Part shown: one piece after another, positions 1 to 38,274 of the stretch
Numbering within the stretch: position 1 is the stretch's first letter
Layout: each line of letters opens with the position of its first letter
Origin: Planctomycetota bacterium
GTDB lineage: Bacteria; JAJVIF01; JAPKYR01
DNA: 38,274 bases
Assembly (NCBI GenBank): GCA_030614715.1
Contig: JAUWTM010000019.1
Span: forward strand, 1 to 38,274
Direction of reading: 5' to 3'
The notes under the pieces: model-generated
Databases searched by the model: none
What the model saw: the letters and a program-made list of their open reading frames with translations, nothing else
Told to the model about the DNA's origin: nothing
Program-made: the position numbers and the translations under genes

Positions 1-149
1 CCACTGAATTAATAGCAACGGCAGCGACCGCGATATCACTCGGTACAACTGCGAGGGAATTTACGCACGTGATTCAGGCTCATCCGACACTCAGCGAGGT
101 TTGGCTCGAAGCAGCGCACGGATTTTTCGACGATCCGATTAGTGTTTAA
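1..149 (+). CDS. lpd: Dihydrolipoamide dehydrogenase, C-terminal fragment
   Basis: The gene is cut by the left edge of the window; only the last 48 codons, read from base 3, are present. The peptide contains HVIQAHPTLSEVWLEAA, the signature of the dimerisation domain of dihydrolipoamide dehydrogenase (E3), in which the His of HPT and the following Glu form the catalytic dyad that serves the redox disulfide of the partner subunit. E3 reoxidises the lipoyl groups of 2-oxoacid dehydrogenase complexes and the glycine cleavage system, using FAD and NAD+. The FAD and NAD domains lie outside the window, so a related flavoprotein disulfide reductase such as mercuric or glutathione reductase is possible, but the AHPTLSE block fits E3 best. 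The next gene converges on it with only 14 bp between the stop codons. Confidence 0.82.
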   Translation, partial: TELIATAATAISLGTTAREFTHVIQAHPTLSEVWLEAAHGFFDDPISV

Positions 150-163
150 GGTGGGATTAAGCG

Positions 164-982
164 TCAGTCCCATGTAATCCTGATAAATTCTCCAACTATC
201 TCGGTCTTGTAGCCGAGTTTTTCGATCAGACCGACATAATCGCGTTTGTAAACATGACCTTCGTTAGTGTTCTCCTTGTGAAGGTCCTCCCTGAACGCGA
301 CAATAGACGATGAGACCCTGACCGCCTCGTGAATCACCTTTTCTATCTTGTCGGGCGGCACATGGAGCAGGACCGAATTCGTGTAGACGAAGTCGAAGGA
401 GTTATCGTCGAATTCAAGGTCCGATATGTTCATGATTTTCGCATCGAGACCCTGTTGCACACTGAATTCGACCTGTGAGGGTGAGAAATCAACCCCGTGG
501 AGGTTTGTGAAGCCCATTTCCCTGAGCAGGAGCAGGTTCCGTCCCGATCCGCACCCGAGTTCGAGTATGGAGGCATCCTTATCAAGGGGCACTTTTTCGA
601 AGAAATCGGTGAAAAACCTGCGTGCGAACTCACGTGATTCGGGGGTTTCGGACTCGAACGAGTAGTTTTCGCCGCCGCGGATGGTCCAGAGACGCTGCTG
701 GTCCTGCTCGGAGAATTTATACGACTTCCCCAGCAGTTTTGAGAGCATGCGATGCCTGAAAAAGAACCATCGCTCGGACAGGGACGGGTTCCATTTCGGC
801 TGTGACCATGTTCCGTCGGGGTTGTAATACTGAAGGCCGTAATAGTAGCGGATTATGTCGTGTTTTTTAGCCGCGCCGACCAGGTTTGACGGCACACCGG
901 ATTTAAGCTTCCATGCGTTGTAGCTTGCAACGAATGTGTCCTTGAAGGGATCGAGGGATTTGACTATTTCGTTTCGATTCAT
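164..982 (-). CDS. SAM-dependent methyltransferase (class I)
   Basis: A 272-residue soluble protein with a Rossmann-type methyltransferase domain in its second half. Motif I is ILELGCGSGRNLLLL (about residues 139-153). It is followed by an acidic end of strand beta 2 (GVDFSPSQ, 163-170) that would contact the SAM ribose, and by DFVYTNSVLLHVP (motif IV/post region). This resembles Methyltransf_11/25 proteins that modify small molecules or lipids. The first 110 residues are rich in Tyr, Trp and Arg and match nothing I recognise; they may shape the substrate site. The ATG at 982 is the only good start. The gene converges with lpd and is separated by about 380 bp from the divergent lipoprotein gene. 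The substrate cannot be told from sequence. Confidence 0.85.
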   Translation of the reverse strand: MNRNEIVKSLDPFKDTFVASYNAWKLKSGVPSNLVGAAKKHDIIRYYYGLQYYNPDGTWSQPKWNPSLSERWFFFRHRMLSKLLGKSYKFSEQDQQRLWTIRGGENYSFESETPESREFARRFFTDFFEKVPLDKDASILELGCGSGRNLLLLREMGFTNLHGVDFSPSQVEFSVQQGLDAKIMNISDLEFDDNSFDFVYTNSVLLHVPPDKIEKVIHEAVRVSSSIVAFREDLHKENTNEGHVYKRDYVGLIEKLGYKTEIVGEFIRITWD

Positions 983-1090
983 CTAAGCCCGGTCAAGCTA
1001 CCAGATTGTCATAATCATGTCAATGTCCGCAATTCCGCTGATGATCTGATAAACAGCGCTTTTTTTCATGCACTATTGATTACATCCGCC

Positions 1091-1119
1091 TTGACATACT
1101 CTTTTATATAATGTATTAA
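1091..1119 (+). promoter_or_regulatory. Sigma-70-type promoter for the PrcB-repeat lipoprotein
   Basis: TTGACA at 1091-1096 and TATTAA at 1114-1119 are separated by 17 bp, close to the housekeeping consensus. Transcription would start near 1126 and leave a leader of about 240 nt before the chosen ATG at 1365. A TATAAT at 1107-1112 lies too close to the same -35 to pair with it. Within the leader, a 6-bp stem (TTCCGG/CCGGAA, about 1135-1153) is the only structure I noticed. The rest of the 983-1364 gap shows no gene. Confidence 0.55.
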
Positions 1120-1364
1120 AATAGTACAGGATTAGTTCCGGTTGCCTGCCGGAATATCATGCCTTTTTCCGTTTAGACCTTTGGAGGGACTCTTTCACAT
1201 AATTTCCTAAGTCTCTCAACCACTCCCTCAGTCCGGGTGTGGCCATTCTCGTATCTCTGAATGAATCCGGTCTAATCTTCGTTCCGAATGACATAAAGCG
1301 GAGCTTCATCAGACAAGGTGTGGAGCTTCCAAAAAAACAAGTTTTTACGCAAGGAGACGAGGTT

Positions 1365-4300
1365 ATGAACCGCGTGCCCGTAGTAATCACCTTTATGTTG
1401 ACAGTAATAATGCTGGCGGCTGTAGCCGGACTTGTCAGCTGCTCGCATTCAGCGGGGACCGATCCGGTAACCGTACCAGATCTGACCGGACAAGCCGACC
1501 CACCGTCCAGCCCATCGGGCGAAGGCATCACGATGGGATATTTCCAGTTCGAATGGGACGAGTACGGCAATGTCACGGTTGAAGAGGCCGACGCACCTCG
1601 TGGTGCCGACATTAACGTAACAGCCTACGCGTCGATGATCATCGAGGACTTTTTCTTCGATGACGAGACCCGTAACTGGTACATCACTGCGACAATCAGA
1701 AACATCTCCCCGTTCACGGGATACGATGTATGGGCAGTATTTCACTCCCTGGGTAATAAATTCGTGACCAACCAGGACGGCTTCCTGTGGGCGCTTCCGC
1801 CCATCTTCCCGAACCCGACCCGGTGTGCGTTTATCGCGTACGGCAAGGATCAGCCTGACAGGGTGTTCCCGCCGATGTTCCAGGATACCCGCACGATCGT
1901 AATCCACCAGCCCGAGGGAATTCCGAAGCTGGCCCCGATCGGGTTCTGGATCGATGCGACCATCAATCCGAGGGTAACACCCGGTGTTGAGAACCTGATG
2001 GTCGAGCCGATCGATGACACCAACTACCACCTCACCGGTTTCGTCTGGGATCACCAGTCACCGTCGGAGGACCTCACGGTCTTTGCGGACTGTACGAATT
2101 TCAACGGACAGGGTTACGTCCAGATGTTCGATGACGGTCTACATGGTGACGGGATGCCCGACGACAGTATCTGGGGTGGAGATTTCGATGGCGATCCGGA
2201 GGACGGCCATTACGTCATCACCGTCTACGCGATGGACCCGCAGCAGAACCAGGGTGAAAATGACGTTGGGTTCTGGCACGGCGACGACGTACCGTGCGAT
2301 CTTCCAATCGAGCACTGGCCGTACGAGACTATCGACAAGGGCGAACACAGCGGAATCGATTACGAGCGATTCGAGGTCATCAATGACTGGCTGGCATGGG
2401 AAATGCTCTGGCTTGAACACACGTCATGGATCTATCCGCCACCGCCGATTCCACCGATCAATTTCGATATGCACTCGGTAATCGGAGTCTGGATCGGTCC
2501 GCGACCGTCGAACAATCATCATGCGACAATCGTGGATATCCAGTTCGATCCGTGCGAAGAACTGGTTACAGTTTTCTACGAATACACACCTTACACCGCT
2601 TGTGGACCACTGGATGTAATGACCGATCCGTTCCACATCGTTGTGGTTCCCAAGTATGAATCCGAAACATATTTCGTCGGTGAGGAAGTACCATGTCCGG
2701 GACCGCCACCGGAATGCATCGAGGAAATTCCCTGGGAAACTGTAATACAGGGATTCCATTCAGCGATCAAGGAGCCTTACGAGCTTCGGATCTCAAACTG
2801 GGACCAGTTTGAGGATCTGTGGCTGGCACAGACACAGAACACGTACCCTCCGCCTCCTGTTCCGGAGATCAATTTCGAGGACATGGACCTCATCGCGATT
2901 GGAATCGGTGAGCGTCCGACCAGCGGATTCGAGTGCGTGATAAAGGAAATATGCTGGCTGGAGAACCAGACAATCGGAGTATTCTACAAGGAGAGGATAC
3001 CGGGTCCGGACTGCGATGTTTACCACGTTCTGACCCAGCCGTTCCACTGGGCGGTTATTCCGAAAATCGAAGCCCCGGTAGAATTTTTCAAACATAACGA
3101 GGTCTACAACTGCGGTCCGGGAGACTGCGACGAGCCCCAGATGTTCTGGCCGATCGATCAGGGCATGCATACCGGGCATGAGGCCGGCAACTTTGTCTTC
3201 AAAAATCACTATGAATTCTTTGAATTCTGGAACGTTCACAAGCCGGGAGAACCGATGCCACCTGTTATGTGGCAGGAGGACATGGTCCTCGCGATGCTTA
3301 TCGGTGGACGACCGTCGACCGGGTACTTTGTTGAGACCAACGAGGTCTGCCTGAACACTGATCCCGACACCGGCGCGCTTCGCATGGACGTCAAGTTTAC
3401 AGAGAACATTCCCGGTGAGGACTGCATCGTAATGTGGATCGGCACAACGCCGTACCAGATTGTCGTCGTTCCAAGGTTCGAGGGCCCTGTTTTCTTCCAT
3501 CATCAGGAGCACGTATATGATTGCCCGTCGGGTGACTGTGATCCTGTTGAATTCTGGCACAAAGCTGACGGTCATAAATCCTGCGAACCCCAGGGACAGA
3601 CACCGATATGGAATCCCCAGCACCTTCTCGACATCTGGCAAGGTATCTGGTGCTATCCCGGGGAGCTTCCACCGGTACCTCCGATCAATTTCGAGGAAGA
3701 ATTACCCTTCCTAATTCAGATAACAAACAGACCCACGTCCGGATTTTACGTAACAACTGACGATGTCTGTGTGAACTTTGAGGAAATGTACATAGAGGTC
3801 AACTGGACTCTCTGGGAACCCGGTCCGAACTGTATAGTCGAACATGTAATAACGGAACCGTGGACCATTGACTCAATTGGACGCTTCCCGGGCATAGAGG
3901 AATTCGACTGGAACTTTATCGGGCACGAAGAAATGTACGAATGCCCGACCGGTGAATGCGTACCTGTTGATTTCTGGGACAAGGCCGACGGCGACAGATC
4001 CTGTGAGCCTCCCGGGCAGTTCCCGATATACGGTCCGGATGCATTCATGGATGTCTGGCACGGTATCTGGTGCTGGGAGCCCCCGATTCCTGAACCGCCT
4101 TCGATTTTCTGGGAGGAAGAGGTTCCGTTCATCGTCCAGCTGGGTAATATGCCGTCGACAGGTTTCTACGTGACCATCGATGAGGTCTGTGTTAACGAGG
4201 TGGAGATGTACGTCGAGGTCGACTGGACCGTACACGTCCCGGCTCCCGGTTGCCCTGTAGAGGACATTCCAACCCAGCCATGGGCAATCGCTACCATTGA

Positions 4301-5198
4301 GGCCTTCGATGGATTACACGATTTCGACTGGTTCTTCAATGGAAACGAGGAAGTCTATGAATGCGGTGACTGCGTGCCAACGGATTTCTTCAAAATCGCG
4401 GAAGGCGATGAATCCTGCGCTGAAACCGGAGAATTTGGGTGGCAGCATATACCCCCGTACCAGGAGTACTGGTGGGATTTGAACTGCTACGATCCTGATT
4501 CCGGGGACCCGCCGCCACCGCTGCCCGAGGAACCACCTGCATCCGGTGACAACATAATGCACCACTTCGCTGTCCAGCTCGGTGAGCAGCCTACAAACGG
4601 GTACTACATCACTTTCGACGAGGTCTGTTACGAGGGCTGCGACGTGTACATCGAGTACACGATTAACATCCCCGGTCTAAATTGCGATGTCGACCAGGTC
4701 GTAACAACGCCATGGGCGGTCGGTGCTGTCGAACTGCCCCCTGTCTACTGCCTGTGGTCATGGCATTTCACGGCATCCGAGGAAGTCTACGACTGTCCGG
4801 ACGATCCCTGCTTCGATTTCGAGCAGATAGCGGGTAACAACCACTTCGGTGGTGAGGAGCCGGGCGGATGGTACCTCGACAACCAGCAGGACTTCTACCT
4901 CTACTGGGTCACGTATCACCCGGGACTACCGATGCCCTACGTAAACTGGGATGGCGGCTGGGGAGCATACGCGGTTCACCTCGGCATGCGTCCGACGACC
5001 GGTTTCGAGGTCGAGGTATTCGAGGTCTGCCCTGCGGACGATCCGTTCGGCGTCGCGGTCAGATGGGTCGAATGGATACCGGGTCCGACGTGTAATGTCG
5101 AGCCGGTTCACACATTCCCGTGGACATTGATAACAATGCCGCTGGTGGATATGCCGTATTACGATGAAGGTTACGAGGAAATCTACCAGTGTGACTGA
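1365..5198 (+). CDS. Large lipoprotein with seven tandem PrcB-like repeats
   Basis: A 1277-residue predicted lipoprotein. The ATG at 1365 is chosen over an upstream in-frame ATG at 1239 because AAGGAGACGAGG sits just before it and the protein then opens with a textbook type II signal (MNRVPVVITFMLTVIMLAA...LVSC). Residues about 60-310 form an unrecognised beta-rich region with a motif (DDGLHGDGMPDD) like those in Ig-like choice-of-anchor domains. From about residue 311 to the end there are seven repeats of roughly 137 residues, starting near 311, 450, 587, 724, 864, 1002 and 1148. Each has the order WD-Trp region, PPxPxINFEEE, (L/I)GxRPTxGFxV, PGxxC...TxPW and a closing C-x(2-4)-C linker. The RPTGG-like turn and PG...T.P core match the PrcB C-terminal domain (PF14343), known from the Treponema dentilisin complex. 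Repeat 1 has a degenerate turn (RPSNNHH). The function is probably surface binding or protein complex scaffolding; that is inference. Confidence 0.75.
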   Translation: MNRVPVVITFMLTVIMLAAVAGLVSCSHSAGTDPVTVPDLTGQADPPSSPSGEGITMGYFQFEWDEYGNVTVEEADAPRGADINVTAYASMIIEDFFFDDETRNWYITATIRNISPFTGYDVWAVFHSLGNKFVTNQDGFLWALPPIFPNPTRCAFIAYGKDQPDRVFPPMFQDTRTIVIHQPEGIPKLAPIGFWIDATINPRVTPGVENLMVEPIDDTNYHLTGFVWDHQSPSEDLTVFADCTNFNGQGYVQMFDDGLHGDGMPDDSIWGGDFDGDPEDGHYVITVYAMDPQQNQGENDVGFWHGDDVPCDLPIEHWPYETIDKGEHSGIDYERFEVINDWLAWEMLWLEHTSWIYPPPPIPPINFDMHSVIGVWIGPRPSNNHHATIVDIQFDPCEELVTVFYEYTPYTACGPLDVMTDPFHIVVVPKYESETYFVGEEVPCPGPPPECIEEIPWETVIQGFHSAIKEPYELRISNWDQFEDLWLAQTQNTYPPPPVPEINFEDMDLIAIGIGERPTSGFECVIKEICWLENQTIGVFYKERIPGPDCDVYHVLTQPFHWAVIPKIEAPVEFFKHNEVYNCGPGDCDEPQMFWPIDQGMHTGHEAGNFVFKNHYEFFEFWNVHKPGEPMPPVMWQEDMVLAMLIGGRPSTGYFVETNEVCLNTDPDTGALRMDVKFTENIPGEDCIVMWIGTTPYQIVVVPRFEGPVFFHHQEHVYDCPSGDCDPVEFWHKADGHKSCEPQGQTPIWNPQHLLDIWQGIWCYPGELPPVPPINFEEELPFLIQITNRPTSGFYVTTDDVCVNFEEMYIEVNWTLWEPGPNCIVEHVITEPWTIDSIGRFPGIEEFDWNFIGHEEMYECPTGECVPVDFWDKADGDRSCEPPGQFPIYGPDAFMDVWHGIWCWEPPIPEPPSIFWEEEVPFIVQLGNMPSTGFYVTIDEVCVNEVEMYVEVDWTVHVPAPGCPVEDIPTQPWAIATIEAFDGLHDFDWFFNGNEEVYECGDCVPTDFFKIAEGDESCAETGEFGWQHIPPYQEYWWDLNCYDPDSGDPPPPLPEEPPASGDNIMHHFAVQLGEQPTNGYYITFDEVCYEGCDVYIEYTINIPGLNCDVDQVVTTPWAVGAVELPPVYCLWSWHFTASEEVYDCPDDPCFDFEQIAGNNHFGGEEPGGWYLDNQQDFYLYWVTYHPGLPMPYVNWDGGWGAYAVHLGMRPTTGFEVEVFEVCPADDPFGVAVRWVEWIPGPTCNVEPVHTFPWTLITMPLVDMPYYDEGYEEIYQCD

Positions 5199-5225
5199 TA
5201 AATGAACTGAACTGGAATTTTCAAC

Positions 5226-5257
5226 GCCCCCTGATCAAGTCGGGGGGCTTTTTTTTT
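5226..5257 (+). terminator. Intrinsic terminator of the PrcB-repeat lipoprotein gene
   Basis: A GCCCCC/GGGGGGC stem with a short loop is followed directly by nine T residues (5249-5257), 27 bp after the stop codon. It is a strong rho-independent terminator. Confidence 0.9.
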
Positions 5258-5274
5258 AAATGCTCGGTTGAGAA

Positions 5275-5467
5275 AGTCTACATTAGATGAAACACCCTCA
5301 AGCGCCAGTTCATTGGAGAAGGAAGTGGACATCGTTGTGCGCTTGAGGGAGGCATTGGTGAGTTTTCTTGTCTGGAATGATGAGTCTACATTAGATGAAA
5401 CACCCTCAAGCGCCAGTTCATTGGTGAAGGAAGTGGACATCGTTGTGCGCTTGAGGGAGGCATTGGT
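5275..5467. repeat. Two tandem 85-bp units, each a long-loop hairpin rich in GGA
   Basis: Unit 1 (5275-5359) and unit 2 (5383-5467) are identical except for one base (GGAGAAGG versus GGTGAAGG) and repeat with a 108-bp period. Each contains a perfect 11-bp inverted repeat, CCCTCAAGCGC/GCGCTTGAGGG (5295-5305 with 5339-5349, and 5403-5413 with 5447-5457), around a 33-nt loop. The plus-strand loop of unit 1 holds three GGA triplets and that of unit 2 two. Because 108 is divisible by three, open frames run through on both strands, but no start is preceded by a good ribosome-binding site and the predicted peptides match nothing known. It lies between the upstream terminator and the promoter of the DUF134 operon, and fills most of the 5199-5585 gap. 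Confidence 0.9.
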
Positions 5468-5527
5468 TAACTGGACCTGGGAAGGGAAACTATGTGTGAT
5501 ATTCAAGTGCTTTTCGGATTCCAGGGC

Positions 5528-5555
5528 TTGACAAAAGCCGGATCTGTGGTATTAT
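5528..5555 (+). promoter_or_regulatory. Sigma-70-type promoter of the DUF134-DUF5320-NifX operon
   Basis: TTGACA (5528-5533) and TATTAT (5550-5555) are spaced by 16 bp. The predicted start near 5562 leaves a leader of only about 25 nt before the DUF134 ATG. Confidence 0.65.
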
Positions 5556-5585
5556 GGGCATATGCTCAAAATATAGAGCGATGCT

Positions 5586-6191
5586 ATGGGACGACCAAGG
5601 AAGACAAGATTTATTACAAATGAGCCCGGCACCCGGGTTTTAATCCCGGCTGATGCAGCAAATAAGGGCGATACAGCTGACTGTGACAGCGATGAACGGG
5701 TAATCCTGACCTACGGAGAATACGAGGCCATGCGTCTTGTGGATTACGAAGGACTCTATCAGGACGCAGCGGGGGAAATGCTCGGAGTAAGCCGTCAGAC
5801 GGTTGGTCGAATTCTCACAGAGGGACGTCGGAAGGTTATATCAACACTGGTAGAGGGTCGTGCGCTTGAAATTGAAGGTGGTGACATTGAAATGATGGTC
5901 CATTACGAGTGCAGTGACTGTAAAAACGAATGGCTGATGTTCCAAGGAATGGAACCGTCAAAACATTGCCCGTCATGCGGCGGCCAGAACATTTCGGGTA
6001 AGCAGTGGGACGATGATCAGTCTTGCAGGTTCGGTGGACGTCGCCGCAAATGGTCGATGGGTGGAGGCAGGGGTCGGGACGGAAGGTCCGGACGTCGTGG
6101 CATGGGACGAGGTGGTAAGGGTGAAGGTGGACAGAGAGGAAGTGGCAGGGGCGGACAGAACGGTGGTCGCAGGAATAAAGGCAATAGATAA
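5586..6191 (+). CDS. DUF134 family HTH/zinc-ribbon regulator with RGG-type tail
   Basis: A 201-residue protein beginning MGRPRKTR, the usual start of the DUF134 (PF02001) family. A helix-turn-helix spans about residues 42-90 (YEAMRLVDYEGL...EMLGVSRQTVGRIL), resembling sigma-factor region 4, so DNA binding is likely. It is followed by a zinc ribbon with Cys109, Cys112, Cys128 and Cys131. The last 50 residues are almost entirely Gly, Arg and Lys with repeated RGG/GRG triplets, an unusual extension that could bind nucleic acid. It is the first gene of an operon with a DUF5320 protein (30 bp downstream) and a NifX/NifB-like protein, a neighbourhood common for DUF134 in anaerobes. A second ATG five bases upstream is out of frame. 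The family's regulatory target is not established. Confidence 0.88.
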   Translation: MGRPRKTRFITNEPGTRVLIPADAANKGDTADCDSDERVILTYGEYEAMRLVDYEGLYQDAAGEMLGVSRQTVGRILTEGRRKVISTLVEGRALEIEGGDIEMMVHYECSDCKNEWLMFQGMEPSKHCPSCGGQNISGKQWDDDQSCRFGGRRRKWSMGGGRGRDGRSGRRGMGRGGKGEGGQRGSGRGGQNGGRRNKGNR

Positions 6192-6221
6192 AGTTAAAAC
6201 AAAACGAAAGGGGGCAATAAT

Positions 6222-6569
6222 ATGCCAGGTAGAGACAGAAAAGGACCAATGGGCGAAGGCCCAATGACCGGACGAGGTGCAGGTAACTGCGTGGATCAAG
6301 ACAGTCCCGGCTCAGCCAATCCTGAATTAAGGGGTTACGGAATGGGTCGAGGTCTGGGTCGTGGCATGGCGTACCGTGGAAATTTCGGACGTGGACGCGG
6401 ACAAAGAAACCGCTTCTTCAGCAGAGGAATGCCGTTCGCCGACGAGCCGGTACAGGTGGGTTCAGTATCATCGGAAAACCCTGAACTCGCAACGTTGAAA
6501 CGGCAGATGAGCGATCTCGGGAACGAGCTCGAAGCCATTCGTAAGCTGATTGAAGATCTTAAAACCTAG
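6222..6569 (+). CDS. DUF5320 family protein
   Basis: A 115-residue protein whose N-terminus, MPGRDRKGPMGEGPMTGRG, is the hallmark of DUF5320. The middle (about residues 38-70) is a Gly/Arg-rich low-complexity stretch (YGMGRGLGRGMAYRGNFGRG), echoing the tail of the preceding DUF134 protein. The last 30 residues (LATLKRQMSDLGNELEAIRK) form a predicted coiled coil, the usual DUF5320 C-terminus. The ATG at 6222 follows AAGGGGGC. It is translated between the DUF134 gene and the NifX-like gene, with a 12-bp gap to the latter's preferred start. The family accompanies iron-sulfur or FeMo-cofactor-carrier-like proteins in anaerobes; its molecular role is unknown. Confidence 0.85.
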   Translation: MPGRDRKGPMGEGPMTGRGAGNCVDQDSPGSANPELRGYGMGRGLGRGMAYRGNFGRGRGQRNRFFSRGMPFADEPVQVGSVSSENPELATLKRQMSDLGNELEAIRKLIEDLKT

Positions 6570-6581
6570 GGAGGAATGAAG

Positions 6582-7067
6582 ATGCTGATAGCCGTAGCTA
6601 CTGATGACGGAACCCACATCGCCCAGCATTTCGGACGATGCGGGTTCTTTTCGATCTGGCAGTACCGGGACGGGGAGAAGCCGTTCAATCATGGCGTCAG
6701 GGTGAACACGTTCACGATGCACGCGATGAACAATCCGGGCAGTATAGGGGGTGTACAGATAGCGCCGTCACCCGGCGAGGTTCCCGGTGAGCCGGCGATA
6801 GTGCCGAATCTCTACGACCTGGAAACGTTGAGGGCGGAAGCGAAGGTCGGGTCGCATGGTGAAAAGCAACATTCGCACGACAAGGTCCTGACCGGGCTCG
6901 CGGATGTGAAAGTAGTGATCTCGGCGGGCATGGGACGTCGCGCCGTTGTGGATCTGCAGGCGAACGACAAGGAAATTTTCATCACACAGGAACCGGTGAT
7001 TGAAACTGCCGTGAGTCAGTATGTCGAAGGCACGCTGGAGAGCGGTGAAGCCTGTCACGACCATTAA
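6582..7067 (+). CDS. Dinitrogenase iron-molybdenum cofactor biosynthesis (NifX/NifB-like) protein
   Basis: A 161-residue protein of the NifX/NifB C-terminal family (PF02579), which binds iron-sulfur or FeMo-type clusters. It opens with LIAVATDDGTHIAQHFGRC, the conserved first strand and His-Phe-Gly-Arg-Cys region, and continues with VVISAGMGRRAVVDL. The ATG at 6582 is preferred over one at 6576 because GGGAGGA at 6569-6575 then has a proper 6-nt spacer. Between the two conserved blocks there is an insertion of about 60 residues with several His (GSHGEKQHSHDK), and the protein ends CHDH, both of which could ligate metal. No nitrogenase genes are near, so it belongs to the non-nitrogenase members found in many anaerobes. 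It closes the operon and is followed by a terminator. Confidence 0.87.
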   Translation: MLIAVATDDGTHIAQHFGRCGFFSIWQYRDGEKPFNHGVRVNTFTMHAMNNPGSIGGVQIAPSPGEVPGEPAIVPNLYDLETLRAEAKVGSHGEKQHSHDKVLTGLADVKVVISAGMGRRAVVDLQANDKEIFITQEPVIETAVSQYVEGTLESGEACHDH

Positions 7068-7083
7068 GGATTAAATTCAGCTG

Positions 7084-7120
7084 TTAAAAAAAACGGGTTC
7101 GAAGCCCGTTTCTTTTAGTT
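7084..7120. terminator. Bidirectional intrinsic terminator between convergent genes
   Basis: The stem AAACGGG/CCCGTTT (7091-7111) is followed by TTCTTTTAGTTT on the plus strand and, read the other way, by eight T residues on the minus strand. It can therefore end both the NifX-like operon and the TIR-like/TPR gene, which converge here. Confidence 0.85.
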
Positions 7121-7138
7121 TATTAAATTTCCTGTCTG

Positions 7139-8533
7139 TTATCTTGAAGTGGCGATCAACGCCTGGAATTCCGGATCGTTTTTCAGTGCATCGTTCGTTA
7201 TTTTTTCGCCGATACCCCAGCTCTTGAGCGGCAGGTCGTAATTCGAACATTTCCTGAGGTATTCGAGCGCTGCCTCGCGATCGCCAAGTGCCGCGTATAC
7301 GAGGAACAGGCAGTACGTGTTTCGCTTGATGTCGTGACCCATGCGAAGGTTCGCCTTCGCGGCACGAGCGGCCTTTTCAAGGTTTTTGAGTACCTGTCCT
7401 CCGGGTTTGTTGAGTCCCTTGTAAGCTCGAGCGAGGTTGAAGTAGGTGAAAGCGTACGACGGTTGTTTATCGATTGCCTGCTGGAGAAGGTGTACGGCTT
7501 CCTGGAAGTTTTTGCGATTGATCTGGATAGACGCGTGGTTGTTCAGTGCGTTTGCGAAATCCGGTTTCTGTTCGACAGCAGTTGAGAAGCTCTGCGACGC
7601 TTCGTCCTCTTCGTCCATGTAGAAGAGTGCGTTGCCCTTGTTGTAGTATGCGTGTGGATTGACCGGTTGCAGCTGGATGGCCTGGTTGTAGTCACCTGCA
7701 GCAGTCTCGAACTGACCGAGGTCGTAGTAAGCGCCGCCCTTCTGCATGTACGCGTGGGGATCGTCCGGGTTCAACTCGACTGCTTTCTCGAAGTCGCGTG
7801 CCGCGCCGACCGGATCGTTCTCCATCAGCTTTATACGTCCGGCCATTATGAAGAGATTCTTGTCGGTCGGGAACCGCTCCATCGCCTCGCCGAGAATTCT
7901 CCGACGCTCGTCACCGTCAAGGTACGAAAGGAACTGCAGGTAAAGGTTAAGGGGCACCTCGGCGCCAAGCCGGAGAATCTCGGATGCGATATTTTCACGA
8001 TGCAGGACGATTTCACGGACAAGTCGAGTGATTAAGCCTTCAGGATCTCCCGGCTGGAAGACGATAACCTGCTCTTCTACAAGTCCGGGCAGGTGAGCGA
8101 GGTAGTTTAATTTGGGTTGCGGAGCCTTGGTTACAGAATCTTCTTTTCGCTCCTTATCGGAATAAAGAGCGCGAACGTCGATATCGGCGTTCTGGCTTCT
8201 CATCACGATGATGGGCTTCTGGAGAGATACACCGAGTCCGTACTCAAACGTAACGGCAGGTGTCAAACCGTCGAGGATCACAATGCAGAATATACTTTTC
8301 TGAAGGGTGGTTAGAAGTTTATTGCGGTAGTCCTGGTCGCGTTCAAGCTGGTCGCTGGTGACAACATTGAAGTTGAATCTTTCACGCATAGCGCCCCGGA
8401 TGATGTCGACCGGGTTATCCAGACGACCTTCCAGACCGGCATGCACCAGGTAAACATTCAGTTCAGTGATTTCGCCGGATGACTGAGCCGGTAATGCCTC
8501 GCGTTTGCCGCCGCCAAAAGGGCCTCCAGCCAT
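7139..8533 (-). CDS. TIR-like/deoxyribosyltransferase-like domain fused to TPR repeats
   Basis: A 464-residue cytoplasmic protein. Residues about 22-160 look like a Rossmann-type TIR-like or nucleoside 2-deoxyribosyltransferase-like domain: a hydrophobic strand (NVYLVHAG), a second (FNVVTSD), then IFCIVILDGLTPAVTFEYGLGVSLQKPIIVM. The last follows the pattern of families in which a conserved Glu (here Glu97 in FEYGLG) acts on a nucleotide or NAD ribose. Residues about 190-460 hold six or more TPR units (for example PHAYMQKGGAYYDLGQFETA, PHAYYNKGNALFYMDEEDEA), which bind protein partners. The start at 8533 follows TTGGAGG. It is monocistronic, in convergent orientation to the nif-like operon and divergent from fliW. 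Similar domain pairs occur in signalling and immune proteins, but the family assignment and any enzyme activity are inferred from pattern only. Confidence 0.7.
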   Translation of the reverse strand: MAGGPFGGGKREALPAQSSGEITELNVYLVHAGLEGRLDNPVDIIRGAMRERFNFNVVTSDQLERDQDYRNKLLTTLQKSIFCIVILDGLTPAVTFEYGLGVSLQKPIIVMRSQNADIDVRALYSDKERKEDSVTKAPQPKLNYLAHLPGLVEEQVIVFQPGDPEGLITRLVREIVLHRENIASEILRLGAEVPLNLYLQFLSYLDGDERRRILGEAMERFPTDKNLFIMAGRIKLMENDPVGAARDFEKAVELNPDDPHAYMQKGGAYYDLGQFETAAGDYNQAIQLQPVNPHAYYNKGNALFYMDEEDEASQSFSTAVEQKPDFANALNNHASIQINRKNFQEAVHLLQQAIDKQPSYAFTYFNLARAYKGLNKPGGQVLKNLEKAARAAKANLRMGHDIKRNTYCLFLVYAALGDREAALEYLRKCSNYDLPLKSWGIGEKITNDALKNDPEFQALIATSR

Positions 8534-8545
8534 GCGTATCCTCCA

Positions 8546-8574
8546 ATGGGCTTTCTGTTAGATTTTCAGCCCAT
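8546..8574 (-). promoter_or_regulatory. Leader hairpin just upstream of the TIR-like/TPR gene
   Basis: On the minus strand a 7-bp stem, ATGGGCT/AGCCCAT, encloses a 15-nt loop and ends 5 bases or less before the Shine-Dalgarno (TTGGAGG) of the gene. A candidate -10 (TATAAT) lies about 10-15 bp further upstream. The hairpin could influence translation start, but the stem is short and no ligand class is recognisable. Confidence 0.3.
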
Positions 8575-8717
8575 CTAATATGATACATTATATCAGAAAC
8601 TTAATATCCTTGGCAGGTCAATCTCACTATTTCTTAAAGATTGAATGACCATACCCTTTCACGTATTATACATCCATCCGAGAGGTCACATTTTTTCATC
8701 GAATTTTCATTATTCAT

Positions 8718-8723
8718 TATAAT
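8718..8723 (+). promoter_or_regulatory. Candidate -10 element for fliW-csrA
   Basis: A perfect TATAAT lies 45 bp before the fliW ATG in an AT-rich stretch. The matching -35 (about TTTCAT near 8695) is poor, so the promoter may be activator-dependent or the match may be chance. No flagellar sigma-28 pattern was seen. The rest of 8534-8767 shows no gene. Confidence 0.35.
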
Positions 8724-8767
8724 CATTATTTGAGCGTCAGATCAAATCCAACTGAGTAGAACTGAAA

Positions 8768-9277
8768 ATGCCTGAATCAGAGCCAACCATCAATTTCAAT
8801 TCCTCCCGCTTCGGGGACCTGAGAATTCCTGAATCGAGGGTAATATCATGCCCCGAGGGCATTATCGGATTCGCAGGTTATGACAGATATGTACTTCTCG
8901 ATCCATCCGGCGGCGAATCCGTGTTCCTCTGGCTGCAATCGGTCGACAGTCCGGAACTGGCATTTATTATTACCGATCCGAAGATTTTTTATCCCGGATA
9001 CGTGATCCAGACCGGTGAACCCGACCTTGATCGGCTGAAACTGGCTGGTAAGCCGGACCCGGCTCTTTTTGTGATTGTCACAATTCCTGCCAACGACCCG
9101 GACAAAATTAATGCAAACCTGATTGCACCGCTGCTCTACCATGACTCGGATAACACGCTTCACCAGATTGTACTCGAAAAATCCGACTGGCCGCTCAGGG
9201 GTTATCTCCTTCCCGAATCAGAGCAGGATTCAGCGGGACCAGTTACGGAATCCGATGGGCCGGGGGAGGTGCAGTAA
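8768..9277 (+). CDS. fliW: Flagellar assembly factor FliW
   Basis: A 169-residue protein of the FliW family (PF02623). The N-terminal FGDLRIPESRVISCPEGIIGF and the block FLWLQSVDSPELAFIITDP are diagnostic. FliW binds CsrA allosterically and also flagellin; when flagellin is secreted, freed FliW sequesters CsrA and relieves repression of flagellin mRNA. Its C-terminal 25 residues (ESEQDSAGPVTESDGPGEVQ) are an acidic extension of no recognised family. The stop codon overlaps the csrA ATG by one base (TAATG), indicating translational coupling, and this fliW-csrA order is the standard one. No other flagellar gene is in the window. The Shine-Dalgarno before the ATG is weak. Confidence 0.95.
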   Translation: MPESEPTINFNSSRFGDLRIPESRVISCPEGIIGFAGYDRYVLLDPSGGESVFLWLQSVDSPELAFIITDPKIFYPGYVIQTGEPDLDRLKLAGKPDPALFVIVTIPANDPDKINANLIAPLLYHDSDNTLHQIVLEKSDWPLRGYLLPESEQDSAGPVTESDGPGEVQ

Positions 9278-9522
9278 TGCTTGTACTCTCCCGAAAGAAG
9301 GACGAGACGGTAGTGATCGATGACAACATTGAGATCACCGTGGTCGAAGTAAAGGGTGACACCGTCAAGCTGGGTATTACCGCGCCGAGGGAAGTAAAAA
9401 TATACCGGGGAGAGCTCCTTGAGGCAATCCGTAAGGCAAACATCGAAGCTGCAGAAGGTGCACCAACCGATCTTACCAGTCTCGAGCAGAAGCTGAAATC
9501 GAAGGGCATCGACAAGAAATAA
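9277..9522 (+). CDS. csrA: Carbon storage regulator CsrA
   Basis: An 81-residue RNA-binding global regulator that forms a domain-swapped dimer and blocks or stabilises mRNAs at GGA sites in hairpin loops. The conserved start MLVLSRKKDETVVID and the block VKLGITAPREVKIYRGEL carry the RNA-binding residues (Arg near the N-terminus and the arginine of the RE(V)xIYR strand). The C-terminus is about 20 residues longer than the E. coli protein, as is common in lineages with FliW, where this extension takes part in FliW binding. The ATG overlaps the fliW stop and is preceded by GGGGGAGG. The gene is followed by a strong terminator. Confidence 0.97.
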   Translation: MLVLSRKKDETVVIDDNIEITVVEVKGDTVKLGITAPREVKIYRGELLEAIRKANIEAAEGAPTDLTSLEQKLKSKGIDKK

Positions 9523-9560
9523 TAGAAAATATCCGTCTGGACACTGTTTCATATTTGTAA

Positions 9561-9594
9561 AAAATTACCGGTAATCCCACGAACCGGTAATTTT
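9561..9594. terminator. Intrinsic terminator after csrA
   Basis: An 11-bp near-perfect stem, AAAATTACCGG/CCGGTAATTTT, with a 12-nt loop and a T-rich 3' side (TTTTTTATTT). The symmetrical A/T flanks let it work in both directions, although only csrA needs it. Confidence 0.9.
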
Positions 9595-9624
9595 TTATTT
9601 AAATAAGGTTATATTAAAGTGTAA

Positions 9625-10314
9625 ATGCCCGATAGTCCGGAAACAACTATGGGAGTGCTGACAGTCTCTCAGATTGCAATTCGTCTGCTTGTCAGCCTTA
9701 TCATCGGGATCATTATCGGTCTCGAGCGTGAGATCCAGCATAAATCCGCCGGCCTGAGAACGTCTGTGCTCATCTGCGTGGGTGCGACCATATTCACGAT
9801 CGCATCTCTGGAGTTCAACGTGATTGCAGGATTGGCAGATCCATCGAGGATCGCGGCACAGATAGTCACGGGCATCGGTTTTCTCGGGGCTGGTGCGATC
9901 ATACAGACGAGGCATACGGTCCACGGATTAACAACAGCCGCGACTATCTGGGTGATGGCATCGCTTGGCCTTGCGGTCGGATTGGGTTCGTACCCGCTTG
10001 CAATCGGCGGGGCGATTCTCGCCGTGATTGTCCTGAATCCGTTCCATTGGATAGAGCATGCGGTCAAGGGCAAGAAAACGTCGTACACATACACGCTGAT
10101 CCTGTCCGATACGGGTCCCGCGCTTGAGAAAATCATGAAGGCGTTACATTCGAGTCCTACCGAGATAAGACAGGTTACTGTCACTAAGAAAGATGATCAG
10201 CATGTCATTTCATTTAACTACACCGACCTCGATGACAAGCATGCGGTGCTTCTCGAGAAGCTGACCGGTACCGAGGGCGTGATGCAGATCAGTACTGATG
10301 AACCACAAGGTTAG
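9625..10314 (+). CDS. MgtC/SapB family membrane protein
   Basis: A 229-residue inner-membrane protein of the MgtC family (PF02308). The signature GIIIGLEREIQHKSAGLRTSVLICVGATIF (about residues 33-62) follows a first helix. Further helices cover about 85-105, 110-130 and 130-147, giving four to five in all. Residues about 150-229 form a cytoplasmic ACT-like domain (YTYTLILSDTGPALEKIMKAL...VTVTKKDDQHVISFNY). MgtC proteins are linked to magnesium limitation, acid and intramacrophage survival and ATP-synthase modulation in pathogens; in environmental bacteria the role is unclear. The start may be the ATG at 9625 or at 9649 (MGVLTVSQ), since neither has a good Shine-Dalgarno. Confidence 0.88.
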   Translation: MPDSPETTMGVLTVSQIAIRLLVSLIIGIIIGLEREIQHKSAGLRTSVLICVGATIFTIASLEFNVIAGLADPSRIAAQIVTGIGFLGAGAIIQTRHTVHGLTTAATIWVMASLGLAVGLGSYPLAIGGAILAVIVLNPFHWIEHAVKGKKTSYTYTLILSDTGPALEKIMKALHSSPTEIRQVTVTKKDDQHVISFNYTDLDDKHAVLLEKLTGTEGVMQISTDEPQG

Positions 10315-10365
10315 CCTGACTGCCTGCCAGATTGCTAAAAGAACAAGGGGAGGGTTACACCTCTG

Positions 10366-12219
10366 TTGAGCGAAGATTTTCTCAAACCTGAAAAGCCAGA
10401 CATCCTGGATGTTCTAGAGGAGCATGTCTTTCATCTGGACATGGATCAGAAAATTATCTGGGCTAACCGTGCTGCGTGCGAATCGGCAGGAATTAGTGTC
10501 GAGGAGTTGATCGGCAGGTATTGCTACGAGATATGGGGTGACGGAGTCAGGATATGCAGGGACTGTACTGTAATCGAGACCCTTGGGAGCGGGCAGGCTG
10601 CGCAGGGCGAATGTGAATCCGCCGACGGTCGCAGGTGGATTTTAAAAAGTTATCCGATTAAAAACAGTGACGGAGAGATTACAGGCGCGGTTGAAGTGAA
10701 ACTCGATACAACTTCCATGAAGAAGGCAGAGATTCTGCTTCTGGCGCAGCGCGATATGGCTAGGGAGGTGTTGGATATCGCGGGGGTCATGATCCTCTCC
10801 CTGAACGAGGCAGGTGAAATAGCTTTAATTAACAGGAAGGGTCTCGACATCCTGGGATATGAGAATGAGGATGAGGTCCTGGGGCTGAACTGGTTCGAGA
10901 ATTTCCTGCCGGAAGGTGTTAAAGGGATCTATCAAAAGAAATTCAAGGATTTTATTGCTGCCTCCCCCGATGTAGAGGACTGGCACGATGAAAATCCGAT
11001 TGTCACCGGAGACGGGGAAGAAAGAATAATCTCATGGAATAACAAAGCACGCAGGGACGAAAAAGGCAGGATCATCGGCACTCTCAGCTCCGGTGAGGAT
11101 ATTACGCTCAGAAGGCAGGCAGAACAGGAAAATAAGGAGACACTGGCGAAACTTGAAAGCGTCTTCAAGGCTGCGCCGACCGGTATCGGGGTCGTTGTGA
11201 ACAGGGTGGTTAAGTGGAGCAATGAAAAATTAACTGAAATAACAGGCTACAGCAGGGAGGAACTGGTAGGACAGGATGCCAGGCTTGTGTACCCCGATCA
11301 GGAAGAATACGAGTTCGTAGGTCGTGAGAAATACAGGCAGATTTCTGAAAAGGGGACAGGTACGGTAGAAACCAGGTGGAAACGCAAAGACGGCACGATC
11401 ATAGACGTCCTTCTCAGCTCCACTCCCATCGATCCGGATGACCTCTCTGTTGGTGTGACGTTCACAGTCCTGGATATTACAGAGAGAAAACATATCGAAC
11501 AGGAAATTCAGAGCAAGAACGTCCAGCTTGAGAAAGCGTTGAGGGTCAAGACCGATTTCATGTCGATGGTCTCACATGAACTAAGGACACCTCTCGTCCC
11601 GATTATGGGATACACGGAAGTGCTTCTTGATGGGTCGCTTGGTGAGCTGCCCGAGGAGGCAGTCATGCCCCTCAAGACAATTATGAGCAGGAGCCAGGAC
11701 CTTATGACGCTGATCGAGGATCTCCTCGTCCTGTCGAGAGTTGAGCGTGCAAAGATCAAGCTTGACCTCGAATCGCTCCCCGTGATGAAGCATATCAGGG
11801 AGACGATCGCTGATTACGAATCCACAACCCATGACAAGGAACTCGTTATGGAGTGCAGGGGAGAGAACTTCGAGATCTATGTCGATCATACACGCTTCCA
11901 CCAGATACTCAGAAACCTCATTGATAACGCACTTAAGTACTCCGGACCGGAGATTGAGATAACGGTCACCACCAGTGTCGAGGGCAGAAACGGCCTGATC
12001 ACGGTCGCGGATAACGGTATCGGCATAGAGGAAGAGCACATTCCATATATCTTTGACAGGTTCTATCAGATCGAGAGCATCGATACACGGACTCACGGTG
12101 GTACAGGGCTGGGACTCGCGATCTCAAAGGAGCTCGCCGAGGCTATGGAGGGTACGATTACGGTTGAAAGCAGGGTCGGCGAGGGATCTGTGTTCGCAAT
12201 CAGGCTCCCGCTTGCATAA
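10366..12219 (+). CDS. Cytoplasmic PAS-sensor histidine kinase
   Basis: A 617-residue hybrid-free sensor kinase with no transmembrane segment or signal peptide. It has three PAS domains at about residues 11-118, 128-252 and 262-378. The first contains a Cys pair (ICRDC, 63-67) seen in some PAS domains that hold a metal or redox group. After a short coiled coil come HisKA (about 392-455, phosphoacceptor His404 in MVSHELRTPL) and HATPase_c (about 500-617, with NLIDNALKY, DNGIGI and GGTGLGLAI). The start is a TTG at 10366 preceded by GGGGAGGG. No response regulator gene is adjacent, so this is an orphan kinase whose partner is elsewhere. The neighbours (MgtC upstream, membrane protein downstream) give no clear hint of the signal. 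Confidence 0.93.
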   Translation: MSEDFLKPEKPDILDVLEEHVFHLDMDQKIIWANRAACESAGISVEELIGRYCYEIWGDGVRICRDCTVIETLGSGQAAQGECESADGRRWILKSYPIKNSDGEITGAVEVKLDTTSMKKAEILLLAQRDMAREVLDIAGVMILSLNEAGEIALINRKGLDILGYENEDEVLGLNWFENFLPEGVKGIYQKKFKDFIAASPDVEDWHDENPIVTGDGEERIISWNNKARRDEKGRIIGTLSSGEDITLRRQAEQENKETLAKLESVFKAAPTGIGVVVNRVVKWSNEKLTEITGYSREELVGQDARLVYPDQEEYEFVGREKYRQISEKGTGTVETRWKRKDGTIIDVLLSSTPIDPDDLSVGVTFTVLDITERKHIEQEIQSKNVQLEKALRVKTDFMSMVSHELRTPLVPIMGYTEVLLDGSLGELPEEAVMPLKTIMSRSQDLMTLIEDLLVLSRVERAKIKLDLESLPVMKHIRETIADYESTTHDKELVMECRGENFEIYVDHTRFHQILRNLIDNALKYSGPEIEITVTTSVEGRNGLITVADNGIGIEEEHIPYIFDRFYQIESIDTRTHGGTGLGLAISKELAEAMEGTITVESRVGEGSVFAIRLPLA

Positions 12220-12280
12220 GCACCCTTATTGTTGTATGAATTCGGTAAGCATTCTGTCTATTTTTCCTGAAGGGAGAATA

Positions 12281-13138
12281 GTGCAAAAGTTTGTGGGAAA
12301 ATCCGAAGGATCGTCACCCTTCCGGGCAATCTACAGCCACACGTACCGACGTATCTGGGGCGGTCGCTCGGGACGTGCTATCAGGTTCTGGGAAATCGTG
12401 TTCTGGTCGCTCCTGGCGATCTATACCGGGCTATCTCTGTCCGTGCGACTCCCTGGCAACATTCAATTCTTCGCCAAATGGATCAGTTATTATGCACTTG
12501 TGGGCCTTACACCGTTTACGATTGCGGCACTGATTTTCCGAGGACACGCATCGGTTGGCAGTGCCGATGAATCACTCAAAGCTATTCCATTGAGTCCGGC
12601 ACTTCTGATCTTTCCCCGAATGCTTGCGATATTCGTATCCTGGCTTCAGTTATTCGTACCGCTGATTATCCTGTATCTGGTCTCAATGAACCTGATTGCC
12701 AACCCCCCTTTGTACGGTCTGGATTATCCTTACACAAGATTTGCGGTCTCACTGCTTCTGGAGTTTCCATTAAAGTCAATTTTCACTGGTGAAATGTCAG
12801 AGCCGTGGTACAGATGTGCAATTTTCATAGCACTGGGTGTTTTGTATTCCTCCGGATTCGTAACTCTGCCCATAACGTGGGGTTTCTGGTGGTCATCGAG
12901 ATTCCGCACGTCGGCGATGGGTTTTCTGGTATGTTATTTCCTGTACATCATAATTCCAGCCGCGGCCATAGTAGTATCAGATATGAATTATCGGGTAAGG
13001 TTTGGCAGTTCCGGTCCTTCCCTCGCACCCGGCATGGGGATCGGGAATGTCATGATCGTTCAGGCAATCTCATTGCACCTGTTTTCGATCCTGTTTTTCT
13101 GCATGACCTGCTGGGTATTATCGAGGAGGTCAAAATGA
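12281..13138 (+). CDS. Polytopic membrane protein of unknown function
   Basis: A roughly 285-residue membrane protein with about six to seven hydrophobic helices (for example WEIVFWSLLAIYTGLSL, YYALVGLTPFTIAALIF, LAIFVSWLQLFVPLIILYL, FLVCYFLYIIIPAAAIVV). The layout is like an ABC-2-type permease subunit, but no ATPase gene is beside it and I cannot assign a family. The start is taken as the GTG at 12281, which has GAAGGGAGAATA in front; an in-frame ATG at 12236 lacks a ribosome-binding site. The stop overlaps the next ATG (ATGA at 13135-13138), so the two proteins are translationally coupled and probably work together. There is no plausible start further upstream because that frame runs into the kinase gene. 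Confidence 0.7.
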   Translation: MQKFVGKSEGSSPFRAIYSHTYRRIWGGRSGRAIRFWEIVFWSLLAIYTGLSLSVRLPGNIQFFAKWISYYALVGLTPFTIAALIFRGHASVGSADESLKAIPLSPALLIFPRMLAIFVSWLQLFVPLIILYLVSMNLIANPPLYGLDYPYTRFAVSLLLEFPLKSIFTGEMSEPWYRCAIFIALGVLYSSGFVTLPITWGFWWSSRFRTSAMGFLVCYFLYIIIPAAAIVVSDMNYRVRFGSSGPSLAPGMGIGNVMIVQAISLHLFSILFFCMTCWVLSRRSK

Positions 13139-14211
13139 GAATCCTCCGGTATATTATTCCAGTCTTATTGTTCATGGCATGCTTTGTTGCAGGTTCAATC
13201 GCTGAAGCCCGGTATCGGCATCAATTAACTGAAGCGGTAAATCTTGCCGGTGCAAATGGAGAACCCATTGTAGTTGTACAGCAATTGAGGTCTTTGCTTC
13301 CGAATATACAGTACAGAGAACTTCGTTTGTATCTTATCAATGGAGACTCGTTTCTATTATATTCTCCGGGAGATGACTGGAATAATAAAATTACATCCGT
13401 CAAATTCAGACCCGATGGATCACTCAATGTTGACATCATCCCCCCAAGGTACTACTCCGGGATTCTTTACAGACACCGGATACCGGGAAGAGGTTTGGAA
13501 TTTATGCAATCGGAAATTGATTGGAATTATTCGCCCACGCTCGATTACGGGGACCTGGATCCTGACACTGATCGGGTGTTATACCCGCGAACATGGGAGT
13601 CTGGACTGGTATTATGTGATCCATATTCCGGGGAAGGATACTATATGGATTTTGAATCCCCCCCACCGTGGGCAGAAGAGAATTCGCAGGTTGATTATGA
13701 TGTCAGAATGTCTTTGTCACAGGATCGTGAAGTTCTGTTTGCTGTTGAAACCGGTGATTATTCCCAGGCAACTCAGTATGGTATCTGGCGATACGGGATG
13801 CTCGATGGGCTATGGACAGAACTTGGAATCCTGGCAGGCAGACCAATTAATGTGCGCGCGAGCCCTCGCGGTGATTATTTTACCTGCGTGTATACGGATC
13901 ACAGCACGGGAACTCAATCTTCTACAACTATAAGGTATGCGAACGGAACGACCGGTGATATTTATCATACTTCCACAGGAGATTATAACCCATCACTTGG
14001 TAACAACTGGGCAGCTAATTTTCAGGGCTCAAGGCTTACGCCAACACTGCAGATTCACGATATAAAGGGGGGCTGGGTAGCACATACTATCAACCTTCCA
14101 GTTTCAGTTAGTCCAATTTATTGGCGTACTCCCCATGTAAGTATCTACGAACCTCCCCCGAATGGCCTCGACGGTATGTACGGGAACTACGATCCCGATA
14201 CCATAGACTAG
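13135..14211 (+). CDS. Exported protein, possible beta-propeller
   Basis: A 358-residue protein with a signal peptide (MRILRYIIPVLLFMACFVAG, cleavage likely near AEA-R). It starts at the ATG at 13135, preceded by GAGGAGG, and overlaps the stop of the membrane protein gene by four bases. The mature part has repeated units such as ITSVKFRPDGSLNVDI, DRVLYPRTWESGLVLCDPYSG and REVLFAVETGDYS, which recall WD40/TolB-like propeller blades, but the repeats are weak and I recognise no family. Base composition is more AT-rich than in neighbouring dnaN. Tight coupling to the membrane protein suggests one functional pair, with this protein on the outer face. Confidence 0.7.
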   Translation: MRILRYIIPVLLFMACFVAGSIAEARYRHQLTEAVNLAGANGEPIVVVQQLRSLLPNIQYRELRLYLINGDSFLLYSPGDDWNNKITSVKFRPDGSLNVDIIPPRYYSGILYRHRIPGRGLEFMQSEIDWNYSPTLDYGDLDPDTDRVLYPRTWESGLVLCDPYSGEGYYMDFESPPPWAEENSQVDYDVRMSLSQDREVLFAVETGDYSQATQYGIWRYGMLDGLWTELGILAGRPINVRASPRGDYFTCVYTDHSTGTQSSTTIRYANGTTGDIYHTSTGDYNPSLGNNWAANFQGSRLTPTLQIHDIKGGWVAHTINLPVSVSPIYWRTPHVSIYEPPPNGLDGMYGNYDPDTID

Positions 14212-14310
14212 GTCCAGGCTGTTTATCCCTACCAATCGTGTTCTGTAGTTAAATTTTTACGTAAATCGAATCCACGTTGACTTACTCCCTCCCCTTAGCT
14301 AATATTGGCT

Positions 14311-14330
14311 CTCCCACCGATTGGGAGGTT
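14311..14330 (+). terminator. Weak terminator-like hairpin
   Basis: CTCCCA/TGGGAG with a 5-nt loop is followed by GTTTGTAGTTT, 100 bp after the stop of the exported protein gene. The stem is short and the T tract broken, so termination may be incomplete. Confidence 0.4.
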
Positions 14331-14419
14331 TGTAGTTTCCATCGTCCGGAAGTCGGGATGCATGGTTTGTTATTATTATTTTAGTATTAGTCTGATCCTG
14401 GAGGAGAGACGCACAACCT

Positions 14420-15547
14420 ATGAAGGTCAAACTATCCCTTAAGGAATTTACACGTCATTTACAGGTCGCGATGCGCGCGATCGCCGCCCGTCCCACGCTT
14501 CCCATCCTGAATTACATGCTGATGGAAGCTGAAGGCGACAGGGTCGTGCTGACCGGGTACGACCTGGAGGTCGGAATCAGGGTCCGGTTCCCTGCAGAGG
14601 TTATCGAGGCCGGAAGTGTCGCGGTCAAGGCTAAAACCCTCCATGAAATCGTCTCGCAGATCCCCGCAGAGGACATCGAGTTCGAATTCAATGATATCTC
14701 CAGGATCAACCTTCGCGGCGGACGCAGCGAGTTCACGCTGGTCGGCAAGCCCGGCGGGGAGTACCCCAGGCTGCCTGATGTCGGCGAGGAGGAAGAGGTT
14801 CTCACTCTCCCGATCGAGCGGTTCACGACTAACCTTCGCAGAACTATCTTCGCCAGCAGCATGGACATGCCGAAGAATTACACGTCGGGAGTCCTTCTTA
14901 ACCTTGCGGAGGGCATGCTCCAGATCGTGGCGACCGACGGGCGCCGCCTTGCAATGGCTACGGATAAAATTGACACAAGGGAAGGTGGCGCGAAGGCGGT
15001 ACTGATCCCGTCCAAGACCATGCACGAGCTCTCAAGAATACTCAGCATGGGCTGGAAGGGGGATCTCGAGCTGCATCTCGCCGAAAACCTCGCCCAGTTC
15101 AAACTCGGTGATGACGGCGAGGTCGAGATTATCACTCACCTGCTCGATACACCGTATCCTGATTTCGAGAAGGTCATTCCCGAGTCATCCGAGGGCAAGT
15201 TGACCATCGACCGTGAACGGTTGATCGGCAGCCTCAGGCAGGTAGGTATACTGGCACGTCAGCAGGACGGCCGCGACATGGCTGTCCTTGAATGCAACGA
15301 TGACTACCTCACGATAAGTGCGAAAGCCGAGAGCGAGGGCAAGGCCGAGGTTAAGATACCGATCGAACGTGATGGTGATCCCCTGAAGGTCGCGTTTAAC
15401 TACCAGTACCTGCTCGATCCACTGCTCGCATTCGAAGACGACAAGCTGACCCTGTCGTACTCCGGTTCGCTTGAGCCGGGAATTATCACCATCCCGTCCG
15501 ATGACAGTTACACCTACGTGGTAATGCCGGTCAGGCTGCCTGAATAG
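14420..15547 (+). CDS. dnaN: DNA polymerase III sliding clamp (beta subunit)
   Basis: A 375-residue protein of normal length for the beta clamp, a ring-shaped dimer that tethers polymerase III and other factors to DNA. The three DNA-clamp domains are about residues 1-120, 130-245 and 248-375. Diagnostic stretches are RPTLPILNYMLMEA, LTGYDLEVGIRV, LVGKPGGEYPRLP and LQIVATDGRRLAMA, and the C-terminus TYVVMPVRL is the usual ending. GGAGGAGAG precedes the ATG. The gene stands alone here, away from dnaA and recF, with its own terminator; this dispersed arrangement is common in phyla outside the classic models. Confidence 0.97.
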   Translation: MKVKLSLKEFTRHLQVAMRAIAARPTLPILNYMLMEAEGDRVVLTGYDLEVGIRVRFPAEVIEAGSVAVKAKTLHEIVSQIPAEDIEFEFNDISRINLRGGRSEFTLVGKPGGEYPRLPDVGEEEEVLTLPIERFTTNLRRTIFASSMDMPKNYTSGVLLNLAEGMLQIVATDGRRLAMATDKIDTREGGAKAVLIPSKTMHELSRILSMGWKGDLELHLAENLAQFKLGDDGEVEIITHLLDTPYPDFEKVIPESSEGKLTIDRERLIGSLRQVGILARQQDGRDMAVLECNDDYLTISAKAESEGKAEVKIPIERDGDPLKVAFNYQYLLDPLLAFEDDKLTLSYSGSLEPGIITIPSDDSYTYVVMPVRLPE

Positions 15548-15574
15548 AATATTTATGCCATAATGACGACAAAT

Positions 15575-15596
15575 CCCCGGTAGTCCCGGGGTTTTT
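15575..15596 (+). terminator. Intrinsic terminator after dnaN
   Basis: CCCCGG/CCGGGG with a 5-nt loop (15575-15591) followed by five T residues, 28 bp after the dnaN stop. The remaining gap to about 15810 shows no gene and no convincing promoter. Confidence 0.85.
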
Positions 15597-15864
15597 AATT
15601 TCCCGGGACCCTTTTATGATGGGTGGTCACGGTTTATACTTATAGTGACAGGCTGGATCGATACAGGATTTTGAACGGAGTTGAGCGAAATTCAGTCATA
15701 TGATCTGCATCCACACTTAACTCGTATCCGATGTAACATATGAATCAGTCGGTAGTCGCCAGAGATCACCAACTGGACTGTTAACCGTACGATTTAAGGT
15801 TAATTGGGGGTTGTATAACATAATTGGGCAGCTGGCGACGATAATTATTACGGGATACTTTGTT

Positions 15865-16605
15865 ATGGATAAAAGCATTAGCAAAACAGATATAGCCATT
15901 TTCTGCGGCATTGCCGCGTTGATCCTGTTCGGACACACCTTACTGGTCAGCGGACCTGCGAATGCGTCGGGACTGGCACCGCTCCTGATGCAGGGAGCCG
16001 GATTTTCGTACATGCCCATTGTGAACCAGAATGCGTCGCAGCTCGAGTACAACGCACGTGACATGCTCTACACCCTCGGTTCAGCTCAGCTCAGCTACGC
16101 CACGAATGTGACCAACGGTAAATTTGCTGAGCTTCAGGAACTCAAGAATATTGGATACCTCCAGCCAAACGTCACTGGCGGACTGCTGGTCGGGGAATAC
16201 AGCATTACTTTCTACATGCCAAGGAACAAGAGGGGATTCACACTCGTCGCAGAACCGGACAACTTCGATCTCAGGGCGTTCATGATCACCGAAAACCAGG
16301 ACGTAGTTCTCATTACACCGACAGTTTTGCCCGATCCCACGGAAGCATGGGGGACGGTTCGTGCGATGGAATCCGAGGCGTTACACAACACCAACAGGTA
16401 TGATTACTTCCTCGGGATGCAGCTTCTGAGCTACGATCCCCCGCTCCAGATCAGGTTGAACGCGGAGCGGACAAGTTATTCGCTGCATTCATTGCTGGAG
16501 GGTGGTCAGTACGGCTTTACACTCGACGAATCCCTGGTGTATATTGATTCTTTCGCAAGTTATCTCGCTGGCGATACCCGTGAGTTCGAAAGTGATTCGT
16601 ATTAA
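15865..16605 (+). CDS. Exported protein with type IV pilin-like head domain (paralogue 1)
   Basis: A 246-residue protein from the ATG at 15865, chosen because the sequence then reads as a signal peptide (MDKSISKTDIAIFCGIAALI, cleavage near ANA-SG). An in-frame TTG at 15811 would add 18 residues. The segment at mature residues about 50-130 (ARDMLYTLGSAQLSYATNVT...GKFAELQELKNIGYLQP...YSITFYMPRNKRGFTLVAEP) matches the helix, loop and four-strand pattern of type IV pilin or pseudopilin heads. There is no prepilin peptidase motif (GFTLIE type), so it is probably released or anchored by other means. A second half of about 110 residues is of no recognised family. It is the first of four related genes and lies 9 bp before the second. 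No pilus assembly gene is nearby. Confidence 0.72.
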   Translation: MDKSISKTDIAIFCGIAALILFGHTLLVSGPANASGLAPLLMQGAGFSYMPIVNQNASQLEYNARDMLYTLGSAQLSYATNVTNGKFAELQELKNIGYLQPNVTGGLLVGEYSITFYMPRNKRGFTLVAEPDNFDLRAFMITENQDVVLITPTVLPDPTEAWGTVRAMESEALHNTNRYDYFLGMQLLSYDPPLQIRLNAERTSYSLHSLLEGGQYGFTLDESLVYIDSFASYLAGDTREFESDSY

Positions 16606-16614
16606 CGGATTTCC

Positions 16615-17355
16615 ATGGAAAAGCGACACCCTATGAACCACCGTTTGCCCTCCAGATTCGATATCCCAGTCTTTATTCTCATCCTGGTGCTGGTTGCTGG
16701 TGCAAATGTACTCTCTTTCAATCGAGCCAGTGCGGTTCCGGTCAGCCTGATGCAGACAGGCGGTGCGGTATTTGGATACTCGGGCGTTGAATATTCCGAT
16801 CCCGAGGATCGTTGCAGGGGAGTCCTGAGGTCGCTTGGGACGTCCCAGCTGGCCTACGCGACCTTCTACACCAACGGCCGGTACGGGACGTTCGATGACC
16901 TCAAGCTGTCGGAATTTATACAAGAGGATTACACTCTTACAAATATCGCTGAGGGTTACGAGGTGAGATTCTACCTTAACCGTCTTCACGATGACTTCAT
17001 AATTCTCGCGCTTCCGGAGGACGGTATGGGGCATTGTGGTTACATGATCGATGCTCGCCAGACGCTCATGGAAGCCTGGCTTGTCGAGATGGAGCAGCCC
17101 GAAGAGGAATGGTTCGTGATCATGGACGCCCAGAACGAGTCCATGGATGCCGCTGGTGAATATTACTGGCCGGTTGCGCTCCCGGGTTCACCCGATCCGC
17201 CGAAGGAATTCGATGTATTACTCAGTGAGGACCGTCAGGTGTTCATAATCAACCATGCACCGCCATTCACAGGTTCCTCACATGAGTATTTCTTCCATTC
17301 GGTGATGGATTTCATCCTGGTCGAAGTGTGGGAAGAACCCGAACCCAACGACTGA
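16615..17355 (+). CDS. Exported protein with type IV pilin-like head domain (paralogue 2)
   Basis: A 246-residue protein with a hydrophobic leader (FDIPVFILILVLVAGANVLS) and a likely signal peptidase I site near ASA-VP. The head domain is CRGVLRSLGTSQLAYATFYT...GRYGTFDDLKLSEF...YEVRFYLNRLHDDFIILALP, the clearest of the family. It is followed by a Cys-containing loop and a C-terminal region (about residues 165-246) with the phrase DAQNESMDAAGEYYW that recurs in paralogue 3 (DVQNESMSDDDEYVY). It starts 9 bp after paralogue 1, so the two are co-transcribed. The ATG at 16633 (MNHRLP) is an alternative start. Function is unknown; structural role in the envelope is a guess. Confidence 0.75.
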   Translation: MEKRHPMNHRLPSRFDIPVFILILVLVAGANVLSFNRASAVPVSLMQTGGAVFGYSGVEYSDPEDRCRGVLRSLGTSQLAYATFYTNGRYGTFDDLKLSEFIQEDYTLTNIAEGYEVRFYLNRLHDDFIILALPEDGMGHCGYMIDARQTLMEAWLVEMEQPEEEWFVIMDAQNESMDAAGEYYWPVALPGSPDPPKEFDVLLSEDRQVFIINHAPPFTGSSHEYFFHSVMDFILVEVWEEPEPND

Positions 17356-17449
17356 ATTTGAACCTATTTAGAGCCCCACGAGTCTTTGCATTGGGGACTT
17401 AGAGTCGATAAACTAACCATATTAAGAAGCTGATTCGGAGGTTTAATCA

Positions 17450-18178
17450 ATGAGGTTTCTCTCAAATCGGAACAATGTACCGTTATTTCTGCCGCTCGCA
17501 CTCCTGCTGATCATGTCGGGGTTGCTTTTCGTCAGCCCGGGAGCCAAAGCACAGGGACTGGAGGGTCTTGTGGACCCGTCCTCGAACGAGCATTTTGTCA
17601 GGACCGCTGTCGGCTGGATGGAAGCGTTTTACCCGCTGCAGACACAATATATCGACGGTCCTGGCGACGGAGAGTACGGCGATCTTGACGATCTCGTCGC
17701 TGCAGGATATTTCCCTCCGTATTTCACCAAGGAGGACATGGTCGACGGATACTTAATTGACTTCTATTTCAACGAAAATAAAACTGATTACGCAGTCGTT
17801 GTAACTCCGATGGAGAGGGAAGACCTGCCAGCGTTTTACGTGGATGCCAACAATGTTGTGATGGCTTTACCGTATATCGATACTGAGGGCGACTTCGGGC
17901 TGTTCGGTACTGTTATCGATGTACAGAATGAGTCGATGTCGGATGACGATGAGTACGTCTACCTCGACATGGACGATTACAGCGAACCCGACTTCGTTCC
18001 GGAAATGTACGTGAACGCAGCCGGAACCGATTACGTAGTGATGGATTTCCACGAAATGGATATCGGGCTTTTCGGTGCAGGTTGGGTCGCCTCAATCGAG
18101 GGCACATACATGGTTGTCGAGTACGATTACGAAATGGGTTACTCCAACGAGGAAATCATTGATTTTTCCGGACAATGA
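17450..18178 (+). CDS. Exported protein with type IV pilin-like head domain (paralogue 3)
   Basis: A 242-residue protein with a clear signal peptide (MRFLSNRNNVPLFLPLALLL, cleavage at AKA-QG). The head domain spans about residues 45-135 (VGWMEAFYPLQTQYIDGPGD...YGDLDDLVAAGYFPP...YLIDFYFNENKTDYAVVVTP) and is the most divergent. The acidic C-terminal half contains the shared NESM motif. GGAGG stands 9 bases before the ATG. A 94-bp gap separates it from paralogue 2 and a terminator follows, so it may share the upstream promoter. The protein is strongly acidic (many Asp and Glu), as expected of an extracellular or periplasmic protein. Confidence 0.74.
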   Translation: MRFLSNRNNVPLFLPLALLLIMSGLLFVSPGAKAQGLEGLVDPSSNEHFVRTAVGWMEAFYPLQTQYIDGPGDGEYGDLDDLVAAGYFPPYFTKEDMVDGYLIDFYFNENKTDYAVVVTPMEREDLPAFYVDANNVVMALPYIDTEGDFGLFGTVIDVQNESMSDDDEYVYLDMDDYSEPDFVPEMYVNAAGTDYVVMDFHEMDIGLFGAGWVASIEGTYMVVEYDYEMGYSNEEIIDFSGQ

Positions 18179-18200
18179 TTTGATCTGAAAGCAATTGTGA

Positions 18201-18239
18201 CGCCCTCTTCGACCTGTGGTCGGAGGGGGTGTTTTTTTT
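18201..18239 (+). terminator. Intrinsic terminator after paralogue 3
   Basis: GCCCTCTTCGACC pairs with GGTCGGAGGGGGT (one mismatch) and is followed by eight T residues. Confidence 0.85.
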
Positions 18240-18298
18240 GCTAATTACAGGTAATAGTGTAGGATTTATGTAAGGCAAGATTATGGAGGATCCACACC

Positions 18299-19576
18299 AT
18301 GGCAGGACGCCGAAGATTTTTTATTGAGTTCAGCTTTATCGTTGCACTGATTGTACTGATTGCTGGTGGACATCTCGTCAGCAGTTCGGGTGTAAGCGCG
18401 AGTCCTGGAACCCTGTTCGATCTGGGCAGGATCTTAAATCCACTTACGAAACAGGGAGAAATCGATCCGATCGATAAGTGCCGCACTACGTTAGCTGCAC
18501 TGGGAGCGAGCCAGCTTGCGTATGCACAGACGAATAACTGGCGGTACGGGAATTCACGGGATCTGAATAATTCACTGTCCTACGAACTTCAGCAGGCATT
18601 CTGGGGATCGCCGTACGGCTATTCGATTGGATGGTTCGTCAACAGGGATAAGTCGGATTTCCTGTACACGGCAACGGCTGTGGGTGATGTCGATCTCCAG
18701 GATTTCATGATCGATTCACGCCAGATGGTGATGGAGATCGAACCCGTAAAAACTGGCCTGGATATCAACCATTGGCTGTATCTTAATGAGCAACAGGAGC
18801 TTTCTATGCGGTATAACGGGACCTACTGGTGGTTCGAATCAGGTTCCAGTGCGTACCGTATCAGGTCATACCTTAATTTCAATCAGTCAGCCTACTGTTT
18901 AGTCCAAGACTATGAGTACGCTGGTAACTTCGAGCCCCTGAATTACGATTATGTTGAACTGATGTATATGTCCGAAACGTCAAATTTTTACATCGTGTTC
19001 CCGTCAGAAGTGCAGGTCGATATGTCAGTGGCATACAGTAACGCTGAAAACGCAAGGGGTACGCTAACAGCTATAGCGTCGAGCAACAGGGCGTACAGGG
19101 ATTCAAATCCGGGTGATGGGACTTACGGATCATTTTATGATCTCCTTGAGATGATGTATATCGCGATAGGTTACACTCCCGACACGATGGTGTCAGGTTA
19201 CACGCTCGAATGGTTCATGACCGAGGATAAGATGCTGTTCTCAGTCGTTGCGATCCCGACTGAATACACGGAATTCAATCCTGTCTACATGATCGACCAG
19301 ACAGAGGTCCTGAGAAAGCTGATTCCTGTCGCGACATACACTCCGGACAGTAATTATTCCGATATGCAGCACTCGGCCGATGAAATGATGAATGAAACAG
19401 GGTCGTACGGCTGGGACGTGGACGCTGAACTAACGGGATACGAGTCGGATATCGATATCTACCTGCTCCCGGAACACGACCAGGTCCTTTTGAAAATACC
19501 GGTGATCCACGGAGTAGATGATCTAGTGTACGTCTCATCGCTCGGACGATTTTATTCGACCGAGGTTGTCAGGTAG
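18299..19576 (+). CDS. Exported protein with two type IV pilin-like head domains (paralogue 4)
   Basis: A 425-residue member of the cluster with the module duplicated. The leader MAGRRRFFIEFSFIVALIVL has a likely signal peptidase I site near VSA-SP. Module 1 is at about residues 60-140 (CRTTLAALGASQLAYAQTNN...YSIGWFVNRDKSDFLYTATA) and module 2 at about 255-340 (ARGTLTAIASSNRAYRDSNP...YTLEWFMTEDKMLFSVVAIP). Each is followed by a spacer of about 90 residues. GGAGG precedes the ATG. It has its own terminator upstream and downstream and so is a separate unit or a read-through extension. The internal duplication shows that the family is expanding both by gene and by domain. Function is unknown. 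Confidence 0.74.
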   Translation: MAGRRRFFIEFSFIVALIVLIAGGHLVSSSGVSASPGTLFDLGRILNPLTKQGEIDPIDKCRTTLAALGASQLAYAQTNNWRYGNSRDLNNSLSYELQQAFWGSPYGYSIGWFVNRDKSDFLYTATAVGDVDLQDFMIDSRQMVMEIEPVKTGLDINHWLYLNEQQELSMRYNGTYWWFESGSSAYRIRSYLNFNQSAYCLVQDYEYAGNFEPLNYDYVELMYMSETSNFYIVFPSEVQVDMSVAYSNAENARGTLTAIASSNRAYRDSNPGDGTYGSFYDLLEMMYIAIGYTPDTMVSGYTLEWFMTEDKMLFSVVAIPTEYTEFNPVYMIDQTEVLRKLIPVATYTPDSNYSDMQHSADEMMNETGSYGWDVDAELTGYESDIDIYLLPEHDQVLLKIPVIHGVDDLVYVSSLGRFYSTEVVR

Positions 19577-19614
19577 TTTTCAGGCATATAAACCCCCGAA
19601 AATGGTACGATTTT

Positions 19615-19643
19615 ACCTCTGGTTCGTGGCCAGAGGTGTTTTT
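19615..19643 (+). terminator. Terminator-like hairpin that also masks the epimerase ribosome-binding site
   Basis: ACCTCTGG/CCAGAGGT with a 7-nt loop is followed by GTTTTT. It ends three bases before the ATG of the next gene, and the 3' arm (AGAGGT) is the only Shine-Dalgarno candidate for that gene. Read-through transcripts from paralogue 4 would be terminated or would have the start site sequestered. Confidence 0.75.
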
Positions 19644-19645
19644 AT

Positions 19646-20677
19646 ATGACCAAAGTGCTCATAACCGGAGCGACCGGGTTCATCGGACGTGCGGTTGCCG
19701 ACGCCGCTACCCGTCGGGGTATCGAGCTCCGCCTTATGCTGCGCTCGGATAAGTACATCGACCAGGTCAAACACCTCGATTTCGAGCGTGTCACGGGTGA
19801 CATGACCGATCCGGACTCGCTAAGGAAGGCATGCGACGGTGTCGACGCGGTGTTTCACCTCGCCGCGATGTACTCTATGTGGGTCCGCGACTGCGACCTG
19901 CTCATGAAGACGAATGTCGAGGGCACCCGTGCAATGATTCAGGCAGCACTCGATTCAGGTGTTGAGAAAATTGTGTACACGTCGTCCGTAGCAGCGATTG
20001 GTCATCGTGAGGACGGTCAGCCGTCGGATGAGACGGTCGAATGGAACCTCGAATTCACCGGTGATCCGTACACGAAATCGAAACACCTCGCGCACATGGT
20101 CGCGAAGGAATTTATAAAGGATGGTGCCCCGGTAATTATTACGTACCCGTCAGCGCCGATCGGATGGGGGGATATCAAGCCGACCCCGACCGGGCAGATG
20201 TATGTCGATTATGTAAACGGGAAGGTTCCGGTGTACTACGACGGTGGATTCAGCGTGATAGATGTCGATGATTGTGGTGAGGGACATCTGTTGGCATTCG
20301 AGAAGGGTACGCCGGGCGAGGGATACATCCTGACGAATAGAAATATGGCGTTGAAGGAGATCTTCGACCTGACGTCAGAGATTACGGGTGTCCCGAAGCT
20401 GAGAATCAAGGTGTCGACGGGCATGGCGGCTTTCGCGGGGGGTATGATGGAGTGGTGGTCGAACGCGGTTACGAAGCAGACACCCGTATTGACTCGCGGT
20501 GGAGCCATGATGACCGCCTTACCGCCGTTTTTCACCGCTGAAAAAGCGGTCCGTGAGCTTGGGCTGACATATACCCCGATCCGGGAGACTTTTGAAAAAA
20601 TGCTCTGGTACTTTTACCAGAGGGGATGGATAAAAAGGAAACCGTTGACCGGAACAGGATATAAGCCACCAGCCTAA
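19646..20677 (+). CDS. NAD(P)-dependent epimerase/dehydratase (extended SDR)
   Basis: A 343-residue extended short-chain dehydrogenase. The dinucleotide-binding motif is ITGATGFIGRAV (about residues 6-17), VFHLAA follows strand 4, and the catalytic YxxxK is in DPYTKSKHLAH, with TSSVAAIG supplying the Ser. It is closest to the dihydroflavonol-4-reductase/HpnA-like branch acting on sugars, steroids or polyisoprenoid-related substrates, but no hopanoid genes are near. The C-terminal third includes FFTAEKAVRELGLTYTPIRE, typical of that branch. It is followed after 33 bp by an ABC exporter, probably co-transcribed, which suggests, without proof, that the modified product is exported. Confidence 0.9.
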   Translation: MTKVLITGATGFIGRAVADAATRRGIELRLMLRSDKYIDQVKHLDFERVTGDMTDPDSLRKACDGVDAVFHLAAMYSMWVRDCDLLMKTNVEGTRAMIQAALDSGVEKIVYTSSVAAIGHREDGQPSDETVEWNLEFTGDPYTKSKHLAHMVAKEFIKDGAPVIITYPSAPIGWGDIKPTPTGQMYVDYVNGKVPVYYDGGFSVIDVDDCGEGHLLAFEKGTPGEGYILTNRNMALKEIFDLTSEITGVPKLRIKVSTGMAAFAGGMMEWWSNAVTKQTPVLTRGGAMMTALPPFFTAEKAVRELGLTYTPIRETFEKMLWYFYQRGWIKRKPLTGTGYKPPA

Positions 20678-20686
20678 CGGCTGGTG
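20667..20686 (+). other. Hairpin with the epimerase stop codon in its loop
   Basis: A perfect 8-bp stem, CACCAGCC/GGCTGGTG, has TAAC as its loop, so the UAA stop of the epimerase gene lies at the apex. No T tract follows, so it is not an intrinsic terminator. It may protect the 3' end or tune coupling to the ABC exporter gene. Confidence 0.5.
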
Positions 20687-20710
20687 CACTGTGAAAACAC
20701 ATCGAAAAAT

Positions 20711-22504
20711 ATGGTATCGCAGACCCAAAAACCCCCGATTCAATTCGACCGGCGGCAGACCGGACGGCTGCTGCTGTCACGTCTGAAGGACCAGTCGTTC
20801 TACGTGGTTCTCTGGGCGATCACGATCGCGTTCGGGATCGCGCTCGATGCCGGGCTTTACTGGATGGTCAATGTCTTCACCGACGAGGTCATCGCCCAGC
20901 CGGACAGGAGCATGATATTCGGCGCTGCAAAGGGCATTGTGATCATCGTCGTTCTTCTGATCCTTGGACAGGGAATCCAGAAGGGTGCCGAGCTGCTCCT
21001 TACCAACAGGGTCGCGCAGTGGATGATCATGGACTTGCGTCAGAACATCTACAACCACCTGCAGGAACTCAGCCTCGACTTCTTCGAATCACAGAAAACC
21101 GGACAGATAATGAGCTGGGTCACAACCGACGTGCTCAGGATACGCGAGTTCGCCGGAAAGCAGCTGCCGAAGCTTGTACGGGGACCATTCGCGATACTCA
21201 CCTTCCTAATAATGATGTTCCTCGCATCGTGGAAGCTGATGCTTGCAGGAATAATCATCATTCCGCTGGTCGTCATAGTCGTTCAGACCGGGGCGAAAAG
21301 AATCCGTACCGCTGCACAGAAGGTGCAGGGGACGCTTGCCGACGTATCAGGAGAGCTGCAGGAGAGCATTTCGGCGATCCAGGTAGTGCGGTCGTTCGCC
21401 AACGAGATGTTCGAGATCATGAAATTCCGCAAGGTAAACATGAGTGCATACAAAGCCGAGATACGTCGCGCAACGATCGAAGCGATCATGGTTCCGGTCC
21501 TTATGCTTGCGGGTGCCGCGGGACTCGGATTGCTTCTCCTGTACGGAGCATACCAGGTGTCGGAGGGAATAATAGCTGCCGGTGACCTTGTCATGATCAT
21601 CGTGCTTCTTCACAAAACGAATGACGAGGCTAATAAGCTGGGACGCACATACGTGGCGTTCCAGGACACGCTTGCGGCGGCGGACAGGATTTTCGCGTTC
21701 CTGAAAATCGAAACGTCCATCAGGGAGAAACCGGACGCGATCGAGCTGGATCGTTGCGATGGTCGCGTCGAGTTCAGTAACATCAGCTTCAGTTACCCGA
21801 CAGGTGATGAGGTTCTGAGGGGAATTAACGTTAAAGCGGAGCCCGGTGACGTAATCGCGTTCGTGGGACCGTCCGGTGCGGGGAAATCGTCGCTGGCCAA
21901 GTTGATCCCGAGATTCTACGACGTCAGCGAAGGTCATGTTAAGGTCGACGGCCACGATGTCCGTGATCTGAAACTGGAAAATCTCAGGAAACTGCTTGGA
22001 ATAGTTCCGCAGGAGACGGTCCTGTTCCACGGCACGGTCAGGGAGAACATCGCGTACGGAAAGCTGGACGCGTCCAATGCCGAGATCGAGGCTGCCGCGA
22101 AATCCGCCAATGCCCACCAGTTCATCATGCACCTCGAGCACGGTTACGATACAACCGTCGGTGAACGAGGCACGATGTTGTCCGGTGGCCAGAGGCAGAG
22201 AATCTCGATAGCACGGGCGATACTCAAGGACCCGCGAATCCTTATTCTGGATGAGGCGACGTCGAACCTCGATACCGAAAGCGAAAAGATAGTTCAGGCT
22301 GCGTTGGAAAAATTGATGGAGGGCCGTACGACGTTTGTTATCGCGCATCGGTTGTCTACAATCCGAAATGCCAGTGAAATAATCGTCCTGAAAAGCGGAG
22401 AGGTCGTTGACCGGGGTACGCACGATGAATTAATGGCAAGGGCAGGGGTTTACAGGGAGCTCTACGAAGTCGAGGGTATGCAGCGTCAAGAATATTCAGA
22501 ATAA
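20711..22504 (+). CDS. ABC exporter, fused permease and ATPase
   Basis: A 597-residue half-transporter of the MsbA/lipid A or multidrug type, working as a homodimer or heterodimer in the inner membrane. The transmembrane domain with six helices covers about residues 30-320, with the conserved helix VLWAITIAFGIALDAGLYW and the region LDFFESQKTGQIMSW. The nucleotide-binding domain holds Walker A GPSGAGKSSLAKL, Q-loop GIVPQETVLF, the signature LSGGQRQRISIARA, Walker B ILILDEATSNLD and the H-loop IAHRLST. The ATG at 20711 is used; an in-frame GTG at 20684 inside the preceding hairpin would add nine residues, and neither has a good ribosome-binding site. The substrate is unknown; candidates are a lipid, peptide or drug. 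Confidence 0.94.
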   Translation: MVSQTQKPPIQFDRRQTGRLLLSRLKDQSFYVVLWAITIAFGIALDAGLYWMVNVFTDEVIAQPDRSMIFGAAKGIVIIVVLLILGQGIQKGAELLLTNRVAQWMIMDLRQNIYNHLQELSLDFFESQKTGQIMSWVTTDVLRIREFAGKQLPKLVRGPFAILTFLIMMFLASWKLMLAGIIIIPLVVIVVQTGAKRIRTAAQKVQGTLADVSGELQESISAIQVVRSFANEMFEIMKFRKVNMSAYKAEIRRATIEAIMVPVLMLAGAAGLGLLLLYGAYQVSEGIIAAGDLVMIIVLLHKTNDEANKLGRTYVAFQDTLAAADRIFAFLKIETSIREKPDAIELDRCDGRVEFSNISFSYPTGDEVLRGINVKAEPGDVIAFVGPSGAGKSSLAKLIPRFYDVSEGHVKVDGHDVRDLKLENLRKLLGIVPQETVLFHGTVRENIAYGKLDASNAEIEAAAKSANAHQFIMHLEHGYDTTVGERGTMLSGGQRQRISIARAILKDPRILILDEATSNLDTESEKIVQAALEKLMEGRTTFVIAHRLSTIRNASEIIVLKSGEVVDRGTHDELMARAGVYRELYEVEGMQRQEYSE

Positions 22505-22582
22505 AAAAAACGTGCCCTCTGTCGCTGGCTGAAAACACCTCACAAAAGACACGCTGGTTTCAGATAACTCTTAGTAACAGGC

Positions 22583-22999
22583 TCAGACTAATTTCTGTGT
22601 GCCCATTTCCCCGGACGTCAGGTCCATAAGGTCAGCTTCATTCGGTGTGACCTTGATAAGCACGTAATCCGGGTCCTTCGGTCCATCGGACCAGTACTGC
22701 TTCCATTCATCCTCCCAGAGTTCGGATTTTACAGCCTGATCATCGATTACCTGGGCGGAACCGAAAATCCTGATTACCTTCGTCTCCTCGAAGAACAGCG
22801 TCGCGACGTTCGGATTCGCGTTGATCTGGCGAACCTTGTTGGATTTACCGGACGTAGCGAACCAGACTGAGAAATCGTCATCGCATCGGGCACAGTGCAT
22901 GACCCTGATCCTTGGTTTGCCGTCCTCGATTGTCGACAAATGTGAATTCGGGTGCTCGCGGATGAATTCAAGAGCGAGTTTTTTAATGTCATCGGTCAT
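22583..22999 (-). CDS. Pyridoxamine 5'-phosphate oxidase-like flavin protein
   Basis: A 138-residue split-barrel protein of the PNPOx-like (general stress protein 26) family. The pattern ALEFIREHPNSHLSTIEDGKPRIRVM and FATSGKSNKVRQINANPNVATLFF is typical of these FMN- or F420-binding proteins, which are homodimers. The ATG at 22999 is preferred over one at 23020 because AAGGAAAC precedes it. A strong promoter lies upstream on the same strand. It is transcribed towards the ABC exporter gene (convergent, 78 bp apart). The exact cofactor and substrate cannot be told, and it lacks the extra domain of true PdxH. Confidence 0.88.
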   Translation of the reverse strand: MTDDIKKLALEFIREHPNSHLSTIEDGKPRIRVMHCARCDDDFSVWFATSGKSNKVRQINANPNVATLFFEETKVIRIFGSAQVIDDQAVKSELWEDEWKQYWSDGPKDPDYVLIKVTPNEADLMDLTSGEMGTQKLV

Positions 23000-23049
23000 A
23001 ACAGTTTCCTTTCTGTTCAAAGTGATCCTCTTGAATGCAGGGAGGTCAC

Positions 23050-23077
23050 ATTATATTGCCTGCAACTGATATGTAAA
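23050..23077 (-). promoter_or_regulatory. Sigma-70-type promoter of the PNPOx-like gene
   Basis: On the minus strand TTTACA (23072-23077) and TATAAT (23050-23055) are 16 bp apart. The -35 abuts a short palindrome CCGGTGACCGG (about 23080-23091) that could be an operator. Confidence 0.65.
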
Positions 23078-23121
23078 GTCCGGTGACCGGTGAAAATCAA
23101 TATTTCTTACCGCACGGGTGT

Positions 23122-23147
23122 AAAAAAGCTCCCGCGTTAACGGGAGC
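23122..23147 (-). terminator. Intrinsic terminator of the lipoprotein gene at 23180-25216
   Basis: GCTCCCG/CGGGAGC with a 6-nt loop; on the minus strand it is followed by six T residues. Confidence 0.85.
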
Positions 23148-23179
23148 CTGTTGTTTCATTGTTATGCTGACTGGGATTG

Positions 23180-25216
23180 CTATTCGTACCAAACATGGAG
23201 CTTACGGATGTGCCAGCCGCCATAAGTGCCGCCGGACGATGCTCCCCATTCTTCCAATGCAAAGCAGATCGCCCAGTTTTCACCAGCGTATTCGTTGCAT
23301 TCGAAATGAGACCAGGCAGGATCGGCTTCGGATGCGTATGTTCCGATGAAGTCCGCGTAACCAGGGTCATTGAAGTCCATACCGTCCACATACACGAGCC
23401 ATTCTTCGACCCAGTTCGCCTGCTGGTAATCAACACCGCCGTTATCCCAGGCAGTACCTACATCACCGTACGTAAATCCGTCCTCGGGCATCTCACCCCA
23501 GTGCCAGATTTCGAGGTGAATCGTTGTGAATTCACCAGCATCGGGGAACTGGATGTACGGTGTACGGCAGGCTGTCCATAATTCGTCGGGATAATCTCCG
23601 CATTCGTACTCATCCCATGCGTTGATGTCCGGGCAGTACTCCCAGTGCGGATCATCCCACGTGCCGTCGACAATGTCGCCATCGTCGACCATTCCATCGT
23701 AAAGATAGAGTGTCGTTGCTCCACCAATATCCTGGCAGGTCACGGTAAGAGGATAAGCATTAACAGGAAGATTGATCGAGTCAGTGACCTGGCAGTCGAT
23801 CACGTACTCGTAACCGATCTCAGCAGGGACGTCGTTTGTCCAGTCCACCGGAAATGTACCGGCGTCGTCACCGGGACCGCTGAACTCGACTATCGACGTG
23901 CTGACCGATGTGACAGTCCAGTCGTAAGTGAGTGTGTCAAGATCGGGATCGTTTGCGGTCACTGTGTAATCCTTGGTGTCTGTCTGCAGGAATGTCAGAT
24001 CTCCAGAAACACCGTCGGTAATGACCGGGGGGCCGTTGCCGGTATAAGGCTCATCCGCAACGAAAAGGTCGAACCGGAAGAAGCCTGCAAGGATATCACT
24101 TTGAGCATCGTTCGGGATGCCGAACGGCCCTGTGTATACGTTAGGGTCGGCTTCACCGATAACCCAGAGCTCGTTGCCTTCGGTGCCGGTTACGTTATCA
24201 GCTGGAATCTCCACGTGCCAGATGGCGTAGTGGTCGCCGCTTTCAGTTGGAGTCATCTCAGCCAGTGATAACTCGTACGGTGCACTCAACACTGTCGACT
24301 CAATGAACAGCAATGATGGGATGCTGTCCCAGAAGAACATCCCGATGTCGAGAATCAGGTCTCCGCCGTTATCCGTTGGATCGACGAAGTAAATATGGGG
24401 AGTTATGGTCAGGTCGCATGCCATTGGATCCGAGCCGTTGGCAGGATGCACGTCGGCTGCCTGCCAGTTCGCGAGAATCGAGTAATCGAAACTCACTGCG
24501 GGAACCGGTAGCGGGAATCGAATCTGGTAGTTTCGCGTATTTGTGGTTCCCGAGGAGAACACACCGTCATCGGTCGTGCCCGCGAGAAAAGCGTAAGCGC
24601 TCACGCTCTCAGTAATGCCGTCCGCGAAGTATTTATACGGATTCAGCGTTGCGGTACCATCGACAGTGCCTGCGCTGTATAGGCCGGGGGTGTATCCGCC
24701 TACACCTGGAACGATGAATTCAGGCTTGTTATGCCACCGTGTGTACCCGTCAGCGTTCAGCAGGTACTGGTCGACGTTCAATGTCGGGTAAACCAGATCG
24801 CCGTTGTAAGCCATCGTGGCTGACCCGTTGGAGATCAGGGTTCCCCTTACGTCGTATCCGTTGAACTGGGGTTTTCCCGGAAGCGGATGCATGATGGATA
24901 CATCAATGTTGACGTCGAGGTAAGTTCCCTGGTTGTCGACATTGTTGAACAGGAATCCCAGTGTCATGGGATTGCTGTTAAGGAAAGTGTTGATATTCAG
25001 CGTATGCTGGACGTTTCGATTAGCCACAGCCTCTACGGTCTGTGCTTCGATGTCCATGTACACGGTGTAATAACCCCACATCTGGGTCTGGGATTGCGTT
25101 ACCTGTGCATTATTAATTTCGGGGTCAGGAGTCAAGGGGCTGACTCCTGTTCCGGAACATCCCAGTGCCAGTAAAACAGTAATAAGAACGGCTGTCAGTG
25201 CCGCCAGTCGGTTCAT
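23180..25216 (-). CDS. Large lipoprotein with N-terminal conserved domain, Ig-like and jelly-roll-like domains
   Basis: A 678-residue predicted lipoprotein (MNRLAALTAVLITVLLALGC, lipobox ALGC). Residues about 40-330 form a domain shared with the lipoprotein at 33919-36558: WGYYTVYMD, MHPLPGKPQFNGYDVRGT, YLLNADGYTRWHNKPEF and LNPYKYFADG have direct counterparts there. Residues about 410-500 look like a PKD/cadherin-like domain (YTVTANDPDLDTLTYDWTV). The last 170 residues, rich in Trp and acidic residues (GEFTTIHLEIWHWGEMPEDG, GTYGGWHIRKLHVWYE), suggest a jelly-roll carbohydrate-binding-like fold. The ATG follows GGGAGGTCATT. It is likely an outer-face protein; binding partners are unknown. Confidence 0.82.
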   Translation of the reverse strand: MNRLAALTAVLITVLLALGCSGTGVSPLTPDPEINNAQVTQSQTQMWGYYTVYMDIEAQTVEAVANRNVQHTLNINTFLNSNPMTLGFLFNNVDNQGTYLDVNIDVSIMHPLPGKPQFNGYDVRGTLISNGSATMAYNGDLVYPTLNVDQYLLNADGYTRWHNKPEFIVPGVGGYTPGLYSAGTVDGTATLNPYKYFADGITESVSAYAFLAGTTDDGVFSSGTTNTRNYQIRFPLPVPAVSFDYSILANWQAADVHPANGSDPMACDLTITPHIYFVDPTDNGGDLILDIGMFFWDSIPSLLFIESTVLSAPYELSLAEMTPTESGDHYAIWHVEIPADNVTGTEGNELWVIGEADPNVYTGPFGIPNDAQSDILAGFFRFDLFVADEPYTGNGPPVITDGVSGDLTFLQTDTKDYTVTANDPDLDTLTYDWTVTSVSTSIVEFSGPGDDAGTFPVDWTNDVPAEIGYEYVIDCQVTDSINLPVNAYPLTVTCQDIGGATTLYLYDGMVDDGDIVDGTWDDPHWEYCPDINAWDEYECGDYPDELWTACRTPYIQFPDAGEFTTIHLEIWHWGEMPEDGFTYGDVGTAWDNGGVDYQQANWVEEWLVYVDGMDFNDPGYADFIGTYASEADPAWSHFECNEYAGENWAICFALEEWGASSGGTYGGWHIRKLHVWYE

Positions 25217-25417
25217 AATGACCTCCCTGGTACTTGTTGTTTATCTATCTGAACGTGTCTTCGCTCACTGATGTAAAAATTGCCTGTCGGATAAAACGAT
25301 ATTACTTTTATAGAATGTAATAATGCCATATCACACCGAAAAATACCAGTCCGGACGGCATGATCCATCGGCATATGTCACCGCGACAGTTGATTATAGT
25401 GATTTTTTTCGGGATTG

Positions 25418-27808
25418 CTACCTGCCGGGCTGTGGAGCTCGCCAGGCCGACCATGATGCGCGACGGATCGCGTTTACATGCTTGGAGGTGACCTTCCGTC
25501 CTGAATACCTGACAGTTTCATACGCGTCGACGATTTTCGAAACATTGTCACCCCAGGATGGGCTGATGTAATCCGCCTGGATAGCACAGTCGGTCTCGGT
25601 AGCTATTAATTCGGGGTTAATTCCATACCTGATTAACATCCGCTTGATCCGTCGAAGCGATGACCGTCCCAGGTACAGAGCCTCATGCCTGTTACGGTCA
25701 GGGTCGAGGAGCCTTCGGAGGAGGAACAGTCCGGCAAGTATGGTAAACGCAAGAACAAGGAGAGCAGCGTATGTGATCCTGCCCGATTTGTTGCGAATCA
25801 GCAGCGGGTCCACGTATTCCTCGAAGTCCAGCTGCCTCTGGTTTACGAAGTACCGTGTACCACTGTAGAAATTGGTAATTGCAGGTATGACCTTTCCCCT
25901 GATGTGCCCGACAGGATCGTACACGTAGAGATTTTCAACGGCGTTATGGAAGAGAAGCCATCCGCTGGCGGCCTTTTCACCGATCCCCTGGTACCAGGTC
26001 TGCGGTGTCGGGTCGAACTCAACCCAGCCGATCTCAGGCCAGAAAATCTCAACCCACGCGTGGGCGTGACGTTCCTGGACTACGTAACGGTTTCGAAGCA
26101 GATTGTAATTGCCTGTTGTGTAGCCAGTGACCACCCTCGATGGAATTCCGATCGACCTGCTGAGTACTGCCAGTGATGTCGAAAAGTACTCGCAGTGTCC
26201 GCGACGGTGGATCCAGTCGAAAAGGAAGTATTCAACGGCGTCAGCTTCCGACGGTACAGCGGACGGTGGGTTGAGGGAATACTTGTAGTTTGATTTCAGC
26301 CAGTGTTCGAGTGCCCTGACCTTCTCGTACACGGTGTCCATTCCCGCCGTGATTTCAAATGCCTTCGCCCTGATCTGCGAATAATTATATCCCGGGAAGT
26401 TATCCTCACCGTCACTATCAGGCACTCCACTCGATCCGCGCTCAGGAAGCTGTGTATATCGATCGACGAACTCCTCGTGGTTCCGCGCGTACTCGTTCGG
26501 GTCATAATCGTACGCCATGAGGTAGCTGCCCTGCGCGAAATGCTTACGGCTTGTCACCTGATAGCTTTGACCGGCAACCATCGAGTCACCCGATGGGGGC
26601 GGAAATATTGTGAAGGTATCGTCGATAACGACTGCCGGTACCGGTAACGATAATTCAACCGGCTGCCATGCCGTGAACACGATTCCCGGCAGGCTTGTTT
26701 CCAGATAAAACGTCTGGGTGATCTCGTCCTTGTAGATGGCCGGATCTAGTTTAATCCCGGCGTTGGTCTGATCGCTGCCGATTTCACCGTGATACTGCGT
26801 GTGACGTCCGGCCGGGTGTTCGAGTGACCAGACCGATGTCGCGATGTCGTCTCCCTGGATCCAGCCGCGACCGGTGTAGACATCGAAACACTTACCCCTC
26901 CAGTAAGATGGCAGGTTGCTTTCGACCTCCATTACTGTCTCTGTCGATGTCGAATTTTCAAGCAGGCGGCCTCGTGCGATATTGAACTCGGTGTCGAATC
27001 CAGTGAAATACTGAGCCTGCATGCCAGGGGAGCCGCCGGTCAGCAGTGCTTCCTCGGATTCAGGATCGGTGTTGAAATTTGTGTCACCGAACATATCCAG
27101 GATGGGATTGTCGGCTCCGGGGGTCGCTGAATGGTCGACAGTGAAGTAAAAACCGCTTGCTATGAAGAATGCAAGCAGGACCGTGGGCATGGTGGCACGT
27201 ACAGCGGGCCAGAAATACCTCATCAACTGCTTCGGCGGCTTCTGGGATATCGGGACAGGAGCGTACTCCTCGAGAAAATCGTACGTGTACTCCAGCTGCG
27301 ACCGCTTTGCCTTCCTGCCCGGAAGCCTGGCGAACTCGTCGACATTTCCAAGGAAGAGCGCGAGTCCCAGGGTGAGCATGAATCCCAGCAGGCAGTAGAC
27401 GAAATCGGCCGAGAACGAGGGAATCGCCGAAAAAACCATTAGGGTCAGGCTGATTACAAGCGGGTAGAGGAAATCCTGGATCCTGAAGAGCTTGAAGCAT
27501 CTCAGAACCAGCATCACCGCCAGCATCTCACCGAGGTATGTACCGAAAGCCAGCTTGTCGTTGTAAATGTGGTAGCCGTAATAGATAAATACAGCCAGAC
27601 CCGCTGTGTCCAGCATCAGCCCGAGCGCTACGTAGTGACGGGACGTGAGGATATATCCAGTCATCACCGCCACGACGAGAAGCCCGATCAGGATCCAGCG
27701 CATATGGTCGTTGGGGAGTATCAGGTAAACAGTGTTGAGCGCGAGGGCATAGACGCCAAGGTAAGCGACGTAGACAAGGAAGTTAGGTTTGCCCTGCTGC
27801 TCGTACAT
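25418..27808 (-). CDS. TgpA-like membrane transglutaminase
   Basis: A 796-residue inner-membrane protein. Six or so helices occupy residues about 8-225 (DUF3488/TgpA N-terminal region), followed by a periplasmic part containing a transglutaminase core. The catalytic triad is Cys539 (RRGHCEYFS), His583 (HAHAWVEIFW) and Asp599 (EFDPT). A last helix at about 700-720 (ITYAALLVLAFTILAGLFLL) leads to a C-terminal DUF4129-like tail. The family is membrane-bound with a periplasmic transglutaminase domain; in Pseudomonas TgpA is essential. These genes often sit next to a MoxR ATPase and a DUF58 protein, which are absent here. It lies 157 bp downstream of a four-gene cluster on the same strand. The Shine-Dalgarno is weak. 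Confidence 0.92.
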   Translation of the reverse strand: MYEQQGKPNFLVYVAYLGVYALALNTVYLILPNDHMRWILIGLLVVAVMTGYILTSRHYVALGLMLDTAGLAVFIYYGYHIYNDKLAFGTYLGEMLAVMLVLRCFKLFRIQDFLYPLVISLTLMVFSAIPSFSADFVYCLLGFMLTLGLALFLGNVDEFARLPGRKAKRSQLEYTYDFLEEYAPVPISQKPPKQLMRYFWPAVRATMPTVLLAFFIASGFYFTVDHSATPGADNPILDMFGDTNFNTDPESEEALLTGGSPGMQAQYFTGFDTEFNIARGRLLENSTSTETVMEVESNLPSYWRGKCFDVYTGRGWIQGDDIATSVWSLEHPAGRHTQYHGEIGSDQTNAGIKLDPAIYKDEITQTFYLETSLPGIVFTAWQPVELSLPVPAVVIDDTFTIFPPPSGDSMVAGQSYQVTSRKHFAQGSYLMAYDYDPNEYARNHEEFVDRYTQLPERGSSGVPDSDGEDNFPGYNYSQIRAKAFEITAGMDTVYEKVRALEHWLKSNYKYSLNPPSAVPSEADAVEYFLFDWIHRRGHCEYFSTSLAVLSRSIGIPSRVVTGYTTGNYNLLRNRYVVQERHAHAWVEIFWPEIGWVEFDPTPQTWYQGIGEKAASGWLLFHNAVENLYVYDPVGHIRGKVIPAITNFYSGTRYFVNQRQLDFEEYVDPLLIRNKSGRITYAALLVLAFTILAGLFLLRRLLDPDRNRHEALYLGRSSLRRIKRMLIRYGINPELIATETDCAIQADYISPSWGDNVSKIVDAYETVRYSGRKVTSKHVNAIRRASWSAWRAPQPGR

Positions 27809-27965
27809 TGCTTTTTTAAATTCCAGCCACCCGATCCAGGGGTTGCACCCAAGATCTCCTGAAGTAGACAGTATATTTTACCACGAGACGGGCCGATAAC
27901 GGGCGTTTATACCTAATTAGATTTGGCAGGGACCGTAACGGTTCATGGTGGAAATTCGATTGCGC

Positions 27966-28355
27966 TCAATCGAAATAGTGGACGTGGACCTTGTCGTCGT
28001 ACTTTTTAAGTTCTTCGTCGATTAATTTCCGGTGTTCTTCGGTAACTTCATTTCCCAGGACGATCCGTGCCCGGTTCAGGCCCATTGAGTCACGATACGT
28101 GATACCAGACAGGACAAGTCTCGGCATTTCGTACTCGAAGGGCTCCAGAACACTGTATTCACCGAAGAGAACGAGTAACTGCTCACCGATTACCAACGCC
28201 ATGGACGCCTTTCCGGGTGAAGCCTCCCCCCTCAGAACCCGAATCTGCTCGAATACGTGCTCCGGGCATCCGCAATTGAGTTCCCCGGTTGAAAAATCAT
28301 GGACCTTTGCGGTGAAGATCTCTATTTCTTTCTCGAAATCAGCTATTTTTCCCAT
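27966..28355 (-). CDS. Small hypothetical protein with CGC motif
   Basis: A 129-residue soluble protein of no family I recognise. Visible features are ELNCGCPEHVFEQIRVLR (residues about 25-42), where the two Cys and the His could bind metal, a hydrophobic strand pair (ASMALVIGEQLLVLFGEY), and a C-terminal charged helix with the ending VHVHYFD. It is the last gene of a tight cluster (7 bp from the preceding gene), so it is co-transcribed with the two small membrane proteins and the TPR lipoprotein. Confidence 0.7.
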   Translation of the reverse strand: MGKIADFEKEIEIFTAKVHDFSTGELNCGCPEHVFEQIRVLRGEASPGKASMALVIGEQLLVLFGEYSVLEPFEYEMPRLVLSGITYRDSMGLNRARIVLGNEVTEEHRKLIDEELKKYDDKVHVHYFD

Positions 28356-28361
28356 GGTTGG

Positions 28362-28562
28362 TCAGTCTTTCTGCTCCCTCTTAACAGCATCCATGAATAG
28401 TTTAATCGCCATACCGACAAGTGCGCCTATGGCGAGTGCCATCGGGATGACCGGCGCGATCTCCTGGTATATCCAGAAGATGAGGATTGTCACTGCGAAG
28501 GCAACCGCCACCCCGAACAGGGCATATGAAATGAGCGTTTTAATGGGAGTCTTTTTTTTCAT
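28362..28562 (-). CDS. Small two-helix membrane protein
   Basis: A 66-residue protein with two hydrophobic helices, about residues 11-30 (SYALFGVAVAFAVTILIFWI) and 36-54 (PVIPMALAIGALVGMAIKLF), and a basic N-terminus. No family is recognised. The gap to the preceding gene is 15 bp and to the next 6 bp, which supports it as a real member of the operon despite its size. Confidence 0.65.
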   Translation of the reverse strand: MKKKTPIKTLISYALFGVAVAFAVTILIFWIYQEIAPVIPMALAIGALVGMAIKLFMDAVKREQKD

Positions 28563-28577
28563 TGAATCCTTCTTGTT

Positions 28578-28910
28578 CTAACCCTGCATTAAGCCATACA
28601 GCCAAGTATCCTGAACCTGTTCCGCGTGCTTTATCGACTGGTCCACGAACCAGTGGAGCCATACGACAATACCATAGACAATGATGCCGAATATGGCCAG
28701 CAGTCGACTGACCAGGGGTCGGCGGGGCCTCAGGTATATCACCACGAATGCGGCGAGAGTGTTGGCAATGAGTTTTATATAGACAAACGTTATTTCCCTG
28801 TCGGCCAGCAGACGTGCGAACAGGGGATTCAGCTCACCTGCCTCCTCGTGATGCATGAGGGTCCACGTGAGATCAACAATCATCAGGATGTACATTATAA
28901 AAATGTCCAT
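28578..28910 (-). CDS. DUF5658-like small membrane protein
   Basis: A 110-residue membrane protein with about three helices. The stretch DLTWTLMHHEEAGELNPLFARLLADREITFVYIKLIANTL fits the DUF5658 pattern (a helix, ELNP, then a conserved Phe/Lys region). No enzymatic residue is known for the family. It lies 10 bp downstream of the TPR lipoprotein gene and 15 bp upstream of the two-helix protein. Confidence 0.7.
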   Translation of the reverse strand: MDIFIMYILMIVDLTWTLMHHEEAGELNPLFARLLADREITFVYIKLIANTLAAFVVIYLRPRRPLVSRLLAIFGIIVYGIVVWLHWFVDQSIKHAEQVQDTWLYGLMQG

Positions 28911-28920
28911 TGCTCAGCCT

Positions 28921-29760
28921 TTACAATCCTGTCTCCGCTTCCAGCTCCGTTATCCTTTCCAGTGCTTCTTCGTGCATGGCTTCACGCTGGGGTGTTATGA
29001 AGCCCTGTCCGACCGTCTGTGGTGCGATTTCGTATATTACTTCGAACAACCGCCAGAATCTGAGCGACCGGTCACTGTCTCCGAGGCGCTCGTAGGAGGT
29101 CGCCAGCAGGTGATAGCTCTCCAGGTGGCTCGAATCACTTGCTATCGAGCGTTTGAGGTAATTGATGGCATCCTTGTACTTGTCACGGTCACCGTCCTCC
29201 TCTGCTCGGAGGAACTGGAGATGCGCTGTGCGGTAATAAAGTTCAGGATTATATGGAATCTGACCGCACGCAGATGACAATATTCGATAGGCCTCCTCAT
29301 AGAGGGTCTCGAGTTCAGTAAGTGATTCGATATAACCAGTCAGAGCCTCACCGGCTGCGTCCGGCAGTCCCGGCTCCGGGACAAAATCAATTGTAATGCT
29401 CTCCGGGTCGATTCCAAGTCCCGTGAGTTCGGCTTTTCGACGAGTCAGGCTTGCCCGGCCGGCATTGATCCCGTCGATCAGCACGTTCAACAGCTCGAAA
29501 GTTACCCCGATGTCCCCGGCATAAAGCTCAACGCCAGTTGTCAGGGAGTGATGGTATTCTGCCTGCATTCCTGCGTCCTGGTAAAACCGCGCGAGACGCA
29601 CCATCGCCCGCATCTGGCTGCGGCTGACCGCGCTTCCGTGACGCTCCCGGAACGGGACAAGCCATGGATTGGTTATCACGTCGCCGGAATCAGTACAACT
29701 GATATTCAAGACGAAGAAAATCGCCAGGAGGAGCAGGAGAATTAACCTTGGTCTGACCAC
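28921..29760 (-). CDS. TPR-containing lipoprotein
   Basis: A 279-residue protein with a signal peptide of the lipoprotein type (MVRPRLILLLLLAIFFVLNI followed by the lipobox Cys, LNISC). TPR-like helical pairs are visible at about residues 50-90, 150-195 (AYRILSSACGQIPYNPELYY) and 200-255 (DAINYLKRSIASDSSHLESY, LLATSYERLGDSDRSLRFWR). It leads the four-gene cluster and is divergent from the acidic PPC-domain gene at 29933. A role as an envelope scaffold is plausible but inferred. Confidence 0.8.
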   Translation of the reverse strand: MVRPRLILLLLLAIFFVLNISCTDSGDVITNPWLVPFRERHGSAVSRSQMRAMVRLARFYQDAGMQAEYHHSLTTGVELYAGDIGVTFELLNVLIDGINAGRASLTRRKAELTGLGIDPESITIDFVPEPGLPDAAGEALTGYIESLTELETLYEEAYRILSSACGQIPYNPELYYRTAHLQFLRAEEDGDRDKYKDAINYLKRSIASDSSHLESYHLLATSYERLGDSDRSLRFWRLFEVIYEIAPQTVGQGFITPQREAMHEEALERITELEAETGL

Positions 29761-29861
29761 GTAACAAGTTTATCACGAATACAATACGTGGACACCTTTC
29801 AGGGCACGGATCAAGTGCGTTATAGCTATTTTTGGATTTTTAAGCTAAATTACTTCCAATT

Positions 29862-29883
29862 AAGGGCAAGAACGCTTACCCTT
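29862..29883. promoter_or_regulatory. Imperfect palindrome in the divergent promoter region
   Basis: AAGGGCAAG/CTTACCCTT, nine bases per arm with one mismatch and a 4-nt loop, lies 50-70 bp before the PPC gene, just upstream of a possible -10 (TAATAA, 29893-29898). It could be an operator acting on one or both divergent genes. No more specific site is visible in 29761-29932. Confidence 0.3.
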
Positions 29884-29932
29884 TTCCGATATGTAATAAA
29901 TAAAACTCTAACTGCCATGACAGGAGGATCAG

Positions 29933-30700
29933 ATGAGTAAAATACTTTCCATTTTCTTAGCAACATTTATGCTGCTGGCATTTGCTCTCGTGCCGGTAAT
30001 CGCACAGGAAGGCCCCGACGAGTGGGAGTCTAACGATGACTGGGAGCTTGCAGATGTGATCGAAGGCTACATCATTGAAGCTGAGATCGGTGACGATGAT
30101 GACGAGCACGACTGGTTTGTGCTGGAAGGCCAGGAGGGATATCATCCCACTTTCACGATCTACTTCGATGAGGATGAACTTGAAGTTGACTGGGAAATCT
30201 GGTCGGACGATGACGTCGTCGCATACCTGGATGACTGGGGTGCCCCGGAATCGATAACAGTGGATGTGCCCGGTGAATGTTACATCCACGTGTGGTGGTG
30301 GTCAGGTGAGGGTGAATACACTATCGAAATCGAACCCGAAGAAGATGACTGGGAGCCGCTCGATGACGACTGCGAAGGTCCGGATGAGTGGGAGCCCAAT
30401 GATGAAGACGGTCTTGCTGATGAGATCGATGGCTTTTTTATCGAAGGATATGCCTGCGAGGATGACGATGACTGGTTCGTCCTTGAAGGCCAGGAAGGTC
30501 GCAACCCGGAGATCACACTCTGGTACGATGAGGACGAGTGCGACATCGACCTCGAGATCTACTCCGGAGATGAGTGGGTAGGATCACTTACAGGTGTTGA
30601 CAGCCCTGACAGCGATGATTTCCGAGTTCCCGGTCTCTGTTACATCCACGTTTATGCGTTTGAAGGAGAGGGCTGGTACGAGATCGAAATCGAGCCGTAA
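29933..30700 (+). CDS. Acidic exported protein with two PPC-like domains
   Basis: A 255-residue protein with a signal peptide (MSKILSIFLATFMLLAFALV, cleavage at IAQ-EG). Two repeats, about residues 26-136 and 148-255, follow the pre-peptidase C-terminal (PPC, PF04151) layout: E(S/P)ND at the start, DDWFVLEGQEG in the middle, then strands (EVDWEIWSDD, DIDLEIYSGDEWVG) and a final CYIHVYAFEGEGWYEIEI. The protein is extremely acidic, with clusters such as DDDDEHDW, and may bind cations. GGAGGATCAG precedes the ATG. PPC domains usually sit at the end of secreted proteases as targeting or folding modules, but here no catalytic domain is present. It is first in a run of five such genes. Confidence 0.8.
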   Translation: MSKILSIFLATFMLLAFALVPVIAQEGPDEWESNDDWELADVIEGYIIEAEIGDDDDEHDWFVLEGQEGYHPTFTIYFDEDELEVDWEIWSDDDVVAYLDDWGAPESITVDVPGECYIHVWWWSGEGEYTIEIEPEEDDWEPLDDDCEGPDEWEPNDEDGLADEIDGFFIEGYACEDDDDWFVLEGQEGRNPEITLWYDEDECDIDLEIYSGDEWVGSLTGVDSPDSDDFRVPGLCYIHVYAFEGEGWYEIEIEP

Positions 30701-30730
30701 CGGTCCTTCTACTATCGAATTGAAAAAAAT

Positions 30731-30757
30731 CCCCGGACTGCAGTCCGGGGTTTCTTT
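30731..30757 (+). terminator. Intrinsic terminator after the two-domain PPC gene
   Basis: CCCCGGACTG/CAGTCCGGGG, a perfect 20-bp palindrome, followed by TTTCTTT. Confidence 0.85.
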
Positions 30758-30980
30758 ATACAGAAGGCTGACCATCGCGATCATAGATGTATCCCGGTGG
30801 TTTCCATAAGCCCTTTAGTGGAGTGTTCAAAATCATGAGGGTCATTAGCAGGTTGTAATGAGCAGGGATAGACCTTTCAGGATTAAAAGGTTAAAATATC
30901 CGAAATCAATCAAATGCAATGAAATTTAATGTATTCGTGATATTATTGCTCTAATCCCAAAGAGAGGACAGGAGAATTCA

Positions 30981-32141
30981 ATGAAAACCTTCTCAATCAC
31001 AATTGGCTGCATTCTTCTACTTCTATTCGCCCTTGCTCCGGTAATGGCGCAGGAAGGACCGGATGAATGGGAGTCAAACGACGACATGGACCTGGCTGAC
31101 ACGATCGATGGCTACATCATCGAGGGTGAGATCGGCCGCCATGGCGATGAAGACGACTGGTTCGTTCTCGAAGGCCAGGAGGGATACTTTCCCACAATCA
31201 CAATCTTCTACGACGATTACGACTGCGACATCGATGTTGAAATCTACTCCGACGACGAATATGTCGGTGGCCTGACAAGCGTCAACAGTCCTGATTCCGG
31301 TCAATTCGACATACCGGGTGTGTGCTACATCCACGTCTACATTTTTGACGGGCGTGGTGAATACACTATCGAGATCGAGCCCGGAGATGGTGGACGTGAT
31401 CGAGACCGAGATCGAGACCGTGACCGGGACGATGGTCGACGTGGCAGGGGCTGTGAAGGCCCCGATGAAAATGAGCCCAACGACTCAAGGCGCAATGCTG
31501 ATTTCATCGATGGCTACGAAATCGAAGGCTATGCCTGTGAAGGCGAAGAGGACTGGTTCGTTCTCGATGGCCAGGAGGGCTACTATCCCTACATCAACAT
31601 CTTCTACGATGACTACGAATGCGACATCGACGTTGAGATCTACAGCGACCGCGACCTCGTTGGTACCCTTTCAGATGTCAGCAGTCCCGACGGTGATGAA
31701 TTCGATGTAGAAGGCGAGTGCTACCTGATGGTCTACGCCTATGACGGCGAAGGCGAATACTACATCGAAATCGATCCGCAGGGCGATTACAACGGCGGTT
31801 ATGACGATGACTGCGAAGGACCAGATGAATGGGAGCCCAACGACGACATGGACATGGCTGATGGAATCGATGGATACATCATCGAAGGTTATGCCTGCGA
31901 AGGTGACGGCGACTGGTTCAGGCTCGAAGGCCAGGAGGGTACACGACCCGAAATCACGCTATATTATGATGACTATGAGTGTGACATCGATCTTGAGGTC
32001 TACTCCGGTGACGAGTACGTCGGTGGCCTTTCATCAACTTCTAGCCCGGACTCCGATGACTTCCGCGTCCCCGATGTCTGCTACATCTACGTCTATTCGT
32101 TCGATGGTGAAGGCTGGTACGAAGTCGAAATCAATCCGTAA
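30981..32141 (+). CDS. Acidic exported protein with three PPC-like domains
   Basis: A 386-residue homologue of the preceding protein with three domains at about residues 26-138, 162-275 and 281-386. The signal peptide is MKTFSITIGCILLLLFALAP with cleavage at MAQ-EG. Each domain has EPND or ESND, a DWFVLEGQEGY block (DWFRLEGQEGT in domain 3), CDIDVEIYSD and CYIHVY. Domains 1 and 2 are joined by a linker of alternating Asp and Arg (DRDRDRDRDRDD, about residues 144-155), unlike anything else in the window. It is separated from its upstream neighbour by a terminator, so it has its own promoter, not clearly visible (AT-rich 30900-30960). GGACAGGAG precedes the ATG. Confidence 0.8.
   Translation: MKTFSITIGCILLLLFALAPVMAQEGPDEWESNDDMDLADTIDGYIIEGEIGRHGDEDDWFVLEGQEGYFPTITIFYDDYDCDIDVEIYSDDEYVGGLTSVNSPDSGQFDIPGVCYIHVYIFDGRGEYTIEIEPGDGGRDRDRDRDRDRDDGRRGRGCEGPDENEPNDSRRNADFIDGYEIEGYACEGEEDWFVLDGQEGYYPYINIFYDDYECDIDVEIYSDRDLVGTLSDVSSPDGDEFDVEGECYLMVYAYDGEGEYYIEIDPQGDYNGGYDDDCEGPDEWEPNDDMDMADGIDGYIIEGYACEGDGDWFRLEGQEGTRPEITLYYDDYECDIDLEVYSGDEYVGGLSSTSSPDSDDFRVPDVCYIYVYSFDGEGWYEVEINP
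31393..31442 (+). repeat. Hexameric microrepeat coding for an Asp-Arg linker
   Basis: GAYMGN-type hexamers (CGAGAC, CGAGAT, CGTGAC) repeat six to seven times in frame inside the three-domain PPC gene and encode DRDRDR. It looks like a slippage-prone tract that lengthened the linker between domains 1 and 2. Confidence 0.7.
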
Positions 32142-32174
32142 ACATCGAAGCAGAATCTGACATTGAATCCAACA

Positions 32175-32199
32175 CCCCGGATTAAATCCGGGGTTTTTT
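32175..32199 (+). terminator. Intrinsic terminator after the three-domain PPC gene
   Basis: CCCCGGATT/AATCCGGGG with a single-base loop, followed by six T residues. The stem core is nearly the same as at 30731, suggesting a recurrent terminator type. The remainder of 32200-32376 shows no gene. Confidence 0.88.
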
Positions 32200-32376
32200 C
32201 TATGCTCCTGACGTGTAATCAGAGCGTGTATCAGGACCCAGACAATAGAACCCAGCCTTGCATTAAATCAATGTCGACTAATTCGTTCTGCCGGCATTGT
32301 ATACTATGGTAAATTAGTGTAAAATTGTGTAGCCTCCAATGTTGACCTTGACCTGCCCCTTGCCCGGAGGCATCCT

Positions 32377-32838
32377 ATGAAAAAATCGCTGTCTCTTGTA
32401 GTTATCTGCCTGATACTTGGCATGTTTCCTATTTTAGGCCTCAGCGTTCCTGAATCTGATACCGAAATTGAACCGAATGATACAAAAGATGAGGCAACTC
32501 AGATCCACATCCTGAGATTCTACGGGAATGTTGGCCTGGAGGGGGACACCGTTGACTGGTTCTTCATTCCTCAGATTAAAGGGGAATACGTGGAGATTCA
32601 CTTCGAGAAGGAGCCCGAGGATGCTCCAATCGATTTCGAGGTCTACAGTTACTACGATCTTGTCGGTGTGATCAGGTTGACGGATACGGACCAAATGTTA
32701 GATACCCAGATGCCGGGAAAGTGCTACATACGCGTCTCCAGCGAATCTGAATCGGGTGACTATTACAGGATAACAGTAAATGTACCGGTGGATAACGATC
32801 CCATCGCCGGCTGGCCCGCTTTTAGCTGCGGTCTATAA
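32377..32838 (+). CDS. Single PPC-domain exported protein (member 1 of 3)
   Basis: A 153-residue protein with a signal peptide (MKKSLSLVVICLILGMFPIL) and one PPC-like domain: TEIEPNDTKDEATQI, GDTVDWFFIPQIKGEYVEI, IDFEVYSYYDLVGVI, GKCYIRVSSESESGDYYRI. It is less acidic than the two- and three-domain proteins. GGAGG occurs nine bases before the ATG. It is followed after 23 bp by a paralogue of exactly the same length, so the three are an operon. No catalytic domain is present; the role may be surface coat or ligand binding. Confidence 0.78.
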   Translation: MKKSLSLVVICLILGMFPILGLSVPESDTEIEPNDTKDEATQIHILRFYGNVGLEGDTVDWFFIPQIKGEYVEIHFEKEPEDAPIDFEVYSYYDLVGVIRLTDTDQMLDTQMPGKCYIRVSSESESGDYYRITVNVPVDNDPIAGWPAFSCGL

Positions 32839-32861
32839 CTCTATGACCGGGAGGACATTCA

Positions 32862-33323
32862 ATGAAATCCATTCTGTCTGTCGCGATATTATGCCTGCTC
32901 CTGTTATCGATGCCGATTATGTCGGTCCTCGCAGAGGGAAATTCAGATGAAATCGAACCCAATGACACGCGGGAACAGGCGACTGAGGTTACCACGTACT
33001 TCGTCGATGGTGAGATAGGCGTAGATGGTGATGTCGAGGACTGGTTCACTGTCACAATATATGAAGTTGACCTCGAGCATAATTTCTATTTACTGGATGT
33101 CGAGGAGGGGCAGAGGGTCGATCTGGAAGTCTACAGCGACGAGAATGTAGTCGGGACGTCTGTTACCGGGGACACTCCAGGATTTGTGCAGTGCTATGTT
33201 CCGGGCACCTGTTACGTCCGGGTCCTCGGAACTGAGGGTCAGGGCAATTACAGGCTTTACATCGAGACCCCGGTGGAGATCTTTATGCCCGGAATAACAT
33301 CTAACGTCTGCTGCTGGGGATAA
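32862..33323 (+). CDS. Single PPC-domain exported protein (member 2 of 3)
   Basis: A 153-residue paralogue with signal peptide MKSILSVAILCLLLLSMPIM and cleavage near LAEG. The domain reads DEIEPNDTREQATEVTTYFV, VDGDVEDWFTVTIYEV, VDLEVYSDENVVGTSV and GTCYVRVLGTEGQGNYRLYI. It is closer to member 3 (shared EPNDTREQA, GVDGDVEDW and RVL.T.GQG) than to member 1. GGGAGGAC precedes the ATG and the next gene starts 22 bp downstream. Two Cys near the C-terminus (NVCCWG) have no counterpart in the larger PPC proteins. Confidence 0.78.
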   Translation: MKSILSVAILCLLLLSMPIMSVLAEGNSDEIEPNDTREQATEVTTYFVDGEIGVDGDVEDWFTVTIYEVDLEHNFYLLDVEEGQRVDLEVYSDENVVGTSVTGDTPGFVQCYVPGTCYVRVLGTEGQGNYRLYIETPVEIFMPGITSNVCCWG

Positions 33324-33345
33324 TTAACATACAGGAGAGGTAGAT

Positions 33346-33807
33346 ATGAAATCAACATTCACACTGGTAGTTCTCTTTGTAATTCTTCTTTCGTTTCCGG
33401 TAATGCGATCCTTCGCGCAGGATATTCCGTTCGAAGTCGAGCCGAACGACACAAGGGAACAGGCGCAGGAGTGCTGGTACGTGTCGGGTGAAATCGGTGT
33501 AGACGGCGATGTTGAGGACTGGTACAAAGTGTCCGGTCTTGATCCCGAAGAATACGTCAGTTTTAATCTTGTTTACGATACTGAATTGCAGAGGATTGAT
33601 TTCGAAGTGTACAGCGACACAAACGTGATCGCGACGACCGTGTTTGCGGAAAGTAATTCAATCGTGAGCACCCTGGTTCCCGGACAATGTTACGTACGTG
33701 TGCTTGCAACGAACGGTCAGGGTGTATACCAGCTATATGCAGACCAGGCCTACGATTTCTGCGGCATGCCTACTTATGTTGCATCTGAAGGCTGCAGTTT
33801 CTTCTGA
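33346..33807 (+). CDS. Single PPC-domain exported protein (member 3 of 3)
   Basis: A 153-residue paralogue with signal peptide MKSTFTLVVLFVILLSFPVM and cleavage near SFAQ-DI. The domain reads FEVEPNDTREQAQECWYVSG, VDGDVEDWYKVSGL, IDFEVYSDTNVIATTV and GQCYVRVLATNGQGVYQLYA. GGAGAGGTAG precedes the ATG. It ends the operon; the hairpin 30 bp downstream is mainly a terminator for the opposite strand but may stop this transcript too. Cys residues are more numerous (CWYVSG, FCGM, GCSFF) than in the larger relatives. Confidence 0.78.
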   Translation: MKSTFTLVVLFVILLSFPVMRSFAQDIPFEVEPNDTREQAQECWYVSGEIGVDGDVEDWYKVSGLDPEEYVSFNLVYDTELQRIDFEVYSDTNVIATTVFAESNSIVSTLVPGQCYVRVLATNGQGVYQLYADQAYDFCGMPTYVASEGCSFF

Positions 33808-33833
33808 TCACCACCCACTGTCCCAACGGGTTG

Positions 33834-33866
33834 TATAAAAAAACGACTCGCCTTGGCGAGTCGTTT
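33834..33866. terminator. Hairpin terminator between converging genes
   Basis: AAACGACTCGCC/GGCGAGTCGTTT, a 12-bp perfect stem with a TT loop. On the minus strand it is followed by a run of seven T residues, so it terminates the lipoprotein gene ending at 33919; on the plus strand the T tract is weak. Confidence 0.85.
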
Positions 33867-33881
33867 ACGTTGCTATTTACA

Positions 33882-33901
33882 CGACGCATTGCCATGCGTC
33901 G
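33882..33901. repeat. REP-like short hairpin
   Basis: CGACGCAT/ATGCGTCG around a TGCC loop. It resembles the GACGTA...TGCGTC hairpin at 36661-36677 on the other side of the lipoprotein gene, so both may belong to a dispersed family. Confidence 0.5.
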
Positions 33902-33918
33902 CTACAGGTCTAGAAAAT

Positions 33919-36558
33919 TTATTCACCCCATGCATACAGGGCTGTCGCTGCGAAGTGGCCGGTCAGATAGACTGTTCCGTCTGCGCCGATTGATGGGCTG
34001 TGGGTCTGCAGGTACCCTAAATTATCCGACTGCCACAGGATGTCGCCGTTGGTTCCGTCCATTTTGACAAGTCCGACAAATGGTGCCGACGGCTGGTGTC
34101 CGACTGCCACGTAAACATCACCGTTAGCGTCGACCGCCGCGGAGCCGTCGATTTCGGTACCCGAGAAGAAGTGATCCCACTCGATATTGCCCTCGTTGTC
34201 GAAGCATCGGAAATGCCCTGTCCTGTCGCCCCAGAAAATGTTGCCGGTGTTCGGATCAACACACGGTGACGACCAGATGTAGAATCCAGAGTTATAGGAC
34301 CACTGGAATTCACCGCTTGAGTTAAGGCAGACAAGATCGCCACCGGACCACGTTGAGAAGTAGATATTTCCTTCAGGCCCGACAGCCGGCGTGTGCAGCG
34401 TCCAGTTGGTGTACTGGTACGTCCAGAGCGGGGTTCCACCACCGTCCGGTTCGAAGCAGAGGATTCGTCCGTGCGTCCCACCGGGAGCAATGATGTTGCC
34501 GTTCGGGAGAATTGCACATCCGAGCTGCCATGAATATGAGTAACCTGCCGACGGGATCCAGTAGCTCCATCCGAGCGTGCCATTGGACAGGACCTGCTGT
34601 ATGGCGCCCGCGCTCGTGTAGCTGCTGTATGCGATGTATATGGAGCCGTCGAGACCTATCGCGGGTGCGCTGGAGAAACACGGAGTGCTTCCGAGGTAAC
34701 AGGACCAGACCTGCGTTCCGGTGTCGGGATCGACCTTGTAAAGGTAATTTGCGCTCGGTGATCCCATGCAGGTGTAAACATAACCCTCGTCGTCGACCGC
34801 CGGACAAAGGCTTATCCATGGGGTCTGCGGCTGGAACATCCACTTTTCTGTTCCATCGGGATTCACTCCGTAGAGAGCGCAGTTCCTGACCGTGAAATAA
34901 ATGCTGCCGTCCCGAGCGACTGCGCATCCTGCATTGCCCTGGTTCACAGCACTGAACGACCATTTCGGTGACGTGTCGGCAATTGCGTCGCCGTAACCGA
35001 CATACTCACTCGACGCCTGGTTGAGGTCGCCTCCGCGCCAGCTTGGCCACGGGTGCGCGGGATTGTTGACCGTGAATCCCTTGTCGAGTTCCCCGTACAA
35101 TCCCGTCCCGGGATTTGTAACCCGCACGTCGTACTCACCGGGAAGGATATAGACGTCGTCTGTAAGGTCCAGATCGCAGGATATCGATGTCCCGCCTGTA
35201 ACTACCTCGTTGTCAGCGTCGATTACGATCGTACCGGTATCATCGTCGATAAGCGAGACCTGCGCATCGACCGCGAAATTCACCCCGGTAACCTGAACCC
35301 CAATCAGAATTTCACCGAGATCGCTGTTGTCGGGATCGATTGTCATGACAATCGGATTGAATGCCGTGGTGCTGACCGGAACGCTGTAAAACATGTATGT
35401 AGCGACGTTCTGATCGGATAGATCACCGAGTCCGTACGTTGCGTCCATGCTCTCAGCGCTGATCAGGAGTTCAACGGGATCACTTGAACCAAGGTCGGCA
35501 CCGATAAGGTCAAATTCGTACGTCGAGAAGTCGGGAGTGCCGCCTGCGGGTGACGTCAGCGCGAGAACCCACCCGTCGTTCCGCTGCACACGTAGGTTGG
35601 TGTAGTCGCAGCCGAACCAGTCGTAGACATCGACAGCAACCGTCGCGGTTCCGCCCTTGTTTACGTCGTCCTCGTAAAAAAGCGTGTTCACAGGTACATG
35701 AGGCTCGATCCTGTATGCCTCGGGAGCGTTTGCCTCGGGTGGGAAGTCGTCCGGGACCACTACCGGTGGATCGGGGTTGGGAGTATCCCACGATGCGTCG
35801 ACCGCGTAGTTGAAGACAAGTCCGGCCATCGAGTCGTAATGGATTGAGTAGTGACGCTCGTTCGCGTAGCCGCTCTGGAAGAGTCCGCGATGTCCGATCT
35901 CAAGCTGGTCGAGGCCGTCGTCGTTGTCGAGATCATCGCAAAAATATTTGTAGGCGTTTAGTGTCGAGTCCAGGTTATATCCATCGTACGGCGTTCCGAG
36001 ATGCCCGTCCATGTATGAAAAAATGTTATCCCCGATCGGGAATTCGCCCGGATTCCACCATCGCGTCCAGCCGTCGGCATTAGTGAGGTATGTTTCCGAC
36101 GGGTCTGCGTGCAGGATGCCGCTGTCATCGTATCCGCCCACTGATCCGGGCACGATGAAGATCCCGCGGACGTCGAACCCGGTGTACTGGCTCATTCCGG
36201 GGAAGGGGTGACGCAGCTCCACGTCGACATCTATCGTGTCGGCTGTCATAACGAGGTTTTTTATCAGCAGGTACGGCGTTCCCTGCTGAAGGAACATGAG
36301 GACGTTCACGTGGAGGTTGTTCGTGCGCGCCGGTATGACCTCGATAGTCCGGGTGTCTTCGTCAAGCCGGCAGGTCCAGTAGCCCCAGAGGTAATGCGAA
36401 TCCGATGTGGCTGAATCCGGTGCGTTTGAATTCGATATGACTGCGTTAACTGCCGGATCCTGGGCGTCGGGTGTCAGGGGATTTTGATTTCCCGCACAGC
36501 CGAACAGGACAGCGTTGAGTGCAAGCACTGCTGCAAGAACCAACCAGTGAATTTTCAT
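33919..36558 (-). CDS. Lipoprotein with N-terminal conserved domain, TIG domain and PQQ-type beta-propeller
   Basis: An 879-residue predicted lipoprotein (MKIHWLVLAAVLALNAVLFG followed by the lipobox Cys, LFGC). Residues about 50-330 carry the same domain as the lipoprotein at 23180-25216 (WGYWTCRLDE, RHPFPGMSQYTGFDVRGIF, YLTNADGWTRWWNPGEF, LNAYKYFCDD). Residues about 405-500 look like a TIG/IPT Ig-like fold (IGVQVTGVNFAVDAQVSLID, GEYDVRVTNPGTG). The last 370 residues are a PQQ/BamB-type propeller with repeated blades (ARDGSIYFTVRNCALYGVNP, DEGYVYTCMGSPSANYLYKV, GLDGSIYIAYSSYTSAGAIQ). The ATG follows CGGGAGGCC. The fold usually serves protein-protein contacts; PQQ binding itself is not implied. 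Confidence 0.85.
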   Translation of the reverse strand: MKIHWLVLAAVLALNAVLFGCAGNQNPLTPDAQDPAVNAVISNSNAPDSATSDSHYLWGYWTCRLDEDTRTIEVIPARTNNLHVNVLMFLQQGTPYLLIKNLVMTADTIDVDVELRHPFPGMSQYTGFDVRGIFIVPGSVGGYDDSGILHADPSETYLTNADGWTRWWNPGEFPIGDNIFSYMDGHLGTPYDGYNLDSTLNAYKYFCDDLDNDDGLDQLEIGHRGLFQSGYANERHYSIHYDSMAGLVFNYAVDASWDTPNPDPPVVVPDDFPPEANAPEAYRIEPHVPVNTLFYEDDVNKGGTATVAVDVYDWFGCDYTNLRVQRNDGWVLALTSPAGGTPDFSTYEFDLIGADLGSSDPVELLISAESMDATYGLGDLSDQNVATYMFYSVPVSTTAFNPIVMTIDPDNSDLGEILIGVQVTGVNFAVDAQVSLIDDDTGTIVIDADNEVVTGGTSISCDLDLTDDVYILPGEYDVRVTNPGTGLYGELDKGFTVNNPAHPWPSWRGGDLNQASSEYVGYGDAIADTSPKWSFSAVNQGNAGCAVARDGSIYFTVRNCALYGVNPDGTEKWMFQPQTPWISLCPAVDDEGYVYTCMGSPSANYLYKVDPDTGTQVWSCYLGSTPCFSSAPAIGLDGSIYIAYSSYTSAGAIQQVLSNGTLGWSYWIPSAGYSYSWQLGCAILPNGNIIAPGGTHGRILCFEPDGGGTPLWTYQYTNWTLHTPAVGPEGNIYFSTWSGGDLVCLNSSGEFQWSYNSGFYIWSSPCVDPNTGNIFWGDRTGHFRCFDNEGNIEWDHFFSGTEIDGSAAVDANGDVYVAVGHQPSAPFVGLVKMDGTNGDILWQSDNLGYLQTHSPSIGADGTVYLTGHFAATALYAWGE

Positions 36559-36660
36559 AACGTACGGCCTCCCGCGATGCGTCCGGTCTACAACAATATA
36601 AAATTATATCGCAGAACGGTGCTGAATGGGAATGTAAAGCGGTATTGGCAGCCTTTTAGC

Positions 36661-36765
36661 GACGTAGCATGTGCGTCCCGATGTAGCATCCGCCACTGGC
36701 GGATGATTACCGGTCTCATGATCGTCCCGATCATGATTTCAGGTGACATGCGACTCCGGCGCATG
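36661..36765. repeat. Array of four small hairpins spaced about 30 bp apart
   Basis: GACGTA/TGCGTC (36661-36677, one G-U pair), CATCCGCC/GGCGGATG (36687-36705), TCATGATCG/CGATCATGA (36716-36736) and CATGCG/CGCATG (36747-36765). The last three are centred at 36696, 36726 and 36756, that is exactly 30 bp apart. Stem sequences differ, so it is the structure that repeats. Together with the next elements it occupies the 36559-36947 gap, which has no gene. Confidence 0.75.
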
Positions 36766-36768
36766 ATC

Positions 36769-36857
36769 GTTAAAGGGGACAGGCATCCTTTTTGCTTCAG
36801 CGTAAGTGACCAGTACTCATGCTTGGTTTACGCAAAAAGGTGACAGTCCCCTTTAAC
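36769..36857. repeat. Long imperfect palindrome of REP/MITE type
   Basis: The ends GTTAAAGGGGAC (36769-36780) and GTCCCCTTTAAC (36846-36857) pair perfectly over 12 bp. Inner arms CCTTTTTGC and GCAAAAAGG pair over nine more, with mismatched bases between the blocks. The GGGGACAGGCA(C/T)CCTTTTT core resembles the repeats associated with IS200-like REP-associated transposases in many environmental bacteria. No transposase is nearby, so this would be a non-autonomous copy. Confidence 0.7.
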
Positions 36858-36895
36858 GTCCCCTTATACGTTTCGAATGACGCACATATTCAGAA

Positions 36896-36928
36896 GGGAC
36901 ACCTCAGGCGTCAGCCGCCAGGTGTCCC
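36896..36928. repeat. 33-bp inverted repeat, left copy
   Basis: A partly palindromic 33-mer: GGGACACCT, a 15-bp asymmetric centre (CAGGCGTCAGCCGCC), and AGGTGTCCC. Its reverse complement matches the copy at 37654-37686 in 32 of 33 positions. Confidence 0.9.
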
Positions 36929-36947
36929 AGTTGATTTAAATTCAGTT

Positions 36948-37529
36948 TTAATCTATGACCGGTGTGAAGTCTGGCTCGGGAGGTTGCTTAATCCATCTAC
37001 CAGACTCATTTTTGATATAGGCACGCCTCGTTAAATAATTAAAACCGTTATCTGCTTTGAATATAAACTGAATTGTTACAGAATTTATTTCATCTTGATC
37101 ACCTAGGACAGCATTTACGTTATCAAGAATATTACTATCAGTAATCTCCCATCGAGTTCTGTTTGGTGTATTACCAACTTCCGGAGCCGGATGTATTCTG
37201 GGTTGGATTTGGTCAGTTAATATTTCTTTACCACTGATCCGATAGGAAATTAAAGCTGCGCCAACTGGTTTATTGTTAATAAACTCAAAGTTTTTTGTCA
37301 GGGCTATGCAGAGATCGTCAGCATCATGCATTCCTACGGTGATTTTTGGACCTGTTTCTAGCGCAGTTCTTAAATTAATTGATTGATTTCTCTCAGTAGC
37401 CGATTCGGATATTGAATCGATAATATCTTTACGTGATTTATTAGACAATGACATCATAATCCAGGTTACTGCGCCAATTACAACAGCGACGATGATACCA
37501 ATTACTCCAACCATTGCTGAATCGCTCAT
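36948..37529 (-). CDS. AT-rich hypothetical membrane-anchored protein in an inverted-repeat cassette
   Basis: A 193-residue protein with an N-terminal membrane anchor (MVGVIGIIVAVVIGAVTWIM, residues about 6-25) and a soluble domain of no recognised family (for example KITVGMHDADDLCIALTKNF, NSVTIQFIFKADNGFNYLTR). Codon choice is visibly more AT-rich (AAT, ATT, TTT, AAA) than in flanking genes, which suggests recent acquisition. TAGGAG precedes the ATG and TATAAT lies 26-31 bp before the start. It is the only gene between the two 33-bp inverted repeats (36896-36928 and 37654-37686), which enclose it with 19 and 124 bp to spare. Confidence 0.75.
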   Translation of the reverse strand: MSDSAMVGVIGIIVAVVIGAVTWIMMSLSNKSRKDIIDSISESATERNQSINLRTALETGPKITVGMHDADDLCIALTKNFEFINNKPVGAALISYRISGKEILTDQIQPRIHPAPEVGNTPNRTRWEITDSNILDNVNAVLGDQDEINSVTIQFIFKADNGFNYLTRRAYIKNESGRWIKQPPEPDFTPVID

Positions 37530-37554
37530 AAATATCTCCTAACAAATCTATAAG

Positions 37555-37560
37555 ATTATA
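37555..37560 (-). promoter_or_regulatory. -10 element of the cassette gene
   Basis: TATAAT on the minus strand, 26 bp before the ATG at 37529. The -35 (about TTTCAT near 37578-37583) is weak. It shows that the cassette carries its own promoter inside the inverted repeats. Confidence 0.45.
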
Positions 37561-37653
37561 CGTTCAGGAAAAGGAAAATGAAATGTCGGATTGAATGTCG
37601 ATCCTCCTTGGTTAAATGAATTCAATGTTCAGAGAATCAGAGTCCAACAAATT

Positions 37654-37686
37654 GGGACACCTTGCGGCTGACGCCTGAGGTGTCCC
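37654..37686. repeat. 33-bp inverted repeat, right copy
   Basis: GGGACACCT, centre TGCGGCTGACGCCTG, AGGTGTCCC. It is the reverse complement of the left copy at 36896-36928 except for one base. The outer nine bases are themselves palindromic, so only the centre fixes orientation. It lies 40 bp downstream of the stop of the LVIVP-repeat gene. Confidence 0.9.
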
Positions 37687-37726
37687 AGTTAACTAATTAT
37701 ACATTGGTTACATTAATATAACTTCT

Positions 37727-38274
37727 TCACTCAATCCTCACGATCCTCAAGCCGCCGGAGCTGGCGGCGACGTACGCGTAATCGTCAACGACCGTGACAT
37801 CCATAAGGTCTTCGCCGGGCAGCCAGACAGAATCGGTCACATACGCCGCTCCGGGTGGATCGACATCGATGATATCAAGCTGATCCCTCACGACATACAC
37901 ATGCCCGTCGTAGTAGTAAACAGCTCCGCCGTACCCGTCGAGTGGAACCTCCGTAACAATAGACGCAGAACCGATCGGTTCAATATCGATGATCATCATT
38001 CCGTCGGCAGTGGTCGTGTACGCGTATCCGCCGTTCAACGCTACATCGAAGCTGCTACCGGTGGCGTCCACGGTGTTTTCCACTGAAGGTGAGGTGGGTA
38101 TAGAGACATCGACGATCATGAATCCTGGAGAGTTGTGCGCGATATAAGCGTAATCACCGGCAACCTGTATTTTGTTCGGTGAATCAACGGCTGGAAATGA
38201 ACCCTCGACATGCGTGTTCCCGACCGGATCGATATCAAAGATCCTGAGCTGGCTTTCAACGACGTAGGCGTACG
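37727..38274 (-). CDS. LVIVP-repeat surface protein, C-terminal part
   Basis: The frame is open from the stop at 37727-37729 to the window edge, giving 181 residues of a protein cut at its N-terminal side. There is no reason to start at the internal ATG at 38119. It consists of repeats of about 42 residues ending in (Y/D)YAY(V/I/T)...(L/G)xI(V/I/F)D(I/V), for example QLRIFDIDPVGNTHVEGSF, YAYIAHNSPGFMIVDVS, YAYTTTADGMMIIDIEP and YAYVAASSGGLRIVRIE. This is the LVIVP repeat (PF08309), a beta-propeller unit found in secreted and surface proteins. Its N-terminus and any signal peptide are outside the window. Confidence 0.85.
   Translation of the reverse strand, partial: YAYVVESQLRIFDIDPVGNTHVEGSFPAVDSPNKIQVAGDYAYIAHNSPGFMIVDVSIPTSPSVENTVDATGSSFDVALNGGYAYTTTADGMMIIDIEPIGSASIVTEVPLDGYGGAVYYYDGHVYVVRDQLDIIDVDPPGAAYVTDSVWLPGEDLMDVTVVDDYAYVAASSGGLRIVRIE

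Follow-up and report, generated by a model that had tools for sequence, protein, structure and literature searches.

A four-gene cluster encoding type IV pilin heads without a prepilin leader in a bacterium of the phylum Planctomycetota

The window, i.e., the whole stretch of 38,274 nucleotides that was analyzed, carries four consecutive genes between dnaN (14420-15547) and a gene for an SDR epimerase (19646). Their products share a Sec-like leader, a module resembling the head of a type IV pilin and an additional C-terminal region. The features are as follows:

15865-16605, + strand: gene 1, 246 aa; Sec-like leader ANA-SG, site after residue 34; head at ~63-148; C-terminal region
16615-17355, + strand: gene 2, 246 aa; Sec-like leader ASA-VP, site after residue 40; head at 61-160; C-terminal region
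17450-18178, + strand: gene 3, 242 aa; Sec-like leader AKA-QG; head at ~46-140; C-terminal region
18199-18233, + strand: intrinsic-terminator-like hairpin in the gap between genes 3 and 4, 16 pairs, T-tail
18299-19576, + strand: gene 4, 425 aa; Sec-like leader VSA-SP; two tandem units of head plus C-terminal region
18476-18739, + strand: first pilin head of gene 4, E 8e-29 (own row in the profile), also found with gene 2 alone
19049-19315, + strand: second pilin head of gene 4, E 9e-32 (own row in the profile), also found with gene 2 alone
19614-19638, + strand: intrinsic-terminator-like hairpin 3' of gene 4, from the hairpin scan

The scan for terminator-like hairpins returned five sites compared with 3.0 in shuffled sequences. 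As the hairpin at 18199-18233 splits off gene 4, the genes probably do not form one operon, and gene 4 is probably a transcription unit separate from genes 1-3.

A search of the own genome with gene 2 as sole query confirmed the initial annotation in its count of five pilin-head modules in four consecutive genes, two of them in gene 4: it gave two matches in gene 4 (E 1.2e-19 and 2.9e-9) and one each in gene 1 (2.8e-14) and gene 3 (4.8e-8). Gene 3 has the most diverged head of the four genes and matches profile A2 at a domain E of 8e-13 though absent from A2. Of the three head motifs given in the initial annotation, reading of the translations recovered the exact set in gene 2 alone. In gene 4, the first copy has the first two motifs exactly, gene 3 and the second copy in gene 4 only YGxxxDL, and gene 1 near but not exact versions of all three (LYTLGSAQLSYA, FAELQEL, and YSITFYMPRNKRGFTLVAEP). 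Scans of the four proteins against Pfam and NCBIfam gave no match at E<=1, including to TIGR01710, the NCBIfam family of the T2SS major pseudopilin GspG. In the protein P0004, the heads of relatives align to the second half.

The pilin-head fold was borne out by AlphaFold2 models of genes 2 and 3 (8 sequences each) and by their fold matches to pilins. Both models combine the helix alpha1-C (residues 63-84 in gene 2, 46-69 in gene 3) with an antiparallel beta-sheet; the ten-residue mean pLDDT across the gene 2 head (61-160) ranges from 64 to 95, and the gene 3 head (~46-140) has the same topology. For genes 1 and 4, the head was assigned from sequence. The hydrophobic stretch of these proteins sits in the leader and is followed by a non-hydrophobic stretch before alpha1-C (pLDDT low at 35-60 in gene 2), so that an alpha1-N stalk continuous with alpha1-C was not found. 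Every unit ends in an extra region of ~85-100 aa without a confident model (low confidence in gene 2). The idea that this region represents a second, decayed head was unsupported by hhalign of A2 versus A6 (probability 0.3%, E 0.22). The identity of the heads to solved pilins is only ~5-16%, and a PDB sequence search with profile A2 gave chance matches only and no pilin, as would be expected for a convergent head-like fold without descent from pilins. We consider such a convergence very improbable: gene 2 directly matches prepilin heads of the same genome in sequence, and the terminal part of the pilin stalk (IPxLL..RR.AW) can still be read across a graded series of forms. The heads almost certainly descended from pilins.

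Leaders were judged by a hydrophobic core and the [AVS]xA rule. One strict site each follows the core in genes 1, 3, and 4 (ANA-SG, AKA-QG, and VSA-SP), while gene 2 has two, AGA-NV and ASA-VP, the latter being the site proposed initially. The rule holds for eight out of nine tested Sec-class proteins (10 in the class; L050 fails and a G004 protein lies outside the test). The class III signal peptide G-FxxxE was not detected in the window proteins, neither by N_methyl, which gave no match in six frames at E<=0.01 on the window contig C241 nor on C203 and C179, nor by the register check, where no Glu occurs at the fixed prepilin position. These results agree with the earlier description of the leaders as signal-peptidase-I-like instead of class III, and by the same rules the four are separate head genes with their own non-class-III leaders. 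From the leader rules, Sec export of the four proteins is very likely; it is possible that the leaders act as uncleaved anchors instead of being cleaved. The acidity of the mature window proteins (pI 4.05-4.39; ten other exported window proteins 4.05-4.80) is weak evidence of export, since 3/6 tested cytosolic or membrane proteins also fall below 4.9 and the values for the Sec heads of G003 and G004 lie in the neutral or basic range.

An in-frame TTG start upstream of gene 1 would be in line with misassigned starts, frameshifts or decayed prepilins, the true prepilin leader lying upstream or in another frame. This is barely credible given the N_methyl null in all six frames. Furthermore, orthologues of gene 1 are present in two other genomes (G001 and G002) and carry the same leader type, ribosome-binding-like sequences can be read before genes 3 and 4, and all four reading frames are intact.

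A Pfam scan of 19 of the window genes revealed no pilus assembly gene, as had been noted before, and matches to a pilus ATPase or prepilin peptidase were absent from the window contig. T2SSE-family ATPases and a single match to Peptidase_A24 are present elsewhere in the window genome. The latter family is matched in 3/5 genomes, the window genome included, and G001 and G003 gave no prepilin peptidase at E<=1e-5. A search for PilY1 gave no match, but none in the control genomes either, so that no weight is placed on it. The presence of ATPases and peptidase would fit a split pilin as in Geobacter, where separately exported heads and a short stalk-only prepilin would make up a two-chain pilus subunit. 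The signal peptide of the Geobacter head protein GSU1497 (PilA-C) is of the Sec type. A pilus structure from this genus is described with a subunit of PilA-N (61 aa) and PilA-C (104 aa) (PMC11046646), and GSU1497 is reported to carry its own signal peptide (PMC5174107). However, the Geobacter pair is adjacent (PMC5174107), whereas no N_methyl stalk occurs on the window contig, and 27 of the 28 N_methyl frames of the genome measure at least 160 aa, the single short one (40 aa, C222) being cut by the contig end. A stalk partner could be missed because the genome is 87% complete. In addition, the heads studied here keep alpha1-C, while in Geobacter the break is located in the loop that follows the helix and GSU1497-like proteins are described with consecutive antiparallel beta-sheets (PMC5174107). 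Whether wild-type Geobacter produces such a two-chain filament is itself disputed (PMC9207759). Taken together, we regard a split pilin as quite unlikely.

Extension of the search to five genomes of the phylum (the window genome and G001-G004) showed heads without a prepilin leader in all five, in architectures that are Sec-exported, lipoprotein, TM-anchored, polytopic, or LRR-fused; these classes were assigned by hand, with L048 and L052 uncertain, the N-terminus of the LRR protein L054 running off its contig and L069 cut at the 3' end. As far as sampled, the set is lineage-specific, as suggested initially. Prepilins strongly matching the head were found in 4/5 genomes, the head profile search reporting none in G002. 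A contig-cut GYSLLE frame of G002 (L088), not reported by the head profile, resembles the C11/C124 prepilins. In the window genome, the heads of C167 and C11 are preceded by GFTLLE or GYTLLE. Homologues with prepilin cleavage sites had been named as an observation that would speak against the initial finding. Literally, they exist in C167 and C11, but as prepilin heads they make the origin of the leaderless heads visible, and the finding itself stands. Glu5 occurs at a fixed register in 10/10 prepilins versus 0/29 other proteins. In a tree of 41 heads, the leaderless ones do not form one clade (AU p 2e-36), and therefore leaders were replaced repeatedly, although within an eight-row prepilin group the strongly supported branches force only 2/7 changes; genes 3 and 4 sit on very long end branches. 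Tree and register count (39 proteins) omit matches with a domain E weaker than 2e-9 (most array prepilins and L073) as well as L072 (G003:C1), a frame starting at the head.

Since homologous heads are prepilins in the same genome, head-head contacts could persist, and soluble heads might serve as pilus accessory, decoy or regulator by binding pilins, minor pilins or the assembly machine outside the filament. A parallel is TfpY, reported as required for pilus assembly and undetected in assembled pili (PMC11841053). We judge this unlikely, as the above searches found no pilus gene on the window contig and the place of the cluster is not common to G001 or G002; moreover, the window heads have drifted far from the prepilin heads in sequence and charge, which does not favor a conserved contact.

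We rather consider it reasonably probable that the products of the four genes are type IV pilin heads lacking the filament-forming half, which would act as non-polymerizing, free-standing binding proteins of the envelope. This would have started from duplication of a true prepilin, whose class III leader and alpha1-N (Gly-1, Phe1, Glu5, and the hydrophobic stalk) may have been swapped for a Sec signal peptide. Retained would be alpha1-C together with the four-strand head, and a new C-terminal region would have been gained. The product would be exported by Sec and cut by signal peptidase I at the far side of the membrane, yielding a soluble acidic head that could not be incorporated into a pilus, as the stalk packing in the filament core would be missing. 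Loss of Glu5 alone would be no bar to assembly, a tip minor pilin without it being described (PMC10191384). Non-polymerization is the most likely state of the heads, and cells probably use the head as a stand-alone envelope protein. More tentatively, the head might act as a periplasmic or extracellular binding protein, via the ligand-binding surface normally displayed on the filament. None of the gene neighbors supports a binding role. Neither the window nor related loci contain anything that singles out one of the functions suggested initially (decoy, minor adhesin or surface layer). With about even chances, the type IV pilin head may be a general envelope module in this phylum, occurring with class I, II, and III leaders, single or multiple spans and an LRR fusion after independent replacements, so that one binding fold would be displayed both by pili and by the envelope itself.

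The novelty lies in the setting, with pilin heads devoid of a prepilin leader across five genomes of a little-known bacterial phylum. Pilins are defined by their class III leader, and the heads are treated as filament parts in the reviews consulted (PMC4471445, PMC10191384). The series from prepilins via TM-anchored proteins and lipoproteins to soluble heads shows a route from filament subunit to free-standing envelope protein and represents a natural test of pilin-head function without a pilus. Leader-based pilin searches miss most head copies in such genomes: at domain E < 1e-11, the window genome holds 11 leaderless proteins (12 heads) versus 3 prepilins.

The nearest precedent is Geobacter PilA-C, although its partner, a stalk gene, was not found here on the window contig or among the N_methyl frames of the genome. 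Like the window genes, GSU1497 is a separate gene for a pilin head and provides it with a signal peptide of its own (PMC5174107, PMC11046646). In Geobacter, the head is accompanied by the adjacent headless prepilin PilA-N, cut after the helix, whereas the window heads retain alpha1-C, are present as multiple copies, including a tandem pair, and carry extra regions. In the openly accessible literature searched, PilA-C was the only example that came up of a pilin head behind a class I or class II leader. With type IV pilins and minor pilins (PilE, PilX, ComP, and TTHA1221) the window heads have in common alpha1-C and the four-strand head, but differ by the absence of class III leader, alpha1-N, and Glu5. 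In modular pilins, e.g., PilB of Streptococcus sanguinis, a pilin head likewise shares its chain with other domains (PMC10191384); those are foreign domains added to a complete pilin, whereas here the graft is the pilin head itself. Clostridium difficile PilJ resembles gene 4 in having two pilin folds per chain, but is described as a type IV minor pilin (PMC4471445), while gene 4 has no class III leader. The bindosome proteins of Sulfolobus also pair leader class and exported domain in an unusual way, representing the reverse exchange, as sugar-binding proteins carry a class III leader (PMC4471445).

On contig C241 of the Planctomycetota draft genome G000 (4.29 Mb, 87% complete), which makes up the window, four consecutive + strand genes are flanked by dnaN and an SDR gene. 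Each encodes a hydrophobic leader, a module of ~90 aa and ~85-100 further residues, a unit present twice in gene 4.

15865-16605, + strand: gene 1
16615-17355, + strand: gene 2
17450-18178, + strand: gene 3
18199-18233: terminator-like hairpin after gene 3
18299-19576, + strand: gene 4, two heads
19614-19638: terminator-like hairpin after gene 4

The hairpins stem from a scan that found 5 terminator-like sites in the region versus 3.0 expected; gene 4 is probably a separate transcription unit. None of the four proteins matched Pfam or NCBIfam at E<=1.

The initial annotation had described a cluster of pilin-head genes (a helix plus four strands) without prepilin leaders, and this was confirmed. 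In a six-frame search of five genomes of the phylum with the prepilin leader model N_methyl, 28 leaders were obtained in G000 and none on C241, C203 or C179. Counted from the head, Gly occupies -35 and Glu -30 in all 10 prepilins, while in the same register the 29 other head proteins show Glu in no case and Gly in three. As far as can be detected, the window proteins lack a prepilin leader; since the class III leader was looked for and not found, they are by definition not type IV pilins. A strict [AVS]xA site downstream of the hydrophobic core was present in 8 of 9 tested Sec-class proteins (of ten such) and absent after the core of L050. Orthologues of gene 1 in two further genomes retain such a site with different letters.

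The same head occurs in several forms, whose leader classes were assigned by eye: prepilin, one TM, several TMs, lipoprotein, Sec leader and LRR fusion. In the one-TM form the end of the pilin stalk is still readable, e.g., IPSLLCMRRPAWQSRAKGTLR on C203 versus IPSLLNARRAAWQSRAKGTLR in a prepilin.

Leaderless head forms by genome and contig
Several TMs: G001 C259; G002 C75 (three genes); G003 C195
Lipoprotein, boxes ITGC and IAGC: G002 C355 (two genes)
Sec leader: the window; G001 C171, C280; G002 C436; G003 C162 (two heads); G004 C1
LRR fusion: G003 C91 (Pfam LRR match; N-terminus off contig)

The LRR protein (L054, 6200-7555, - strand) has the head as its C-terminus. On C203 of G000 (L016, 6601-10226), six leaderless TM-anchored heads ending in W[DR]P[IV][LM] lie in tandem, by reading between ABC transporter-like genes and an AAA ATPase-like gene. 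Another TM-anchored head without prepilin leader (L018, G000 C179, 3936-8199, - strand) lies directly 3' of an apparent large serine/threonine kinase with TPR-like repeats, also by reading.

With head profile A2, strong heads were found in all five genomes, in four of them also on a prepilin. In G002 (82% complete), which gave no strong-head prepilin, the array matches are weak, and a frame cut by the contig end went unreported by the profile. Weaker matches fall at N_methyl-rich arrays (G000 C146, G001 C199, G002 C475, G003 C80, G004 C1 near 1.57 Mb). Of 285 genomes from other phyla, one matched the head profile, with an ordinary prepilin (GFTLIE leader). Scanning a genome contig collection with one short, non-exhaustive pattern (the window's own genome possibly lying outside the collection) matched 9 stretches, two of them confirmed loci, both assigned to this phylum.

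In a tree of 41 heads, leaderless heads adjoin prepilins from the lineage to which they belong. In G004 the Sec form and the prepilin encoded immediately upstream of it are sisters (96/86); the tandem heads of G003 cluster with prepilins of that genome (94/84); and within the window's family the TM-anchored, polytopic and lipoprotein heads are placed with that family's prepilins (84/73). Prepilin versus all other forms requires 8 changes; the eight-row prepilin group requires 7, two of them forced by strongly supported branches. A single leaderless clade (AU p 1.8e-36) and a single Sec clade (AU p 1.8e-5) were rejected. The window family's nine Sec heads form one weakly supported group (84/41), some branches being very long. 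A final WxPxx ends 25 of 39 head proteins of the five genomes (8/10 prepilins, 17/29 leaderless) and none of 8 proteins in the window's Sec group, whose chains extend beyond the head; this pattern fits the history read from the tree. Repeated leader replacement around one head, not visible from the window to the initial annotation, is the main interest here.

Nothing comparable to the cluster occupies this position in G002 and G001, the nearest two of the genomes examined, both fragmented: the ~1.5 kb after dnaN carry different open frames, none of them encoding a head, the SDR gene is found on a different contig from dnaN (in G002 still beside its ABC exporter), and gene 1 orthologues are located elsewhere. 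Second, distant DnaN-like matches (31-32% identity) occur at G000 C154 21644-22516 and G001 C137 22474-23541.

In pilin assembly, alpha1 sits in the filament core and Glu5 salt-bridges to the next subunit, the tip minor pilin being without Glu5 (in part of PMC10191384); class III leaders are cleaved on the cytoplasmic side, classes I and II on the other (in part of PMC4471445). Given these roles, a head behind a Sec leader would be set free beyond the membrane and could not assemble. The mature window proteins are strongly acidic, with net charges of -13 to -42 (pI 4.05-4.39); ten further exported proteins of the window lie at pI 4.05-4.80, and the ten prepilin heads are near neutral (-1 to +3). 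Three of six non-exported proteins tested are acidic as well, which counts against acidity as a sign of export; unlike the window proteins, the Sec heads of G003 and G004 are neutral or basic. The acidic charge of the window proteins speaks against DNA capture by them and points to no ligand. Adhesion via pilin subunits being an established role (in part of PMC10191384), binding is preferred as a best, if rather doubtful, guess. The initial interpretation (a lineage-specific set of released or envelope-bound proteins, perhaps decoys, minor adhesins or a surface layer) is borne out in part: in the pilin-head fold, in leaders that fit signal peptidase I and, as far as sampled, in the restriction to one lineage, whereas decoy, minor adhesin and surface layer are not supported. 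Elsewhere in the window, 29933-33807 encodes a row of five exported, very acidic proteins (-15 to -35 net charges per 100 residues). They look paralogous, with a module (xPND or ESND, then DWF) occurring one to three times in each, and the two that were scanned gave no Pfam match. A large protein resembling a lipoprotein, with five PrcB_C stretches, is encoded at 1377-5195.

The window proteins share their head with type IV pilins, in contrast to which no class III leader was found. The nearest precedent for a separately encoded head is Geobacter PilA-C, which has its own gene and whose product is described as joined to a headless prepilin encoded next door (in parts of PMC5174107 and PMC11046646); whether wild-type Geobacter makes a PilA-N/PilA-C filament is disputed (in part of PMC9207759). 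No headless prepilin partner was found in G000, where 27 of 28 N_methyl frames are at least 160 aa long and the remaining, shorter frame is truncated at the end of its contig. The point of the cut differs too: unlike in Geobacter PilA-C, alpha1-C is kept on the head in the window proteins.
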